Positions 1 to 64,000 of a DNA stretch of 64,000 bases are shown here, in pieces. The notes under the pieces are model-generated. The model had not been told where the DNA came from. It was given only the letters and a program-made list of their open reading frames with translations, and searched no databases. Where the stretch lies: assembly GCA_029287455.1 (NCBI GenBank), contig JARFRB010000099.1, positions 1-64,000 on the forward strand, in the 5' to 3' direction. This stretch comes from Pelagibius litoralis. GTDB taxonomy: Bacteria > Pseudomonadota > Alphaproteobacteria > Kiloniellales > DSM-21159. Each line of letters starts with the position of its first letter. Position 1 is the first letter of the stretch. The position numbers and the translations under genes were made by a program.

Positions 1-5
1 TGTTC

Positions 6-39
6 GTCTCGTGGGCTCGGAGATGTGTATAAGAGACAG
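6..39 (+). other. Illumina Nextera/Tn5 adapter remnant at contig end
   Basis: The stretch matches the Nextera read-2 transposase adapter: a 15-base tail beginning GTCTCGTGGGC followed by the 19-base Tn5 mosaic end AGATGTGTATAAGAGACAG. It is a library-preparation sequence, not genomic DNA, and it directly abuts an alaS reading frame that starts mid-protein. Bases 1-5 are of unclear origin and are probably also artefactual. Confidence 0.97.
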
Positions 40-41
40 AT

Positions 42-2207
42 ACGGGCCCTTGTGGTCCCTGTTCGGAGATTTTCTACGATCATGGTCCGAGCGTCGCCGG
101 CGGCCCGCCTGGCAGCCCCGACGAGGACGGCGATCGCTTCATCGAAATCTGGAACCTGGTCTTCATGCAGTACGAGCAGGTGACCAAGGATGTGCGTGTC
201 GGTCTGCCGCGCCCCTCGATCGATACCGGCATGGGCCTTGAGCGCATCGCGGCGGTGCTTCAAGGAAAGCACGATAACTACGACATCGACCTGATGCGCG
301 GGTTGATTGAGGCCTCGGCCGAGGCCGCGGGCGTCGATCCGGATGGGCCACAGGCGGTGTCGCATCGCGTGATTGCCGATCATCTGCGCGCCAGCTCTTT
401 CCTGATTGCCGACGGTGTGTTGCCGTCGAACGAGGGGCGCGGCTATGTCCTGCGCCGGATCATGCGCCGGGCCATGCGCCACGCCCATTTGCTCGGCTGC
501 CGCGAGCCGCTGCTGTGGCGTCTTGTGCCGGCCTTGGTGCATGAGATGGGCAAGGCCTTCGGCGAGTTGGTTCGGGCACAGGCGCTCATCACCGAGACCT
601 TGAAGCTGGAGGAAACCCGCTTCAAGGAAACCCTAGGCCGGGGATTGCGCTTACTGGAGGAAGAGACCGGGAGACTCGGCTCCGGCGAAGCCCTGTCTGG
701 CGAGGTGGCCTTCAAGCTCTACGACACCTACGGCTTCCCCTTGGACCTCACACAAGACATCTTGCGCGGCCAGAACCGCCAGGTCGATCAAGCGGGCTAT
801 GACGCGGCCATGGAGCGACAGCGCGCCGCCGCCCGCAAGGCCTGGGCAGGCTCGGGAGAAGCCGCCACGGACCAGGTCTGGTTCGGCCTCCGCGAGCGCC
901 TCGGTGCTACTGAGTTCCTGGGCTACGAGGCCGAAGCGGCGGAGGGACTGGTGAGCGCCATCCTGCAGGATGGTGCCGAGAGTGAGTCCGCCGAAGCTGG
1001 TCAGGAGATCGCGCTCGTCACCAACCAGACCCCGTTCTATGGAGAGGCCGGCGGCCAAATGGGCGACACCGGCAGCGCCTTTACCGCAGAGGGCGCGGTG
1101 GTGGAGATCACTGACACCCAGCGCAAGCTTGGCGATCTGTTCGTGCACGTCGGGCGCGTCACTCAAGGCAAGTTGAGCTTGGGAGACGCGGTCAACCTGC
1201 GGGTTGATGCGGCCCGGCGAGATGCCTTGCGCGCCCATCATTCCGCGACGCACTTGCTTCATGAAGCCTTGCGCCAACGGCTCGGCGATCATGTTACCCA
1301 GAAGGGCTCCCTCGTGGCCCCCGACCGCTTGCGCTTCGATATCAGCCATCCCAAGGCGCTGGCCCCGGAGGACGTGCACGCCGTCGAAGCCTTGGTCAAC
1401 GAGCGAATTCGCCATAACGACGCTGTGGCGACCAAGCTGATGACGCCGGACGAGGCGATCGAGGCGGGGGCCTTAGCCCTCTTCGGGGAAAAGTACGGCG
1501 ACGAAGTTAGGGTGGTTTCCATGGGTGGGCTCGATGAGCCCCACAAGGGACCCGGGCGCACCTTTTCGACTGAACTCTGCGGTGGCACCCACGTTGGGCG
1601 CACCGGGGACATCGGGTTTTTCAAGATCGTTGGCGAAGCCGCCTTGGCGTCGGGCGTGCGCCGGATCGAGGCGGTGGCGGGCCAGGCGGCGTTGGATTGG
1701 GCCGAGCGGCAAGAGGAATTGGTCAATGAGGCTTCGGCGGCGCTCAAAGTCGCGCCTGCCGAACTGCCGGGCCGGGTCGCGGGCTTGCTTGAGGAGCGGC
1801 GGCAGCTCGAGCGGAAGCTTGGCGAACTGCGCCGCCGTGTCGCCAGCGGCGGCATGAATGGCGCGGAACCGGAGATCGAGGAGGTGAACGGCTTCAAGTT
1901 CACCTCGCGGGTCCTCGAGGATGTACCGGCAAAGGACCTGAAGCCGCTTGCGGACACGTTGAAACAGCGCATTGGATCCGGGGTGGTCGCGGTGGTGGCG
2001 GTGAGCGATGGCAAGGCCTCGCTCGTGGTCGGGGTGACGGACGACCTGACGGACCGGATCTCGGCGGTGGACTTGGTGCGCCAAGGGTCGCAAGCCCTCG
2101 GCGGCAAGGGCGGCGGCGGGCGCCCGGACATGGCCCAGGCCGGTGGGCCGGATGGCTCGGCCGCTGGTGCCGCGATTGCCGCCATTCAATCCGCTCTTTC
2201 TTCTTGA
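42..2207 (+). CDS. alaS: Alanine--tRNA ligase, 5' truncated
   Basis: Charges tRNA-Ala with alanine and deacylates mischarged Ser/Gly-tRNA in the cytoplasm. The frame is open from the adapter junction, where [15 protein letters not shown] (a conserved class II active-site segment) is read at once, so about 150 N-terminal residues including motif 1 are missing. An internal ATG at 165 is not the real start. The editing domain is intact: [12 protein letters not shown] and ELCGGTHV supply the zinc-binding His and Cys/His residues. The glycine-rich C-Ala tail ([11 protein letters not shown]) and a natural stop are present. The 721 visible residues compare with about 875 for the family. The truncation reflects the contig edge, not gene decay. 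The stop overlaps the next gene by one base. Confidence 0.97.
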
Positions 2208-3151
2208 TGCTGCCAAGCTCCATAAGGAACGTCGCCATCATCGGCGCCGGCTTGGCGGGGATCGCCTGCGGGGCCCGCTTGGCGGCGGCAAATCTGGAGG
2301 TGGCTCTCTTCGACAAGGGGCGCCGCCCCGGCGGCCGCTTTTCCACGCGGCGAGTGGACGATCTGCGTTTCGATCACGGTGCCGCTTATCTGCGCGAAGC
2401 GCGGCGGATCGGGGAGCCGGCGGCGCTGTCCTTGGCCGAGTGGCGGCCGCGCGGGCGTGAAGTGACGGAGCCCGTGTGGGTAGGGGTGCCGGGGATGAGT
2501 GCTTTGCCCTCGACGCTGGCGGTGGATTTGGACGTGCGAAGCGGTGTGCGGGTCGAAGGCTTGGAGGGCGAGCCCGGTGCTTGGAGCTTGGTGGACGACG
2601 CGGGTCGCGGCTTGGGCATATTTCAGGCGGTTGCCGTCGCGGTCCCGGCTCCCCAAGCCGCGCCACTGCTCACGGCCGCGCCGCGCTTGCGGGAAACGGC
2701 CCAGTCCGCGGCCATGGCGCCTTGCTGGACTGGTATGTTCGCCTTCAAGGAACCCCTTGCTGTGGACATTGACGTGATCCGGCCCGGCGATGGCATTGCG
2801 GAGCGCGCCGTCCGCAACTCCGCCAAACCGGACCGGCCCTCAGAGATGGATTGCTGGGTGGTCTATGGCGATGACGACTGGAGCCGCGATCACCTGGAAG
2901 ACGATAAGGAAGCCGTCGCGGAGGCCCTCTTGGAGTCTCTGACCCGCGCGGCGGGCACTGGCCCCCGGCTGCCGCACTACCGGGCAGCGCACCGCTGGCG
3001 CTACGCCCGCACCCTGCCGCCCTTTAGCGGTCCGGCGTTCGATCCGGAGGCGCTGCTGGGAATTTGCGGGGACTGGACCTCTGGCCCGGCTGGCGAAGAT
3101 GCTGTCGAGAGCGGACGGGCGCTAGCGGATCTTGTCCTGAAGAGCCGCTAA
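2207..3151 (+). CDS. FAD-dependent amine oxidase-like / renalase-like protein
   Basis: A 314-residue flavoprotein with an N-terminal dinucleotide-binding motif (IIGAGLAGIACG, residues about 11-22), then a glutamate/aspartate-containing strand (VALFDKG) and the GGR(F)STRR segment typical of the amine oxidase/renalase group. The C-terminus carries the FAD-contacting ICGDWT...ESGRALAD motif. The substrate is unknown; small cytosolic NAD(P)-binding oxidoreductases of this kind sit near alaS in many proteobacteria. ATG at 2207 shares one base with the alaS stop, suggesting translational coupling; a TTG one codon earlier is less likely. Fold assignment is solid, function is not. Confidence 0.75.
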   Translation: MLPSSIRNVAIIGAGLAGIACGARLAAANLEVALFDKGRRPGGRFSTRRVDDLRFDHGAAYLREARRIGEPAALSLAEWRPRGREVTEPVWVGVPGMSALPSTLAVDLDVRSGVRVEGLEGEPGAWSLVDDAGRGLGIFQAVAVAVPAPQAAPLLTAAPRLRETAQSAAMAPCWTGMFAFKEPLAVDIDVIRPGDGIAERAVRNSAKPDRPSEMDCWVVYGDDDWSRDHLEDDKEAVAEALLESLTRAAGTGPRLPHYRAAHRWRYARTLPPFSGPAFDPEALLGICGDWTSGPAGEDAVESGRALADLVLKSR

Positions 3152-3178
3152 CCGACCGGTGTTGACGATTGGTTAGCG
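3146..3178. terminator. Inverted repeat between convergent genes
   Basis: CGCTAACC (3146-3153) and GGTTAGCG (3171-3178) form a perfect 8-bp stem around a 17-base loop, overlapping the stop of the flavoprotein gene and lying before the convergent cyclophilin. There is no U-tract, so terminator activity in either direction is only an inference. Confidence 0.35.
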
Positions 3179-3196
3179 CGCAATCGTCCAGGGTTT

Positions 3197-3682
3197 CTAC
3201 TCGCTATCAGCCAAGACCCGCAGCGAGACGATGTGGTCGGGATCCGGCACGGTTCCGCTGCGGTCGTGAGCCGGTGCCTTCTTGATCTGGTCCACGACGT
3301 CCATTCCATCGGTCACCTGGCCCCAGACGGTATACTGGCCGTTCAGGAACTGGGCATCGTAGAAGCAGATGAACCACTGGCTGTCGGCGCTATCCGGGTT
3401 CTGCGCCCGGGCAGCGCCCACGGTTCCGCGCACGAAAGGTTCAGCCGTGAACTCCGCCTTCAGCTTCTTGCCGGAACCGCCGGTGCCGGTCCCGTGGGGG
3501 CAGCCGGTTTGGGCCATGAAGCCATCCATCACCCGGTGGAATTTCAGACCGTCGTAGAATCCCTCGCGCACCAGTTCCTTGACCCGCTCCACGTGGTTCG
3601 GTGCCAGATCCGGGCGAAGGGCGATGGTCACCTTGCCGTTCTCAGTTTCCAGGATCAGGGTATTTTCCGGATCGGTGGCCAT
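3197..3682 (-). CDS. ppiB: Cytoplasmic cyclophilin, peptidyl-prolyl cis-trans isomerase
   Basis: Catalyses cis-trans isomerisation of peptide bonds before proline. At 161 residues without a signal peptide it matches the cytoplasmic PpiB type. Cyclophilin landmarks are visible: [15 protein letters not shown] (catalytic Arg in FHR, core Q/T), GTGTGGSGKKL, GAARAQNPDSADSQWFICF and the substrate-pocket segment YTVWGQVTDGMDVVD. It lies 45 bases downstream of a second, exported cyclophilin on the same strand; the two are about 60 percent alike by eye, so they probably arose by local duplication with division between cytoplasm and periplasm. Confidence 0.93.
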   Translation of the reverse strand: MATDPENTLILETENGKVTIALRPDLAPNHVERVKELVREGFYDGLKFHRVMDGFMAQTGCPHGTGTGGSGKKLKAEFTAEPFVRGTVGAARAQNPDSADSQWFICFYDAQFLNGQYTVWGQVTDGMDVVDQIKKAPAHDRSGTVPDPDHIVSLRVLADSE

Positions 3683-3727
3683 TTGCTTGCCTTTCGAATA
3701 TCTGGGAGGGAAGGAGCGCGCAAACGC

Positions 3728-4297
3728 CTACTGGACGTCCGCCAGCACCCGCATCGAAACGATCTTGTCTGGGTCCGACACTGCGCCGTTGGCGGATTGA
3801 TCGCCTTTCTTGATTCGATCCACGCGCTCCATGCCCTCCACGACCTTGCCTAGGACCGTGTACTTGCCGTCCAGGCCGCTAGTCCGCGCGAACATGATGA
3901 AGAACTGGCTGTTGGCGCTGTCCGGCTGGCTGGAGCGCGCCATGCCAACGACCCCACGTTCGAAGGGAATGGAGGAGAACTCCGCCGGCAAGTCCGGCAG
4001 GTCCGATCCGCCGGCACCGGTCCCGGTCGGGTCGCCGGTCTGGGCCATGAAGCCGTCGATGACGCGGTGGAAGACGATGCCATCGTAAAAGCCGTCCCGC
4101 GCAAGGGTCTTCAGCCGCTCCACATGCTTGGGCGCCACGTCCGGCAAAAGCTCGATGACGACCGGGCCGTCCTTGAGCTCCAGCACCAGCGTGTTCTCCG
4201 GGTCCGACGCCGCTTGCGCCGCTTGACCGCCCGCAAAGAGGAGGGCCATCGCGAAGAAAGAGAAGAAAACGCGTCGGCCGAACGTCTTGTAAATCAT
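3728..4297 (-). CDS. ppiA: Exported cyclophilin, peptidyl-prolyl cis-trans isomerase
   Basis: A 189-residue cyclophilin with a clear N-terminal signal peptide: basic start, hydrophobic [14 protein letters not shown] and an AQAA-S cleavage-like site near residue 30. The mature protein is therefore expected in the periplasm, assisting folding of exported proteins. The catalytic core reads [44 protein letters not shown] and [15 protein letters not shown]. Its ATG overlaps the icd stop by four bases (ATGA), so icd, ppiA and ppiB look like one transcript. Confidence 0.93.
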
Positions 4298-5514
4298 GCT
4301 GCCTCCATGGCGGCCTTCAGCCGCCGGTCGATTTCGTCAAGGAATCCGTTGGTGGTCATCCAGGTCTGTTCCGGTCCGATAAGGAGCGCCAAGTCTTTCG
4401 TCATCTTGCCGTCCTCGACCGCTTCGATGCAGACCTTCTCCAGGGTTTCGGCGAAGCGCACCACGTCCGGCGTCTCGTCGAAGGTGCCCCGATACTTCAA
4501 GCCGCGGCTCCACGCGAAGATGGAGGCGATGGGATTGGTCGAGGTTTCCTTGCCTTGCTGGTGAAGGCGATAGTGGCGGGTGACCGTGCCGTGCGCTGCC
4601 TCGGCCTCGATGGTCTTGCCGTCCGGCGTCATCAGCACGGAGGTCATGAGGCCAAGCGAGCCGAAGCCTTGCGCCACGGTGTCGGACTGAACGTCGCCGT
4701 CGTAGTTCTTGCAAGCCCAAACGAAGCCCCCGGACCACTTCAGGGCCGCGGCCACCATGTCGTCGATAAGGCGGTGCTCGTAGGTGATGTTCTTCTCGGC
4801 GAAACGATCGGCGAACTCGGCATCGAAGACCTCTTGGAAGAGGTCCTTGAAGCGCCCGTCGTAGGCTTTGAGAATGGTGTTCTTCGTTGACAGGTAAACC
4901 GGCCAGCCCCTGTTCAAGCCGTAGTTCATGCAGGCCCGGGCGAAGCCCCGGATCGACTCGTCCTCGTTGAACATGCCCATGGCGATGCCAGAAGCGGGGA
5001 AGTCGTGCACTTCGCGGGTGACCGGCTCGCCGCCATCGGCTGGCGAGAAGGTGATCGTCAGCTTGCCGGGACCGGGAACCAGGAAGTCGGTGGCCCTGTA
5101 CTGGTCGCCGTAGGCATGGCGCCCGATCACGATGGGCTGTGTCCAGCCGGGCACCAGGCGCGGCACGTTGCTGCAGACGATCGGCTCGCGGAACACCGTG
5201 CCGCCCAGGATGTTGCGGATCGTGCCGTTGGGAGAGCGCCACATTTTCTTGAGGCCGAACTCTTCGACCCGGGCTTCGTCCGGCGTGATCGTGGCGCATT
5301 TCACGCCCACGCCGTACTCCTTGATCGCGTTGGCGGCATCCACCGTGATTTGATCGTCGGTGCGGTCGCGCTCTTCAACGCCAAGGTCGAAGTATTTCAG
5401 ATCGATATCCAGGTAAGGAAGGATGAGCTTTTCCTTGATGAAAGCCCAAATGATGCGGGTCATTTCGTCGCCGTCGAGTTCGACGACCGGTGTGTTCACC
5501 TTGATCTTCGACAT
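4294..5514 (-). CDS. icd: NADP-dependent isocitrate dehydrogenase (eukaryote-like type)
   Basis: Oxidatively decarboxylates isocitrate to 2-oxoglutarate with NADP in the TCA cycle. The 406-residue protein begins [19 protein letters not shown], the signature of the homodimeric IDH class shared by alphaproteobacteria and eukaryotes. Substrate and metal motifs follow: [46 protein letters not shown] (metal-binding Asp residues) and [12 protein letters not shown] with the downstream NPIASIFAW. The length is normal and no residue is obviously missing. First gene of the icd-ppiA-ppiB run. Confidence 0.97.
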
Positions 5515-5634
5515 GTCACCTTCCGTTGCGGGATTAGTCGCCGCGCACCGTTAGCCGCGCAGCCTGGAATGCGGCGGCACTCTATCACTTGGAGCGGCGC
5601 GGGCAAGCCCTGGAGACAGGATCGGAAAGGGGCT

Positions 5635-6237
5635 TCAGGCCCACTTCGCCGAGGGGGAGATGCGGCTGTCCGGCACTTCGGCAACCGCGTCGAAAACCTG
5701 CTCGACCCGATCGACGACGCGGATGATGCCGGAGTGTTCCGGCCGGACGAAGTTCTCTGCGATCTGGTGGTGCACCAACTCGAGCAGAGGGTCCCAGAAA
5801 CCCTCGACGTTCACGAGCACAATTGGCTTTTCGTGCAGGCCGAGTTGGACCCAGGTCACCATCTCGAAGGTTTCGTCCAAGGTGCCGAACCCGCCGGGCA
5901 GAATACAAAAGGCGTCCGACTCCTCGAACATCCGCATCTTGCGGACATGCATGGACTCTACGATTTCCAGTTCCGTTGTCCCTCGGTGACCGATTTCGTA
6001 GTCGTCCAGATGCCGGGGAATGATGCCGTGGACCTTGCCCCCGGCCTCAAGAGCGGCGTCCGCAACCGCACCCATCAGGCCGACCCGGCCGCCGCCGAAG
6101 ACGATGCGGATGCCGCGCCTGGCCGCGCGCTGGCCAAGCTCCGCCGCTGCTTCCAGATAAACCGGGCGCACGGAGGTCGAGGAACCGCAATAGACGCAAA
6201 GGGACGCGAGTTTGGCCATAATCTTCGTTTGCTCCAT
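5635..6237 (-). CDS. LOG family protein (Rossman-fold nucleotide-binding, TIGR00730 type)
   Basis: A 200-residue member of the LOG family, whose characterised members release a free base from cytokinin riboside 5'-monophosphate or other nucleotides; the family is often mislabelled lysine decarboxylase. Diagnostic motifs are CVYCGSS at the N-terminus, FGGGRVGLMGAVADAA, and the catalytic pair RKMRMFEESDAFCILPGG and GGFGTLDETFEM (PGGxGTxxE). The chosen ATG gives MEQTKIMAKLAS; the second Met seven codons on is an equally common start in the family. Physiological substrate in this organism is unknown. Confidence 0.9.
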   Translation of the reverse strand: MEQTKIMAKLASLCVYCGSSTSVRPVYLEAAAELGQRAARRGIRIVFGGGRVGLMGAVADAALEAGGKVHGIIPRHLDDYEIGHRGTTELEIVESMHVRKMRMFEESDAFCILPGGFGTLDETFEMVTWVQLGLHEKPIVLVNVEGFWDPLLELVHHQIAENFVRPEHSGIIRVVDRVEQVFDAVAEVPDSRISPSAKWA

Positions 6238-6539
6238 AACGTCGGCCTTGAGCGCAGGTTACACACCCAAGTATCGAACAAAGTAGTGCGGACTTACGTA
6301 GTACGCCAGAAAGCCCGGCCTGACTATACGCACAGGGTGCTGAGCATATGGTTAATCAGCAGGGTGTTTCGCAAATCCATATATTTCCGATTGTCTGAGT
6401 CCAAAAGCCCCCCCTTGCTCTAAACCGCCCGAAACCGCACGGATTCCGTGAACCGAGCGCCGACATTGCGCCTCAAGACAAGGCGTATTAACTTGCAAGC
6501 CTTAACGAAGCCTGCCCGCGCGGGCTTTCTGGGAGTGCG
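6238..6539. other. Divergent intergenic region
   Basis: About 300 bases between the LOG gene (minus) and the LysM gene (plus), presumably holding both promoters. The only clear structure is a GCCCG-CG-CGGGC hairpin near 6515-6526 followed by TTTCT, just before the LysM ribosome-binding site. It could be an attenuator or the end of an unseen transcript. No open reading frame looks real. Confidence 0.4.
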
Positions 6540-7763
6540 TTGGCGGTGAAATCCTTACGATTCGCGGTGATTGCCGCGATTGTCGTCGTCGGGGCGGCGG
6601 TTCTGATCTACATGCTTGTCGGAAGCCCCGAGGAGGCAGGCGACGCAACGACCGAAGCCCCGGCGTCCGAGGAAAACCCGGCGTCCCGGGAAACCCTAGT
6701 GTCGGAGAGCGATTCATCGTCGGGCGAAGCCGCCGGAGAGACACAGCCCGCCGAGCCGGAAACCGCGGCCACCCAGGGCGCTAGCGACCAGGACTCCGAT
6801 GCCCAGGCGGCAGCGAGCGACGGCGAGCCTCGGCCGGAGGGGGAGGCCAATACCGCCTCTGCCGAGACAGATACGCCCAAGGACGAGGAAGCCGCCGCCA
6901 CCGAGGGGCGGGCGCCGAGCTTCGACGTCGTTCGGGTCGAGCGCAGTGGGGAAGCGGTCATGGCCGGCCGTGCGGAGCCCGGCTCCGAAGTCACGGTGAC
7001 CGGGAACGGTGAGGTTATCGGCAAGGCAACCGCCGACCAGCGCGGCGAATGGGTCATCCTGCCCGACAAACCCCTTTCCGCGGGCGACCAGGAATTGAGC
7101 GTGCAGCAGCGCGCGGCTGACGGCGAGGAGCGGGAGTCGAAAGAGGTCGTTGTGGTCTCGGTGCCAAAAAAGAAACCGGACGCGCAACGGACGGCTGAAT
7201 CCGACAAGAACGGCGCGGAGGACTATGGGGCGCCCCTGGCGGTCGTCGTTCCGCGCAGTGGGACTGGCGATACACGCATTCTTCAGGCGCCCGAGGAAGT
7301 GGGCATCGCATCCGGCGACTTGGTTCTGGAATCCTTGAATTATGACGCCGAAGGATATCTGACCGTGATCGGGCGGGTGGCGCCGGGCGGGATCGTCGAA
7401 GCGCGCCTGGATGGAAGCGGCATCGGCAGGACGCGGGGCAGCGAGGGCGGACGCTGGGTACTGAAGCCCGAAAACCCCGTGCCAACCGGTTTGCATCGCT
7501 TGGCAATCTTGCAGCTCGACGACGCGGGCAAGGAACTTGCGCGGGTGGAAACGCCCTTCGCGCGCTCGAACCTTCTGGCGGACCTTCCGCGATCGGACCG
7601 TTTCATTGTTGTTCAGCCGGGCAACAGCCTGTGGCGGATCGCCCGCCGCACACTCGGCTCCGGATCGAACTACACGGTGATCTTTTCGGCCAACCAAGAT
7701 CAGATCAGCGACCCCGACCTCATCTACCCCGGACAGATTTTCGTGGTGCCCCCCGGCGGCTGA
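6540..7763 (+). CDS. Membrane-anchored LysM protein with Ig-like domains
   Basis: A 407-residue envelope protein. Residues 6-25 form a single membrane segment (FAVIAAIVVVGAAVLIYMLV), followed by about 100 residues of low-complexity Ala/Glu/Ser/Thr sequence likely to span the periplasm. Two beta-sandwich, bacterial Ig-like repeats follow (around 125-205 and 255-335; each has a GxxxVxxxxNG/DG...G.W.L pattern). A C-terminal LysM domain (FIVVQPGNSLWRIARRTLG... IYPGQIFVVP) should bind peptidoglycan. The same architecture is common in alphaproteobacterial LysM proteins of unknown role. TTG at 6540 is four bases from GGGAG; GTG at 6546 is better spaced and may be the true start. Confidence 0.85.
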   Translation: MAVKSLRFAVIAAIVVVGAAVLIYMLVGSPEEAGDATTEAPASEENPASRETLVSESDSSSGEAAGETQPAEPETAATQGASDQDSDAQAAASDGEPRPEGEANTASAETDTPKDEEAAATEGRAPSFDVVRVERSGEAVMAGRAEPGSEVTVTGNGEVIGKATADQRGEWVILPDKPLSAGDQELSVQQRAADGEERESKEVVVVSVPKKKPDAQRTAESDKNGAEDYGAPLAVVVPRSGTGDTRILQAPEEVGIASGDLVLESLNYDAEGYLTVIGRVAPGGIVEARLDGSGIGRTRGSEGGRWVLKPENPVPTGLHRLAILQLDDAGKELARVETPFARSNLLADLPRSDRFIVVQPGNSLWRIARRTLGSGSNYTVIFSANQDQISDPDLIYPGQIFVVPPGG

Positions 7764-7768
7764 TCTTC

Positions 7769-10700
7769 CTATTCGGCGGCCTTTGGCAGCACATAGGGAA
7801 CCGGCCGGGGCTTGCCTTCCTTGCCATTGCGCTTGTCGAGCCAAGCCCTGAGGTTCGCCCGCAGCATCAGGGCGCAGGGCGTGACGACAAGGGTTAAGAG
7901 GGTGGCGAAGGTCAGGCCGAAGACGATGGAGGTGGAGATTTGGCTCCACCACTGGGTCGCCGGAGCGCCAACCTGAACTTGCCTGTTGAAGAAGTCCACG
8001 TTCGCGCCCAGAACCATCGGCATCAATCCCAAGACCGTCGTGACGGTGGTCAGCAGGACAGGGCGCAAGCGCTGCGCGCCCGTACGGAGAATAGCCTCCA
8101 AGGGGTTGGCGCTGCTTTGTTTTAAGCGGTCGAAAGTGTCGATCAGCACGATGTTGTTGTTGACCACGATGCCGGCCAGGGCAATGACCCCAATTCCGCC
8201 CATGACAATGCCAAAGGGCTGGTCGGTCACCAACAGCCCGATCATCACGCCGATGGTGGACATGATCACCGCGGAAAGGATCAGGAAGGCGCTGTAGAAA
8301 GAGTTGAACTGAGTGACCAAGATAATCGCCATGAGGAACAGGGCGACAATGAACGCCTTCACGAGAAAGCTCTGGGCCGCGCTTTGCTCCTCGTCCTCGC
8401 CCTTGAAGCTGACACTGATCCTGGGGTCGAAGGTTTCGCCGGCGAGGCGCTCGCGCACCAGGCCGACTTGATCGTCCACCAGCAGCCCTGGGGCCACGTC
8501 CGCCTTGACGGTCATCGTCCTTTGGCCTTCGACACGGCGCAGCAAGGTCGTTTTTGGCTTCGGTGTGATGGTGACGAAGTTATCGATGGGGATCATTCCG
8601 AAATCGGTCTGAACGCGAATGCGCCCGAGTTGCTGCAAGGTCCGATAGGTTTCGGGAAGCCGGACCACGATATCCACCTCCTCATCGGTCTCGTCGGGCC
8701 GGTAGTTGCCGATCTCCATCCCCTTCGTGAGCATCTGGACGTAAGCCCCGATCAAGGACACGTCGGCGCCGAACTTGGACGCTTGCGCGCGATCCACGGC
8801 CACTTCCCACTCGATGCCGGGGATTGGCTTTCCATCCTCAAGGTCCACAAAGCCTCCCACCTCGCGAATCGCCGAAACGATCCGATCCGCCGCGGGGGCG
8901 AGCAGGGAGGGATCGCTGGCCGCCAGTTGAATTTGCACCGGCTTGCCCACCGGCGGTCCGGCCTCCTCTGTGCGGGGCTCCACGTAGATGCCACCGATCG
9001 ACGACGCCCGTTCGCGGATATCGGCCAGGATTTCGTCGGCTGGCCGCCGCGCGAACCAATCGACGAACTCAAGCTGAATCACGCCGATGAGATCTTCCGG
9101 TTCGTCGTCATCCTGGCGTCCGGAATTGGCCAGGCTGCGGGCGTAGATCGAATGCAGCTCGCCGGTTTCTTCCTGAAGTTCCAGGATCTTGTTCTCAACT
9201 TCCCGCGTCAGAGCATCGCGCTCGTCGATCGATAGGTTGCCACGCCCATGCACCCAAAGAGATGCATTGTCCGGCTCCACATCCGGGAAGAACTCAACGC
9301 CCCTGCCGAACTGCGCGTAGCCCACTTGCACGGCCACGAGCAGCAGCACGGCCGCTAGCACCACCTTGCCCGGGTGGCGCAAGGCCCCACGCAGGAAACG
9401 CACGTAGGCGCCGCTCAAGCGGCCAAGCTGCGAAAGCTCGTAAGGCTCCTGTTCGGCCGCGGGCGCGTCTGTCTCCGGCGTCCTGGCGGCTTGGCCGGGC
9501 TTGCCCGCCAAGGCGCCCAGGGTGGGCACGAAGATGAGAGCCATGAACAGCGAGGCGCTTAGCACCGCGAGCAGAGTGATCGGCAGGTATTTCATGAACT
9601 CGCCCACGGTGCCCGGCCAGAACGCAAGCGGCAGGACTGCGGCGAGCGTGGTGAAGGTGGAAGCGAAGATCGGCCAGGACATGTGGCGGGCGGCCAGAGC
9701 GTAGGCGCTATGCCGGGGCAGGCCTTCGATCATCTTGCGGTCGGCGTACTCCGTCACGACGATGGCGCCGTCGACCAGCAAGCCCACCGCCAGGATCAGG
9801 CTGAACAGCACGACGATGTTCACGGTCAGACCGGCCGCGTAGATGACCAGAATTCCGGTCAAGAAGGACCCGGGGATGGCGATGCCGACCAAGCCCGCCG
9901 AGCGCACCCCAAGCGCCGCGACGACAACGATCATGACAAGCAGGATGGCACTCAGGACGTTGTTCTCGAGATCGTCCAGCATGGTGCTGATTTGGGTGGA
10001 TTTGTCTTGATTGAACGACACTTGCACCGCTTCGGGCCAGTATTCCCGCTCAGCTTCCACGCGGCGTTTGACCTGTTCGATCGTCTCGACAATGTTTTCG
10101 CCGGTGCGCTTGGAAACTTCCAGAGCGAGGCCAGGTTCGCCGTTGACCCGCACATAGCCTGTCGGGTCCACGAACGTCGCCCTCAGGTTGGTCACGTCCT
10201 TGACCCGCACCACAGCGTCGCCATTGCTCTTCAGCGGCATTTCCAGGATGTCGTCCGCCCCTTCGAATAGCCCCGGGACGGTGACGGCGAAGCGTCCGGC
10301 CCCGGTGTCCATCTCGCCGGCGGCCACCACGATGTTGGACCGGCTCACCGCGTCGATGATCTGGCGGGCATCGAGCCCGTAACTTTCCAGCGCCAAGGGA
10401 TCGATCACCAATTCGATCAGTTCGTCCCGGTCGCCGCCGATCTCCGCCTCCAGCACCGGCGGCAGGCCCTCGATTTTCGTTTGCAAGGAGCGCGCTATGG
10501 CGAGCAGCGTGCGCTCGGGCACATCGCCGGACAGTGTGACGACGAGGACCGGGAAAAGGCTGAGATTTACCTCGTGCACGGTTGGCTCGTCGGCGTCGTC
10601 CGGCAAATCAGCCTTCGCGATGTCGACCTTTTCGCGTACTTCGGCGAGCGCTGTATCCACATCAAAGCCGGCATCGAACTCCAGCAAGACGGTGCCGCCG

Positions 10701-10963
10701 CCAAGGAAGGCGGTGGAGCGCATCTCCTTTACGCCCGCTATCCCGCTCGCCTCCTTTTCGACTGGTTTGAGGAGGAGCCGCTCCGCGTCTTCGGGGGCAA
10801 TGCCGTTTTGATGCAAGGAGACGTAGATGATCGGGATGTTGATGTCCGGCTCCGCCTCCTTGGGAATCGCGGTGTAGGCATAGGTTCCCGCGATCAGCAG
10901 CAACACCAGGATCGACAAGACGGTGCGCTTGCGCGTCAGTGCGGCTTCGATCAGCGATCTCAC
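7769..10963 (-). CDS. RND efflux transporter, inner-membrane permease
   Basis: A 1064-residue AcrB/CzcA-superfamily pump that uses proton flow to export toxic compounds through a tripartite envelope complex. It starts with a short cytoplasmic segment and TM1 (TVLSILVLLLIAGTYAY), a large porter domain containing IPKEAEPDINIPI, then TM clusters near 335-490 and 865-1030. TM4 has a conserved Asp in LAVGLLVDGAIVVTEYADRK, the usual proton-relay position. The substrate is not evident: it lacks the heavy-metal CzcA DFGxxxDGAxxxxEN signature and is closest to the general RND group seen with HlyD partners in alphaproteobacteria. GTG start overlaps the adaptor gene's stop by four bases. No outer-membrane factor is adjacent. 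Confidence 0.93.
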   Translation of the reverse strand: MRSLIEAALTRKRTVLSILVLLLIAGTYAYTAIPKEAEPDINIPIIYVSLHQNGIAPEDAERLLLKPVEKEASGIAGVKEMRSTAFLGGGTVLLEFDAGFDVDTALAEVREKVDIAKADLPDDADEPTVHEVNLSLFPVLVVTLSGDVPERTLLAIARSLQTKIEGLPPVLEAEIGGDRDELIELVIDPLALESYGLDARQIIDAVSRSNIVVAAGEMDTGAGRFAVTVPGLFEGADDILEMPLKSNGDAVVRVKDVTNLRATFVDPTGYVRVNGEPGLALEVSKRTGENIVETIEQVKRRVEAEREYWPEAVQVSFNQDKSTQISTMLDDLENNVLSAILLVMIVVVAALGVRSAGLVGIAIPGSFLTGILVIYAAGLTVNIVVLFSLILAVGLLVDGAIVVTEYADRKMIEGLPRHSAYALAARHMSWPIFASTFTTLAAVLPLAFWPGTVGEFMKYLPITLLAVLSASLFMALIFVPTLGALAGKPGQAARTPETDAPAAEQEPYELSQLGRLSGAYVRFLRGALRHPGKVVLAAVLLLVAVQVGYAQFGRGVEFFPDVEPDNASLWVHGRGNLSIDERDALTREVENKILELQEETGELHSIYARSLANSGRQDDDEPEDLIGVIQLEFVDWFARRPADEILADIRERASSIGGIYVEPRTEEAGPPVGKPVQIQLAASDPSLLAPAADRIVSAIREVGGFVDLEDGKPIPGIEWEVAVDRAQASKFGADVSLIGAYVQMLTKGMEIGNYRPDETDEEVDIVVRLPETYRTLQQLGRIRVQTDFGMIPIDNFVTITPKPKTTLLRRVEGQRTMTVKADVAPGLLVDDQVGLVRERLAGETFDPRISVSFKGEDEEQSAAQSFLVKAFIVALFLMAIILVTQFNSFYSAFLILSAVIMSTIGVMIGLLVTDQPFGIVMGGIGVIALAGIVVNNNIVLIDTFDRLKQSSANPLEAILRTGAQRLRPVLLTTVTTVLGLMPMVLGANVDFFNRQVQVGAPATQWWSQISTSIVFGLTFATLLTLVVTPCALMLRANLRAWLDKRNGKEGKPRPVPYVLPKAAE

Positions 10964-12081
10964 TGCGAAGTCTCCGCGTTGCGTGCCTCGCTTGCGGCTT
11001 GGGCCGTCGCCGCTTCCTCAGGCTGGATGCGAACTTCTTCGCCTTCGATTACAAACTCCTGTCCCACCGTGACCAAAGTGACGGTTTCGGGAAGGCCGGC
11101 CACCCATACACCATCGGCTTCGTCCTCAATGATCGTGACGGGGCGAAATCTCACCCGCCTTTCAGCATCGAGCGTGTTCACGCCCACACGGCCGGCGTCG
11201 TCAAGCGTGAGAATAGCTGGCGATATCTTGTGGGCCGCGACCGCGCCGAGGGGCAGTGCGATCTCCGCCGTGGCCCCAGCGGGAATGCTAAATTCGGGGT
11301 TTGGCACCTCCAGCTCGACACGGAACGTCCGCGTCTGGGCGTCCGCCGTCGCCGCAATAAAGCGGATCTTCCCCTCGACGCGGGGATGCCCGATCAAGCG
11401 AGCCGTGCCGGGGTCGCCCACTGAAAGCTTGCCGACGTTCTGCTCGCCGACTTGGGCGATGAAAAGGATGGGATCGAGCTCGATGATCCGGGCAACCTCG
11501 TCGCCGGCTTTCAAATAGGCGCCACGCTCGACCATCCGCTCCTCGAGCACGCCGGCGAAGGGGGCCTCGATCGTTAGATTGTCCACCTTGACCTGGGCAA
11601 GCTCCACGCCCGCCTTCGCCGCTTCGAAAGCCGCCCGGGCTTCGGCAAGGGAGGTCTCGGCCCGGTAGCCGCGATCGGCCAATTTGACTGCCGCCTCGTA
11701 CTCGATCCGCCGCTGCTGCATGATGGCCTGCGCTTCCGCCAGCCCGGCGAGACGCTCGCGCGCCGCAATGTGCGCGATCACATCCCCGTTGGCGACATGG
11801 GCCCCTTTTTCGACGGGCAGAAGGTCGATCGCGCCGTCGAGCTCGGCTTTCAGGTCCACGGTCCGAATCGCTTCGGTTTGGCCATTTATCAGAAGCGCCG
11901 TCCGCCGCTCCTGTGCGGATTGGGTGAGCGCGCGCACCAGCGTCAATTGCTTCTCGCCGCTGATCTTAGCGGGGGCTTTCTTGCGCTCGGGCTCGGACGC
12001 CCAATCGCCTAGCTGACCGAATGCAATCCAGGCAATGGCGGCGATTGCCAAGGCGGCGGAGATAACAAAGGAAACGCGCAT
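10960..12081 (-). CDS. RND efflux periplasmic adaptor (membrane fusion protein)
   Basis: A 373-residue HlyD/AcrA-type adaptor linking the downstream inner-membrane pump to an outer-membrane channel. Residues 4-24 are an N-terminal membrane anchor (SFVISAALAIAAIAWIAFG). The lipoyl-like half motifs flank a coiled-coil hairpin of about 70 residues (ARERLAGLAEAQAIMQQRR ... AKAGVELAQVKVDN), followed by the beta-barrel segment IEAPFAGVLEERMVERGAY. It is promoter-proximal in a two-gene operon, with a 347-base upstream gap shared with the divergent GH15 gene. Confidence 0.92.
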   Translation of the reverse strand: MRVSFVISAALAIAAIAWIAFGQLGDWASEPERKKAPAKISGEKQLTLVRALTQSAQERRTALLINGQTEAIRTVDLKAELDGAIDLLPVEKGAHVANGDVIAHIAARERLAGLAEAQAIMQQRRIEYEAAVKLADRGYRAETSLAEARAAFEAAKAGVELAQVKVDNLTIEAPFAGVLEERMVERGAYLKAGDEVARIIELDPILFIAQVGEQNVGKLSVGDPGTARLIGHPRVEGKIRFIAATADAQTRTFRVELEVPNPEFSIPAGATAEIALPLGAVAAHKISPAILTLDDAGRVGVNTLDAERRVRFRPVTIIEDEADGVWVAGLPETVTLVTVGQEFVIEGEEVRIQPEEAATAQAASEARNAETSQ

Positions 12082-12428
12082 GACGCACTCTGACCGGTGA
12101 AGTCCCTGAAGAATGATACGTGCCGAGGGCGTAATTCGGTTCTCTCGGCCGGCAAACTTTATGCGCCAGCCCCGCGAATTTCTTAATGCGGTTGAAGTTT
12201 GCTCTTGAAATATAGGGTTTCACGGGGAATTTCGCCATACAAATGCAGATTTCAGCATGCTATTTCATGCATGTTTGCCGCTTGGCGGGGGCCCTGTTAA
12301 GGCTGCTGGGGGTTTGCCGGCGCAATTGCGGCCTAAGCGCGGGGTCGCCGCAGGTTACAAGTGCGGGGCCAGTGTGTAGGCTTACCGCGCGACGACAACT
12401 CCGCTTCTCAGGGGAACGAACCTAAAAT
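12082..12428. other. Divergent intergenic region, RND operon / GH15 operon
   Basis: A 347-base region with no credible gene. It includes an AT-richer part around 12175-12270 with direct short repeats of GCATG(C/T) type (AGCATGC at about 12256, TGCATG at about 12268), plausible as an operator or promoter area for either direction. A GGGGAACG purine run precedes the GH15 start codon by about 13 bases and is probably its weak ribosome-binding site. No TetR- or MarR-type regulator gene is adjacent. Confidence 0.4.
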
Positions 12429-14213
12429 ATGAGCTCTCTCGACCTGGCAGTGGTCGGCAACTGCAGCTTCGGTGCGCTGATCGATCAGCGCGGCCGCGTG
12501 GTTTGGTCTTGCTTGCCGAGATTCGATGGCGATCCGGTGTTTTGCGCCTTGCTCGATGATCATGGCGATGCCAATCGCGGATTCTGGGACATCGATCTCT
12601 TCGATCGGGTGGAGGCCCGTCAAAGTTACCGCAGGAACTCCGCCGTCTTGCAAACCGTGCTGACCGACAGCGCGGGCAACGGGATCGAGATCACCGATTA
12701 CGCGCCGCGGTTCAAGCAATACGACCGCACTTTCCGCCCGATGATGTTGATCCGGCACGTGCGTCCAATCGCGGGCACCCCGAGGATCTGCATCCGGCTG
12801 CGCCCCGCGCAGGATTTCGGCGCGGGCACGCCGCCGACCACGCGCGGCAGCAATCACATCCGCTATCTTCTGCCGGACCTGACCTTGCGGCTGACCACGG
12901 ATGCGCCTGTGTCCTACGTGTTGGAGGAAAAGCCCTTCATCCTGGAGACGCCGATCAACCTGGTCCTGGGTCCGGACGAGAGCCTGACCGATTCGCTTCC
13001 GGCCATGACGCGGGCGTTCTACGAGAAAACGGACGCTTATTGGAAGGACTGGAGCCGATTTCTCTCCATCCCCTTCGAATGGCAGGACGCGGTCATCCGG
13101 GCCGCTGTCACTTTGAAGCTCTGCAGCTTCGAGGAAACCGGCGCCATCATCGCCGCCATGACCACATCGATTCCCGAAGCCCCGGGCACCGAGCGGAACT
13201 GGGACTATCGGCTGTGCTGGCTGCGCGATTCCTTCTATGTCGTCCACGCGCTCAACCGTCTGGGCGCCACCCGCACCATGGAAGGCTTTCTCGCCTACAT
13301 CAACGACTTGGTCGCGGGCTGGGACGGCGGCAACTTGCAACCCGTTTTCGGCGTGGTGCAAGAAACCCAGTTACACGAGCGCAAGGTCGATTCCCTATCC
13401 GGGTACCGGGGAATGGGGCCTGTGCGGGTTGGAAACGACGCTTTTACCCAGATCCAGAACGACGGCTATGGCAGCGTCATTCTTTCTTCCGCGCAAACCT
13501 TCTTCGACCGGCGGTTGTCGCGCTTGGGCGATGCCAGTTTGTTTCATCGCCTCGAGCGGCTCGGCGCCCGGGCCGACGCGCTTTGGGATCAGCCCGACGC
13601 CGGCCTTTGGGAACTGAGGACGCGCAAGAGCGTTCATACTTATTCGAGCATGCTGTGCTGGGCGGGCTGCGATCGCCTTTCCAGAATCGCGGGCCACCTC
13701 GGCATCCCAGAGCGGCAAAGCCATTGGCGAGAGCGGGCGGACATGATCAGGGCGGAGGTGCTGGAGCGCGCCTGGAATCCGAAAGTGGAAAGCTTCGTCC
13801 AATCCTTTGGCGGCAGCGAGGCCGACGCCTCCTTATTGCTCATGCCATATCTCGGCTTTCTTGACGCCGGCGACCCGCGTTTCGCTGGCACCTTGGCCCA
13901 TGTGGAGCGCGAGCTCAGGCGGGGCAACTACATGTTCCGTTATGCAAACCGCGACGATTTTGGCGTGCCGGATACGGCTTTCAACGTTTGCACCTTCTGG
14001 TACATCGACGCGCTGGTAGCCGTTGGCCGCCAGGAAGAGGCGCGCGAGCTTTTCGAGGAAATGCTCCGGCGCCGCAACCCCTTGGGCCTCCTGTCGGAGG
14101 ATATCGACCCAGACAGTGGAGAGCTTTGGGGAAATTTCCCGCAGACTTACTCCATGGTCGGGATCATCAATTCCGCGATGCGTCTGAGCAAACCCTGGGA
14201 GGAGGCCTTTTGA
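12429..14213 (+). CDS. Glycoside hydrolase family 15 protein (glucoamylase or trehalase)
   Basis: A 594-residue GH15 enzyme that should hydrolyse alpha-linked glucosides by an inverting mechanism. The N-terminal beta-sandwich starts LAVVGNCSFGALIDQRGRVVWSCLPRFDGDPVFCALLD, typical of cytosolic bacterial GH15. The (alpha/alpha)6 barrel contains TERNWDYRLCWLRDSFY and the C-terminal LSEDIDPDSGELWGNFPQTYS, where a catalytic Glu lies. GH15 members of this layout include trehalases as well as maltooligosaccharide-acting enzymes, so the neighbouring trehalose gene makes trehalase activity a real possibility. No signal peptide. The stop overlaps the otsA start by four bases. Confidence 0.9.
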   Translation: MSSLDLAVVGNCSFGALIDQRGRVVWSCLPRFDGDPVFCALLDDHGDANRGFWDIDLFDRVEARQSYRRNSAVLQTVLTDSAGNGIEITDYAPRFKQYDRTFRPMMLIRHVRPIAGTPRICIRLRPAQDFGAGTPPTTRGSNHIRYLLPDLTLRLTTDAPVSYVLEEKPFILETPINLVLGPDESLTDSLPAMTRAFYEKTDAYWKDWSRFLSIPFEWQDAVIRAAVTLKLCSFEETGAIIAAMTTSIPEAPGTERNWDYRLCWLRDSFYVVHALNRLGATRTMEGFLAYINDLVAGWDGGNLQPVFGVVQETQLHERKVDSLSGYRGMGPVRVGNDAFTQIQNDGYGSVILSSAQTFFDRRLSRLGDASLFHRLERLGARADALWDQPDAGLWELRTRKSVHTYSSMLCWAGCDRLSRIAGHLGIPERQSHWRERADMIRAEVLERAWNPKVESFVQSFGGSEADASLLLMPYLGFLDAGDPRFAGTLAHVERELRRGNYMFRYANRDDFGVPDTAFNVCTFWYIDALVAVGRQEEARELFEEMLRRRNPLGLLSEDIDPDSGELWGNFPQTYSMVGIINSAMRLSKPWEEAF

Positions 14214-15586
14214 GCCGTCTCATAGTCGTCTCAAATCGGGTTTCCGCGCCGCGGCAAGGACGGTCGGGCGGGGAAGGAGGCCTGGCCTCGGCCGTGCTGG
14301 ACGCTTTGCGGCAAGAGGGCGGGATCTGGTTCGGGTGGAGCGGCAAGGTCACAGAGCACGAGCCGAGCGCGCCGGATATCTTCGATGTTGGGCGTTTGAC
14401 CTATGCGACCTTGGACCTTTCCGAGCGGGATCATGAAGAATACTACAATGGCTTCGCCAACCGCTCGATCTGGCCGCTCTTCCACTACCGCCTTGATCTC
14501 GCGGAGTTCAATCGCCGCTATCTGGCGGGCTACCAGCGGGTCAACGCGCTATTCGCCAACAAGCTCATGCCCTTGCTGCGCGACGACGACCGGGTTTGGG
14601 TGCATGACTATCATCTGATCCCAATGGCCGAGCAGCTGCGTCAACATGGTTGCCACCAGAAGATCGGCTTCTTTCTGCATATTCCTTGGCCGGCCACCGA
14701 AGTGCTCTTGGCCTTGCCCAGCCACCGCACCTTGGTGCGGGCCATCTGCGCCTACGATTTGGTCGGCTTCCAGACGGAGTCCGACCGGGAGAACTTCGCT
14801 GAGTACGTGGTTAAGGAACTGGGCGGCACCGACCTGGGCGGCGGGCGGATCGAGATCTTCGGAAAGACGGTCAAGACTGGCGCCTATCCCATCTCCATCG
14901 ACGCCGAAGGCTTGGCGCGCATGGCGGAGGAGGCGGCTACCTCACGCCAGAGCCAGCGCTTGCGCGAATCGGTGCGCGACCGCGATCTGATCATCGGAGT
15001 GGACCGCCTGGACTATTCGAAGGGCTTGGTCGCCCGGGTCGAAACCTTCGAGCATTTATTGAAGGCCTATCCTTCAAACCGGGGGCGAGTCGTCTTCTTG
15101 CAGATCGCCCCGCCTTCGCGCTCGGACGTACCCGAATACATGCAAATCCGGCGGGAGCTGGAATCCATCTATGGACGTGTGAACTCGACCTACGCGGAGT
15201 TCGATTGGACGCCGATCCGCTATCTCAACAAGGGCTTCAGCCGCCGCATGCTGACGGGGTTTTTCCGAGCAGCATCAATTGGTTTAGTGACGCCGCTGCG
15301 AGATGGAATGAACTTGGTGGCAAAGGAGTACGTCGCCTCGCAGGAGCCCGAGAACCCGGGTGTTCTGGTGCTCTCCCGGTTTGCCGGTGCCGCCTTGGAG
15401 ATGGATGGCGCCGTTATTGTGAATCCTTACGACGTCGAGGGCGTTGCGGAGGCCCTGCAGGAAGCCTTGGCCATGCCGCTCGACGAACGGAAGGACCGCT
15501 GGTCGCGCATGTTTGAGCATCTGAAAACCCACGATATCACCCGATGGCGGCGCGACTATCTGACGGCCTTGGCAGAGACGGAATAG
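14210..15586 (+). CDS. otsA: Alpha,alpha-trehalose-phosphate synthase (UDP- or GDP-forming)
   Basis: A GT20 glycosyltransferase making trehalose 6-phosphate from nucleotide-glucose and glucose 6-phosphate. Starting at TTG 14210 (overlapping the GH15 stop as TTGA) gives 458 residues beginning [13 protein letters not shown], matching the family N-terminus; frames extending further upstream are non-coding. Motifs: [49 protein letters not shown] (phosphate and nucleotide binding) and [14 protein letters not shown]. No trehalose-6-phosphate phosphatase (otsB) lies in this window, so dephosphorylation must be encoded elsewhere. Confidence 0.95.
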
Positions 15587-15599
15587 CGCCTCGAAGATC

Positions 15600-16538
15600 A
15601 TGAAAGCGCTCTTGGCGGACATCGGCGGCACGAACGCGCGCTTCGCGGCCTACGCGGAGGGGCGGATCGGCGAGGCGGTTCGTCTTGCCACCGCCGACTA
15701 CGCCACCGCCGAGGCCGCCATCGCCGCTGCCGCCGAGCAACTCGGTTGCGAGATGGACGTCGCGGTCCTGGCGGTCGCCGGACCGGTCTTGAATGGGCAA
15801 GCGGCCCTGACGAACGCAGGCTGGCGTTTCGACGAGGGCGAGCTCGCCGCCCGCTTCCGCTTGCGTGCCGTTCGCTTGGCCAACGATTTCGAGGTTATCG
15901 CGCTGGCCGTCCCCTGGCTTGAGCTGGACGACCTCATGGACCTCGGAGGAGGGCAGGGCGACCCCGGGTCCGCTATCCTGGTCATGGGGCCAGGGACGGG
16001 CCTTGGCATGGCCGGGCTGATCGATGGGCGCCGAGCGCTGGTTGGGGAGGGCGGGCATGTGACCCTGGCGGCTGCCGACGACCGGGATACCGCGGTTGTC
16101 GAGGCGTTACGGGAGCGTTTCGGGCATGTCTCGGCCGAACGTGTTCTGTCTGGTGACGGTCTCGTGAATCTGCTGGGCGCTATCTCCACGTTGGAAGATG
16201 GGCGGGGCCATCCGGCGAAGACGGCCGAGGAGGTCGTCATGGAGGCGGAGCGGGGAGACGCTTTGGCCGAGTTGGCTTTGGATAGCTTCTTCGGGTTCCT
16301 CGGAAATGTCGCGGGGAACGCCGCCCTGACCTTTGGCGCGCGCGGTGGGGTCTATTTCGCCGGCGGTATCCTTCCCAGGGTCAAGGATCGGCTTCTGGCG
16401 TCGCGCTTTCACCGAAGTTTTCTGGCGAAGGGCCGTTTTGAAGCCTATCTGGCCGAAATCCCGCTGCGCCTCGTGCTTCACCCTGACCCCGCGTTCATCG
16501 GGCTGGCGGCGGTCGCCGACGGCTGGCGGGAAGACTGA
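15600..16538 (+). CDS. glk: Glucokinase
   Basis: Phosphorylates glucose with ATP to glucose 6-phosphate in the cytoplasm. The 312-residue protein is of the proteobacterial Glk family (not ROK): N-terminal ATP-binding LLADIGGTNARFA, VLAVAGPVLNG, LANDFEVIALAVPWL (catalytic Asp in NDF), VMGPGTGLGMAGL and VGEGGHVTLAA with the glucose-contacting Glu and His. It begins 13 bases after otsA, in what appears to be one operon with GH15; glucose freed by the glycosidase would be returned to glucose 6-phosphate, a substrate of OtsA. Confidence 0.94.
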   Translation: MKALLADIGGTNARFAAYAEGRIGEAVRLATADYATAEAAIAAAAEQLGCEMDVAVLAVAGPVLNGQAALTNAGWRFDEGELAARFRLRAVRLANDFEVIALAVPWLELDDLMDLGGGQGDPGSAILVMGPGTGLGMAGLIDGRRALVGEGGHVTLAAADDRDTAVVEALRERFGHVSAERVLSGDGLVNLLGAISTLEDGRGHPAKTAEEVVMEAERGDALAELALDSFFGFLGNVAGNAALTFGARGGVYFAGGILPRVKDRLLASRFHRSFLAKGRFEAYLAEIPLRLVLHPDPAFIGLAAVADGWRED

Positions 16539-16600
16539 ATTCGGAACCGCAAGCAAGCTCGCGCCGTTCATTCGGCAGGTGCCTGGGGACAAAGCGATCC

Positions 16601-17758
16601 ATGTTCAAATCGAGAATCCCGCTTTTCAGCGTTTTCGGCTTCCAGATCTCCATCGATCCGACCTGGATCGTGCTGGCGGCCCTGGTGACATGGAGCCTGG
16701 CTTCGGGCTACTTCCCTCAAGTGGAGCCGGGTCTTGCCAAATCGACTTATTGGTGGATGGGCGTGGCTGGGGCGCTCGGCCTGTTCTTTTCGATCGTGGT
16801 GCACGAGCTGTCTCACTCCCTGGTGGCGCGGCGCTATGACCTGCCGATCAAGGGCATCACCCTGTTCCTTTTCGGCGGGATCGCCGAGATGCAAGAAGAG
16901 CCGCGCAGCGCCAAGGCGGAGTTTCTGACGGCGATCGTTGGGCCGCTCACCAGTTTCGCGCTGGCGGCGATCTTCTTCGTGCTCTCACGAGGCTTGGAGG
17001 CAGGCGAGTCCGCGACACCGCTCCACGTCCTGGTGGAGTACCTTGCCTTCATCAACATGGTAGTGGCGGTTTTCAACCTGCTGCCGGCCTTTCCCCTGGA
17101 CGGGGGGCGGGTGCTACGGGCGGCGCTTTGGGCTTGGAAAGGCGATTTGACCTGGGCCACGCGGGTCGCGACGAACTCCGGCAGCTTGCTGGGCCTCGCC
17201 CTGATCATTCTCGGCGTGGTGAACTTCGTGCAGGGCTACGTGGTCGGCGGCGTTTGGTGGGTGCTAATCGGTTTCTTTGTTCGCATGGCCGCTCAGGGAT
17301 CCTATCAGCAAGTGATCACGCGGGAGTTCCTGTCGGATGTACCCGTCGCGCGTTTGATGACCCGCGAACCCATCACGGTTGATCCCGATATTACGGTTAC
17401 CGAACTCATCGACCGCTATTTCTATCGGTATTACTTTCAAGGCTATCCGGTGGTGCGTGAAGGGCGGCTGCTGGGCATCGTAACCTTGCGCGACCTCACG
17501 GAGGAGGTGCGTCAGAAAGCCGACTTCTTCGCCGTGAGCCGGGTGATGCGCCCGCTGTCGGAGGAGAACGCCGTTGCTCCGGAGTCTTCCGCCATTGAGG
17601 CGCTCAACCTGATGAATCGTACCGGCGCCAGCCGTCTTTTGGTGGCCGACGGCGATTCGCTCAGCGGGATTCTCTCCATGAAGGATGTCATGCGCCTGCT
17701 GCAAATCCGCCTTCAGTTGCAGGCGGGCCAGGCCGCACGGCCGTCGGCGATGGATTAG
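16601..17758 (+). CDS. Site-2 protease (M50) with tandem CBS domains
   Basis: A 385-residue polytopic zinc metalloprotease of the S2P family, group with C-terminal CBS pair. The zinc site is HELSH (HExxH) in a membrane helix at residues about 67-71, with the third ligand in NLLPAFPLDGGRV. Hydrophobic helices occur near 14-30, 50-75, 105-128, 140-160 and 195-225. CBS domains follow (about 248-300 and 310-365; MTREPITVDPDITVTELID and MRPLSEENAV). Such proteins cleave membrane substrates, with the CBS module likely sensing adenine nucleotides; the target is unknown. A 62-base gap after glk leaves open whether it is co-transcribed. Confidence 0.92.
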   Translation: MFKSRIPLFSVFGFQISIDPTWIVLAALVTWSLASGYFPQVEPGLAKSTYWWMGVAGALGLFFSIVVHELSHSLVARRYDLPIKGITLFLFGGIAEMQEEPRSAKAEFLTAIVGPLTSFALAAIFFVLSRGLEAGESATPLHVLVEYLAFINMVVAVFNLLPAFPLDGGRVLRAALWAWKGDLTWATRVATNSGSLLGLALIILGVVNFVQGYVVGGVWWVLIGFFVRMAAQGSYQQVITREFLSDVPVARLMTREPITVDPDITVTELIDRYFYRYYFQGYPVVREGRLLGIVTLRDLTEEVRQKADFFAVSRVMRPLSEENAVAPESSAIEALNLMNRTGASRLLVADGDSLSGILSMKDVMRLLQIRLQLQAGQAARPSAMD

Positions 17759-17859
17759 CCCCCTAAGACGCGTCTCTTAAGTCCCACCTTTGTCCCCAGC
17801 GGATTGGTCTTTTCCACGGACCAGTTGCTTGACTCGACCCGCCGCCAGGCCTGACACTT

Positions 17860-18047
17860 AGGCTTTACGGGAGGCGTGGCCTGCCGCGGCATTCGGCAAA
17901 CGAATGTCAGTGGTGTGGTCCGCGGTATCGTCGGATCGGGCCCGTCTACTTCGGTGGGCGAGGCTGCCGGATCGGATCGGCCGCCGCTCTTCCCGCAACG
18001 CCAGAGTTGCCTTTGCCCCGTCGTTCCAAGGAGCGGCGGGGTTTTTT
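17860..18047 (+). ncRNA. Candidate structured RNA of about 190 nt ending in a terminator
   Basis: No reading frame here looks coding, yet the stretch is GC-rich and highly foldable. A 7-bp stem capped by a TTCG tetraloop (17943-17960) is extended by neighbouring complementary GATCGG/CCGgATC arms, and the segment ends in a strong intrinsic terminator. A TTGACT hexamer at 17829-17834 lies about 17 bases before a weak TGACAC, so a start near 17862 is possible. It resembles a stable RNA in size, but I cannot assign it to 6S, SRP or another family; it could also be the 3' UTR of the protease gene. Confidence 0.3.
18016..18047 (+). terminator. Rho-independent terminator
   Basis: CCCCGTCGTT (18016-18025) pairs with AGCGGCGGGG (18032-18041) in a 10-bp stem with two G-U pairs and a 6-base loop, followed immediately by TTTTTT. 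It ends transcription running towards recQ, either of the protease operon or of the candidate RNA. Confidence 0.85.
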
Positions 18048-18056
18048 CCTTGTGCC

Positions 18057-19928
18057 TCAGGGGCTTTCGGCTGCCTGGGCGATAGCCTTGAGGAAAGCCT
18101 CGCCATAGCGTTCTAGCTTGCTTTGCCCAACGCCCGGAATCTCGGCCATGTCTGTGCGGCTCGCGGGTTTGCGCTTGGCCATTTCGATTAGCGTACGGTC
18201 GTTGAAGACGATGTAGGGCGGCACACCTTGGGTGCTGGCAAGCTCCCGACGCAGAGTGCGCAGGGACTCGAAAAGCGCCCGGTCGGCATCGCTCGCCAAG
18301 ACCGTCTCGGTCAGGTTCGCCGGCGCGCGCGTGGCCGCCCGTCGGCGTTCGGGGTCGCGGCGCAGAAGGATCGGACGCTCCCCCCGCAAGACCGGCCGCA
18401 CGTCCGGCCCCAGAAAGAGCCCGCCGTGCCCTTCAACGTCGACTCGGATCAGCCCCAAGGCGGCCAGCTGGCGAACGATGGAGCGCCAGTGGGCGCCGCC
18501 CACCTCACGCCCGACCCCATAGACGGCAAGATGATCGTGCCCAAGGCGTTCGATCCGTTCATTCGTCTTGCCAAGCAAGACATCGACAAGATAAGCCGCG
18601 CCGAATCGCTGACCGGTTCGGTAGATCGCCGAAAGCAGCATGCGGGCATGCTCGCTGCCGTCATAGCTTTCCACCGGCTCCAGGCAGGTGTCGCAGTTGC
18701 CGCAGGATCCGCAGTCATCACCGAAATAGTCCAGCAGGACCTGACGGCGGCACCGCGTGGTCTCGCAATACCCCAGCAAGCTTTCGAGCTTCCGCCGCTC
18801 CAATCGCTTTACCGCGTCGGGGGCTTGGGATTCGTCCAGCATGCGCGTCATCTTCGCCACGTCCGCCATGCCGTAGAGCATGAAGGCGTTGGAGGGCAGG
18901 CCGTCCCGCCCCGCGCGCCCGGTCTCCTGGTAGTAGGCTTCCAGGGACTTCGGCAGGTCGAGGTGAGCGACGAAGCGCACGTCTGGCTTGTCGATCCCCA
19001 TGCCGAAGGCGATGGTGGCGACCATCACCAAGCCCTCTTCGGCGATGAAGCGCGCCTGGTTCGCAGCCCGGACCGAGGCATCCAGCCCGGCGTGATAGGG
19101 CAGGGCCGGGCGGCCCTTTCCGGAGAGCCACTCCGCCACTTCCTCCACCTTACGGCGGGACAGGCAATAGACGATCCCGGACTCGCCCTTGTGCTCGCGC
19201 TCGAGAAAGTCCCAAAGCTGCTTGCGTGGCTCGCTCTTCGGTGTCACCCGGTAGCGGATGTTCGGGCGGTCGAAGCCGGAAACGAAGAGCCGCCCGTCCT
19301 GCAGTTCCAACTGCTCCAGAATGTCCCGGCGGGTCGGCCCGTCGGCGGTGGCGGTGAGCGCCAACCTTGGCACCCCGGGAAACCGCTCGCGAAGCACCGT
19401 GAGGCGACGGTACTCCGGCCGGAAATCGTGGCCCCACTGTGATACGCAATGCGCTTCGTCGATGGCGAAAAGCGAAAGTTTCGCCTGGCGCAGCAGGTCC
19501 AGCGTGGACTCCAAGAGCAGCCGTTCAGGCGCGATATAGAGAAGGTCCAACTCCCCGCGCAGCACGTCATGCCGCAGGCCGCGGCTTTCCTCGAAGCCGA
19601 TGGTGGAGTTGAGGGCCGCCGCCTTCACCCCAAGCTGGCGCAAGGCTGCCACCTGGTCCTGCATCAGTGCGATCAGGGGCGAGATCACCACCGCGAGCCC
19701 TGGGCGGCAAAGGGCTGGGACCTGATAGCAGAGCGACTTGCCGCCGCCGGTCGGCATCAGCACCAAGCCGTCGCCGCCGGAAATGACATGCTCGATCACC
19801 GCTTGCTGATGGCCGCGAAACGAGGGGAAACCGAAGACGCGGTGGAGCACGTCCTGGGGATCCGCATTTTGGGGCGCTGCTAGCGACTCGGCCGCCCCCG
19901 CCTCCGCCTCGAAGTTGAAGAGGCTCAT
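18057..19928 (-). CDS. recQ: ATP-dependent DNA helicase RecQ
   Basis: A 3'-5' helicase acting in recombination and replication-fork repair. The ATG at 19928 gives 623 residues; a TTG eight codons earlier is less likely. Helicase motifs: [16 protein letters not shown] (Walker A), [34 protein letters not shown] (DEAH box and aromatic-rich loop), ALTATA, and [13 protein letters not shown] (motif VI). The RQC zinc site is seen in [16 protein letters not shown] and [12 protein letters not shown]-terminal HRDC domain ([15 protein letters not shown]-like segment to [18 protein letters not shown]) completes the full-length architecture. Confidence 0.96.
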
Positions 19929-20208
19929 GCGGTGATCTGGCGTGATCGGCAAGACGGTGGCGCACCGGTGAACGAGGGTGAAGAAAGCATCGACTGGCCC
20001 CTGGAGTCGCGGAAAAGTATACCCGAAGCGCCCTTTGCCTGTCAGGGCGCGTCTCGCGAAATCCGGTGGATGGTTTCGCCGCCGGTTTCTCAGCTGGCGC
20101 TTCGCTTGACAGCCTTCCGTCCTGCCCTGACGATCGAGCCTTGGCCAGATCGATTCGAGATTTTCGCTTCAGTGGGCGTGGCGCCCGGGAACAGGGAGGC
20201 CGGATTTC

Positions 20209-21810
20209 ATGAGACGCATTATCGCCGCGGCGGCCATCGCCGCCTTTACCCTGACTCAAAGCGGCGCTTTGCGCGCCGAGACACCGCCCAACATTCTGGT
20301 GGTGGCCGACGCGATCGACGATATCGTGACACTGGACCCGGCGGAGGTTTTCGAGTTCTCGGGCTCGGACTACGTGAACAACGTCTACGACACCCTCTTT
20401 GTTTTCGATCCGAACGATCTGGACGCTGGCTTCCAGCCGGGCCTGGCCGAAAGCTACAGCTTGGCCGAGGATGGGAAGACCTACGCCTTCAAGATTCGTG
20501 AAGGCGTCACTTTTCATAGCGGCAACCCGGTGACGGCCGAGGATGTGGTCTTCTCCTTCGTGCGTGCCGTCAAGCTGAAAAAGACCCCGTCCTTCATCCT
20601 GACCCAATTCGGATTCACCGCCGAGAACGTCGAGGACAAGATCAAGGTCGCCGGCGCGAATGAAGTCACCATGGAGCTTGACCAGGCCTATGCTCCCAGC
20701 TTCTTCCTGAACTGCCTGACCGCGTCCGTCGCTTCGATCGTCGACAAAAAGCTGGCGCTCGAGCACGAGCAGGACGGCGACTTCGGCTATGAATGGCTGA
20801 AGACCAATTCGGCCGGATCCGGCGCCTTCAAGCTGGCGGCTTGGAAGCCCTCGGAAGCCTATATCTTGGAGCGGCCGGGGGATGAAGACGGCTATTGGCG
20901 TGGCAAAGTCGCCATGCAGCGCGTGGTGGTGCGTAATGTGCCCGAGCCGGCGAGCCAGCGCTTGTTGTTGCTCAATGGTGACGCTGACATCGCCCGCAAG
21001 CTACAGCCCGACGACATCGCGGCGATCGCGGGCAACTCGGAAGTTAGGGTGGAGACGGACCTCAAGGGGCGCATTTACTATCTGGGCCTCAACCAGAAGA
21101 ATGAATTCCTCTCCAAGCCAAAAGTTTTGGAGGCCATGAAATATTTGGTCGATTACAAGGGGATGGAAGCCACTCTTCTGAAAGGGCAGTATGTCCAGCA
21201 TCAGACCTTTCTGCCACTGACCTTCCTGGGGGCCCTCGACAAGAACCCCTACACGCTTGACGTGGCCCGGGCGAAGGAACTGCTGGCGGAAGCCGGTGTT
21301 CCTGACGGCTTCAAGGTCACGATGGATACCCGCACCGTCTCTCCGGTCATCGAAATGGCTCAATCCATTCAGGCCACCATGGCCCAAGCGGGGATCGAGA
21401 TCGAGATCCTGCCGGGCGACGGCAAGCAAACCCTGACCAAATACCGGGCCCGCCAGCACGACATCTATATCGGCGCTTGGGGCCCTGACTATCCGGACCC
21501 TCACACCAACGCGGACACCTTCACCAGCAACGCGGACAATCGGGACGAGGCCAAGCTGACCGGCAAACTGGCCTGGCGCAATTCCTGGGACATTCCCGAT
21601 TTGACGAAGCTAACGGAAGCCGCGGTGCTGGAGAACGACGCGGGCAAGCGTGTCGAGATGTACCACGAGCTTCAGGCGCAAGTTCTGGAACGTGGGCCTT
21701 TCGTACTGATGTTTCAGCAAATCCTGCAGAACGCCCTGCGCGAGAACGTGACCGGCTTGAACACGGGTGGGCCGATCACCGCGGCGTATTACTGGACGGT
21801 GACCAAGTAG
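20209..21810 (+). CDS. ABC transporter substrate-binding protein, peptide/nickel family (SBP_bac_5)
   Basis: A 533-residue periplasmic binding protein with a Sec signal peptide (RRIIAAAAIAAFTLTQSGALRAE, cleavage near residue 24). The mature protein shows family-5 landmarks: DIVTLDPAEVFEFSG, YDTLFVFDP, GLAESYSLAEDGKTYAFKIREGVTFHSG and VTAEDVVFSFVRAV, and the closing-region YRARQHDIYIGAWGPDYPDP. It delivers its ligand, probably an oligopeptide or similar molecule, to the following permeases and ATPases. First gene of a five-gene operon. The ligand cannot be named from sequence alone. Confidence 0.93.
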   Translation: MRRIIAAAAIAAFTLTQSGALRAETPPNILVVADAIDDIVTLDPAEVFEFSGSDYVNNVYDTLFVFDPNDLDAGFQPGLAESYSLAEDGKTYAFKIREGVTFHSGNPVTAEDVVFSFVRAVKLKKTPSFILTQFGFTAENVEDKIKVAGANEVTMELDQAYAPSFFLNCLTASVASIVDKKLALEHEQDGDFGYEWLKTNSAGSGAFKLAAWKPSEAYILERPGDEDGYWRGKVAMQRVVVRNVPEPASQRLLLLNGDADIARKLQPDDIAAIAGNSEVRVETDLKGRIYYLGLNQKNEFLSKPKVLEAMKYLVDYKGMEATLLKGQYVQHQTFLPLTFLGALDKNPYTLDVARAKELLAEAGVPDGFKVTMDTRTVSPVIEMAQSIQATMAQAGIEIEILPGDGKQTLTKYRARQHDIYIGAWGPDYPDPHTNADTFTSNADNRDEAKLTGKLAWRNSWDIPDLTKLTEAAVLENDAGKRVEMYHELQAQVLERGPFVLMFQQILQNALRENVTGLNTGGPITAAYYWTVTK

Positions 21811-21838
21811 GCGATCACGATGTAAGCGATCACGGGGG

Positions 21839-22900
21839 ATGTCGATACTCGGTCCGGTGGGGCTTGGCGGCAGGCGGGTTGAATTGTTTCGGCGCCGCCT
21901 TTGCGGCGTTGCGAAACTTCTGGGCACCTTGCTGCTGACCTTTCTTGGTTTGCTGCTAGTCACCTTTCTGATCGGCCGGGTGGTGCCGGTCGATCCGGTT
22001 CTGGCGGCGGTCGGGGATAGGGCCTCGGCGGAGGTCTACGAGCAAGCCAAGCGCGAGCTTGGGCTCGACCGGCCGCTCTATGAACAATTCGCCGTGTATG
22101 TTTGGGACGTGCTGCGCGGAGACCTTGGCAAGTCCGTACTGACCGCGCGGCCGGTGGCCGAGGATATCGGCCGGTTCTTCCCAGCCACACTGGAGCTTGC
22201 AACCCTTGCCACGATCATCGGCGTGCTGCTGGGCGTTCCGGCTGGCGTGGTGGCGGCGGTCAACCGGGGGCGCTGGCCCGATCAGGTGATCCGGGTCGTC
22301 GGCTTGGTCGGGTATTCCATGCCGATCTTTTGGCTCGGGTTGATGGGCCTCTTGCTGTTCTACGGCACCTTGGGCTGGGTCGCGGGGCCGGGGCGCGTGG
22401 ACATCTTCTACGAGGGCATGGTGCCAAGCATTACCGGCATGCTGTTGATCGACAGCGCGCTGGCCGGAGACTGGGCGGTGTGGCGCAGCGCCTTCTCCCA
22501 CATCATTCTGCCGGCGGGGACGCTGGGCTACTTCTCCTTGGCCTACATAAGCCGGATGACCCGCTCTTTCATGCTGGAGCAGCTCGGCCAGGAGTATGTA
22601 ACCACGGCCCGGGTCAAAGGCCTTTCCGAGTGGCGGGTCGTTTGGCGGCACGCGCTCGGCAATATCATGGTTCCCTTGATCACCGTGATCGCCTTGAGCT
22701 ACGCGCAGCTTCTCGAAGGCTCCGTGCTCACCGAGACGGTCTTCGCCTGGCCGGGCTTGGGGCGCTATATCACCTCCTCGCTTCTGAGCGCGGACATGAA
22801 CGCGGTGTTAGGCGGGACCTTGGTGGTGGGGGCCGTCTTCATTGGGCTCAATCTCTTGTCGGATTTGCTCTACCGGGTCCTGGACCCGCGCGCCCGATGA
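21839..22900 (+). CDS. ABC transporter permease, DppB/OppB type
   Basis: A 353-residue integral membrane subunit. TM1 lies near 29-50 (LLGTLLLTFLGLLLVTFLIG), followed by the family's ADRAS..YEQAKRELGLDRPLYEQF periplasmic segment and at least five further helices. The EAA-like cytoplasmic loop appears at SRMTRSFMLEQLGQEYVTT followed by ARVKGLSEWRVVWRHAL, which contacts the ATPase. It pairs with the next gene as a heterodimeric channel; the stop overlaps that gene's ATG (ATGA). Confidence 0.92.
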   Translation: MSILGPVGLGGRRVELFRRRLCGVAKLLGTLLLTFLGLLLVTFLIGRVVPVDPVLAAVGDRASAEVYEQAKRELGLDRPLYEQFAVYVWDVLRGDLGKSVLTARPVAEDIGRFFPATLELATLATIIGVLLGVPAGVVAAVNRGRWPDQVIRVVGLVGYSMPIFWLGLMGLLLFYGTLGWVAGPGRVDIFYEGMVPSITGMLLIDSALAGDWAVWRSAFSHIILPAGTLGYFSLAYISRMTRSFMLEQLGQEYVTTARVKGLSEWRVVWRHALGNIMVPLITVIALSYAQLLEGSVLTETVFAWPGLGRYITSSLLSADMNAVLGGTLVVGAVFIGLNLLSDLLYRVLDPRAR

Positions 22901-23814
22901 CCGCCGCGAACCAAGGATGGCGGGCGCGCCTATTGAGCGATGCGCCAGCCTCGCGCGGGCAGGCGCGGCTGGGGCAATGGTACCGGGGTTGGCTGACCTT
23001 CTCGGGCAACTGGCTCGCCATGCTGGGCTTGCTGATTATCCTGGCACTCTTGGTGATCGCGCTGCTGGCTCCCTGGATCGCCGGGCAAAGCCCGATTGCC
23101 CAGGACCTGGCCGCGCGGCTCCAGCCGCCCAGCGCCGAGCACTGGTTCGGCACCGACGCCTTTGGGCGCGACATCTTCGCCCGTGTGGTTTACGGCGCGC
23201 GGATCACGCTGATGATCGTCGTGCTGGTGGCCGTGACCGCGGCACCCTTGGGACTCTTGGTCGGGACCGTGGCGGGCTACCTGGGCGGATGGGTGGACGC
23301 GGTACTTATGCGAATCACCGATATCTTCCTTGCCTTCCCGCGCCTCATTCTGGCCCTGGCCTTCGTTGCGGCCTTGGGTCCGGGGATCGAGAACGCCGTG
23401 CTGGCGATCGCGCTAACCGCCTGGCCGCCCTACGCTCGGATCGCGCGGGCGGAAACCTTGACGTTGCGCGGCAGCGACTTCATCGCCGCCATCCGCTTGC
23501 AAGGCGCCTCGCCCAGCCGGATCATCCGCGCCCACATCATGCCGCTGTGCCTGTCTTCCGTGATTGTGCGCGTGACCCTGGACATGGCGGGGATCATCCT
23601 GGTCGCGGCGGGGCTCGGCTTTCTTGGGCTCGGCGCGCAGCCGCCCCTTCCCGAGTGGGGCGCCGACGTCTCGGCCGGGCGGAAATTCCTGCTTGATCAG
23701 TGGTGGATCGCGACGATCCCGGGCCTGGCGATCTTCATCGTCAGCCTTGGCTTCAACCTGCTTGGCGACGGCCTTCGGGACACGCTGGACCCAAAGAACG
23801 GGGGCGGGGGGTGA
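22897..23814 (+). CDS. ABC transporter permease, DppC/OppC type
   Basis: The second channel subunit, 305 residues from ATG 22897. An N-terminal extension with TM1 (NWLAMLGLLIILALLVIALL) precedes the conserved HWFGTDAFGRDIFARVVYGARI, the hallmark of OppC-like permeases. The EAA loop is ARIARAETLTLRGSDFIAA ... GASPSRIIRAHIMP. Several additional helices follow. The open frame extends hundreds of bases upstream, but that part overlaps the DppB-like gene and is a shadow. Its end overlaps the next gene's GTG (GTGA). Confidence 0.92.
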   Translation: MTAANQGWRARLLSDAPASRGQARLGQWYRGWLTFSGNWLAMLGLLIILALLVIALLAPWIAGQSPIAQDLAARLQPPSAEHWFGTDAFGRDIFARVVYGARITLMIVVLVAVTAAPLGLLVGTVAGYLGGWVDAVLMRITDIFLAFPRLILALAFVAALGPGIENAVLAIALTAWPPYARIARAETLTLRGSDFIAAIRLQGASPSRIIRAHIMPLCLSSVIVRVTLDMAGIILVAAGLGFLGLGAQPPLPEWGADVSAGRKFLLDQWWIATIPGLAIFIVSLGFNLLGDGLRDTLDPKNGGGG

Positions 23815-24659
23815 CTGCAAGCGATTTACTTGAAGTCGATGACCTGCACGTGGATTTCCATACCCGCGCCGGCATCGTCCACGCGGTGCGGGGCGTGAGC
23901 TTCGCCATGGGTCGCGAGAAACTGGGCATCGTCGGGGAGTCCGGGTCCGGTAAGTCCATGACGGGCCGGGCCATCCTCAGGCTGGTCGCGCCGCCGGGGC
24001 GGGTGCGCGCGCGGCGGCTGGCCTTCGAAGGCGAGGACCTGATCGCAGCCCGGGAGTCGCGGCTGCGCGAAATCCGGGGCAAGCGCGTCTCCATGGTCAT
24101 GCAAGACCCCAAGTTCTCCCTAAATCCCGTAATGACCGTGGGGCGGCAGATCTCCGAAGCCTACTCCGTCCACGCGCGCGTGGCGGCCGGGGAGGCGCGG
24201 CGACGCGCCTTGGACATGCTGGCGGCAGTGCGCATCCGGGATCCCGAACGGGTCTACGATCTTTACCCGCACGAAGTGTCGGGCGGCATGGGGCAGCGGA
24301 TCATGATCGCGATGATGCTGATCCCCGACCCGGATCTGCTGATAGCCGACGAGCCGACCTCCGCGCTCGACGTCACGGTGCAGCTTCAGGTGCTAGCCAT
24401 TCTGGACGATTTGGTAGGCCGGCGGGGCATGGGGCTTATCTTCATCAGCCACGATCTCAACCTGGTGGCTTCCTTCTGCGACCGGATCCTGATCATGTAC
24501 GGCGGCCGTATCGTGGAAAGCTGTGCCGCGGGCGAGCTTGCTTCTGCGCGCCATCCCTATACGCGCGGTCTCTTGGAGTGCCTGCCCCGGCTCGACGAGC
24601 CCCGCGATCCCTTGCCGACCCTCAAACGCGATCCAGCTTGGCTCGCCGGGAAGGTCTGA
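23811..24659 (+). CDS. Peptide/nickel ABC transporter ATP-binding protein (DppD type)
   Basis: A 282-residue ATPase starting at GTG 23811, overlapping the permease stop. Walker A GESGSGKS, Q-loop VMQDPKFSLNP, ABC signature VSGGMGQR, Walker B LLIADEPTSALD and switch His in FISHDLN are all intact. The C-terminus is short and lacks the Cys cluster and long oligopeptide-binding extension found in many OppD/DppD proteins. It works as a heterodimer with the next ATPase to power the import complex at the cytoplasmic face. Confidence 0.92.
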   Translation: MTASDLLEVDDLHVDFHTRAGIVHAVRGVSFAMGREKLGIVGESGSGKSMTGRAILRLVAPPGRVRARRLAFEGEDLIAARESRLREIRGKRVSMVMQDPKFSLNPVMTVGRQISEAYSVHARVAAGEARRRALDMLAAVRIRDPERVYDLYPHEVSGGMGQRIMIAMMLIPDPDLLIADEPTSALDVTVQLQVLAILDDLVGRRGMGLIFISHDLNLVASFCDRILIMYGGRIVESCAAGELASARHPYTRGLLECLPRLDEPRDPLPTLKRDPAWLAGKV

Positions 24660-24663
24660 ACCC

Positions 24664-25443
24664 ATGCTGCGGGTGAACGAACTCAGCGTGGTCTTTGGGC
24701 AGGGCCATGACGCACTAACCGCCGTGGACCGGGTGTCCTTCATGGTGGAGGAGGGGGCTTCCTTTGGCATCGTCGGTGAGTCGGGGAGCGGCAAATCCAC
24801 GGTGCTGCGCGCGGTTGCCGGCTTGATCCCCGATTGGGGCGGCGAGATATCGATCGCCGGCAAGCCAAGACCCCGCCGCCTAGACCGCGCGCTCGCGCGG
24901 CGCGTCCAGATGGTGTTTCAGGATCCTTATGCCTCGCTGCATCCACGCCATACCGTTGACCGCGTGCTCAGCGAGCCCTTGACCATCCACGGCGTTTCCG
25001 GCGTTGAGGAGCGGATCGAGCGCGTCTTGGCCGATGTGGGTCTGGGCTCCGCCTTCCGCTTTCGCTTTCCCCATCAACTCTCCGGCGGGCAGCGTCAGCG
25101 GGTGGCGATCGCGCGGGCCCTGGTGTTGGAGCCGAGCCTCCTGCTCCTTGACGAGCCAACCTCCGCTCTCGACGTCTCCGTCCAGGCGGAGGTGCTCAAC
25201 CTCCTGGCCCGTCTGCGCCGGGAGCGGGGGCTTACATATGTGCTGGTGAGTCACGATCTGGCGGTGATCGCTCAGCTCTGCGACCGCCTGGCGGTGATGA
25301 ACCAGGGGCGGGTGGTTGAGGAGCTCGGCGTGGCGCAACTGCGCGCCCACGAACCAGCCGAAGCCTATACGCGCCAACTGATGACGGCGAGCCTAGGCTA
25401 CGATCCCGAGGCCATCGCCGCCTTCAAGGATTTTAGCGCTTGA
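24664..25443 (+). CDS. Peptide/nickel ABC transporter ATP-binding protein (DppF type)
   Basis: A 259-residue ATPase beginning at ATG 24664, four bases after the preceding stop. Motifs: Walker A GESGSGKST, Q-loop VFQDPYASLHPRHTV, signature LSGGQRQR, Walker B LLLLDEPTSALD, His switch in LVSHDLA. Shorter than typical OppF (about 330) because the C-terminal extension is absent, as in its partner. Last gene of the operon that began with the binding protein at 20209. Confidence 0.92.
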   Translation: MLRVNELSVVFGQGHDALTAVDRVSFMVEEGASFGIVGESGSGKSTVLRAVAGLIPDWGGEISIAGKPRPRRLDRALARRVQMVFQDPYASLHPRHTVDRVLSEPLTIHGVSGVEERIERVLADVGLGSAFRFRFPHQLSGGQRQRVAIARALVLEPSLLLLDEPTSALDVSVQAEVLNLLARLRRERGLTYVLVSHDLAVIAQLCDRLAVMNQGRVVEELGVAQLRAHEPAEAYTRQLMTASLGYDPEAIAAFKDFSA

Positions 25444-25445
25444 GC

Positions 25446-26078
25446 CTAGGTGTTTTGGCCGTTCGTTAGCCAGGCGTCCCGCAATTGGGGCCGGTGGTGG
25501 CGCAGCCAGTGCAAGGCGATGATGATCGCCGCGTTCTCGATCTTGCCGGCGTCGAGCAGGGCAAAGGCCTCTTCCACCGGCACCACCTTGGCCAGGATGT
25601 CCTCGTGCTCGTGATCCAGGCCGTGTACGCCGCCGAGGCCTCGCGCGTCCGCCCGTCCGCAGAATAGCCAGACCGTCTCCGTGCTCGCCCCCGAGGTCGC
25701 CAGATACCGCTGGATCGGGACGAGATCGCGGACGCCGCAACCAGCCTCCTCCTCGGCTTCGCGAAGGGCCACGGCCTCGGCGCTTTCCCCCTCGTCGATC
25801 ATTCCGGCCACAATCTCGATCTGCCAGGGCGTCATGCCGCTCAAGAGCGCGCCCAGACGGAACTGCTCGATCAGAACGACGCTATCCAGGCCCGGGTCGT
25901 AGGGTAGGACGCCAACCGCGTGCCCGCGCTCGAAGATTTCGCGGTGCATCTCCTCCGACCAGCCGCCCCCGTAGAGGCGGTGGCGCAGGCGATAGCCCTC
26001 CATCCGGAAATACCCTTGATAGAGAACCTGCTTGTCCAGAATATCGACGCTGTCGTCAGCGCTGGGTTTACCTTGCAT
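25446..26078 (-). CDS. nudF: Nudix hydrolase, ADP-ribose pyrophosphatase type
   Basis: A 210-residue Nudix enzyme with an intact box: GMIDEGESAEAVALREAEEE continuing AGC, fitting Gx5Ex7REUxEExGU. Upstream features match the ADP-ribose diphosphatase subgroup: GHAVGVLPYDPGLDSVVLIEQ, FRLGALL, WQIEIVAG, and downstream RYLATSGASTETVWLFCG. The expected reaction is ADP-ribose to AMP and ribose 5-phosphate; related sugar nucleotides are also possible substrates. It converges on the ABC operon with only two bases between stops. Confidence 0.88.
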   Translation of the reverse strand: MQGKPSADDSVDILDKQVLYQGYFRMEGYRLRHRLYGGGWSEEMHREIFERGHAVGVLPYDPGLDSVVLIEQFRLGALLSGMTPWQIEIVAGMIDEGESAEAVALREAEEEAGCGVRDLVPIQRYLATSGASTETVWLFCGRADARGLGGVHGLDHEHEDILAKVVPVEEAFALLDAGKIENAAIIIALHWLRHHRPQLRDAWLTNGQNT

Positions 26079-26130
26079 GGCGGCACGCTAGCGAAACCCG
26101 GCCCCTCGGGAAAGCGGCAATCATTGAAGC

Positions 26131-26139
26131 GGGGAGGAG
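26131..26139 (+). promoter_or_regulatory. Strong ribosome-binding site that fixes the hydrolase-OsmC start
   Basis: GGGGAGGAG lies six bases before ATG 26145. The open frame runs 225 bases further upstream, across the Nudix gene, so this site is the main evidence for the start. Confidence 0.8.
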
Positions 26140-26144
26140 ACACA

Positions 26145-27389
26145 ATGAGGCCTAAAAGCGAGAAACTAACGTTCCCTGGAAGCGACGGGGCCGACTTAGC
26201 CGCCCGGCTGGACCTGCCCGAGGGCCCACCGGCCGCCTACGCGCTCTTCGCCCATTGTTTTACCTGCACGAAGGATATCTTCGCGGCGGCGCGGATCGCG
26301 GAAGGCTTGGCCGAGCGCGGGATCGCCGTCCTCCGCTTCGACTTCACCGGGCTTGGCCATAGTCAAGGCGAATTCGCCAACACGAACTTCTCGTCCAATG
26401 TCGAGGATCTGGTTCGCGCCGCCGATTTCCTGAGGCAAACGCGCGAGGCGCCGGCCTTGTTGATCGGCCATAGCCTGGGTGGGGCGGCGGTGCTCGCGGC
26501 GGCCGGGCGCATTCCCGAAGTCAAGGCGGTGGTGACCATCGGCGCACCGGCCGAACCCGAACATGTGCGTGCGCACTTCACGAATTACAGCACGGAGATC
26601 GAGGCGCGCGGGGAAGCAGAGGTTCTCCTTGCCGGGCGGCCCTTCCGCATCAAGAAACAATTTCTCGACGACATCGAAGGGTTCCGCTTGGTGGAGCGGA
26701 TCGGCGAACTCAAGCGAGCCCTGCTGGTCATGCATGCCCCGCTCGATCAAACCGTCGGGATCGACAACGCAACCGCTATCTTCGTCGCGGCGAAGCACCC
26801 GAAGTCGTTCGTGTCCCTGGACGGCGCGGACCACCTGCTGACCCGCCGGGAGGACGCGGCCTACGCGGCCGAGGTCCTGACCGCCTGGGCTGGCCGCTTT
26901 ATCGGCCTCGCGGCCCCCGGAAAGGACGATGCGACGTCTGCCTCGGAAGCCGAGGAGGGCCTCGTGGTGGTGCGAGAAAGCGGGGTGAGCAAGTTCACAC
27001 AATCGATTTCCGCCGGGCGCCATGCCTTGACCGCCGATGAGCCCGCGGCCCTCGGTGGCGGCGGGAAAGGGCCCACCCCCTATGATCTTCTCTTGGCCAG
27101 TCTGGGCGCTTGCACAACCATGACGCTACGGATGTACGCCGACCGGAAGAAGTGGCCGCTCGCTCGTGCATCCGTTGCACTGCGGCACGAAAAAATTCAC
27201 GCCGAGGATTGCGCGCACTGCGAAACCAAGGATGGAAAGCTTGACCGGATCACCCGCAAGATCGCCCTGGACGGAGATCTGGATGATGAGCAGCGGAGCA
27301 GATTGCTTGAAATCGCTGATAAATGCCCGGTTCACCGAACCTTGCACAGCGAGGTGATCATTGAAACGGAATCGGATGACACGGTCTGA
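26145..27389 (+). CDS. Alpha/beta hydrolase - OsmC fusion protein
   Basis: A 414-residue two-domain protein. The N-terminal half (about 1-255) is a serine alpha/beta hydrolase: FAHCFTCTKDI, RFDFTGLGHSQG, nucleophile elbow GHSLGG, acid near HAPLDQTVGI and a late His in GADHLLT. The C-terminal half (about 275-414) is OsmC/Ohr-like: GVSKFTQSISAGRHALTADEP, GPTPYDLLLASLGACTTM and DKCPVHRTL give the two redox Cys residues that reduce organic peroxides. The fusion is a known proteobacterial architecture, whose substrate remains unclear; coupling of ester hydrolysis with peroxide reduction is an inference. Confidence 0.9.
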   Translation: MRPKSEKLTFPGSDGADLAARLDLPEGPPAAYALFAHCFTCTKDIFAAARIAEGLAERGIAVLRFDFTGLGHSQGEFANTNFSSNVEDLVRAADFLRQTREAPALLIGHSLGGAAVLAAAGRIPEVKAVVTIGAPAEPEHVRAHFTNYSTEIEARGEAEVLLAGRPFRIKKQFLDDIEGFRLVERIGELKRALLVMHAPLDQTVGIDNATAIFVAAKHPKSFVSLDGADHLLTRREDAAYAAEVLTAWAGRFIGLAAPGKDDATSASEAEEGLVVVRESGVSKFTQSISAGRHALTADEPAALGGGGKGPTPYDLLLASLGACTTMTLRMYADRKKWPLARASVALRHEKIHAEDCAHCETKDGKLDRITRKIALDGDLDDEQRSRLLEIADKCPVHRTLHSEVIIETESDDTV

Positions 27390-27764
27390 AACGGCGCTGG
27401 CGGCCGTCGCCCTGCGGTTGTTGATGGAGGTCGACTGAAGGCGGGAAGCATGAATCTTGCCGCTTACGGCGGCCGATGGAGTTTGCTAAGATTTTCGCAA
27501 CCAGCTTGAATCAGTGAACGATTTTGGCGCGCTATACACCTTTAAGATGTCGCCGTAACTGGGAAGGCTTGGGGTGAGAGTAACGCGTGGAGCCGGCGAG
27601 GCGATCGGGGTGGCTGCAATGCACAGCTGCCCGCCGCCGAGGCTTCCGGGCGTTTCCGGGCGAGGCGCAAGCCCGTTCGAGGGGTTTCACGGGATCACGT
27701 GCCGGGTCTAAAGCGGCGTTCCAGGATTGGAATCGCGGCGAGGAGCCATCAATGGGAGAGAAGA
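27390..27764. other. Gap upstream of second ABC importer operon
   Basis: About 375 bases with no convincing gene; short frames such as one at 27450 are too small and lack homology cues. The AT-richer part around 27480-27560 is the likely promoter area for the operon at 27765. I see no riboswitch-like or terminator-like structure. Confidence 0.35.
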
Positions 27765-29447
27765 ATGGCTAGGAAAGTACTGCGGGACGAGACGGGTAAA
27801 CGGATCCACCCCTATGTCCCCGAGCTGTGCGAGCAGTTGCGCAAGGGCGATTGCGGCCGGCGCGAGTTCCTGCGCACGGCGACCCTACTGGGTGTCACGG
27901 CGCCTGTGGCCTATGCAATGGCCGGCAATATCCTGGGCGAGGACTCGCAAGCGGTGCCTCGGGCCAAGGCGGAAACGCCGAAGCCGGGCGGAACCCTGCG
28001 CTCGTCGATGCGGGTGCAGCGCATGGACGATCCGGCGACCTACGACTGGGAGGAAATGTCCAATCAGACAAGGCACATTCTCGAGTATCTGACGCGCACG
28101 GGCTCGGACAACGTCACACGCCCCTACCTTCTGGAGAGCTGGGAAGCCTCCGACGATCTGACGACCTGGACCTTGAAGACGCGCGAAGGGATCAAGTGGT
28201 CGAACGGCGACGATTTAGGTGCCGACGACGTAGTGGCGAACTTCGAGCGCTGGATCGATCCGCAGACCGGCTCATCCAATGTTGGGCTGTTTGGCGGCCT
28301 GGCCGAAACAGTGGGCGACGGGAAATCGCTGCGCGAAGGTGCCGTGGAGAAGGTCGACGAGCATACGGTGATTCTTAATCTCAGTTCGCCGGAATTGGCG
28401 ATTCCTGAGAACCTCTACAATTACCCGACGGCAATCGTTCACCGGCGTTTCGATGAGGAAGGCGGAGACCTGTCGAAGAACCCAGTTGGCACAGGGCCTT
28501 ATTCTCTTGCGGAATTCCAGGTCGGTGAGCGCTGCAAGCTCGTGCGCCGCGACGGCTATTGGGGCGATGCGCCCTACCTTGATGAAATTCTCTATATCGA
28601 CCACGGCGACGATCCAATCGCGAGCATTTCGGCCTTGGCGTCGGGTCAGGTCGATCACGTCCACGAAGTCGATATCCAGTCGATTGATCTGGTCGAGAAC
28701 ATTCCCAATGCCATGCTGCACGAGGCCGTGACCGCACAAACCGGCGTAGCGCGCATGCGGGTGACCGAAAAGCCTTTCGACGATCTTCGAGTTCGACAGG
28801 CGATCGTCGCTTGCATGGATCACGCGCAGCTTCTCGATATTGCTTACCGCGGGCGCGGTTCGGTTGGCGAGAACCACCATGTCTCACCAATCCACCCGGA
28901 GTACTTCAGGCTTCCGGCGGTCAAGCCGGACATTGAGAGAGCGAGGTCTCTCTTGGCGGAGGCGGGATACAAGGATGGGCTGAGGGTGAAGATTGACCTT
29001 GGAGCGGCGGATTCTTGGCATCTTGCAGTGATGCAGGGCTTCAAGGAGCAGCTCGCGCCGGCCGGCATCACTCTCGATCTCAACTTAATGCCGGGCGCCA
29101 CCTATTGGGAAGTATGGGACAAGACGCCTTTTGGCTTCACCTCGTGGACTCATCGTCCGCTAGGGGTGATGGTCCTGAACCTTGCCTACAAGACGGGGGT
29201 CCCGTGGAACGAAAGCTCCTACGCCAACCCCGATTTCGATGCGGCCTTGGCTGATGCCAGCGGAACCCTGGATGTGACCGAGCGACGGGCGAAGATGGAG
29301 AAAGTGCAAGCCATCCTTCAAGAGGATGCGGTGATCGCTCAGCCTTTGTGGAGGGCGGTTTTCTCGGCGACCACGGACAAGGTGAAGGGCTACGCGATTC
29401 ACCCGACCAATTATCACCAGTTCCAAACGGTTTGGCTCGACAGCTAA
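27765..29447 (+). CDS. ABC transporter substrate-binding protein with Tat-type signal (SBP_bac_5)
   Basis: A 560-residue binding protein. From ATG 27765 there is an unusually long n-region, then a twin-arginine motif RREFLRTATLLG at residues 32-43 and a hydrophobic stretch (VTAPVAYAMAG), indicating export of the folded protein by the Tat pathway. The mature part has family-5 features: PKPGGTLRSSMRVQRMDDPATYDW, YLLESWEASDDLTTWTLKTR, WSNGDDLGADDVVANFERW. ATG at 27765 fits the GGGAGAGAAG purine run; the frame also continues to 27699 but without a site. Heads a four-gene importer operon. Ligand unknown. Confidence 0.92.
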   Translation: MARKVLRDETGKRIHPYVPELCEQLRKGDCGRREFLRTATLLGVTAPVAYAMAGNILGEDSQAVPRAKAETPKPGGTLRSSMRVQRMDDPATYDWEEMSNQTRHILEYLTRTGSDNVTRPYLLESWEASDDLTTWTLKTREGIKWSNGDDLGADDVVANFERWIDPQTGSSNVGLFGGLAETVGDGKSLREGAVEKVDEHTVILNLSSPELAIPENLYNYPTAIVHRRFDEEGGDLSKNPVGTGPYSLAEFQVGERCKLVRRDGYWGDAPYLDEILYIDHGDDPIASISALASGQVDHVHEVDIQSIDLVENIPNAMLHEAVTAQTGVARMRVTEKPFDDLRVRQAIVACMDHAQLLDIAYRGRGSVGENHHVSPIHPEYFRLPAVKPDIERARSLLAEAGYKDGLRVKIDLGAADSWHLAVMQGFKEQLAPAGITLDLNLMPGATYWEVWDKTPFGFTSWTHRPLGVMVLNLAYKTGVPWNESSYANPDFDAALADASGTLDVTERRAKMEKVQAILQEDAVIAQPLWRAVFSATTDKVKGYAIHPTNYHQFQTVWLDS

Positions 29448-29545
29448 GTGTCGGGACCGGGAAGCCGCTGTCGTTTCAGGGGCTCCCCGCCGCCCGGGCA
29501 GGGGTGCCCAGGGCAATCGCCGGATAATCGGGGGACGAGCCGGAC

Positions 29546-30478
29546 ATGCTGATTTTCATTATGCGTCGGGCCGCGACCATGGTGCTCACCATGATCGTTG
29601 TCTCCTTGTTGCTGTTCTTGGCCCTGGAGATCAACAAGGATGCTGTTGCGATCAAGGTCCTCGGCCCCTATTCGACCGACGAGCAGCGCGCAATTTGGCT
29701 TGAGAACAACGGCTACAACGACCCCTTGCCGGTACGCTATGGGCGCTGGCTCGGGAATTTCGTCGTCGGCGACTTCGGAGAGTCCACGCGGTTCAAGACC
29801 GAGGTCAGCGAGATTCTGTGGCCGCGCTTGGCCAACACCGGGATTTTAGCGGCCGCGACCTTCGCCGTGGTGATACCGCTCTCGCTCTTGCTAGGGGTTC
29901 TGGCGGGAATGCGGGAGGGCTCGCGGCTGGACCGAAGCATCTCGGTGGCCTCGATCGTCACGACCTCGATACCGGAGTTTGCGAGCGCGCCGCTCTTGGC
30001 CGCGATCTTCGTCTTCTATCTCGGCTGGCTGCCGGGGACGAGCGGCATGTCGGACGGGTTTAGCGTCGTCCAGCTCATTCTACCGGTCATGGTGCTGGTG
30101 CTTTACGATTTCGGCTATGTGGCGCGCATGACCCGCGCCTCCATGGCTGACGTCATGACCACTGACTATATCCGCACGGCGATCCTCAAAGGCTTGCCTT
30201 ACCGTACGGTGATCACCCGCCACGCCTTGCGCAACGCCCTGATCGCGCCTTTCACCGTGATCATGCTGCAGGTCAACTGGCTGCTCTCCGGTGTCATCGT
30301 GGTGGAGTATTTCTTCGCATACAAAGGTTTCGGGGCACTGCTGCTGGAAGCCTCGCTGAATAACGACATCTACATGATCGAAGCCTGTGCCATGGTTGCC
30401 GTCTTCGTTGCCGTGGCGACGCAGACCCTGGCGGATATCGGCTACACCTACCTCAACCCGCGCATCCGGTTTAGTTGA
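29546..30478 (+). CDS. ABC transporter permease, DppB/OppB type
   Basis: A 310-residue inner-membrane channel subunit. TM1 is MVLTMIVVSLLLFLALEI; a periplasmic segment (STDEQRAIWLENNGYNDPLP) then leads to helices near 100-130, 140-160, 180-200, 250-275 and 285-305. The ATPase-contact loop is ARMTRASMADVMTTDYIRTA followed by LKGLPYRTVITRHALRNAL. Partner of the next permease. It lies about 98 bases after the binding-protein gene. Confidence 0.91.
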   Translation: MLIFIMRRAATMVLTMIVVSLLLFLALEINKDAVAIKVLGPYSTDEQRAIWLENNGYNDPLPVRYGRWLGNFVVGDFGESTRFKTEVSEILWPRLANTGILAAATFAVVIPLSLLLGVLAGMREGSRLDRSISVASIVTTSIPEFASAPLLAAIFVFYLGWLPGTSGMSDGFSVVQLILPVMVLVLYDFGYVARMTRASMADVMTTDYIRTAILKGLPYRTVITRHALRNALIAPFTVIMLQVNWLLSGVIVVEYFFAYKGFGALLLEASLNNDIYMIEACAMVAVFVAVATQTLADIGYTYLNPRIRFS

Positions 30479-30491
30479 GGGGGCGGGAAGC

Positions 30492-31475
30492 ATGAGCGAG
30501 CAAGCCGCAGGCAGCGTTCAGCCCCGTCGGTCCGCCATCGGGCGCATCTTTCGCGGCATCTCGGCATTGCGAGAAAGCCCGGTTGGCATGGTCGGGGCCG
30601 CCATCGTGGTGTTTTGGGTTCTGGTGGCGCTCTCCGCCAGTTTCCTGCTGCAGCTCGGGCTGATCTTTCCCCCCAACGCGACCTTGGCGCCCTTGATGGG
30701 GCCGGGCTCCGAATACATCGTCAGCGCTGGCCGGAACGTGATGAACATGCCCGTGGAGCAGGTTTGCAGCCCGATCACCTCGGGCACCGATGCCGGCAAC
30801 TTCGATTGCGGGACCTTCTGGCTGGGCACCGACCACATCGGCCGGGACATCTTGAGCCGGATTATCTTCGGATCGCAGACGGTTTTGACCTACGCGCCCC
30901 TGGCGACGCTCTGCGCCTACGCGGTTGGCATTCCCATGGGGCTGGCCGCCGGCTACAAGCGAGGCTGGGTGGACGACGTCCTGTCGTTCTGGGCGAACGT
31001 TATCCTCTCGTTTCCTGTCCTGGTGCTCTACATCCTGATCATCTCCCTGGTCGGATCCTCGGAGATCAATATCCTGATTGCGATTGTCTTCGCCTCCTCA
31101 CCGGGGATCATGCGTATCGTGCGCGGCCTCACCCTGGACCTGCGCAATCGCGAGTACGTTTTCGCCGCCGAGACACGGGGCGAGCCGACCTTGCGCGTGC
31201 TCTTCGTCGAGATCCTGCCGAACGCGCGAGGGCCCTTGATCGTCGACTCCATGCTCCGCCTTGGCTACGTGATCATCACCATCGGTGTGCTGGGCTTCCT
31301 GGGGCTGGGGCTGCCACCGCCAGATCCCGATTGGGGCGGCATGATCAACGAGACCCGGCAATTGATGATGACCTTCCCGCACATGGCGGTTTTCCCCTGC
31401 ATCGCGATTTCCTCGCTTGTCCTGGGATTCAACCTGCTGGCGGACGGTCTGCGCGAAGTGTCGCTGAAGGATTAG
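30492..31475 (+). CDS. ABC transporter permease, DppC/OppC type, with enlarged periplasmic loop
   Basis: A 327-residue permease from ATG 30492. After TM1 (VGMVGAAIVVFWVLVALSAS) it has about 60 extra residues, including VCSPITSGTDAGNFDCGTF with two Cys that could form a disulfide, before the canonical WLGTDHIGRDILSRIIFGSQ. Most OppC proteins have a much shorter segment there. The EAA loop lies around NREYVFAAETRGEPTLRVLF. The loop probably contacts the Tat-exported binding protein (inference). Confidence 0.91.
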   Translation: MSEQAAGSVQPRRSAIGRIFRGISALRESPVGMVGAAIVVFWVLVALSASFLLQLGLIFPPNATLAPLMGPGSEYIVSAGRNVMNMPVEQVCSPITSGTDAGNFDCGTFWLGTDHIGRDILSRIIFGSQTVLTYAPLATLCAYAVGIPMGLAAGYKRGWVDDVLSFWANVILSFPVLVLYILIISLVGSSEINILIAIVFASSPGIMRIVRGLTLDLRNREYVFAAETRGEPTLRVLFVEILPNARGPLIVDSMLRLGYVIITIGVLGFLGLGLPPPDPDWGGMINETRQLMMTFPHMAVFPCIAISSLVLGFNLLADGLREVSLKD

Positions 31476-31488
31476 GAGGAGGAGCGGC

Positions 31489-33603
31489 ATGGCCAAGCCC
31501 ACGGAGGCTTATGATGGCCCAATCCTGGAATGCGAGGGGCTTTGCATCTCCTACTTCACGCGCGCCGGGGAGATACCGGCGGTTATCGATTTCAACCTGA
31601 CTCTGCCCCAGGGGGAAAGCGTTGGGCTGGTTGGCGAATCCGGCTGCGGCAAGTCCACGGTCGCCATGGCGATCATGCAGTACTTGGGCTCCAACGGCGG
31701 AATCGTCGGCGGCACAATCCGTTACAAGGGGCAGGACCTCTCCAAGCTCGGCCCGGAGGAGTTGCGCCGGCTGCGCGGCAACGAGATCGCCATGGTTTAT
31801 CAAGAGCCCATGGCCTCCCTGAACCCCTCCATTCCGGTCGGCAGGCAACTGATCGAAGTGCCGCTCCATCACGAGCAGGGCGTCGACGAGAAAGAGGCCT
31901 ATCGGCGGGCCGTGCAAATGCTTACCGACGTTAAGCTGCCGGACCCGGAGCGTGTGATGCAGTCGTTTCCGCATCAAATCTCCGGCGGGCAGCAGCAGCG
32001 CGTGGTCATTGCCATGGCCTTGCTATCCAAGCCCTCCTTGTTGCTGTTGGACGAACCGACCACCGCCCTCGACGTGACGGTGGAGGCTGGGATCGTGGAG
32101 TTGATCGGCGAGATCGCTGGCTGCTTCAATACCTCCATGATCTATATCTCCCATAACTTGGGCCTGATCCTGGAGACCTGCGACCGGATCAACGTGATGT
32201 ATTCCGGCCAGGTGGTCGAGGAGGGCAGGGTGGGCGAGGTCTTCGACCGGATGCGCCACCCCTACACCCAAGGCCTCTTTGGATGCATTCCGCTTCCAGG
32301 CGCCGACAAGACAGCGCACCCGCTGGTGCCCATCCGTGGTCAATTGCCCCTGCCGCACGAACGTCCGCCGGGCTGCCTCTTCGGCCCGCGCTGTGACTTC
32401 TTCCAGGGCGGCCGCTGCGATGGGCGGCCGGTCCACATGACGCCCTTGGACGACGATCCGGACCATCGGGTGCGCTGCCTGCGCTGGAGCGAGATCGACT
32501 GGGAAGCGCACAAGCCTAAGGGCGTGTCGGCGGAGCCATTGGCACCCGGCGAAGAGGTTCTCAACGTCAGCAACATGCGGAAGTACTACGAGATTACCGA
32601 CAACTCGATCTTGGCGATGATCCAGGGAAAGCGTGTGCGCTATGTGAAGGCCAACGAGCAAATTTCCTTCAGCGCGCGGGAGTCGGAGATCGTCGCAATC
32701 GTAGGGGAGTCGGGCTGTGGCAAGTCCACCTTCGCGAAGGTGATGATGGGCCTGGAGACGGCCACCGAAGGGGCTGTCGTCTTTCAGGGCACGGACGTCG
32801 CCAAAAAGTCTGTCCAGAGGCGCTCCGCAAAAGAGATCGGGGCCATGCAGATGGTCTTCCAGAATCCCTTCGACACACTCAACCCAAGTCATACGGTTGG
32901 CTCGCAGCTTGCCCGGGTCATCCGCAAGTTCGGCGTCGAAACCGATCCGGAGAAGGTGCGCAACCGGGTCATGGAGCTGCTTGATCTGGTGAAGCTTCCG
33001 CGAGATTTCGCCCAGCGGCGCCCACGGCAGCTCTCCGGAGGGCAGAAGCAGCGGATTGGGATCGCGCGCGCCTTCGCGGGGAACCCCTCCATGGTGGTGG
33101 CCGACGAGCCCGTGTCGGCCTTGGACGTCTCCGTCGCAGCGGCCGTGACAGGGCTCTTGATGGACATCCAGCGTAGCTACCGCACGACCTTGCTGTTCAT
33201 CAGCCATGACTTGAGCTTGGTGCGCTACCTGGCGGACCGGGTGGTGGTGATGTACCTAGGGCACATCGTGGAGCAGGGGACCACGGACGAGGTTTTTGCG
33301 CCACCCTATCACCCTTACACCGAAGCACTGCTTTCGGCGGTACCTATCGCCGACACCTCGATCGAGAAGAAGCGGATCATCCTGGAAGGCCCGCTTCCCT
33401 CGGTCATTGATCCGCCGAAGGGATGTCCCTTCAACACGCGCTGCCCGCGCAAACTCGGCACGATTTGCGAGACCGAGGCGCCGCCGGTGATCGAAGCCGA
33501 GCGGGGTCACAAGATCGCCTGCCACATCCCCTTGAGCGAACTTCAAGCGGTCGAGCCGGTGATCGTTCAGGTGGAAAAGAACAGCAAGCCGGCTGCCGAG
33601 TAG
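31489..33603 (+). CDS. Double ATP-binding protein of peptide-type ABC importer
   Basis: A 704-residue fusion of DppD- and DppF-like ATPases in one chain. Domain 1 (about 12-330): Walker A GESGCGKST, signature ISGGQQQR, Walker B LLLLDEPTTALD, and a C-terminal Cys cluster (GCLFGPRCDFFQGGRCDG) like the Fe-S binding motif of OppD-type proteins. Domain 2 (about 360-690): GESGCGKST, LSGGQKQR, VVADEPVSALD, with its own Cys motif (GCPFNTRCPRKLGTIC). Domain 2 has an insertion (YEITDNSILAMIQGKRVRY). Last gene of the importer operon. Confidence 0.93.
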   Translation: MAKPTEAYDGPILECEGLCISYFTRAGEIPAVIDFNLTLPQGESVGLVGESGCGKSTVAMAIMQYLGSNGGIVGGTIRYKGQDLSKLGPEELRRLRGNEIAMVYQEPMASLNPSIPVGRQLIEVPLHHEQGVDEKEAYRRAVQMLTDVKLPDPERVMQSFPHQISGGQQQRVVIAMALLSKPSLLLLDEPTTALDVTVEAGIVELIGEIAGCFNTSMIYISHNLGLILETCDRINVMYSGQVVEEGRVGEVFDRMRHPYTQGLFGCIPLPGADKTAHPLVPIRGQLPLPHERPPGCLFGPRCDFFQGGRCDGRPVHMTPLDDDPDHRVRCLRWSEIDWEAHKPKGVSAEPLAPGEEVLNVSNMRKYYEITDNSILAMIQGKRVRYVKANEQISFSARESEIVAIVGESGCGKSTFAKVMMGLETATEGAVVFQGTDVAKKSVQRRSAKEIGAMQMVFQNPFDTLNPSHTVGSQLARVIRKFGVETDPEKVRNRVMELLDLVKLPRDFAQRRPRQLSGGQKQRIGIARAFAGNPSMVVADEPVSALDVSVAAAVTGLLMDIQRSYRTTLLFISHDLSLVRYLADRVVVMYLGHIVEQGTTDEVFAPPYHPYTEALLSAVPIADTSIEKKRIILEGPLPSVIDPPKGCPFNTRCPRKLGTICETEAPPVIEAERGHKIACHIPLSELQAVEPVIVQVEKNSKPAAE

Positions 33604-33766
33604 GCGTCGGGGAACCGTGCCGCATGGAGGCGGATAGGGCTGCCGTGTAACCCCCCGCGAACTCCCCTGCGGTGCGCGCTTGGCAGATTTGCGCGAACGG
33701 CATTGGTCATTGCGTGGGTTCAGGCATAAGTAGCGCAGAGACATCGTTTGATCGGGAGTGAGTGCC

Positions 33767-33844
33767 ATGTCCGCGCAGGTTCTTGTTGGAACGTCTTTCC
33801 TCGTTGCCTCTCTGTTGCTCGCGGCGGTCACCGTTCTGGTTTAG
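33767..33844 (+). CDS. Predicted 25-residue single-span membrane peptide
   Basis: MSAQVLVGTSFLVASLLLAA continues with VTVLV and stops; nearly the whole peptide is a hydrophobic helix. GGGAG lies eight bases upstream of the ATG, and TTGGTC (33703) with ATAAGT (33726), 17 bases apart, is a plausible promoter. Too short for most gene finders. I do not recognise a family. It could be a regulatory membrane peptide or a chance frame; the strong Shine-Dalgarno spacing and uniform hydrophobicity favour a gene. Confidence 0.45.
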   Translation: MSAQVLVGTSFLVASLLLAAVTVLV

Positions 33845-34046
33845 CGGCCAGAGTCTGGGGCTGTACGACGGGCCGTCACCCAGCGCCCAAGTGCGCGGGC
33901 GGGTGACTAAAATTGCTGAGTAAGACCGACGATGCCGCGCGGCTACTTCTCTCTGGTCACGGGGGTCAGCCGAATAGCATTTCGACTACCACATATCCCG
34001 GCTTGTGCCTGTTTGGGGGCACGGTTCACTATTTCCATGAAGAAGA
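33845..34046. other. Short gap in small-gene region
   Basis: About 200 bases with no supported gene. A hairpin-capable segment GGGCCGTCACCCAGCGCCC lies near 33871-33889 just after the 25-codon gene and could act as its transcript end, but it lacks a U-tract. Confidence 0.25.
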
Positions 34047-34316
34047 ATGAGCCGTCACGCAATCCAAGGCGGCCAAGGGATAGGGAGTTTCGGCGAAATG
34101 TGGATGGACCGGCCCTGTGGCGTCGTGAGCGCTCCGGCTTGCGATGCCCTGGATGAATTGTCGATGGATTTTTGGGGCTTGATGAGGGAGTCCTGCCAGC
34201 GCTGCCAACTTGGCTTTGGCCCCTGCATGGCCGAAACGTTGATCGAATTGGCAGATCAGGCGAGGGACTACGCCGAACTCGGCGCAGGCCACGGTGGAGT
34301 GAGGTACTCTGCCTAA
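34047..34316 (+). CDS. Hypothetical small Cys-containing protein
   Basis: Up to 89 residues; an internal ATG at 34098 (MWMDRPCGVVSA) is an alternative start, with GGGAG about ten bases upstream. The centre reads MRESCQRCQLGFGPCMAE, a CxxC with a further Cys, followed by an amphipathic helix (LIELADQARDYAELG). Codon third positions are GC-rich as in neighbouring genes. No family recognised; a small metal-binding or redox protein is possible. It could also be a chance frame. Confidence 0.4.
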   Translation: MSRHAIQGGQGIGSFGEMWMDRPCGVVSAPACDALDELSMDFWGLMRESCQRCQLGFGPCMAETLIELADQARDYAELGAGHGGVRYSA

Positions 34317-34343
34317 GTTTCGCGCCGCGGCTGCCCGTGGGCG

Positions 34344-34562
34344 CTAGCCGCTTTCATACCCCCGCTTGACGCCCCAAACGGCGAGCTGCACCCGGTTTTT
34401 CAGATGGAGCTTGCGCAAGATCATGGTCACGTGGACCTTGATCGTGGTTTCGCTCACTCCCAGCTTGCGCGCGATCTCTTTGTTCGAATCCCCGGTGACA
34501 AGAAGTTCGACAACGTCATTTTCGCGGTTGGTGAGAAGAGATCTATCTCTTGTATTCGGCAT
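34344..34562 (-). CDS. Stand-alone LuxR-type (GerE) DNA-binding domain protein
   Basis: Only 72 residues, essentially a bare LuxR helix-turn-helix: LTNRENDVVELLVTGDSNKE, IARKLGVSETTIKVHVTMIL, RKLHLKNRVQLAVWG. No receiver or other sensory domain is encoded upstream in frame. The recognition helix (SETTIKVHVTMIL) is intact, so DNA binding is expected. A separate receiver-only gene lies 232 bases upstream on the same strand, so the pair may be a split response regulator, or this may be a remnant of a longer gene. Confidence 0.8.
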   Translation of the reverse strand: MPNTRDRSLLTNRENDVVELLVTGDSNKEIARKLGVSETTIKVHVTMILRKLHLKNRVQLAVWGVKRGYESG

Positions 34563-34794
34563 CTTTCCGTGCCGTCCTTTAAAGACATTGGGCTTATGGC
34601 CGATACTTCACGCCAGCGTCAAGTTTCAGCCGGCAATTAATTGTCAGCTTTGACCAAATCCAAACTGTCCGAAAGTACTATTCTGACTTATGCAATCCGT
34701 ATGGACGGAAGGGTGGCAATGCGGTAGTCCAAGCGGATAGCGCGATTTTATCTTTCTTGTGCCGAACGGGACGGGGATCGGCGCGGGCCCTGGT

Positions 34795-35169
34795 TCAGGA
34801 GCTATGGCGCACGCGCTCTTGAGCAGCCCGTTCGATCGTGGCGATTAGGTCCTCGAACCTGCAGGTCTTCGAGAGAATGTCGAAGGCATGATCGCGCCCC
34901 TGCTTTAAGGCTTTCTCGAAGTATCCGCTCATGTAGATGACCGCGATCCTTTGCTCGGCGAGATAAGCACCGACGGTTATTCCGTCGAGCGCTCCCTCCA
35001 GGGCAATGTCCACGATAGCTACAAGGGGATTCGACGCTTCGGCCAGTTCCAGCGCCTCGGTGGCTTCCGTGGTGACGCCAACCACGTCATAGCCGTGATC
35101 CTCAAGGTTAAGCCTCAGGCTTTCCGCCAAAAGCTTGTCGTCCTCGACAATCAGGATCCCGTGGTTCAT
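34795..35169 (-). CDS. Single-domain response regulator (receiver only)
   Basis: About 124 residues from the ATG giving MNHGILIVEDDKLLAESL (an in-frame start eight codons earlier is possible). All receiver residues are present: acidic pair in VEDD, phospho-acceptor Asp in VAIVDIALEG, Ser/Thr-position residue in VIYMSGY and Lys in ILSKTCR. No output domain follows, as in CheY-like or Sma0114-type single-domain regulators of alphaproteobacteria. It probably acts by protein contact. A 20-bp element shared with another small gene lies about 88 bases upstream. Confidence 0.85.
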   Translation of the reverse strand: MNHGILIVEDDKLLAESLRLNLEDHGYDVVGVTTEATEALELAEASNPLVAIVDIALEGALDGITVGAYLAEQRIAVIYMSGYFEKALKQGRDHAFDILSKTCRFEDLIATIERAAQERVRHSS

Positions 35170-35256
35170 GTCATCATGTTCCGGCACCGGCAACCGGTAG
35201 CTTCGCAGGTGCTGAACCAGCGTTCAACGGCCAAAAATGCGACCGTAAGAATCCTT

Positions 35257-35276
35257 GTGTTATGGCCTACAGGCAA
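35257..35276. repeat. Copy A of a duplicated 20-bp element
   Basis: GTGTTATGGCCTACAGGCAA matches 36301-36320 at 17 of 20 positions. It sits upstream of the minus-strand receiver gene, suggesting a shared promoter or operator. Confidence 0.5.
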
Positions 35277-35323
35277 ATCGCCTTCCAGAAAAAAAGCGGC
35301 CGAACGAGGCTGATCCCCTCTCG

Positions 35324-35641
35324 CTAGAGCTCTTCGGCCTGTAGAGCTCGTTGGGCACCGCCCGTCGGACAGCCGGGCTTCCGCGCAAAGCGGTCACGAT
35401 CAGCTTCCACGATATTGATGAGGCGCGGATTCGCATAGACCGAGGCGACTGGGTTGGAACGGCCGGGGCAGGGCGGCTCGGCCGCGCCTAGCGGTTCAAA
35501 AGCGAAGCCGAAACTCCGCACGGGGCAAGCGTGGCAGCCTGGGTTCGTGAGCCCGAGAAACGCGCGGGCGCTGCGCCGGCACCCTTTGCAAACGTGCGTG
35601 CTGCTCCTGGTTCCACTCGTGTGATGCTTCAAACACGTCAT
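35324..35641 (-). CDS. Hypothetical small protein with zinc-ribbon-like CxxC pair
   Basis: A 105-residue frame preceded by AAGGAGG ten bases before the ATG. The N-terminal part has CKGC (18-21) and CHAC (36-39) separated by 14 residues, a spacing compatible with a small zinc-binding ribbon, plus two more Cys later. The C-terminal half (ASVYANPRLINIVEADRDRF) has coding-like composition. No known family recognised. Support is the ribosome-binding site, Cys pattern and GC-rich codon third positions. Confidence 0.4.
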   Translation of the reverse strand: MTCLKHHTSGTRSSTHVCKGCRRSARAFLGLTNPGCHACPVRSFGFAFEPLGAAEPPCPGRSNPVASVYANPRLINIVEADRDRFARKPGCPTGGAQRALQAEEL

Positions 35642-36062
35642 GGCTTGTATGCCTCCTTCCGCGATGAAGCAGGCCCAATGGGCTGGCTATCGGCCTGACC
35701 TGCGAGCTCATCAAGACACCCAGGTGCGGGGCCGTGCCGGGTCGTTCCGAAATGCAACTTCGGCGCCGAGCGGGGTCTCGGATTCGCGGAATGAGACGCA
35801 GTCCGCGGGAAACGTCCTTTCCCGACTCGGGCGCGATGTGTGGTGGAAATTACCTATTTCCTTTTGTTTCAGATAGTTGAGAGAATTTTGCGGACCATGG
35901 GACGGACTGGCACGCAGCTTGCTGCTCAAAAAGCAGCCTTCCTTGTTTTCCCTGAGCCTTGAACTTGGGCCCCGGATTTTCCCGGGGCCCCTTTTCTTTT
36001 GAAAAGGCGCTATTGGGCGGCTTCGGCCCCCACCTTGGCGGGGGCCGTGCCGTCTTGATTGC
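35642..36062. other. Gene-poor stretch with two hairpins
   Basis: About 420 bases with no supported protein gene. It has an AT-rich part (35850-35890), a GCTGCTcaaaaAGCAGC hairpin near 35918-35935, then a perfect terminator (35967-36000) and a GGCCCCC/GGGGGCC hairpin (36025-36046). The arrangement suggests a short plus-strand RNA of roughly 100 nt ending at the terminator. Confidence 0.4.
35967..36000 (+). terminator. Strong rho-independent terminator without an obvious upstream gene
   Basis: GGGCCCCGG (35967-35975) and CCGGGGCCC (35982-35990) form a perfect 9-bp stem with loop ATTTTC, followed by CTTTTCTTTT. No plus-strand protein gene ends nearby, so it probably terminates a small RNA. Confidence 0.8.
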
Positions 36063-36233
36063 TTAAAATGGGCCCCCGAACACCATTGCGATCCACGCAG
36101 CGATCCCCAAAAAGCCAAGTGTCGCAGTCGAAATCATGAGAGAGCAGTCGCGCAAGGATAGGACCTGTTCGTCCTGGTGACTGTTTTGACGGATGATTCT
36201 AACAGCGCTTCCGACCTTGCCCTGAAACGACAT
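36063..36233 (-). CDS. Predicted 56-residue protein with C-terminal membrane helix
   Basis: Starts MSFQGKVGSAVRIIRQNSHQ and ends in a hydrophobic segment, TATLGFLGIAAWIAMVFGGP, likely a single membrane span with the charged N-terminal half in the cytoplasm. GGAGG six bases before the ATG is an excellent ribosome-binding site. A hairpin (36025-36046) follows the stop by 17 bases. The 20-bp element at 36301-36320 is about 68 bases upstream. No family recognised; below the usual gene-calling size cut-off. Confidence 0.6.
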   Translation of the reverse strand: MSFQGKVGSAVRIIRQNSHQDEQVLSLRDCSLMISTATLGFLGIAAWIAMVFGGPF

Positions 36234-36300
36234 TCCTTACCTCCCCACGGCGTACCGTCTCTCTCATGCGAGACATTAAGTAACCTGAAATAAAGATCCC

Positions 36301-36320
36301 GTGTTGTGGCATACAGGGAA
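36301..36320. repeat. Copy B of a duplicated 20-bp element
   Basis: GTGTTGTGGCATACAGGGAA, 17/20 identical to 35257-35276. It overlaps a GGAAC (36317) that is 15 bases before CGTT (36337), close to but not matching the 16-17 base spacing of alphaproteobacterial EcfG promoters. Confidence 0.5.
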
Positions 36321-36328
36321 CAAACTTG

Positions 36329-36342
36329 TTAACGATCGTTAA
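36329..36342. promoter_or_regulatory. Perfect 14-bp palindrome, possible operator
   Basis: TTAACGATCGTTAA is its own reverse complement and is followed by a run of A then T. It lies between divergent small genes (36063-36233 minus and 36438-36539 plus), where a dimeric repressor could sit. Confidence 0.4.
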
Positions 36343-36437
36343 AAAATTTTTCGCGCTGCGGACTTAATCCAAATCAGTTTCGCTCCTTGCGCCTTCAACC
36401 AGCATGGTTATTGGAAATGGTGCAAGGGATGAGTTCG

Positions 36438-36539
36438 ATGACTTCCGGTAATATTCTTTACCTTTGTCTTGTTTTGGTCGCGTTTGGGGCATTCAGCGCG
36501 GCTCTTGCCCATGCCTCTCATCTGACGTCCAAGCATTAG
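36438..36539 (+). CDS. Predicted 33-residue single-span membrane peptide
   Basis: MTSGNILYLCLVLVAFGAFS followed by AALAHASHLTSKH. Residues 5-26 form one hydrophobic helix with a short polar tail. AAGGGA lies eight bases before this ATG; a Met three codons earlier (36429) would overlap that site and is less likely. Small one-helix proteins of similar look are frequent in alphaproteobacteria but have no general function. Confidence rests on the ribosome-binding site and composition. Confidence 0.5.
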   Translation: MTSGNILYLCLVLVAFGAFSAALAHASHLTSKH

Positions 36540-36638
36540 CCTGCCGCAGACGCGATCGAAACTCGGTGCGTCTGGCCGCGAGTGGGCAGGCGCGGGCGGG
36601 TGTGCGCCTAGATTTCGCTTTGGATATCCAAGATAATC

Positions 36639-36653
36639 TGTGTTAAATACACA
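36639..36653. promoter_or_regulatory. Inverted repeat upstream of LuxR-type regulator
   Basis: TGTGT and ACACA flank TAAAT about 120 bases before the regulator's start codon. It is a candidate binding site for a dimeric regulator, perhaps the gene's own product; no further evidence. Confidence 0.25.
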
Positions 36654-36771
36654 CGAGAATGTTTGAATTCTTGGGCGGCTTAAGCGCCTGTCCAAGTGGT
36701 TTAGACACAAGCGCCGAACGCGAATTTCCTACTAAAAAGAACAACCATGACAAGGCGCGAGGAGGGGGGAT

Positions 36772-37452
36772 TTGACTTGGGTCCTCGTGGCGGATAACGA
36801 GCCTCTGTTCCGTGAAGGATTGCGGAACCTGTTGTCCCGTATCGACCCGGGCGCGGAAGTCCTTGAGGCTGGCGATCAGGATGAGGCAGCCGGGCTTTTA
36901 GCGTCGCGGGATCGTCCCGAAATGATGGTTTGTTCATTGGTCCTGCCTGGCCCGGAATCCCAGGGCGGGCTGAAGAGTTACCTGACCAAGGACGCGGACC
37001 TGCGAGTTATTGGTGTCATGAATGATTGCGAGAGCCTTGATCCCCTCGATGTTTTACGCGTTGGGGCCAGCGGAGTGGTTTCCCGCACAACGGAACGGCG
37101 CATTCTTCAATTGGCCCTCTACCTTGTGAAGGCGGGTGGGATCTATGTGCCCTCGCGTAGTCTCAAGGCCCTTGTCGTCGAGCCCGAACATGGGCAGCCG
37201 GCTGCGTCAGATAAAACCGAGCCGCGCTTGGTCAGCGATCCGCGGGTCGACATGACCCCTCGACAGCGCCAGGTGCTGCGCTGTCTTGTGAAGGGTATGT
37301 CCAATAAGCTCATCGCCCGCGAGCTTGGCCTCGAACTCGCTACGGTCAAGACTCACGTCCACGGAGTGATCCACAAGCTTGGGGTCGGCAACCGCACCCA
37401 AGCCGCCCTGAAGGCCCATTCCCTTGGATTGGAAGGCTCGCGCTCGCCTTAA
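36772..37452 (+). CDS. LuxR/NarL-family regulator with degenerate receiver domain
   Basis: A 226-residue two-domain regulator. TTG 36772 is the start: GGAGG lies six bases upstream. The receiver (about 1-120) keeps the acidic DNE pair (VADNEPLF), but the phospho-acceptor position in MMVCSLVLPGP is Ser instead of Asp, and the usual KD/K near GVVSRTTERR is Arg. Phosphorylation by a kinase is therefore unlikely. The C-terminal GerE domain (MTPRQRQVLRCLVKGMSNKL, IARELGLELATVKTHVHGVI) is intact. It probably acts as a phosphorylation-independent or ligand/partner-controlled transcription factor. It ends four bases into the convergent secreted-protein gene. Confidence 0.88.
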   Translation: MTWVLVADNEPLFREGLRNLLSRIDPGAEVLEAGDQDEAAGLLASRDRPEMMVCSLVLPGPESQGGLKSYLTKDADLRVIGVMNDCESLDPLDVLRVGASGVVSRTTERRILQLALYLVKAGGIYVPSRSLKALVVEPEHGQPAASDKTEPRLVSDPRVDMTPRQRQVLRCLVKGMSNKLIARELGLELATVKTHVHGVIHKLGVGNRTQAALKAHSLGLEGSRSP

Positions 37453-37823
37453 TCGATGGCGCGGCTGGTACAGCCGATCCGGCTTCCGTTCACATAGGAG
37501 GTGTAGATGATCTGGCACGCCATCAGGCGGCGGTTGCGCTGATCGATAAACCAGAGTGTCCGTCCAGCAGAGGTGATCTTGCTGAAGTTCGCTGTCTGTA
37601 GATCGCTGCCCGTGCTTTCCTTGACGGTCTTGGTGGCCTTCTTACTGCCGGGTCCACGCAAAATCTTAACGCCGCCGGTGCCCGCGTTGCCGATGGTCAC
37701 CAGCTTTCCGCCCGCCGTCTTCTCCTCCTCCGCTTGCGCCGGCACCGCCAGGGAAATGATCGCGGCTGTAGCAATGGCAAGGGCAGCTCGCGTTGCGAGC
37801 CGGGATTTTTGGTTTCGGCGCAT
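37449..37823 (-). CDS. Hypothetical secreted protein
   Basis: A 124-residue protein with a signal peptide (RRNQKSRLATRAALAIATAA then IISLAVPAQAEE, cleavage near 31). The mature part has two Cys (MACQIIYTS and RIGCTSR) that could form a disulfide, and a beta-rich pattern such as TLWFIDQRNRRLMACQI. Periplasmic or extracellular location is expected. Not recognised as a known family. Good codon use and signal peptide make the gene credible. Confidence 0.65.
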   Translation of the reverse strand: MRRNQKSRLATRAALAIATAAIISLAVPAQAEEEKTAGGKLVTIGNAGTGGVKILRGPGSKKATKTVKESTGSDLQTANFSKITSAGRTLWFIDQRNRRLMACQIIYTSYVNGSRIGCTSRAID

Positions 37824-37978
37824 TTCAAGTCGCTCCCAAAGGTTCTCCGCCTTCTATCTGAAGACTAGGCGAAATTCCGTCACGCCGCCCAGGGCCGTGC
37901 GGCGTATTGGGAGAACTCTTGCGCCGAAAACTAATTCAATCTTTCTATTTATAATTGTTCGTTAGATCGTGGTAGGGC

Positions 37979-38188
37979 CTACGCGGCGTTGGCGCGGGGG
38001 ATTTGGCGCCCGGCGGCCGCCAACTCTGGTTCGACCTCCGAAAGAATGAAGATCTTTTCGCCATCGGGGTCGCGCCGCTTGAGCACCCCCTTGGCGATTC
38101 CGTTTTTCAGAAGGGCCGCAACGATGCGGTCCACTTCCGCGCGGTTGTCCTCGGTAAGGGTAATGATGGCGGAAATGTCAGCCTTCAT
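37979..38188 (-). CDS. Hypothetical small protein
   Basis: A 69-residue acidic/amphipathic protein beginning MKADISAIITLTEDNRAEVD with a second half LKRRDPDGEKIFILSEVEPE. GGAG lies nine bases upstream of this ATG; an upstream in-frame TTG would place the start inside that site and is rejected. The pattern (helix, then charged turn and beta strand) could be a small winged-helix-like fold, but I cannot name a family. Confidence 0.55.
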   Translation of the reverse strand: MKADISAIITLTEDNRAEVDRIVAALLKNGIAKGVLKRRDPDGEKIFILSEVEPELAAAGRQIPRANAA

Positions 38189-38343
38189 GTCGTTTTTCTC
38201 CAATGATCGGTAACGCGCGGACAGCTTTGCCTTCGAAGGATTATCGAAAACTTAAAACGCCCGGTGGAATTGGTAGTAGGCGGAAAGGGGTAGTGGGCGA
38301 CGAAAGCCGTTGACGGCCGCCCTTGGCTGTGGGACGAGGGAGC

Positions 38344-38532
38344 TGGCGGTTCCCGCGAAGCCGGACGGACAGCGGGATCAAGAGGGAACACGGTGAGGCC
38401 GACCCAACAGGGACCGAATCCGTGGCTGCCCCCGCAACTGTGAGCGGTTAGGGCCGCGTCGATCCATGCCACTGGGCAACCGGGAAGGCGGACACGAGCC
38501 CGACGAGCCGCGAGCCAGGAGACCTGCCGCCA
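38344..38532 (+). ncRNA. Adenosylcobalamin (B12) riboswitch
   Basis: All hallmarks of the cobalamin aptamer are present in order: AGAGGGAACACGGTGAGGCC, a GAATCCGTGGCTGC segment, the CCCGCAACTGTGAGCGG core, GCCACTGGG, and the B12 box AGCCAGGAGACCTGCC near its end. TGGCGG (38344-38349) and CCGCCA (38527-38532) close the P1 stem. It should repress the downstream cobW-cobN-cobO genes when adenosylcobalamin is abundant. Confidence 0.97.
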
Positions 38533-38559
38533 CCGGCCGCGAAACGGCCGGGCTGTTTT
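38533..38559 (+). terminator. Riboswitch expression-platform terminator
   Basis: CCGGCCG (38533-38539) and CGGCCGG (38545-38551) form a 7-bp stem with loop CGAAA directly after the aptamer's P1, followed by GCTGTTTT. This suggests transcriptional attenuation on ligand binding, though the T run is short. Confidence 0.6.
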
Positions 38560-38583
38560 GATCTAGCGAACACGGAGGGTGTC

Positions 38584-38721
38584 ATGCTCAGGACCGTCGG
38601 CCTTGGCCTTGACCACGTTAGCCCTTGCCGCACGCCGGGAACGGCCCGCTCCGCTATCGCCCCGCTCCACAATGGCTATGTTCCCGCGCGCAAGGTGAAA
38701 GGACGACGACGTGACCTCTAA
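38584..38721 (+). CDS. 45-codon leader ORF between riboswitch and cobW
   Basis: Begins MLRTVGLGLDHVSPCRTPGT and ends VKGRRRDL; basic, no membrane segment. GGAGGG is four bases before the ATG, the best ribosome-binding site in the leader. The last 11 bases overlap the cobW GTG start, so its translation could deliver ribosomes to cobW. No family recognised. Alternatively the site is part of the riboswitch's translational control and the ORF is only incidental. Confidence 0.5.
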   Translation: MLRTVGLGLDHVSPCRTPGTARSAIAPLHNGYVPARKVKGRRRDL

Positions 38722-39757
38722 GATCCCCGCCACGGTGGTAACCGGCTTTCTGGGCGCCGGCAAGACGACGGTTATTCGCAACCTGCTGAGCAACGCTGAA
38801 GGCAGACGGATCGCGCTGATCATCAACGAGTTCGGCGATGTCGGGATCGATCGGGAGGTCCTGCAAGGCTGCGGGGATGTAACTTGCGCCGAGGACGATA
38901 TCGTGGAGCTCGCCAACGGCTGCATCTGCTGCACCGTGGCTGATGAGTTCATCCCCACCATGACCAAGCTTCTCGAGCGCGAGGATCCGCCCGATCATAT
39001 CGTCATCGAGACTTCGGGCTTGGCATTGCCTCAACCGCTCGTGCGGGCCTTTACCTGGCCGGAGATCCGTGCGCAGGTGACCGTCGACGGCGTCGTGACC
39101 GTCGTGGACAGCGCCGCGGTGGCGGACGGCCGCTTTGCCGATGATGAAGTCGCCGTGCAGGCACAGCGCGAAGCGGATCCGGAACTCGATCACGAGAGCC
39201 CGCTGGAGGAACTCTTCGAGGACCAGTTGGCCTGCGCGGACATGATTCTGTTGAACAAGGCGGATCTTGTAGCCGAGGAGGGACTCGAGCGGATCCAGCG
39301 GGACTTGGCGGCTGAGGTGCGGCAGGGCGTGCGCTTCGTGCGCTCGCGGGAAGGCTCGGTCGATCTGGGTGTGCTGCTGGGCTTGGGCGCGGGGGCGGAG
39401 GCCGATCTCGACTCCCGCAAGTCCCACCATGAACTGCAAGGCGAGGCCGACCACGATCACGATGACTTCACCAGCTTCGTGGTCGACCTGGCGCCGGTGA
39501 CGGATCACTCGGCGTTATTGGACCGGGTGCGCCAGGCGATTTTGGCATTCGATATTCTGCGGGTGAAAGGTTTCGTGGCCGTCGAGGGCAAGGCGATGCG
39601 GTTGGTGGTGCAGGCCGCCGGGCCCCGTCTCGAAAGCTATTTCGACCGGCCTTGGGCGCTTGAGGAAGCGCCGGGCGGCGCCCTGGTTGTGATCGGTCAG
39701 ACCGGCCTGGACGAGGCGGCGGTCCGACGGGCCTTGGGCGCGGCACCGGCGGGCTAG
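38711..39757 (+). CDS. cobW: CobW-family GTP-dependent metal chaperone
   Basis: A 348-residue G3E GTPase thought to deliver cobalt to cobalamin synthesis. Walker A GFLGAGKTTVIRNLL, the invariant metal-binding GCICCTV (CxCC), Walker B/switch ETSGLALPQPLV and NKADLV are clear. A His-rich segment (HHELQGEADHDHDD) lies between the GTPase and the C-terminal CobW_C domain. GTG start after AAAGGA. First main gene under the B12 riboswitch and five bases ahead of cobN, which fits cobalt delivery to the chelatase. Confidence 0.95.
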   Translation: MTSKIPATVVTGFLGAGKTTVIRNLLSNAEGRRIALIINEFGDVGIDREVLQGCGDVTCAEDDIVELANGCICCTVADEFIPTMTKLLEREDPPDHIVIETSGLALPQPLVRAFTWPEIRAQVTVDGVVTVVDSAAVADGRFADDEVAVQAQREADPELDHESPLEELFEDQLACADMILLNKADLVAEEGLERIQRDLAAEVRQGVRFVRSREGSVDLGVLLGLGAGAEADLDSRKSHHELQGEADHDHDDFTSFVVDLAPVTDHSALLDRVRQAILAFDILRVKGFVAVEGKAMRLVVQAAGPRLESYFDRPWALEEAPGGALVVIGQTGLDEAAVRRALGAAPAG

Positions 39758-39762
39758 ATCGT

Positions 39763-42700
39763 ATGCATCTTCTCGCCATACCGAGCGGCACCCTGGACGA
39801 CGACACGAAAGCCGTCGATCTCGCCCAGGAGCCTGCGGACATCGTGGTGCTCTCCGCTGCAGACTCGGAACTCGCGGCTTTGGCGCACGCGCGCGATGGA
39901 CAAGCGCCGGGCGCGCCCAGCCTGCGGCTGGCGAACTTTCTCAATCTGTCCCACAGCCTCTCTGTTGATCTCTATCTGGAGCAGACCGCGCGCCACGCGA
40001 AGCTCATCGTGCTGCGTCTGCTAGGCGGCGCGAGCTATTGGCCCTACGGGTTGGATTGCCTGGTCGAGTTGGCCGAACGGACCGGCATTCCCTTGGCAGT
40101 TCTGCCGGGCGACGGCCAGCCGGATAGCGAGCTTTTGGCGCGCTCCACTCTCGGCGAAGGGCATTGCTTGGCCCTGTGGAACTACTTGATCGAGGGCGGT
40201 CCGGGCAACGCCACGCGCTTCTTGGACTACGCCGCCCATCTTCTGGGGGCGGGGGAGGCGCCGCCGGCCGCGACACCGCTTCTGAAGGCGGGGCTCTATT
40301 GGCCGGATCGCGAGGAGGCGGGGCTGCCGGATCTTCGGTGTGCGTGGCGAGAGGGGGCGCCGGTCGCGGCCATCACCTTCTATCGCGCGCTCATCCAAGG
40401 CGGAAATCTGGCGCCTGTGGATGCTCTGATCGCGGCTCTGCGGACCGAGGGGTTGAACCCGCTGCCGGTCTTCGTATCGAGCTTGAAGGACCCGGTTTCG
40501 GCGGCGACGCTGCAGCGGGTCTTTGCGGAGGAAAGGCCGGACATCGTTCTCAACGCGACCGGCTTCGCGGTGGCCGGGTTCGGGCCCAGGGAAGGCGACA
40601 CCTCGGAACCCGCCAACCCCTTCGCGGAGTTCGAATGCCCCGTGCTCCAGGTTGTGTTCTCCGGCTCCTCGCGCAAACGCTGGGAGGACACACAGCAAGG
40701 CTTGTCGGCGCGCGACCTCGCCATGAACGTCGTCTTGCCGGAACTCGACGGCCGCGTCCTAACCAGAGCGCTTTCATTCAAATCCGGTACGGCGCTGCAT
40801 GCGCTCACCCAGTGCCGCGTGCCTCACTACGAGCCGGAGCCGGGCCGGATTTCCTTCACCGCCCGTCTGGCGCGGGCCTGGACTCGTTTGGCGCGCACGG
40901 TGCCCGCCGAGCGCCGGGTGGCGGTGGTTCTGGCGAATTATCCGAACCGGGACGGCAGGGTCGGCAACGGCGTGGGCTTCGACACCCCGGCGAGCACGGT
41001 CAAGCTGCTCGAAGCGCTCGGGCAGGCCGGTTACGACTGCGCGGGCTTTCCCGGCGACGGGGATACGCTCATCCGCGACCTCTTGAAGGGGCCGACGAAC
41101 CGGCTCAAGGCGCACCGAAGGTCGCAAGTGACGCTTTCCCTGGCGGACTACCGGAAGCACTACAATGATCTGCCCGGCGAGTTGCGGGCCGGCCTGGAAG
41201 CGCGCTGGGGCAGGCCCGAGGAGGACCCCTTCGTCCGGGACGGTGCCTTCCAGCTTGCCATCCTGCGCTACGGCTCCGTGGTTGTCGGTATCCAGCCGGC
41301 CCGCGGCTACAACATCGATCCGAAGGATAGCTATCACGATCCCGCGCTCATTCCGCCCCATGGTTATCTCGCCTTTTACATTTGGATGCGCGAGGTCTTC
41401 GGGGCGCAGGCGATCGTACACAATGGAAAGCACGGGAACTTGGAATGGTTGCCGGGCAAGGCAGTTGCCCTGTCGGAGACTTGTTGGCCGGAAGCGGCCC
41501 TAGGGGCCGTGCCGCACATCTATCCCTTCATCGTCAACGATCCCGGCGAGGGTACCCAGGCCAAGCGGCGCGCGGCCGCTGTGATCGTCGACCACTTGAC
41601 CCCGCCGCTGACGCGCGCCGGCGCTTATGGCCCTCTAAAGGATCTGGAGGCCTTGATCGACGAGTATTTCCAGGCTTCCGGCGTGGATCCGCGCCGGTTG
41701 GACCTGCTCAAGCGCCGCATTTTGGAATTGACCCAATCCTCCGGTCTCGACGTGGATTGCGGCATCGAACCGGACGAGGCTGAGGAATCCGCGCTCTCGA
41801 AGATCGACACCTACGTTTGCGAGACGAAGGAGGCGCAGATCCGCAACGGCCTTCATGTGCTGGGCGAAGCGCCGGCCGGCGACTTGGAGACCGACCTGCT
41901 GGTGGCCCTGACCCGCGCGCCGCGCAACCGTGGGGAGGGGCCTGATGCCTCATTGATCCGCGCGCTTGCCGAAGATCTCGGGCTAACTGGCTTCGATCCC
42001 CTCGACTGCGAAATGGGGGCACCTTGGCAGGGCGCGCAGCCGGCCGCCCTAGCCTCCATCGACGCGGCACTATGGCGCAGCCAGGGAGATACGGTGGAGC
42101 GGCTGGAATTGCTTGCCCAGGCCCTCGTCGCCGGAGACGTTGACCCGGGCGATTGGCAGAAGACCGGGCAGGTACTTCGTGAGATCTTCGAAACGATCAG
42201 ACCGAGCGTTCGCGCCTGCGGGCCCAGCGAGATCGGCAGCCTGCTCACCGCCCTCGACGGCCGTTTCGTGGAGCCGGGTCCCTCAGGTGCGCCGACCCGC
42301 GGCCGGCTGGACGTGCTGCCCACGGGCCGGAACTTTTACTCGGTGGACAATCGCGCCCTGCCCACACCGGCCGCCTGGGCTCTGGGGGAGAGGTCCGCGC
42401 GCCTCTTGATCGAACGGCATGTGCAGGAAAATGGGAATTGGCCCGTCGCCTTCGGGCTTTCCGCTTGGGGGACGGCCAACATGCGCACCGGCGGGGACGA
42501 TATCGCGCAAGCGCTCGCGCTCATCGGCGCGCGCCCAGTCTGGGATCCGATGAGTTGGCGCGTCACCGGCATCGAGGTCATCCCACAAGCCGAATTGGGA
42601 CGCCCGAGGGTAGATGTGACCCTGCGCGTATCGGGCTTCTTCCGGGACGCCTTTCCGGGCCAGATCGAGCTTTTCGATCAGGCGGTCCGAGCGGTGGGCG

Positions 42701-43536
42701 CTCTTGACGAACCGGAGGCAGCCAACCCCATCGCCGCGCGCATGCACCAGGAAGCCGAAGAGCTTCAGGCAAGAGGCATTCCCCAAGACCAAGCCTTACG
42801 CTTGTCTGGATTCCGGGTTTTTGGCTCCAAGCCGGGGGCCTATGGCGCGGGGCTGCAGGCCCTCATCGACGAGGGGATCTGGGCCGAGCGCGCCGACCTC
42901 GCCGAGGCTTATGTCGCCTGGGGCGGCTTCGCCTATGGCGCCGGGGCGGAAGGGGAGGAGCGGCAGGAGCTCTTCGTCCGCCGCCTTGGGCGCATCGAGG
43001 CGGTGGTGCACAATCAAGATAACCGGGAGCACGATCTACTCGACTCCGACGACTACTACCAGTTCGAAGGCGGCATGACGGCGGCGGTCGAGCAGCACTC
43101 CGGTGTGAGGCCCCAGGTCTACCACAACGACCATTCGCGGCCCGAGCGCCCGGTCGTCCGAACCTTGGAAGAGGAGATCGGCCGGGTGGTGCGCTCGCGG
43201 GTAGTCAATCCGAAATGGATCGCGGGCGTGATGCGCCACGGCTACAAGGGCGCATTCGAGATCGCCGCCACGGTGGACTATATGTTCGCGTTCTCCGCCA
43301 CCACCGGCGCCGTGAAGCCGCACCACTTCCAACTGGCCTTCGATGCCTTCCTGGGCGACCGGGCGGTGCGGGACTTCCTGGAGGATGCGAACCCCAACGC
43401 ACTAGAGGAAATCGTGGAGCGCTTTCGCGAAGCCGTCGACAGAGGCCTATGGGCGCCGCGCTCCAATTCGACCCATCATGAGCTGGCGGAGTTGGCGGTG
43501 GCCGCATCCGCCGCCGAAAGGGAGGCTACGGCATGA
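39763..43536 (+). CDS. cobN: Cobaltochelatase subunit CobN
   Basis: The 1257-residue large subunit of the aerobic ATP-dependent chelatase that inserts Co2+ into hydrogenobyrinic acid a,c-diamide with CobS and CobT. CobN/magnesium chelatase H features: ANFLNLSHSLSVDLYLEQ, LGGASYWPYGLD, FVSSLKDP, ANYPNRDGRVGNGVGFDTPA, VHNGKHGNLEWLPGK, and the C-terminal SWGTANMRTGGDDIAQAL and KWIAGVMRHGYKGAFE. Full length. CobS and CobT are not in this window, as usual for alphaproteobacteria. The stop overlaps cobO by four bases. Confidence 0.97.
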   Translation: MHLLAIPSGTLDDDTKAVDLAQEPADIVVLSAADSELAALAHARDGQAPGAPSLRLANFLNLSHSLSVDLYLEQTARHAKLIVLRLLGGASYWPYGLDCLVELAERTGIPLAVLPGDGQPDSELLARSTLGEGHCLALWNYLIEGGPGNATRFLDYAAHLLGAGEAPPAATPLLKAGLYWPDREEAGLPDLRCAWREGAPVAAITFYRALIQGGNLAPVDALIAALRTEGLNPLPVFVSSLKDPVSAATLQRVFAEERPDIVLNATGFAVAGFGPREGDTSEPANPFAEFECPVLQVVFSGSSRKRWEDTQQGLSARDLAMNVVLPELDGRVLTRALSFKSGTALHALTQCRVPHYEPEPGRISFTARLARAWTRLARTVPAERRVAVVLANYPNRDGRVGNGVGFDTPASTVKLLEALGQAGYDCAGFPGDGDTLIRDLLKGPTNRLKAHRRSQVTLSLADYRKHYNDLPGELRAGLEARWGRPEEDPFVRDGAFQLAILRYGSVVVGIQPARGYNIDPKDSYHDPALIPPHGYLAFYIWMREVFGAQAIVHNGKHGNLEWLPGKAVALSETCWPEAALGAVPHIYPFIVNDPGEGTQAKRRAAAVIVDHLTPPLTRAGAYGPLKDLEALIDEYFQASGVDPRRLDLLKRRILELTQSSGLDVDCGIEPDEAEESALSKIDTYVCETKEAQIRNGLHVLGEAPAGDLETDLLVALTRAPRNRGEGPDASLIRALAEDLGLTGFDPLDCEMGAPWQGAQPAALASIDAALWRSQGDTVERLELLAQALVAGDVDPGDWQKTGQVLREIFETIRPSVRACGPSEIGSLLTALDGRFVEPGPSGAPTRGRLDVLPTGRNFYSVDNRALPTPAAWALGERSARLLIERHVQENGNWPVAFGLSAWGTANMRTGGDDIAQALALIGARPVWDPMSWRVTGIEVIPQAELGRPRVDVTLRVSGFFRDAFPGQIELFDQAVRAVGALDEPEAANPIAARMHQEAEELQARGIPQDQALRLSGFRVFGSKPGAYGAGLQALIDEGIWAERADLAEAYVAWGGFAYGAGAEGEERQELFVRRLGRIEAVVHNQDNREHDLLDSDDYYQFEGGMTAAVEQHSGVRPQVYHNDHSRPERPVVRTLEEEIGRVVRSRVVNPKWIAGVMRHGYKGAFEIAATVDYMFAFSATTGAVKPHHFQLAFDAFLGDRAVRDFLEDANPNALEEIVERFREAVDRGLWAPRSNSTHHELAELAVAASAAEREATA

Positions 43537-44162
43537 CAGACGCGAAACCCGAAATGACCGAGGAAGACGTCAACGCCCGCCACGCCGAGAAGATGCGGCG
43601 AAAGAAGGAGGCGCGGGACAAGATCCTGGCCACCAAGACCATCGAGAAAGGCCTCTTGATCGTCCACACTGGGAAAGGCAAGGGCAAGTCCACAGCGGCC
43701 TTCGGCATGGTCTTCCGGGCACTCGGCCATGGTTTTCCCGTCGGTGTAGTGCAGTTCGTGAAGGGCGGCTGGGAGACCGGTGAGCGCGACGTCCTGGAGA
43801 AGTTCCCCGACCTGGTGACCATCAAGGCCATGGGCGAGGGCTTCACCTGGGAGACCCAGGACCGGGAGCGCGACGTCGCCAGCGCGCGGGCGGCCTGGGA
43901 GGAGGCCAAGCGCATGATCGCCGACCCGTCCTTGCGCATGGTGCTGCTGGATGAACTCAATATCGTGCTGCGCTACGGCTACCTGCCGGTCGAGGAGGTG
44001 GTGGAGGTGCTTTCCAACAAACCGTCCGACACACACGTTATCGTCACCGGCCGTAACGCCAAGGACGAGCTGATTGAAATCGCCGACCTGGTAACGGAAA
44101 TGACCCTGGTCAAGCACCCTTTCCGCTCCGGCGTGAAGGCGCAAGCAGGGATCGAGTTCTAG
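43533..44162 (+). CDS. cobO: Cob(I)yrinic acid a,c-diamide adenosyltransferase
   Basis: A 209-residue CobO/BtuR-type enzyme transferring the adenosyl group from ATP to the corrinoid cobalt. The N-terminal basic helix (ARHAEKMRRKKEARDKIL) precedes the P-loop HTGKGKGKSTAAFGMV, then QFVKGGWETGERD, VLLDELNIVLRYGYL and VIVTGRNAKDELIEIADLVT. Length is typical. Overlaps cobN (ATGA), completing the riboswitch-controlled cobW-cobN-cobO operon. Confidence 0.96.
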   Translation: MTDAKPEMTEEDVNARHAEKMRRKKEARDKILATKTIEKGLLIVHTGKGKGKSTAAFGMVFRALGHGFPVGVVQFVKGGWETGERDVLEKFPDLVTIKAMGEGFTWETQDRERDVASARAAWEEAKRMIADPSLRMVLLDELNIVLRYGYLPVEEVVEVLSNKPSDTHVIVTGRNAKDELIEIADLVTEMTLVKHPFRSGVKAQAGIEF

Positions 44163-44273
44163 ACGGCGGGCAGGTTGCTAAGCGACACCCGGCCGAAGTT
44201 TCCGCGCGCCTAGCAGCCGCGCCCCGCTTTACCTTCGAGACGCGGCCGTGCAAGGGCGACCCGGCGGGAATCA

Positions 44274-44702
44274 TCAGATGATGTTGCCGGCAACCTCTTC
44301 GATGATCCGGCCGCGCAGACTGCCATCGAGTTCGAATTTGTGCATCACGCCGTCGATAAGCAGCACATCAACGCAGCGCAAGCGCATCGGCTTGTCTCCG
44401 TGGACGCCGACACAGACATGGTCGGCAAGGTCGGTGGCGTAGAATCCCTCGAGGATTTGGTCCGAGCCGAAAATCTTCAGGATCGTCCCGTTCCGGCCGT
44501 CGTAGTAGACCAGCGCCGTGGCCCCGGTGTTCAGGTTCTCGAAGGTGACCGTCTTGTCGGCCAACCGGTCGTTGATTTCCTCGGCCGTAAGCTTGGTAGC
44601 GCCATTGTTGAGCGCGTCTTCAAGCTGGCTTGCCTCGGCGCTCATGCTCGATACACAAAAGAAAGCCACGGCGCCGACAAGGGCAGGAAGCATGCGTTTC
44701 AT
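44274..44702 (-). CDS. Hypothetical secreted protein
   Basis: About 142 residues from the ATG giving MKRMLPALVGAVAFFCVSSM, a Sec signal peptide with likely cleavage after AEAS. The mature protein begins with an amphipathic helix (LEDALNNGATKLTAEEINDR), then strands containing TGATALVYYDGRNGTILKIF and two Cys (HVCVGVHG, LRCVDVLL) that could pair. It resembles short periplasmic proteins of unknown function common in marine alphaproteobacteria. Divergent from the CadC-like regulator, which may control it (inference). Confidence 0.7.
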   Translation of the reverse strand: MKRMLPALVGAVAFFCVSSMSAEASQLEDALNNGATKLTAEEINDRLADKTVTFENLNTGATALVYYDGRNGTILKIFGSDQILEGFYATDLADHVCVGVHGDKPMRLRCVDVLLIDGVMHKFELDGSLRGRIIEEVAGNII

Positions 44703-44841
44703 GATTTCGTTCTCCTGATTCGACATTCATTTCGCCAGTCCATGTCCGAGTGGCCAGGGACGCATGCCATTGTGCCTATAGCGCCACACTTGAGCTTGAG
44801 GATGCTTTGAGGAAGTCTAGGGATGGTCTGAGTTTTCCTAA

Positions 44842-46572
44842 ATGCGATGCGGGAGTCGGCCTTTGTCCTATCGCTTCGGGGATTTTCTCTTTGATCCGGC
44901 CGATGGCCTGACGAAGCAAGGGGAGCCGGTGGATATGGAGCCAAGGGCCTCCGATCTGCTGGCTTATCTGCTTGAGAATCCCGGGCGGCTGGTTTCACGG
45001 GACGAGCTTTGCGACAAGATCTGGGACGGCAAGGTGGTCTCGGACGCGGCGATCAGCACCCAGGTGCGCGCGGTGCGCAAAGCGCTTGGCGACGATCGCG
45101 CTCAGCAAAAGTACATCAAGACTCACCCGCGGCGGGGGGTCCGCTTCGTCGCCGAGGTCCATCGCTTGGATCCGGTGCTGCCGCAGGGTGAAACGCCGCC
45201 GGCGCAAGACGCCGCCGGCCAGATAAAGTCCAGCATCCCGCAGCCGCGATCGACATGGTGGGTGCCCTCCCGGCGCCTTTTCGCGTCCTTGTGCGTCTTG
45301 GCGCTGGCTTTCGCGGGCCTGGCGGCAATTGGGTTCAAGAGCTTTGGAGAGAATACGGAGAGCGGCGGCGCCCAGGACAGGGACCTGTCGATCGTCGTTA
45401 TGCCGTTCGACAACCTCTCGGGGGATGCGTCCAAGGGCTACATCGTGGATGCCTTCACGGAAGATCTGATTACAGATCTTTCCCGCATCCGGGAGGCCTT
45501 CGTCATATCGCGCAGCACATCCTTTACGTTCCGGGGAAAGGACGCCGATGCCGCCGCCGTCGCCGCCGAACTCGGTGTGCGCTATGTGCTCGAAGGAAGC
45601 GTCAGCATCAATGGTGAGAAGGCGCGGATCAACGCCCGTCTTGTGGACGGCGCGACCAGCAGTCACCTCTGGTCGGCGCGCTACGAACCCGACATCACGG
45701 ATGTTTTCGGCGTGCAAGGCAATGTGACTGGCCGAATTGCCTCCGTGCTGCGCGCCGAGCTGCGCAAGGCCGACACGCAGCGTCAGCATCCTCAGATCGC
45801 GAAGGATGCTTGGGATTACGCGCTTCGGGGCAATGTGCTGCTCTACAACCATCAGAGCGTCACGGACTATCAGGAGGCCCACACTCTTCTCAGTAAGGCC
45901 GTCTCGCTCGACCCGGGTATTTCCTCGGCTTGGGGTGGGCTGGCTTTTGTTCACTTTGCCGCCAGTTTTGCACCGATACCGGGGGTCACGCGGCCGGACT
46001 CGGCTGAGCTTTCTCTTGAAGCTGCGCTGAAGGCCACCGAGGCCGATCCGATGAACGCCGAGCCCTATTGGCTTGTAGGTGCTGGATACGCGCGGACCGG
46101 CCAGCCGGAGCTGGGCATGGCCGCCTGCGCCACCGCGATGGACCTGAATCCGAACATGGATTGCGGCCATGTCTGCGCGGGCCTTGTGCACATGGCTAGA
46201 GGGGAGCCGCGCAAGGCCGTGCCCTATTTCAAGTACGCCCTCGAACTGAACCCTAGGTTCCGGCCCTTCACGAAGGAGAAGTATCTCGGGCTCGCCTACA
46301 TTCAGAGCGGCCAGGACGAGCTTGCCATCGCGGCCTTGAACCGTGCGCTTGCCAAGGCGCGCAAGGACGGGTTCGCGAACCTGGCGCTTGTGTCGGCGCT
46401 GGCGCTGGATGGTCAGGAGGCGGCGGCGAAAGAGGCCCTCGATCGATACCTTGAGGAAACCGGCGCCAAGCCGCCGACCCTCGAGGCCCTGCGCCCTGGC
46501 TTGGCCTGGCTCGGCCCGGGCGTTGAGCGGATCCTATCGGGCTTGCAATCGGCCGGGATCGAGGAGCGCTAA
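44842..46572 (+). CDS. CadC-like membrane transcriptional regulator with TolB-like and TPR domains
   Basis: A 576-residue one-component regulator. Residues about 8-105 are an OmpR-type winged helix (FGDFLFDPADGLTKQGEPVD, LVSRDELCDKIWDG, STQVRAVRKALGDD, KTHPRRGVRFVAEV). A membrane helix follows (LFASLCVLALAFAGLAAIGF, about 150-170). The periplasmic part has a TolB-N-like domain (VVMPFDNLSGD, LGVRYVLEGSV, DGATSSHLWSARYE) and C-terminal TPR-like repeats (about 330-560; ALELNPRFRPFTKEKYLGLA). Such proteins bind DNA while anchored in the membrane and respond to periplasmic signals. Targets are unknown. Confidence 0.9.
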   Translation: MRCGSRPLSYRFGDFLFDPADGLTKQGEPVDMEPRASDLLAYLLENPGRLVSRDELCDKIWDGKVVSDAAISTQVRAVRKALGDDRAQQKYIKTHPRRGVRFVAEVHRLDPVLPQGETPPAQDAAGQIKSSIPQPRSTWWVPSRRLFASLCVLALAFAGLAAIGFKSFGENTESGGAQDRDLSIVVMPFDNLSGDASKGYIVDAFTEDLITDLSRIREAFVISRSTSFTFRGKDADAAAVAAELGVRYVLEGSVSINGEKARINARLVDGATSSHLWSARYEPDITDVFGVQGNVTGRIASVLRAELRKADTQRQHPQIAKDAWDYALRGNVLLYNHQSVTDYQEAHTLLSKAVSLDPGISSAWGGLAFVHFAASFAPIPGVTRPDSAELSLEAALKATEADPMNAEPYWLVGAGYARTGQPELGMAACATAMDLNPNMDCGHVCAGLVHMARGEPRKAVPYFKYALELNPRFRPFTKEKYLGLAYIQSGQDELAIAALNRALAKARKDGFANLALVSALALDGQEAAAKEALDRYLEETGAKPPTLEALRPGLAWLGPGVERILSGLQSAGIEER

Positions 46573-46584
46573 CCAGGCCGGCGG

Positions 46585-47280
46585 TCACTTCGCCCGGTTG
46601 CCGCGGCGGCTGAATTTCATGGACGGCGAGGTCAGGACATCGGAGTCGCCGCACCAGGCATATGCCAGCAGGACGGGCTCGCGGTCCGCCGTGGTGATGG
46701 TGTGGGTGTGCTTGGGAAGATTAAGGACCATAGATCCCGGCGCATAGACTCCGGCGTCGTTCTCGCTCCAATGGCCCGACAGGGACAGGTAGCTCTCCGT
46801 GATGCCTTGATGGCTATGCGCAGGGTAGGTGGTGCGGGGCGCGAAGAGCACCAGGCCAAGTGTCAGGTTCGCGCAAACGATCGGTCCTTTCGGCCCCATC
46901 ACGTCGGCGAAGGCATACTTGTCGGCAAGATAGCGGGGCATCCGCTCGTAACCATATTCCCAGGCGATCTCGCCTTTGACCTTATCGATGGACTTCACCA
47001 TCGATTCCATGGAGCCGTCCAATCCGTTATCGAGCGCGCGCTCCAGGTGCGCAGTCACCGGTTTTGCCGAGGGCTCGGGCGCCTGCATGACGGGGTTGTC
47101 GGTCAGCGCCTTGGCGATGCGGTCGCGCACTTGCTTCATGTGGGAGCGCACGGCCCGGCTGCCGCCAGCCGAGCCGCGGCGATAGGCGTAGTCGAATTCT
47201 CGAACCAGGTAGAGCCAGTTTGGCGCGCTCTGAAGCCGGGGTGGGTCTTGGGCGGTTTCGGATTGCGCGGTCGAGGTCAT
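46585..47280 (-). CDS. Cupin of the DMSP-lyase family (DddL/DddQ-like)
   Basis: About 231 residues from ATG 47280; the longer open frame upstream is not coding. An N-terminal helical part (NWLYLVREFDYAYRRGSAGG) precedes a cupin: motif 1 AHSHQGITESYLSLSG fits HxHx4Ex6G, and motif 2 around LNLPKHTHTIT supplies the last His ligand. Known relatives cleave dimethylsulfoniopropionate to dimethyl sulfide and acrylate using a bound metal. Family membership is by motif and length; many members have no proven activity. No acrylate-processing or BCCT transporter gene is adjacent. Confidence 0.65.
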   Translation of the reverse strand: MTSTAQSETAQDPPRLQSAPNWLYLVREFDYAYRRGSAGGSRAVRSHMKQVRDRIAKALTDNPVMQAPEPSAKPVTAHLERALDNGLDGSMESMVKSIDKVKGEIAWEYGYERMPRYLADKYAFADVMGPKGPIVCANLTLGLVLFAPRTTYPAHSHQGITESYLSLSGHWSENDAGVYAPGSMVLNLPKHTHTITTADREPVLLAYAWCGDSDVLTSPSMKFSRRGNRAK

Positions 47281-47593
47281 GTCCTGGCGTCCGGTTCGAG
47301 GTTCGCGTCGGCGATTAAGCCGCGCACTGAAGGCGCAAGGGACGTCGCCTCGTGGATCGCCTGCCCGCGCCGCTAAAACAGTAGCGCAACCCGCTGGCCC
47401 GGCAAGAGCCCCCACCGCTGATGCCGCGCGGAAGTTCTTCTCAGCCGCCCCCGTTTACAGCGGCGAGATCATCGGCGGCGTTCTGGCCGAGCGGGCGGAA
47501 GCTTTCTACAAGGTCTGGGAGAAACGGCGGCGAAGGTAGGGTGCTGCCCGGCCCCCCGAGCGAAAGTGAAGCAATTACAGGTGCCGCACCTCT
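47281..47593. other. Intergenic gap with a possible gene remnant
   Basis: A plus-strand frame ending at 47539 has a coding-like C-terminal part (AARKFFSAAPVYSGEIIGGV then LAERAEAFYKVWEKRRRR) with GC-rich third positions. Its only ATG (47279) collides with the divergent cupin start, and there is no ribosome-binding site. It may be a fragment of a lost gene. Otherwise I see nothing here. Confidence 0.25.
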
Positions 47594-48151
47594 TCACTCC
47601 TTCAAGGGACCGCCCGTTGCTCCCGCGCCGGGGAAGCCGGCTTGCATCCAGATGACCAGTTGCCAAATTTCCTTTTCCGTCAGGAGGTCGGCATAGGCCG
47701 GCATGGGGCGGCTGAAGGGTTCGGAGCCTTGGCTGATAATGTAAAAGTAATAGCCGTCCAGGTCCGGGTAGTGGCGCAGCATCTCTGGCAGGTTGGGGGG
47801 CGGGACCGCGAGGCCGGCGGCCATTTCGCCTCCGCCTTCGGCCTTGGGGCCATGGCAGAGGACGCAGTTCTCGGCGTAGAGGCGCTGGCCGGCGCGCACG
47901 TGCGCCTCGCTAGGCGTAAGCGGGTTGGCGAGACCTAGGAAGCGCGCGGGCACTTCACCGGCCTGGTAGGCCTCGAAGCTGGGGGAGGGCTCCCCGCCGG
48001 GACCGTGGGCGGCGCCGCTGCCAGTAAGCGCCGACAGGCAAAGGGGTAGCGCGAGCGCCAGCAGCCCCGCCGTCCAGATCCTTCTCCTAGCAGGGGTCCG
48101 TCTCCCCGAGATCTCGTGCACGCTTCGCAAATCTGCCGTCCTCCATTCCAT
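47594..48151 (-). CDS. Exported c-type cytochrome
   Basis: A 185-residue monohaem cytochrome c. A long basic n-region is followed by the hydrophobic WTAGLLALALPLCLSALTGS, an uncleaved anchor or signal peptide. The haem site is CVLCH in LYAENCVLCHGPKAEGGG, with the axial Met likely in SRPMPAYADLLTEKEIWQLV. Class I cytochrome with the typical FixP/cbb3-like spacing; electron partners are not adjacent. Periplasmic. Confidence 0.88.
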   Translation of the reverse strand: MEWRTADLRSVHEISGRRTPARRRIWTAGLLALALPLCLSALTGSGAAHGPGGEPSPSFEAYQAGEVPARFLGLANPLTPSEAHVRAGQRLYAENCVLCHGPKAEGGGEMAAGLAVPPPNLPEMLRHYPDLDGYYFYIISQGSEPFSRPMPAYADLLTEKEIWQLVIWMQAGFPGAGATGGPLKE

Positions 48152-48236
48152 TGCCCATAGTATTCAGCTTGCGTGGCATGGAAGGTCAAGGGGTGCAGAG
48201 TGTCATTCCCCTTTTGTAAAGGCTGCCGTTCGTCAT

Positions 48237-48341
48237 CGTCATTGCGAGCCGAAGGCGTGGCAATCCAGAGGTGTTTGGTTTGGGTTTGGCCGGCCGCTTA
48301 CCAGAAACTCCTGGATTGTTTCGCTCACGCTCGCAATGACG
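48237..48341. repeat. Imperfect palindromic repeat of the TTGCGAGC...GCAATCCAG type
   Basis: Left arm CGTCATTGCGAGC...GGCAATCCAG (48237-48268) is complementary to right arm CTGGATTGTTTCGC...GCTCGCAATGACG (48311-48341), with about 42 bases between. The motif is a widespread dispersed palindrome in proteobacterial genomes (REP/MITE-like). Only one copy lies in this window. As RNA it would form a long hairpin. Confidence 0.85.
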
Positions 48342-48470
48342 GACGGAGTTGAGCCACACCTTCGACGCGCAATAATGAAGCGGCCCTCGCGGCTTCTCGC
48401 GCGGTGGCCATTGACGCCGCCTGGACGGCTCAATAAGACAGAAGCGGGCCCAATGGCGGGCTCGGATGCC

Positions 48471-48546
48471 AGCGGCGTTCCGGCGAGGAACTGAAAGCGA
48501 ACGCGGTGCGGTCGACCCAAACCGGGGGCCAAGTCCGCGGGCTGCG
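48471..48546 (+). ncRNA. Possible degenerate or partial cobalamin riboswitch
   Basis: From 48499, GAACGCGGTGCGGTCGACCC aligns with GAACACGGTGAGGCCGACCC of the intact B12 riboswitch, and both continue to (A/C)AGTCCGnGG(n)CTGC-like sequence. The second half fails: there is no CCCGCAACTGT core and no B12 box before cbiX. It may be a decayed aptamer or coincidence in GC-rich DNA. Confidence 0.3.
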
Positions 48547-48634
48547 GCGGGCGGCGGTCGATGCCGCTCCTTCTCCTTCGTCCGCGCCGAGCGAGCGGTG
48601 AGGCCGGGGCGGGCCGTTGGAGAAGAGGGACGAA

Positions 48635-49687
48635 ATGTCGGAAAAGCTTGGAGTCATGGTGTGCGGGCACGGCAGCCGGGATGCCGAGGCCGTGGCGGAG
48701 TTCGCCCAGGTCGCCGAAGGTCTGCGGCCGCTTCTGCCGGATTATCCGGTTGAATACGGATACCTTGAATTCGCCAAACCGGTTATTCGCGACGGCTTGG
48801 ACAAGCTGCGTGCCCAGGGGGTGACGCGGGTCCTGGCGGTGCCGGGAATGCTCTTCGCGGCGGGGCACGCAAAGAACGACATCCCCTCGGTCCTCAATAC
48901 CTATGCGGCCAGCCATCCGGGCTTCAGGATCGACTACGGCAAGGAACTGGGTATCGATCCCAAGATGCTGGCGGCGGCCGGCGTGCGGGTCCGCGCGGCC
49001 CTGGAACAGGCCGAAGGCGAGGTGCCGATCCACGAGACGCTTCTGGTGGTGGTGGGGCGCGGCGCATCGGATCCGGATGCTAACTCCAACATCACCAAGG
49101 TCATGCGCTTGCTGTGGGAAGGCTTCGGGTTCGGATGGGGCGAGACGGCCTATTCCGGCGTCACCTTCCCCTTGGTGGAGCCCGCGCTGGAGCATGCCGC
49201 CCGGCTGGGCTTCCGGCGGATCGTGGTGTTTCCCTACTTTCTGTTCACCGGCATTCTGATTAAACGGATCTACGACGCCACGGACGCAGTCGCGGCCCGG
49301 CACCCGGAGATCCAGTTCGTCAAGGCGCCTTATCTCAACGACCATCCCAAAGTCATTGAGACCTTCCGCGAGCGGGTCGAGCAGATCCTGACCGGAGACA
49401 CCAATATGAACTGCGGGATGTGCAAGTACCGCGCCCAGGTCTTGGGCTTCGAGGCGGAGGTGGGCCTGCCTCAGGAAAGCCATCACCATCATGTGGAGGG
49501 TATCGGGACCAGCGCCGACTGCGCCTTTTGCGATGGCGTATGCAACGGCAAGTGCCGCGAGCCTTCAAATGCACATGGCCACGATCATGGGCATGGGCAT
49601 GGGCACGGGCACGGCCATCATCATCACTCTTACCCCCACGCGGATCATCCTTTGGGGCCGGTCACCTTGCGGCCTGGGAAAGGTTGA
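48635..49687 (+). CDS. cbiX: Sirohydrochlorin cobaltochelatase, long CbiX type
   Basis: Inserts Co2+ into sirohydrochlorin in the early-cobalt (anaerobic-type) route. ATG 48635 follows GAGGGA; 350 residues. Two CbiX-like halves: VMVCGHGSRDAEAV with catalytic His, PGMLFAAGHAKNDIP, and VVVGRGASDPDANSN, VVFPYFLFTGILIKRI. After the enzyme core comes MNCGMC, the MxCxxC Fe-S motif described for long CbiX proteins, then a further Cys group (CAFCDGVCNGKC) and a His-rich tail (HGHDHGHGHGHGHGHHHH). The tail probably binds cobalt or nickel. First gene of the second cobalamin operon. Confidence 0.92.
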   Translation: MSEKLGVMVCGHGSRDAEAVAEFAQVAEGLRPLLPDYPVEYGYLEFAKPVIRDGLDKLRAQGVTRVLAVPGMLFAAGHAKNDIPSVLNTYAASHPGFRIDYGKELGIDPKMLAAAGVRVRAALEQAEGEVPIHETLLVVVGRGASDPDANSNITKVMRLLWEGFGFGWGETAYSGVTFPLVEPALEHAARLGFRRIVVFPYFLFTGILIKRIYDATDAVAARHPEIQFVKAPYLNDHPKVIETFRERVEQILTGDTNMNCGMCKYRAQVLGFEAEVGLPQESHHHHVEGIGTSADCAFCDGVCNGKCREPSNAHGHDHGHGHGHGHGHHHHSYPHADHPLGPVTLRPGKG

Positions 49688-49719
49688 GTGCCGGGGTAGG
49701 GCCTTCGGGCGCAATCGCC

Positions 49720-50346
49720 ATGGATTATCTCAAGGATCCGGCCGCCATCTATCGCTCTTCCTTCGCGACGATCCGGGCGGAGGCCGATCTTTCGTCCCTC
49801 TCGCCCGAGGCTGAACCACTTGCGGTGCGCCTGATCCATGCCTGCGGGATGACGGATATCGCGGGCGATCTGCGTCTGCGGCCGGACGTGGTCTCCGCCG
49901 TGCGGAGCGCCTTGGGGGCGGGCAAGCCCGTGTTGACGGATTGCGAGATGGCGGGGGCGGCGGTGATTCGCCGCCATCTGCCGGCCGGCAATCCGGTCCT
50001 CTGCACCCTCAATGACCCGCGCACCCCCGAGATTGCCGCTCGCTTGAAGACCACTCGCTCAGCCGCCGCGATCGAACTCTGGGAACCCGTATTGGACGGC
50101 GCGGTCGTGCTGATCGGCAACGCGCCAACCGCGCTCTTCGCCTTGCTCGAAAGACTCGAGATGGCCGGGCCGCGTCCGGCTGCCATCCTCGCCTTCCCAG
50201 TCGGCTTCGTTGGCGCGGCGGAATCGAAAGCTCTCCTCGCCGAAGACCTCTTCGACATTCCCTTCGCGACCTTGTTGGGCAGGCGGGGCGGTAGCGCCAT
50301 GGCGGGTGCTGCGTTGAACGCCATCACGGCGGGGCCCGAGACATGA
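49720..50346 (+). CDS. cobH: Precorrin-8X methylmutase
   Basis: Moves a methyl group from C11 to C12, converting precorrin-8X to hydrogenobyrinic acid. ATG 49720 gives 208 residues; the upstream part of the frame overlaps cbiX. Landmarks: DPAAIYRSSFATIRAEADLS, catalytic His in RLIHACGMTDIAGDL, TDCEMAGAAVIRRHLP, and the product-pocket AILAFPVGFVGAAESKALL. Typical length. Its stop overlaps cobL (ATGA). Confidence 0.95.
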   Translation: MDYLKDPAAIYRSSFATIRAEADLSSLSPEAEPLAVRLIHACGMTDIAGDLRLRPDVVSAVRSALGAGKPVLTDCEMAGAAVIRRHLPAGNPVLCTLNDPRTPEIAARLKTTRSAAAIELWEPVLDGAVVLIGNAPTALFALLERLEMAGPRPAAILAFPVGFVGAAESKALLAEDLFDIPFATLLGRRGGSAMAGAALNAITAGPET

Positions 50347-51557
50347 CTGCATGGCTCGATGTTATTGGAATCGGTGAGGATGGTATCGAAGATTTGCCGG
50401 CATCCGCGCGCGCGGTGCTGGAAGCTGCCGAGGTCGTCGTGGCGCCGAAGCGGGTTCTTGCGGGCATTCAAGGGCTCACGGCCGAAACTCACGCCTGGTC
50501 TTCACCTTTGAGCGGCATGGTCGAGCGCATTCTTGGTTGGCGCGGGCGCCGCGTCGTTGTTCTGGCAACCGGCGACCCCATGCATTTTGGGATCGGCGCT
50601 ACGTTGACCAAGCACGTTGGAGTTGGCGAGATGCGGGTCATTCCCTCGCCATCGGCTTTCTCCTTGGCGGCTGCGCGGCTGGGCTGGCCCTTGCAGGATG
50701 TGGAGCGGGTCTCGCTGCATGGCCGGCCGGTTTCTTTGATCGCGCCCCTAATTCAGCCGGGTGCGCGGATCCTTGCACTGACGGGTGGGGCTCAGGACGT
50801 CCGGGATGTCGCGTCGCTACTGATCGCACGCGGCTATAGCCGCAGCCGCCTTACGGTCCTGGAGCACATGGGAGGCGCGCATGAGCGCGTCGTGGAAGCA
50901 GGTCCTTCCGAGTGCGCAGAGCGGGACTTCGCGGCTTTCCACACCATGGCGGTGGACTGCGTCGCCGACCTGGATGCGCCACTGCTGCCGCGCGTTCCCG
51001 GTCTGCCGGACGAGGCCTTTCGCCACGATGGGCAGATGACCAAGCGAGAGGTGCGGGCGGTGACCCTTGCGGCGCTGGGCCCGACCCCTGGCGCCCTGCT
51101 TTGGGACGTGGGGGCGGGCTGCGGATCGGTTGCCATCGAGTGGATGCGCGCCGCGCGGGGTGCCCAGGCCATTGCCTTCGAGCGCGACCCCCAGCGCCTT
51201 TCCATGATCGCGGAGAACGCCGCCACCCTCGGCACCCCCGATCTCGAGGTTGTGGCGGGGGAGGCGCCGGCTTCGCTTGACGGACAGCGGGGGCCGGGTG
51301 CGGTGTTCCTTGGCGGGGCGGTTTCCGACCCGGAGATATTCTCGGCCTGCTGGCGGGGGCTGCCGGTGGGTGGCCGCCTGGTGGCGAACTCCGTCACCCT
51401 GGAGGGGGAGGCCGCCGTGATCGAGCGTCACAAACGCTGGGGTGGCGATCTCGTGCGCATGGACGTTTCGCGAGTGACCGAAGTTGGACGCCTGCGGGGC
51501 CTTCGCCCAAGTATGTCCGTGCTGCAGTGGCGCGTCACCAAGGGCGAAGAGTCTTGA
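50343..51557 (+). CDS. cobL: Precorrin-6Y C5,15-methyltransferase (decarboxylating)
   Basis: A 404-residue CbiE-CbiT fusion that methylates C5 and C15 and decarboxylates the C12 acetate. The N-terminal CbiE half (about 1-200) is a tetrapyrrole methylase (DVIGIGEDGIEDLP, VLATGDPMHFGIGATL, IPSPSAFSLAAARLGWP). The C-terminal CbiT half (about 215-404) has a class I SAM site (LLWDVGAGCGSVAIEWMR, AIAFERDP). The fused form is the CobL arrangement of the aerobic pathway. The stop overlaps the next gene's TTG start. Confidence 0.94.
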   Translation: MTAWLDVIGIGEDGIEDLPASARAVLEAAEVVVAPKRVLAGIQGLTAETHAWSSPLSGMVERILGWRGRRVVVLATGDPMHFGIGATLTKHVGVGEMRVIPSPSAFSLAAARLGWPLQDVERVSLHGRPVSLIAPLIQPGARILALTGGAQDVRDVASLLIARGYSRSRLTVLEHMGGAHERVVEAGPSECAERDFAAFHTMAVDCVADLDAPLLPRVPGLPDEAFRHDGQMTKREVRAVTLAALGPTPGALLWDVGAGCGSVAIEWMRAARGAQAIAFERDPQRLSMIAENAATLGTPDLEVVAGEAPASLDGQRGPGAVFLGGAVSDPEIFSACWRGLPVGGRLVANSVTLEGEAAVIERHKRWGGDLVRMDVSRVTEVGRLRGLRPSMSVLQWRVTKGEES

Positions 51558-52276
51558 GCGTGAGCGGGACTTTTTATGGCATCGGCGTGGGCCCCGGCGA
51601 TCCGGAGCTTTTGACCCTAAAGGCACAGCGCCTGATCGCGACTTGTCCGGTGATCAGCTATCCCTGTAACGCCGAAGGGCACAGCCTGGCCCGGAGCATC
51701 GCCGCCGATGCCATTGCCGCCCGGACATTCCCCGAGGGCCGCCGGGAAATTCCGGTGCCCCTGCCGATGTCGAATGACCGCGCGCCGGCACGCGAGGCCT
51801 ACGACCGCGCCGCCGAGGCGATTTGCGCGGAGCTTGCCGAGGGCCATGGCGTGGGATTTCTCTGCGAAGGCGACCCCTTCTTTTATGGCAGCTTCATGTA
51901 TCTCTTCCAGCGGATCGCGGAACGGCACCCCACGCGGATCGTGCCGGGAATTACCTCCTTGACTGCCTGCGCCGCCGCCCTTGGCCGTCCGCTCGCGGCT
52001 CGTTCGGAAGTCCTGAAGGTGCTGCCCGCGACCCTCGATGCGGATCGGCTGGAGGGGGAACTAAAAGCCGTGGAGTCGGCCGCCATCATGAAGGTCGGCC
52101 GGCACTTCGATAAGGTCCGGGGCGTTTTGGGCAGGCTCGGCTTACTCGATCATGCCGCCTTGGTCGAGGCGGCGAGCCGGCCGGATGAGCAGGTTCGTCC
52201 TCTCGCCCAGGTGCCGGAAGGCGCGCGCCCCTATTTCTCCATGATTCTCGTCTATCGCGGGGCCGAGGGATGGTAA
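51554..52276 (+). CDS. cobI: Precorrin-2 C20-methyltransferase
   Basis: Methylates precorrin-2 at C20 with SAM to give precorrin-3A. TTG 51554 overlaps the cobL stop (TTGA), giving 240 residues starting LSVSGTFYGIGVGPGD; GTG at 51560 is an alternative. Class III methylase motifs: YGIGVGPGDPELLTLKAQRL, CEGDPFFYGSFMYLF and VPGITSLTACAAALGRPLA. It also closely resembles CbiL; the cobalt status of its substrate cannot be read from sequence. Overlaps the next gene by seven bases. Confidence 0.93.
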   Translation: MSVSGTFYGIGVGPGDPELLTLKAQRLIATCPVISYPCNAEGHSLARSIAADAIAARTFPEGRREIPVPLPMSNDRAPAREAYDRAAEAICAELAEGHGVGFLCEGDPFFYGSFMYLFQRIAERHPTRIVPGITSLTACAAALGRPLAARSEVLKVLPATLDADRLEGELKAVESAAIMKVGRHFDKVRGVLGRLGLLDHAALVEAASRPDEQVRPLAQVPEGARPYFSMILVYRGAEGW

Positions 52277-54078
52277 GAGACCCTGCCATCGTGATCCTAG
52301 GCCCCTCCGCCGTGACGACCGCCGAAAGGCTTGCCGCGGCGCTGCCGGGCGCGGAGATTCACGGACAGGCGGCGCGCGTGACTTCCGCCGCCGTTGCCTT
52401 CGAGCAGGCGCCAAGCCATCTCGGCGCGCTCTTTCTCGAAGGGCGGCCGATCATTGGTGTCTGTGCCACCGGGATCTTGATCCGCGCCTTGGCGCCGGTG
52501 CTTGCCGACAAGCGCGCCGAGCCGCCGGTGATTGCCGTGGCGGAGGATGGCTCGGCGGTGGTGCCGCTGCTCGGCGGGCACAAGGGCGCGAACGCCCTTG
52601 CCCGCCGGATCGCGGAGGTTTTCGGCGTGCGGGCCGCGGTGACCACCGCCGGGGACTTGCGGTTTGGCCTGGCTCTGGACGAACCGCCTGAGGGATGGAG
52701 CCTTGCCAATCCGCAAGACGCCAAAGCCTTCGCCGCGTCTCTTCTCGCGGGTCAAGCGGTGCGTCTGGACGGATGTGCCAAGTGGCTTAGCGACTCCGGG
52801 CTTCCCTTAGAGGCCTCTGGTGGGCTGGTGCTGCGCGTGACCGAGAAAGCCGAGCAAGGCTCTTCTGAGCGTCTGGTCTATCACCCCCGCCGGCTGGCGG
52901 TGGGTGTGGGTTGCGAACGCGGTTGCTCGCCCGAAGAACTCGAAGATCTCGTGCACTCGGCCTTGGAGCGCCATGGGTTGGCACGGCAGGCGGTGGCGCT
53001 GGTGGCATCCTTGGATCTGAAGGAAGACGAGGCAGCGGTGGAGTCCTTGGCGGAGCGGCTGGCTGTTCCGGCCCGCTTTTTTTCTGTGGCGGAATTGAAT
53101 GCCGAGGCCGGCCGGCTCGCCAATGCCTCGGATCTGGTTCTCGCCGAGGTCGGCTGCCCGGGCGTGGCGGAGGGAGCCGCTCTCGCGGCCGCCGGATCTG
53201 AAGGCGCTTTGATCGTGGAGAAGACGAAGTCCAGTCGGGCCACCTGCGCAATTGCCCTGTCGCCCGAGCCGATAAATCCCACTGGGGCGGGCCGGCCGCG
53301 CGGACAGCTTTTCGTGGTTGGAATCGGCCCGGGCACCGAGGACTGGCGGTCCCCGGAAGCCAGCGGGGCCTTGCGCCGGGCGAGCGATTGGGTGGGCTAT
53401 GGCCTTTATCTCGATCTAGCGGCGGGCGCGTCATCCGGCGCGACGCGGCATGCCTTTGCTCTGGGCGAGGAGGAAGCGCGGGTCCGCCATGCCCTGGCGC
53501 TGGCGGCGGAGGGGCGGAGCGTGGCGCTCGTCTGCTCCGGCGACGCGGGCATCTATGCAATGGCAAGTCTGGTCTACGAAGTTATGGATCAGGGCAACTT
53601 GGGCGCGGCCGAGCGCCGGGTGGCGGTGACCGTTGTGCCCGGTATTTCGGCGTTTCAGGCGGCAGCGGCGCGGGCCGGGGCGCCCATCGGGCATGATTTC
53701 TGCGCCATCTCACTTTCTGATTTGCTGACCCCTTGGGAGGTTATCGAGAGGCGGCTGCGGGCCGCGGCGGAGGGCGATTTCGTGGTCGCACTTTATAACC
53801 CGCGCTCCCGCAAGCGAGTTGATCACCTGGCGCGCGCCCTGGAGATCCTCTCCGGCCACCGCCCGCCCGGCACGCCGGTTATCCTCGCCACGAACTTGGG
53901 GCGCGCGGACGAGCGTCTTCATGTGGCGGAGCTGTCGAATTTCGATCCGGAAGAGGTGGATATGCTGACCGTTGTGATGGTTGGGGCTTCCCAGTCTCGG
54001 GTCCTGCGCTTGGGCGACGGTAAGGATCGGGTCTACACGCCGCGCGGCTATGCCGCCAAACGGGAAGGGCAGTCATGA
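52270..54078 (+). CDS. cobJ: CbiG - CobJ fusion: cobalt-precorrin-5A hydrolase / precorrin-3B C17-methyltransferase
   Basis: A 602-residue fusion. Residues about 1-335 are CbiG-like: GVCATGILIRALAPVLADKR, AVVPLLGGHKGANALARRI, TTAGDLRFGLALDE, and a C-terminal CobE-like part (AVGVGCERGCSPEELEDLV). CbiG opens the delta-lactone in cobalt-precorrin-5A. Residues about 345-602 are the CobJ/CbiH methylase (LFVVGIGPGTEDWRSPEASG, CSGDAGIYAMASLVYEV, VVPGISAFQAAAARAGAP), which methylates C17 and drives ring contraction. Such fusions are known in alphaproteobacteria. Starts ATG 52270, within the cobI end. Confidence 0.93.
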   Translation: MVRDPAIVILGPSAVTTAERLAAALPGAEIHGQAARVTSAAVAFEQAPSHLGALFLEGRPIIGVCATGILIRALAPVLADKRAEPPVIAVAEDGSAVVPLLGGHKGANALARRIAEVFGVRAAVTTAGDLRFGLALDEPPEGWSLANPQDAKAFAASLLAGQAVRLDGCAKWLSDSGLPLEASGGLVLRVTEKAEQGSSERLVYHPRRLAVGVGCERGCSPEELEDLVHSALERHGLARQAVALVASLDLKEDEAAVESLAERLAVPARFFSVAELNAEAGRLANASDLVLAEVGCPGVAEGAALAAAGSEGALIVEKTKSSRATCAIALSPEPINPTGAGRPRGQLFVVGIGPGTEDWRSPEASGALRRASDWVGYGLYLDLAAGASSGATRHAFALGEEEARVRHALALAAEGRSVALVCSGDAGIYAMASLVYEVMDQGNLGAAERRVAVTVVPGISAFQAAAARAGAPIGHDFCAISLSDLLTPWEVIERRLRAAAEGDFVVALYNPRSRKRVDHLARALEILSGHRPPGTPVILATNLGRADERLHVAELSNFDPEEVDMLTVVMVGASQSRVLRLGDGKDRVYTPRGYAAKREGQS

Positions 54079-54842
54079 CGGTCTATTTCATCGGCGCCGG
54101 CCCTGGCGCGGCGGATTTGATCACCCTGCGCGGCCAGCGCTTGATCGAGCGCTGTCCCGTTTGTCTCTACGCCGGATCGCTGGTGCCGCCGGAGGTCGTG
54201 GCATCCGCGCCCGAAGCGGCACGCGTCTTGGACACGGCACCGCTCAATCTGGAGCAGATCCTGGCGGAAATTGAAACCGCAGCCCGCGCAGGGCAGGACG
54301 TGGCCCGGGTGCATTCGGGCGATCCATCGATCTACGGAGCCATAGCCGAGCAAATGCGCCGGCTGGATGCCTTGGGAATTGTCTATGAAGTCGTGCCTGG
54401 CGTTCCGGCCTTCGCGGCGGCGGCCGCTCTCCTCAAGACCGAGCTGACCTTGCCGGAAATCGCCCAGACCGTCATCGTGACGCGCACCGGCATGAAGGCG
54501 TCGGCCATGCCCGGGGGCGAGGATCTGGCCACGCTCGGCAAAAGCGGGGCAACGCTGGCGATCCACCTGTCCGTCCGGAACTTGAAGCATATCGAGGAAA
54601 CCTTGACGCCGCTCTATGGGGCGGATTGCCCGGTCGTGGTCGTCTATCGCGCGACCTGGCCGGACGAACTGGTGATTCGCGGGACCCTATCGGACATCCG
54701 CCAGAAGGTGCGGGCCGCCAAGATCACGCGCACGGCCCTGGTGCTCGTCGGCCCCGTGCTCGGCAAGCAAGACTTCAGGGACTCAGCTCTCTATGCGGCG
54801 GACTACGAGCATGTGCTCCGTAACCGGAAGACGGCTGGGTGA
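54075..54842 (+). CDS. cobM: Precorrin-4 C11-methyltransferase
   Basis: A 255-residue SAM-dependent class III methylase (CobM/CbiF). VYFIGAGPGAADLITLRGQR, VHSGDPSIYGAIAEQMR, YEVVPGVPAFAAAAALLKTE and the YRATWPDELVIRGTL segment are diagnostic. It methylates C11 of (cobalt-)precorrin-4. ATG overlaps the preceding stop by four bases; it is the last plus-strand gene of this block, 12 bases before the convergent cobK. Confidence 0.95.
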   Translation: MTVYFIGAGPGAADLITLRGQRLIERCPVCLYAGSLVPPEVVASAPEAARVLDTAPLNLEQILAEIETAARAGQDVARVHSGDPSIYGAIAEQMRRLDALGIVYEVVPGVPAFAAAAALLKTELTLPEIAQTVIVTRTGMKASAMPGGEDLATLGKSGATLAIHLSVRNLKHIEETLTPLYGADCPVVVVYRATWPDELVIRGTLSDIRQKVRAAKITRTALVLVGPVLGKQDFRDSALYAADYEHVLRNRKTAG

Positions 54843-54854
54843 GGCGAACTTGCC

Positions 54855-55613
54855 TTAGCCTTGGCCGCCAAAGAGGCTTTCGATCGCCCCGACCATTTCC
54901 TCGGGCGTGGGGACGCTGCTTGCCGGCGGCTTGACGGGCCGGGGGATCATCGCCACGGGTAGGCTGAGAGCGCGGGCGGCGGCGAGTTTTGCTTCAGCCC
55001 CGCGGCCGCCGGCGTTCTTGCTGACCAGCCAATCGATGGCTTCCGCGCGCAACAAAGCGGCTTCTTCCTCCGCGCTCTCGGCCGGTGGGGCGAGCAAGAT
55101 GCTTGCGTTCGAGGGAACCCGGAGCGACGGCGGCTCAATCATGCGCGCCACCCAGAAGATATCTTCGCGCGCGAAGAAGGGGGCTAAGTCCCTGCTGCCC
55201 AGGGTGAGCAAGACGCGGGCGCCGCTCGGTAAGGACTTAGCGGCGTCCTGGATGCTGTCGAAGCCGTGCCAGCGATCTCCGGCTTGGGGAGTCCAGGGCG
55301 GTCTGGTGAGCCTCAGCAGGGGAATCCCGAGTGCCTCCGTGGCCGTTTTGGCGTTCTCGGAGATCCTGACGGCGAAGGGGTGGGCCGCATCGACGACCAA
55401 GTCGATAGAGTCTTCGCGCAAGAAACTCTTGAGCCCCTCGACGCCCCCAAAGCCGCCAACGCGGACTTCTCCGGCCGGCAGGTTAGGGGAGGAGGTGGCA
55501 CCAGCGAGCGAGGACACGGGTGAGAAGCTGGTGCGCCCCGCGAGCAAGCCCGCCAGCACTCGGGCGTCGCCTGTCCCGCCAAGAATCAGAATGCGCTTAA
55601 CCGGCCCGGGCAA
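54855..55613 (-). CDS. cobK: Precorrin-6A reductase
   Basis: Reduces the C18=C19 bond of precorrin-6A with NADPH. TTG 55613 gives 252 residues starting PGPVKRILILGGTGDARVLA, right for the family; AGGTGAG lies four bases upstream. A GTG three codons earlier is possible. The start overlaps the end of cbiD by 17 bases. Motifs: LGGTGDARVLAGLLAGR, DLVVDAAHPFAVRISENAK, LTLGSRDLAPFFA and WLVSKNAGGRGAEAKLAAAR. The open frame upstream of the chosen start overlaps cbiD and is a shadow. Confidence 0.92.
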   Translation of the reverse strand: MPGPVKRILILGGTGDARVLAGLLAGRTSFSPVSSLAGATSSPNLPAGEVRVGGFGGVEGLKSFLREDSIDLVVDAAHPFAVRISENAKTATEALGIPLLRLTRPPWTPQAGDRWHGFDSIQDAAKSLPSGARVLLTLGSRDLAPFFAREDIFWVARMIEPPSLRVPSNASILLAPPAESAEEEAALLRAEAIDWLVSKNAGGRGAEAKLAAARALSLPVAMIPRPVKPPASSVPTPEEMVGAIESLFGGQG

Positions 55614-56691
55614 CGATCTCACCTTTCCGGTCCACGACCACCACCTTGACCGCGACCGGCGCGTCGCCGAGAGTCGCCGCTGCCACCTGGCGGGCGTTTT
55701 CCGCCACCGCCGAGGCAAGCGGGAGGTGGAGCGGTCCCACGATCTCAAGCACCTCCAGTGCGGTGTTCGCCTCGGCGACCCGTGCGGTCACGGCGGCGTT
55801 CGCTCCAAGCTCCTCCAGGCGCGCGGCCAGCCACTGGAAATCTACCTGGCTGCGCCCTGAATGCAGATCGAGCCGGCCTTGCGCCAGCTTGGTGATCTTG
55901 GCGAAGCCGCCGCCGATGGTGAGCCGGGGCAGAGGGTGGGTCCGCAGATACTTCAGCAAGCCGCCGGCGAAGTCGCCCATGTCCAGCATGGCGTGGTCGG
56001 GCAAGGAATAGAGCCGCTGGACGCTGGCCTCCGAGGTGGAGCCGGTGCATCCGGCCACATGGGTCAGGCCCGCCGCGCGCGCCACGTCGATGCCACGATG
56101 GATCGAGTGGATCCAAGCCGAACAGGAAAAGGGATGAACCACGCCTGTTGTGCCAAGGATGGACAGGCCGCCTAGAATTCCAAGGCGCGGGTTCCAGGTC
56201 TTTCCGGCAAGCTCCTCGCCTTCGGGGATCGAGATTTCGATCTCAACGTCTCCGGCGGCGCCAAAGCGCGCGGCGATCTCCGCGACGGCCTCGCTCATCA
56301 TGCGGCGCGGGACCGGATTGATCGCCGGTTCTCCAGGGGGGATCGGCAGACCCGCCTTGGTTACTTTCCCAACACCTTTTCCGGCCCGAAAGGATACGCC
56401 GCTGCCCGGCTGCGCGTAGCGCACCGTGGAAATGATCAAGGCGCCGTGCGTGACGTCCGGGTCGTCGCCCGCATCCTTCACGATTCCGGCCCGCGCCCAG
56501 CCGTCGCCCAGGCCCTCCAGCGCAAGCGGAAAGCTTGGCGTTTCGCCCTTTGGCAGGACGATGCCCACGGGATCGGGAAAGTGTCCGCTCAGCAATGCCG
56601 TATATGCGGCGCTCGTTGCCGCTGTGGCGCAAGCGCCGGTGGTCCAACCCCGCCTTAGATTACCGGTGCGATCAGCCATTGTGACGGTCAT
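55597..56691 (-). CDS. cbiD: Cobalt-precorrin-5B C1-methyltransferase
   Basis: A 364-residue CbiD, which methylates C1 and substitutes for CobF. The signature RGWTTGACATAATSAAYTAL is near the N-terminus; KDAGDDPDVTHGALI, NPVPRRMM, GILGGLSILGTTGVVHPFS and TIGGGFAKITKLAQG follow. An internal Met four codons in is an alternative start. CbiD is the classic marker of the anaerobic route but also occurs in alphaproteobacteria alongside CobN. It is divergent from cobA with only 72 bases between. Confidence 0.95.
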   Translation of the reverse strand: MTVTMADRTGNLRRGWTTGACATAATSAAYTALLSGHFPDPVGIVLPKGETPSFPLALEGLGDGWARAGIVKDAGDDPDVTHGALIISTVRYAQPGSGVSFRAGKGVGKVTKAGLPIPPGEPAINPVPRRMMSEAVAEIAARFGAAGDVEIEISIPEGEELAGKTWNPRLGILGGLSILGTTGVVHPFSCSAWIHSIHRGIDVARAAGLTHVAGCTGSTSEASVQRLYSLPDHAMLDMGDFAGGLLKYLRTHPLPRLTIGGGFAKITKLAQGRLDLHSGRSQVDFQWLAARLEELGANAAVTARVAEANTALEVLEIVGPLHLPLASAVAENARQVAAATLGDAPVAVKVVVVDRKGEIVARAG

Positions 56692-56763
56692 AATGCCTGT
56701 TTATAGAGATATCATGTCAGCCTATAGGGAACCCATGTCCTCGGCAAAACCCGCGAGCGTTTC
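56692..56763. promoter_or_regulatory. Divergent cbiD / cobA promoter interval
   Basis: 72 bases must hold both promoters. It is AT-richer than its surroundings (TTTATAGAGATATCATG) and contains two ATCATGTC/CCCATGTC-like half repeats about 20 bases apart. No riboswitch fits here. Confidence 0.35.
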
Positions 56764-57633
56764 ATGACGGCCTCGCCCGGCGGCGACAGGCAGGCCTGGC
56801 TCGATCCCGGCCCGGAGGAGCGCGGTTTCGCCAGGTTGGATGCAGCTACCTTTCCAAGCTTCGAGCCGGGGTGGGTTTGGCTGGTGGGTGCGGGGCCGGG
56901 TGCGCCGGGGCTTCTGACTCTACTGGCCTATCACGCATTGCAGTCCGCGGACATCGTGATCTACGACGCGCTGGTCAATCCCGATGTGCTCCGCTGGGTG
57001 CGGCCGGGCTGTCAGGTCGAGTACGCTGGCAAGCGGGGCGGCAAGCCCTCGGCGAAGCAGCGTGATATTTCCCTGCGGCTCGTGGAACTGGCGAAGGGCG
57101 GACAGCGGGTGCTGCGTCTCAAGGGCGGCGATCCCTTCATCTTCGGGCGGGGTGCCGAGGAATGCCAGACCCTGGCGCGTGCGGGCGTTCCCTTCCGGAT
57201 CGTGCCCGGCATCTCCTCGGGCGCGGGCGGTCTGGCCTATGCCGGCATCCCGGCCACGCACCGAGATACGAACCACAGCGTGATCTTCCTGACGGGCCAT
57301 GACGCCACCGGAGAGATTCCCGCCGGCGTGGATTGGCGTGCGGTCGCCACGGCCTCACCGGTAATCGTGATGTACATGGCTATGAAGAACCTGCCTGGCA
57401 TTGCCGAGAAATTCCTCGCCTTCGGGCGGTCGCCGCAGGACCCGCTAACGATCGTGTCCCGCGTCTCCTTGCCGGACCAGACGGTGCGCGAAACGACCCT
57501 TGGGGACGCTTCGCGCGTCGTGCGCGAAGAGGGCTTGCCCACCCCAGCGATTATCGTCATCGGCAGAGTGGCGGACTTGCGCGGCGCGCTCGATTGGTAC
57601 GTCGGCGGCCTGCGGGAGAATAGCCTTGGGTGA
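56764..57633 (+). CDS. cobA: Uroporphyrinogen-III C-methyltransferase
   Basis: Makes precorrin-2 from uroporphyrinogen III, the committed step to corrins and siroheme. 289 residues with an N-terminal extension of about 35 residues before VWLVGAGPGAPGLLTLLAYH. Other motifs: IVIYDALVNPDVL, GKRGGKPSAKQRDI, LRLKGGDPFIFGRGAEE, VPGISSGAGGLAYAGIPATH and VIVMYMAMKNLP. It lacks the oxidase/ferrochelatase half of CysG, so it is a dedicated SUMT. Confidence 0.95.
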   Translation: MTASPGGDRQAWLDPGPEERGFARLDAATFPSFEPGWVWLVGAGPGAPGLLTLLAYHALQSADIVIYDALVNPDVLRWVRPGCQVEYAGKRGGKPSAKQRDISLRLVELAKGGQRVLRLKGGDPFIFGRGAEECQTLARAGVPFRIVPGISSGAGGLAYAGIPATHRDTNHSVIFLTGHDATGEIPAGVDWRAVATASPVIVMYMAMKNLPGIAEKFLAFGRSPQDPLTIVSRVSLPDQTVRETTLGDASRVVREEGLPTPAIIVIGRVADLRGALDWYVGGLRENSLG

Positions 57634-58939
57634 GGCGCGCGGCATTGTGGTCGCTGCTCCTGCTTCGGGGTCGGGCAAGACGGTGGTGACACTCGGCCTG
57701 CTTCGCGCCTTGGCGAAGGCGGGGATCACCGTTGCCTCCGCCAAGGCCGGTCCCGACTACATCGATCCACGGTTCCACGCGGCTGCAACGGAGCGGCCCT
57801 GCCCGAACATCGACGTTTGGGCCATGCGGCCGGGGCTTGTCGACCGCCTTTGCGGGGAGGTGGCGGAGGACTCGGAGCTCTTTGTCGTCGAGGGGGTGAT
57901 GGGCCTCTTCGATGGGGCGGAAGGCGGGCAAGGCTCGACGGCGGATATCGCGGCGCACTTGGGCCTACCGGTGGTGCTCGTGGTGGATGCCCGCGCCCAA
58001 GCGCATTCCGCGGCGGCCTTGGTGAAGGGTTTTGCGGAGTTCCGAAAGGATTGCCGCGTTGGCGGCGTCATCTTCAACCGGGTCGCCAGTGCGCGCCACG
58101 AGTCGGTTCTGCGAAGCGCCCTCGCGCCGCTCGGGATCCCCGTGATCGGCGCGGTGCGCCAGACCGCCGGATTGGAGCTGCCGTCGCGTCATCTGGGCTT
58201 GGTGCAGGCCGAGGAGGTCAAGGGCCTGGAGGATTTCCTCGACCGCGCATCGGGCTTGGTGACGGAAGGCCTGGATATGGCGCTTTTGCGCGGCGTGGCG
58301 CGCCCGCCGCAAGCGGGGTTGGGCGCCGGCGTCAAACCCTTGGCGCCGCTCGGCCAAAGAATCGCCGTTGCCGCCGATGCGGCCTTCGGCTTCGCCTATC
58401 CGCATCTCTTGGAGGGCTGGCGCGCGCTTGGGGCTGAGATATCGACCTTTTCTCCTCTGGCCGACGAGGCGCCCCGCGAAGCGGCCGACGCGGTCTTCCT
58501 GCCGGGCGGCTATCCGGAACTTCACGCCGGGCGGATCGCGGCGAACGAGGCTTTTCTCGGAGGGCTGAGGTCCGCGCGTGACCGGGGCACTCTGATCTAC
58601 GGCGAATGCGGCGGCTACATGGTCATGGGCGAAGTGCTGATCGATCGGGAGGGCCAGGCGCACGCCATGGCAGGGTTGCTTCCGAGCAGCACCAGTTTCG
58701 CCGAACGGCGCTTGCAGCTCGGCTACCGCTACCTCAATCACGACGGTGTCTTACCCTGGCCGAAGAGCTTGACCGGGCACGAGTTCCACTTTTCGACTCT
58801 CTCTAGCCAAGGGGGGGGAGATTCTCTATTTCAGGTGGCCGACTCAGGCGGCCGGCAAATCGGCCCCATGGGCGAGCGGATTGGCCGGGTTATGGGCTCC
58901 TACGCCCACGTCATTGATGCCTGCAGCCGCGCGGCTTAG
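57626..58939 (+). CDS. cobB: Cobyrinic (hydrogenobyrinic) acid a,c-diamide synthase
   Basis: A 437-residue glutamine-dependent amidotransferase from TTG 57626, overlapping cobA by eight bases. Start GEARGIVVAAPASGSGKTVV contains the ATP P-loop; VVEGVMGLFDGAEGG is conserved in the synthetase half. The C-terminal glutaminase half has the nucleophile Cys in YGECGGYMVMGE and a late His in MGSYAHVIDA. In CobN organisms the substrate is hydrogenobyrinic acid; the CbiA name applies if cobalt is already inserted. The upstream open frame is a shadow of cobA. Confidence 0.94.
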   Translation: MGEARGIVVAAPASGSGKTVVTLGLLRALAKAGITVASAKAGPDYIDPRFHAAATERPCPNIDVWAMRPGLVDRLCGEVAEDSELFVVEGVMGLFDGAEGGQGSTADIAAHLGLPVVLVVDARAQAHSAAALVKGFAEFRKDCRVGGVIFNRVASARHESVLRSALAPLGIPVIGAVRQTAGLELPSRHLGLVQAEEVKGLEDFLDRASGLVTEGLDMALLRGVARPPQAGLGAGVKPLAPLGQRIAVAADAAFGFAYPHLLEGWRALGAEISTFSPLADEAPREAADAVFLPGGYPELHAGRIAANEAFLGGLRSARDRGTLIYGECGGYMVMGEVLIDREGQAHAMAGLLPSSTSFAERRLQLGYRYLNHDGVLPWPKSLTGHEFHFSTLSSQGGGDSLFQVADSGGRQIGPMGERIGRVMGSYAHVIDACSRAA

Positions 58940-58951
58940 GGAAACGCTTTG

Positions 58952-60457
58952 ATGCCGACGCCGGCGCTGATGCTGCAAGGGACGGGCTCCGACGTTGGCA
59001 AGTCCCTGCTGGTGACGGGCCTCGCGCGGGCATTCACGCGGCGCGGCCTCAGGGTCCGGCCCTTCAAGCCACAGAACATGTCGAATAACGCCGCCGTCAC
59101 TCAGGACGGGGGCGAGATCGGCCGCGCCCAGGCGCTGCAGGCGCGGGCCTGCGGCGCGGAGCTGACGGTCCACATGAACCCCATTCTGCTGAAGCCCGAG
59201 AGCCAAGGCGGCGCCCAGGTCGTGGTCCAGGGCCAGCGGATCGCGAGCATGGAGGCGCGGGCCTATTTCAAACGGCGCCAAGAATTCCTGCCGGCGGTGC
59301 TAGAAAGCTACGGGCGCCTCGCCGGGGAGGCTGACTTGGTGTTGGTCGAGGGGGCAGGCTCCCCGGCGGAGGTCAATCTGCGCGACGGAGATATCGCGAA
59401 CATGGGCTTCGCGCGGGCCGCCGGCGTTCCGGTGGTCCTGGTCGGAGACATTCATCGCGGCGGGGTGATCGCGAGCCTTGTCGGCAGCTTCGTGGTGATC
59501 GACGGGGCCGACGCGGACCAGATCCGGGCAATCATGGTGAACAAGTTTCACGGGGATATCAGCCTGTTCGACGAAGGCGTTCGCTATTTGGAAGCGGCAA
59601 CCGGACGGCCTTGCGCGGGCGTCGTGCCGCACTTCGCGGCCGCCGGGCGCTTGCCGGCGGAGGACTCCCTGGCCCTGGAACAGATGAAGCCGGATAGGCG
59701 CGGAAGGTTGCGAGTGGCTGTTCCCCGCTTGCCGCGGATTTCGAATTTCGACGATCTAGATCCCTTGAAACTGGAGCCGGACGTCGAGGTTCTGTTTGTC
59801 CAACCGGGCCAGCCGATCCCCGCCGATTGCCAGTTGATCCTGCTTCCCGGTTCGAAGTCCACTGCGGGCGATCTTTCCCAGCTTCGTGAAGAAGGGTGGG
59901 ACATCGATATCCTGGCGCATGCCCGGCGGGGCGGCCATGTGCTAGGGCTCTGCGGCGGCTTCCAGATGCTGGGGCGCAGTTTGAGCGATCCGGAGGGGCT
60001 GGAGGGGCCGGCGGGAAGCCACGCCGGCCTCGCTCTATTGGATGTGGACACTGTCCTGACCCCGGAGAAGCGCTTGGAGACGGTCACCGGCCGCCAACTC
60101 GCCAGCGGTCAATTCTTCACGGGCTACGAGATGCACAAGGGCCGGACCGCCGGACCGGATCTGGCACGCCCTTTCGCCGAGGTGGAAGGCCGTCCGGAAG
60201 GGGCCTGCTCGCCAGATGGGCGGATTGCCGGAAGCTATCTGCATGGCATCTTCGCCGCGGATGATTTCCGCCGCGCCTATCTCACAGGCCTTGGCGAAGA
60301 GATCGCGGCGGGGCCGAGCTACGAGGCGACGGTCGAGGCCACCCTAGATGCTTTGGCGGAGCACCTCGAGCGGCACCTGGACCTCGACCTGCTCTGGCGG
60401 ATCGCTCAAGGGGAGGGCGCGACGGCCGAACCGCGGACCCAATCCCAAAGTCTGTAA
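58952..60457 (+). CDS. cobQ: Cobyric acid synthase (glutamine-hydrolysing)
   Basis: Amidates side chains b, d, e and g of adenosylcobyrinic acid a,c-diamide. 501 residues from ATG 58952 (a TTG one codon earlier is less likely). [60 protein letters not shown] and the glutaminase [10 protein letters not shown] with late His in SYLHGIFA are all present. Twelve bases after cobB and 17 before cbiB, so co-transcribed. Confidence 0.96.
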
Positions 60458-60474
60458 AGGGGCGAAGAGGGACC

Positions 60475-61458
60475 ATGAACCCGCTTCTCGCGGCGGAGAA
60501 CTGGTGGATCGCGCTGGTGGCCCTTGGGCTTGAGCGCATGCTTGGATATCCCGCGCCGGTTTTCGCCGCGATCAGCCATCCCGTGGTCTGGGTGGGGGCT
60601 TTGATCGATTGGCTCGACCGGACTTGGAACCGCGCCGAATGGGGACCGGGTGCGCGCCGCACTGCCGGTGTCTGCGCCGTGGTTCTGATGGTGCTTGTGG
60701 TAGCTGGCTTGACGCTCGCCGCGACGCTTGCCCTTCGGGCCATTCCGGGCGGCTGGATGGTCGAGGCGGTGCTGGCTTCTAGCCTGCTCGCCCAACGGGA
60801 CCTGGGGCGCTCCGTCGCGGCCGTGGCCGGAGGGCTGGACGAGAGCCTTGCCCAAGGCCGTGACGCGGTGCGCCATATCGTTGGGCGCAACCCCGCCGAA
60901 CTGGACGAGAGCGGGGTCGCCAAGGGCGCAATCGAAAGCCTGGCGGAGAACACAGCGGACGGAATCATCGTCCCGCTTTTCTGGCTCCTGATTGGCGGCT
61001 TGCCTGCGATCGCGGTTTACAAGGCGATCAATACCGCTGATAGCATGATCGGCCACCGCTCGGAGAAGTATGCAGATTTCGGCTGGGCGGCGGCGCGCTT
61101 GGACGACCTGGTGAACCTGCCAGGCGCCCGCTTGACCGGCGCTCTCTTCGCGCTGGCGGCGATGCTGCCGGACCCGAAAGCGGGCCGCGCCGCATTCCGG
61201 GCGATGCTACGCGACGCGCCGAAGCATGTTTCTCCCAATGCTGGTTGGCCGGAAGCGTCAATGGCCGGGGCCTTGGAGATTCAGTTGGGGGGTCCACGCA
61301 GCTATGGCGAGCGCCGCGTCGATCTGCCGACCATGGGGCAGGGGCGTCTGGAGCTATCCCGCCGTGACATCCGGGCCGCGCTGGCGCTCTACGAGCGAGC
61401 GTTATGGATTGCCTTTGCTTTTGTCGGACTTGGGGCCGCCTTCACTTTCTTCCCGTGA
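60475..61458 (+). CDS. cobD: Adenosylcobinamide-phosphate synthase, membrane
   Basis: A 327-residue polytopic membrane protein (CobD in the aerobic nomenclature, CbiB otherwise) joining aminopropanol (phosphate) to cobyric acid. LAAENWWIALVALGLERMLG, HPVVWVGALIDWLDRTWN, VVLMVLVVAGLTLAATLAL and the conserved KGAIESLAENTADGIIVPLF, NTADSMIGHRSEKYADFGWA are diagnostic. Last gene of cobA-cobB-cobQ-cobD. Its 3' end overlaps a convergent gene by 57 bases. Confidence 0.95.
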   Translation: MNPLLAAENWWIALVALGLERMLGYPAPVFAAISHPVVWVGALIDWLDRTWNRAEWGPGARRTAGVCAVVLMVLVVAGLTLAATLALRAIPGGWMVEAVLASSLLAQRDLGRSVAAVAGGLDESLAQGRDAVRHIVGRNPAELDESGVAKGAIESLAENTADGIIVPLFWLLIGGLPAIAVYKAINTADSMIGHRSEKYADFGWAAARLDDLVNLPGARLTGALFALAAMLPDPKAGRAAFRAMLRDAPKHVSPNAGWPEASMAGALEIQLGGPRSYGERRVDLPTMGQGRLELSRRDIRAALALYERALWIAFAFVGLGAAFTFFP

Positions 61459-61833
61459 CGGCCAGGCGGGTGGAATGCGGGCAATGAAATGCCCGCGCAT
61501 ACCGTCGGGCCAGCTTCGAAAGGGCACCTCGCCGGTTTCGCTTTGCTCATGGAGATCAAACCACTCGACGATGGCCTCGGCGCTTTGGCGCTCCGGGGCG
61601 AAGTCGCCGGTCAGGTAGCTGTACTTGGCGTCATCGCGCAACAAGACGTTGCAATGGCGCTTGCAGGACCAGAGACAGGTCTGAAAACCGATGCCAATGT
61701 CTGAGCGCCCCTGGTCGGCGAGAACGTCTTTCGCATACTCGGCTAGGATTTCCCCGCCGCTGCGGCCGTCTGGCGCCAGCTTCTCCTCCCTCGAATATCG
61801 GCAGGTCCGGCAGAAAATTAGGCTTCGTGTCAT
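61402..61833 (-). CDS. DUF1636-type Cys-rich (ferredoxin-like) protein
   Basis: 143 residues from ATG 61833. MTRSLIFCRTCRYS and CLWSCKRHCNVLLRDDAKYS give a CxxC plus CxxxCxxxC arrangement like the thioredoxin-fold 2Fe-2S ferredoxins grouped as DUF1636. The pattern SYLTGDFAPERQSAEAIVEW is typical. These genes recur beside cobalamin genes, and a role in corrin synthesis has been suggested from context, not shown. An in-frame extension upstream is the complement of tRNA-Asn and is not protein. Its 3' end lies under the cobD stop region. Confidence 0.8.
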   Translation of the reverse strand: MTRSLIFCRTCRYSREEKLAPDGRSGGEILAEYAKDVLADQGRSDIGIGFQTCLWSCKRHCNVLLRDDAKYSYLTGDFAPERQSAEAIVEWFDLHEQSETGEVPFRSWPDGMRGHFIARIPPAWPSREESEGGPKSDKSKGNP

Positions 61834-61886
61834 TGCCCTTCCGGCACTTGGCCCCTCGGAAATGACTCCCCCGGGAGACAGTTCCC

Positions 61887-61928
61887 GGAAAGACGACACC
61901 TCGGCGCGGGGTGCGAGCCGAGGTGTCG
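61887..61928 (-). terminator. Rho-independent terminator of tRNA-Asn
   Basis: On the minus strand CGACACCTCGGC pairs with GCCGAGGTGTCG, a perfect 12-bp stem with an 11-base loop, followed by TCTTTCC. It starts seven bases after the tRNA's CCA. Confidence 0.85.
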
Positions 61929-61934
61929 AGGAAT

Positions 61935-62010
61935 TGGCTCCGCGGGTAGGACTCGAACCTACGACCGGGCGGTTAACAGCCGCCTGCTCTACCAACTGAG
62001 CTACCGCGGA
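61935..62010 (-). tRNA. tRNA-Asn (GTT)
   Basis: Minus strand: acceptor TCCGCGG pairs with CCGCGGA; D-arm GCTCAGTTGGTAGAGC; anticodon loop CTGTTAA with GTT; T-arm GTAGGTTCGAGTCCTAC. Discriminator G and an encoded CCA end the 76-base gene. All four arms close without mismatches of concern. A strong terminator follows. Confidence 0.97.
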
Positions 62011-62138
62011 TCAGTCTGGGCGCCGGATCCGTCGCCGTGACCGAACGCGGGCTTATAGCAAAGCGCTCCGGTGCCTGCAAATGCCGTTTCTCGGGCCCCC
62101 GCCGATGTCGTAAAGCGCTCTCGGGAGCCCCACACCGT

Positions 62139-62345
62139 CTACCCGGCTGACACCGCCTTCAGCAGGCATTGGGCGACTTCCAGGTAAGCGGAGTTCGGCA
62201 TGTGAAACCACCTCAGAAACTCGGCTGTGGACAGGTCGCCAACCAGCCATTGTTCTAGGAACATACGGCTCACGGGATGGAGCCTATCCGGCAGGCAGAC
62301 CACGACCTCCGGGTCTAAGGCGGTCTTGATCGGCGAGAGTTCCAT
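62139..62345 (-). CDS. Hypothetical small protein
   Basis: 68 residues from the Met giving MELSPIKTALDPEVVVCLPD; an earlier Met five codons upstream is possible. The sequence continues with an aromatic-rich helical stretch (MFLEQWLVGDLSTAEFLRWF). Codon use fits the contig, but I see no clear ribosome-binding site for either start. No family recognised. It lies about 130 bases upstream of the tRNA on the same strand. Confidence 0.45.
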   Translation of the reverse strand: MELSPIKTALDPEVVVCLPDRLHPVSRMFLEQWLVGDLSTAEFLRWFHMPNSAYLEVAQCLLKAVSAG

Positions 62346-62481
62346 GGAGCTTGAGCGCATAGCGGTTTGAGGCTAGCGCCTCCCCGTCGTCCCGTCACCT
62401 CTTGGTCGGCCCCCTTGCCGGTCGGATGCGCATGGGCGATGCTTGCACGATAGGCGAATCTCGGCATCGGAGGGTGGAACG

Positions 62482-63672
62482 ATGGGGTTCTTAAGCGCGG
62501 AAGTCTTCGCGGCGCGACGGGCGGCCATGAATGCACTTATGGACCGCGAGGGGCTTGACGCTCTTGCTTTCACCACGGCCGACTTCGTCCAGTTCGCCAC
62601 CAACTTCAATCTGGATGTCCAGACCTGGGAGCGGCCGGTCTTGAGTGTTGTCCCTCGCACCGGCGATCCCTTCTGCCTGCTGAACGAGCTCTCCACGCAC
62701 CATTTCCGGATGGCAAGCGAGCGCAGCCAGCTTTGGGTCGAAGAGGTGCATTTCTACGACGAGCATCGCAGCGGCGCCAACGCGCCCCGGCTGCTGCCCG
62801 ATTGGCCGCGAATCGCAGGGGAATTGCTTCTGGCCCATGGGCTGGAGCAGGGGCGGATCGGAATCGATTCGCTTGGCGGCCCGGTCGGGAAAGTCCCGCT
62901 CGGGTTTCCGGAGCTTGAGCTTCTGGCCATTGCCCCGGCGCTTCGGGACCTTCGGCTTGTTAAGCATCCGGAGGAATTGGAGCTGATGCGCAGGGCGGCC
63001 GAGATGTCCGATTGGGCGCAGGATCTCTATAGAGAGAATATTCGCCCCGGGCGCTTGCTCCAAGAGCTGGATGCCAGCATGCACGCCAGGATTTTCGAGG
63101 AAGCCGCAGAGCGCTTTCCGGGTGAGCACTTCGAAGTGCGCGGCTACACCCTTTCGGGTCCGGCATCGGCCTCTCCGCATGGAAACGGCGCGTTGACCGG
63201 TTTGCGGATCGAGGAAGGGGATGGCGTCGTGAACATTGTGATTCCGCGCCTCAACGGCATGGTGATTGAGAACGAGCGGACCTACTTCGTCGGCCAGCCG
63301 AGCGAAAGGCAGGCCGACTTGTATGGCGTGGCCTTAAGAGCCAACCAAGCGGCCATCGGCCAAATGGTGACCGGCAATCCGGTGAGTGCCATTGAGGACG
63401 CCGCGCGAGCGGAAATCGAAAGTGCCGGTTTCGGCGCCCAAATCCGGCATAGGACCGGTCATGGCATCGGACTTGTCGGGCATGAGTTCCCCGACGACAT
63501 GGCGTTTTTGGACCGTCCGCTGCTGGCGGGCGAGGTCTACTCCGCCGAACCCGGGGTCTATGTCTATGGGGTCGGAGGATTCCGAGTCGACGACACCGTT
63601 GTCATCGGCGAACGGCCGGAAGTGCTCACGTCCAGTCCAAGAGAGCTCGAAAGCGTCATTCTTCCTGTCTAG
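62482..63672 (+). CDS. M24-fold (pita-bread) protein with altered metal-site motifs
   Basis: 396 residues from ATG 62482 (GGAGGG nine bases upstream). N-terminal creatinase/prolidase-like domain (about 1-150) and C-terminal M24 domain. TGHGIGLVGHEFP and YSAEPGVYVYG retain the His and first Glu, but the Asp-containing DxGxxxxGYxSD segment is replaced by NIVIPRLNGMVIENERTY and the last Glu by RVDDTVV. It may not bind the usual dinuclear metal, so annotation as Xaa-Pro aminopeptidase is doubtful; a creatinase-like lytic activity on a small amino compound is possible. Function unassigned. Confidence 0.75.
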   Translation: MGFLSAEVFAARRAAMNALMDREGLDALAFTTADFVQFATNFNLDVQTWERPVLSVVPRTGDPFCLLNELSTHHFRMASERSQLWVEEVHFYDEHRSGANAPRLLPDWPRIAGELLLAHGLEQGRIGIDSLGGPVGKVPLGFPELELLAIAPALRDLRLVKHPEELELMRRAAEMSDWAQDLYRENIRPGRLLQELDASMHARIFEEAAERFPGEHFEVRGYTLSGPASASPHGNGALTGLRIEEGDGVVNIVIPRLNGMVIENERTYFVGQPSERQADLYGVALRANQAAIGQMVTGNPVSAIEDAARAEIESAGFGAQIRHRTGHGIGLVGHEFPDDMAFLDRPLLAGEVYSAEPGVYVYGVGGFRVDDTVVIGERPEVLTSSPRELESVILPV

Positions 63673-63879
63673 ATGACGTTTCCGCCACAGTCTCTTATCC
63701 GTCTGTAAAGTCGGCGGAAAATACGCACACGTGTGAGACAAGCACGCAATGCGCGCAGAATATATAAATTAACGCGCAAAAGTGGCAATATTTCGTTAGC
63801 ATTCTCTTTACAATTCTGTGACACTGATTGAAGTCGAAGCTTATGCCGACTCCGAGACACTTTGGTGGGAGGGTTGGTT

Positions 63880-64000
63880 TTGTATTATTCGCTTTTAGTG
63901 ATCACGTGCCTTTCGGCACCGATTTGCAGCTTTTCATCGGCCGACAGTTATGGACTTTTGCTCCGAAGCGAAACGGAATGCCGCATGGCGGCTGAGCGCA
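63880..64000 (+). CDS. Start of a probable exported protein, cut by window end
   Basis: TTG 63880 follows GGGAGGG with six bases between. The visible 40 residues, YYSLLVITCLSAPICSFSSA then DSYGLLLRSETECRMAAER, look like a signal peptide and the start of a mature protein. The gene continues beyond base 64000. The preceding 207 bases are AT-rich with a CACACGTGTG palindrome near 63727-63736, presumably the promoter. Confidence 0.5.
   Translation, partial: MYYSLLVITCLSAPICSFSSADSYGLLLRSETECRMAAER

Follow-up and report, generated by a model that had tools for sequence, protein, structure and literature searches.

Between positions 33604 and 38300, the window, which is a stretch of 64,000 nucleotides from Pelagibius litoralis (contig JARFRB010000099.1), contains about 4.7 kb of short reading frames and regulators transcribed in both directions (Table 1). 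All of the open frames that a sequence-only reading of this DNA had named are present. The coding score of each frame is expressed as the number of decoy frames that score equally high.

Table 1. Features of the region studied, with the decoy frames that score as high as each frame
Feature	Positions	Strand	Decoys	Other evidence
25-aa hydrophobic frame	33767-33844	+	4/173	
Cys4, 72 aa, C-X17-C-X2-C-X6-C	34098-34316	+	9/89	Homologues, invariant Cys, purifying selection
HTH-only LuxR/GerE-type protein, 72 aa, no input domain	34344-34562	-	0/89	Pfam GerE E 8.7e-21
Stand-alone receiver, possible third member of the pair	34795-35169 (alternative TTG start 35193)	-	0/29	Response_reg E 4.9e-16
Second Cys-rich frame, 105 aa	35324-35641	-	4/29	Shine-Dalgarno-like GGAGG
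56-aa frame, one hydrophobic stretch	36063-36233	-	16/89	Behind GGGGAGGTAAGGA
33-aa single-span membrane peptide	36438-36539	+	20/173	Weak matches in relatives
LuxR-family regulator with pseudo-receiver	36772-37452	+	1/41	GerE E 3.9e-17; TTG start behind AGGAGG
124-aa protein, signal-peptide-like N-terminus	37449-37823	-	0/29	
p74, 69-74 aa	37979-38188	-	0/89	Coding; behind GGAG

The regulators are as the sequence-only reading had described them: a LuxR-type helix-turn-helix (HTH) protein lacking an input domain, a receiver standing alone without an output domain, and a LuxR protein whose receiver is non-phosphorylatable, with Ser in place of the acceptor Asp. The GerE domain of the HTH-only protein reaches 73.8 bits against a cut-off of 23.5, and its frame measures 87 aa from stop to stop, leaving no room for an input domain. 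The AlphaFold model of this protein matches the DNA-binding domain of NarL (1je8, TM 0.79) and GerE (1fse, TM 0.76). The HTH gene converges on the gene for the four-cysteine protein Cys4, their stop codons lying 27 bp apart. The best start of Cys4 is the one given in Table 1, and the upstream alternative at 34047 is not preferred.

Two small Cys-rich proteins had been proposed for this region. Cys4 is upheld by homology, while the second frame has no Pfam, NCBIfam or plasmid match and is not supported as a gene. Cys4 has many homologues, and nine of the 89 decoys equal its coding score; it is therefore weak by composition and strong by homology. We counted 22 copies in five genomes: this genome has 3, three genomes from a second family of the same order have 14 between them, and a single genome from another part of the class has 5. 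The total includes two that were borderline in the first search (L125, E 0.007; L127, E 0.039). The four cysteines are invariant in all 21 aligned copies, and the 17-2-6 spacing is identical in the three copies of this genome, two of which adjoin HTH-only genes, and is shared by most family members. The paralogues are under purifying selection (dN/dS ~0.3). Scans of Pfam and NCBIfam assigned Cys4 to no family, and the family is new to both. The predicted structure is helical (pLDDT 80), with no fold match in Foldseek. Sensory proteins stand next to several Cys4 genes, and in two genomes (G025 and G018) Cys4 lies directly behind a Kef-type exchanger, with an HTH gene only in G018.

The neighbourhoods of these homologues show that Cys4 and an HTH-only gene form a recurring pair, which is also duplicated within genomes. 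A short HTH-only protein is encoded within about 410 bp of Cys4 in 12 of the 22 copies, and these pairs take up 12 of the 15 short HTH-only frames. The two genes lie on opposite strands in every one of the 12 pairs, 8 of them convergent and 4 divergent, and the stop codons of convergent pairs are -29 to +75 bp apart. When 21 Cys4 loci (5261 frames) were scanned with an HMM, 11 short HTH-only frames were recovered, all of them at most 410 bp from Cys4; the HTH-only frames of L154 (E 2.7e-13) and L137 (E 2e-8) were found by the HMM though absent from model building. Inspection of the unpaired matches of a genome-wide HTH search in the five genomes revealed, on contig 16 of G018 (L202), a previously unlisted Cys4 (E 4.1e-11) in a convergent pair, which was reached from the HTH side with its Cys4 not known beforehand. 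A calculation based on copy number and genome size puts the chance expectation at about 0.02 pairs. L157 and L158 arose by recent duplication and do not count as independent pairs, and L206, transposase-like by eye, was left out of the HTH count. The partnership is not obligatory: no HTH gene accompanies 10 of the 22 Cys4 genes, and L203-L205 are three HTH-only genes without Cys4. Training of the HTH model on paired members may have led to an under-count of unpaired HTH genes. Counts of 11-mers against shuffled sequence gave no convincing upstream DNA motif common to the pairs (4/6 in G000 against a shuffled maximum of 3; 3/8 in G263 against 3-4; 3/8 in G033 against 2-3). Literature searches confined to an open-access library brought up no description of such a pair.

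The HTH genes are likewise under purifying selection, with dN/dS ~0.3 for paralogues. Pfam GerE matches 9 of 11 members, and 8 of the 11 partners in the alignment fit the Pfam sigma-70 region 4 model; in 8 of the 11 aligned sequences helix 3 is the last, the dimerisation helix of GerE and NarL having been lost.

The order-wide search accepted Cys4 in 4 of 61 genomes, and the class sample in 2 of 385 with the best 15 candidates at most scored per genome. The same limit held for the phylum sample, and absence from the class and phylum samples is weak evidence because of it. Matches in four genomes of the order search (E 0.02-0.09) and two in the class sample (G382, a 505-aa frame; G241, with an internal stop) were dropped, as they lack the Cys pattern. 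This patchy distribution and the presence of 3-6 Cys4 copies per genome would fit a selfish or hitch-hiking element, for example a toxin-antitoxin system or another kind of addiction pair, that spread by duplication and transfer with no regulatory partnership. We regard that explanation as improbable: type II toxin-antitoxin systems are co-directional, co-transcribed two-gene operons, unlike the 12 pairs, which are always on opposite strands; a search with two Cys4 proteins returned no plasmid match; none of the phage-family matches is significant; and the genes are under purifying selection.

The receiver is perhaps a third gene belonging with the pair. It keeps the acceptor Asp and Lys with no output domain, as in single-domain response regulators, and has a dN/dS of ~0.1. 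Its best NCBIfam match is PRK13435, with 61.4 bits where the cut-off is 151, and it reads VIYMSGY at a place that may correspond to the FATGUY stretch, the motif that replaces Y-T coupling in receivers such as MrrA and SdrG. The order Cys4> <HTH <REC of the window is repeated in one other genome (G263, contigs 45 and 107), where the receivers share only 14-20% identity with that of the window and lack the acceptor Asp. In five genomes, the best relatives of the window receiver have other neighbours, without Cys4. Receiver followed by HTH on one strand is also the order expected of a split gene, and the two could be read as what is left of one NarL-type response regulator that broke in two, surrounded by frames in decay. 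However, about 230 bp separate them, both score as coding, HTH-only proteins are recurrent and under selection, and relatives of the receiver stand alone in five genomes; we reject this reading, chiefly on the stand-alone relatives, as largely refuted and very improbable.

The sequence-only reading had gone further, suggesting that the whole cluster might be an undescribed stress-response or signalling unit. As for synteny, the Cys4/HTH pair recurs in five genomes and the Cys4/HTH/receiver order in one other, and the remaining genes do not follow; an undescribed signalling unit is thus borne out for the pair, perhaps with the receiver, and not for the 4.7-kb cluster, which as a single module is an idea without support. 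Co-location is all that favours one module of membrane peptides, Cys-rich frames, receiver, HTH and pseudo-receiver LuxR. Beyond Cys4, HTH and receiver, nothing is kept together at any other locus compared, coding support is missing for several frames, and transcription directions are mixed, making this reading scarcely credible. A tblastn comparison with the Cys4 neighbourhoods found no other small window protein near Cys4, and no second genome with the whole gene set was found among the sampled relatives. The frames of the three claimed membrane peptides of 25-56 residues exist, but their support is weak (Table 1). The 25-aa frame has no homologue at the loci compared, the one set at which homologues of it and of the 56-aa frame were sought; the latter is plausible but unsupported as a gene, and the 33-aa peptide is matched weakly, and without synteny, in 2 of 57 relatives. 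The same 57 relatives hold no match to p74. The 124-aa protein is a neighbour outside the pair. The LuxR regulator with the pseudo-receiver probably also lies outside it: its receiver domain scores 28.5 bits, below the cut-off of 30.2, and its own paralogue (contig 140), which shares the Ser, is located elsewhere. The acceptor Asp is kept in 7 of 8 other readable relatives, 7 further alignment rows having been left out of this count as wrong-strand readings. The remaining small genes are probably unrelated neighbours of the pair.

We propose, giving it about an even chance, that what truly forms a unit here is a regulatory pair of two genes, in which an HTH-only LuxR-type protein is controlled by a metal- or redox-responsive Cys4 encoded on the opposite strand. 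The metal bound by the four cysteines would be zinc or an Fe-S cluster, and Cys4 would serve the HTH protein as the input that it lacks, attaching to it or letting it go as redox state or metal supply changes. For those HTH proteins that are without the GerE/NarL dimerisation helix, Cys4 may also provide a dimer or DNA-binding platform, and the receiver added in the window and one other genome could connect the pair to a histidine kinase. For the HTH-only LuxR proteins already known, it is usually unclear what provides the input; a small partner gene that recurs offers a concrete, testable candidate for it.

Cys4 might instead be a small zinc-ribbon-like protein acting on RNA polymerase, DNA or another protein with no redox role, the HTH protein being its regulator or a co-regulated neighbour and not its direct binding partner. 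The CPRCxGxG at its core is reminiscent of zinc modules of the DnaJ type, sequence comparison with the PDB gives weak matches to L33, RPA12 and DnaJ (E 0.14-4.9), and the 10 Cys4 genes without HTH and the position behind the Kef-type exchanger, with a partner in only one of two genomes, would fit. Yet the zinc-family matches in Pfam and NCBIfam are all below significance, and opposite-strand pairing with near-abutting stops in three bacterial families points to a tighter link; we consider this alternative unlikely, albeit with appreciable weight.

The proposed metal- or redox-controlled pair has partial parallels in known systems. GerE and PedR, like the window HTH protein, are LuxR-type HTH proteins of about 70 aa without an input domain, and neither is known to have an adjacent Cys4 gene. 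GerE is among the structural matches of the window protein, but the fourth helix is missing from many of the HTH partners in these genomes; against the PedR equivalog of NCBIfam the window protein scores 50.9 bits, where the cut-off is 120. The stand-alone receivers of Alphaproteobacteria, MrrA/SdrG (PRK13435 type), consist, like the window receiver, of the receiver domain alone. Caulobacter FixT, as described in PMC7078487, is a receiver that binds an Fe-S cluster and has four cysteines; there the cysteines lie inside the receiver itself, whereas here they are in a separate protein, and the window receiver, with one Cys, lacks the four-cysteine motif.

The WhiB-like (Wbl) proteins of Actinobacteria resemble Cys4 in being small and helical and in having a first Cys set apart from a CxxC and a further, fourth Cys; they bind sigma region 4, whose Pfam model matches most of the aligned HTH partners. 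Cys4 is nevertheless rejected as a WhiB member by its spacing (17-2-6, against 27-2-5 for Cys 9, 37, 40 and 46 of WhiB1 in PMC5741622), by the missing GVWGG motif, which follows the fourth Cys in Wbl and is absent from all 21 aligned rows, and by the lack of a sequence match, with no Wbl among solved chains up to E 10 and no Wbl family in the Pfam and NCBIfam scans; its hosts belong to a different phylum. A speculative and rather unlikely extension is that Cys4 is a WhiB analogue that evolved independently in Alphaproteobacteria-like hosts, a tiny Fe-S sensor that would respond to redox state, nitric oxide or oxygen by holding on to a sigma-4-like HTH-only partner, such that a one-component regulator would be split into two facing genes and the several pairs of a genome would act as private switches. 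If the cysteines of Cys4 hold an Fe-S cluster, the pair would represent a second solution, outside Actinobacteria, to WhiB-type transcription control.

Between an oligopeptide-type ABC transporter and a cobalamin riboswitch, about 4.7 kb hold no protein of more than 226 aa. Three regulators in this stretch have Pfam matches, and they are the ones that the sequence-only reading had described: an HTH-only LuxR protein without an input domain, a stand-alone receiver, and a LuxR regulator whose degenerate receiver has Ser in the acceptor position. A score of codon context, for which 26 long frames of the window served as training set and wrong-frame decoys as comparison, favours the HTH, receiver, LuxR, 124-aa and 74-aa frames, is weak for both Cys-rich frames and the two remaining membrane frames, and is neither favourable nor weak for the 25-aa peptide. 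No relatives of the second Cys-rich frame were found in Pfam, NCBIfam or plasmid searches; a terminator-like repeat lies between it and the 56-aa frame.

Features of the small-gene stretch, its flanks and one further frame of the window
Feature	Position	Strand	Remarks
Alpha/beta-hydrolase and OsmC-like domain	25920-27389		joined in one frame (Pfam)
Oligopeptide-type ABC transporter	end at 33603		left flank
Cys4 (first Cys-rich frame)	34098-34316	+	72 aa
HTH-only LuxR protein	34344-34562	-	Pfam
Stand-alone receiver	34795-35193	-	Pfam
Second Cys-rich frame	35324-35641		C-X2-C-X14-C-X2-C, GGAGG in front
Putative terminator	35967-36000		G+C-rich inverted repeat, then T-rich run
33-aa membrane peptide	36438-36539
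LuxR regulator with degenerate receiver	36772-37452	+	Pfam
Cobalamin riboswitch	38330-38545		right flank; precedes cobW, cobN, CobO-type gene

When each candidate frame was compared by tblastn with the loci fetched to that point, Cys4 matched a second gene of this genome, its paralogue on contig 123 (40% over 47 aa), which has the same spacing, C-X17-C-X2-C-X6-C, and likewise adjoins an HTH-only LuxR gene. A two-row Cys4 profile, run over 61 genomes of the order, added a third copy in this genome and, in another family, 13 spread over three genomes (G025 three, G033 six, G018 four); the class sample added five in G263, and locus L202 raised G018 to five and the total to 22. The four cysteines of this family are invariant in 21 of 21 aligned members, three of them having been demanded by our own pattern filter, which left the first free. 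No member matches Pfam significantly, and the best match in NCBIfam links a single member with RnfB (E 0.0023).

Small HTH-like frames next to several Cys4 copies were first spotted by eye. An HMM built from nine HTH members and scanned over all frames of 21 Cys4 loci (5261 segments) returned 11 short-frame matches, every one within 410 bp of Cys4, including those of L154 and L137, which were absent from its training set; its matches in long frames, distant from Cys4, were ordinary LuxR-type regulators. Genome-wide search with the HTH profile in five Cys4-carrying genomes gave further short frames, four previously unknown: at L202 a previously unlisted Cys4 adjoins the HTH gene (E 4.1e-11), and next door to the HTH-only genes of L203, L204 and L205 no Cys4 was found. 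L206, transposase-like in appearance, was left out of the count. Cys4 and HTH-only genes are paired in 12 of 22 and 12 of 15 cases, respectively, against a chance expectation of about 0.02 pairs estimated from copy numbers and genome sizes, and in all 12 pairs the two genes occupy opposite strands; eight pairs converge, their stop codons separated by -29 to +75 bp, and four diverge. All five G263 copies are paired and convergent; because two of these, L157 and L158, are near-duplicates, independent pairing events number fewer than 12. Of the signalling module that had been suggested, this pair recurs in other genomes, perhaps with a receiver as third member.

As to individual copies, Cys4 comes immediately after a Kef-type cation/proton exchanger that carries a TrkA_N domain in two genera (L131, G025; L202, G018), with an HTH partner only at L202. 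At L134 (G033 contig 220) it lies 0.9-1.3 kb from two mutually facing LuxR regulators, one full-length with a receiver-like half, the other with an unrecognised N-terminal half. The HTH-only gene of L203 has a Crp-like regulator and a CheB-like protein in its vicinity.

The pair is under selection, with dN/dS of about 0.3 for Cys4 paralogues (L157/L158, L128/L129/L122) and HTH paralogues (L157/L158, L137/L138); for the L157/L158 receiver it is about 0.1. Pfam GerE is matched by 9/11 HTH members and sigma-70 region 4 by 8/11 (E up to 0.1), and the predicted model of the window's HTH protein is similar in structure to 1je8, the DNA-binding domain of NarL, and to 1fse, GerE. In the alignment, the fourth, dimerising helix is kept only in the window's protein, in the contig-123 paralogue and in L155; the remaining eight members stop after the third helix, and in two of G263, L157 and L158, the recognition helix has turned partly acidic. 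We infer that these shortened proteins require a partner.

A single receiver adjoins the pair on contigs 45 and 107 of G263, in the order and orientation of the window. Since these receivers share only 14-20% identity with that of the window and carry Ala at the acceptor position, the association would be either old or convergent. The proteins nearest in sequence to the window's receiver (45-56%; G003, G008, G018, G025, G033) lie amid unrelated genes. The acceptor Ser of the LuxR regulator is shared by its contig-140 paralogue (L105:323-1042), and 7/8 other readable relatives have Asp; that paralogue adjoins a Crp/Fnr-type regulator (Pfam) and, judged by eye, is near BON-like and UspA-like (universal-stress) proteins. 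For the 74-aa protein, a search of 57 relatives gave no match. The 33-aa peptide has weak matches in two relatives, in other, distant contexts (L170:1456-1581; L171). These single-span membrane peptides of 33-41 aa, of the type M-x-x-G-x-x-LYL...AF, may form an undescribed small-protein family.

Neighbours of Cys4 include a phytochrome kinase (L156), a DAHL hybrid kinase (L154), CheB-CheR-PAS (L133), a PAS kinase (L142) and CheZ (L143), sensory or signalling proteins that would fit a signalling role. The four cysteines would bind a metal, Cys4 would contact the HTH protein, and the pair would sense a signal. In WhiB, as described in PMC5741622, four cysteines hold a [4Fe-4S] cluster and the protein binds sigma region 4. 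Cys4 differs from it in spacing and in having no GVWGG motif, which together with sequence searches indicate that it is not a WhiB protein, and on the evidence so far a Cys4 structured by zinc is nearly as likely as one with such a cluster. The resemblance is that Cys4, too, is small and helical with four invariant cysteines, and its partner is a sigma-4-like HTH protein without an input domain.
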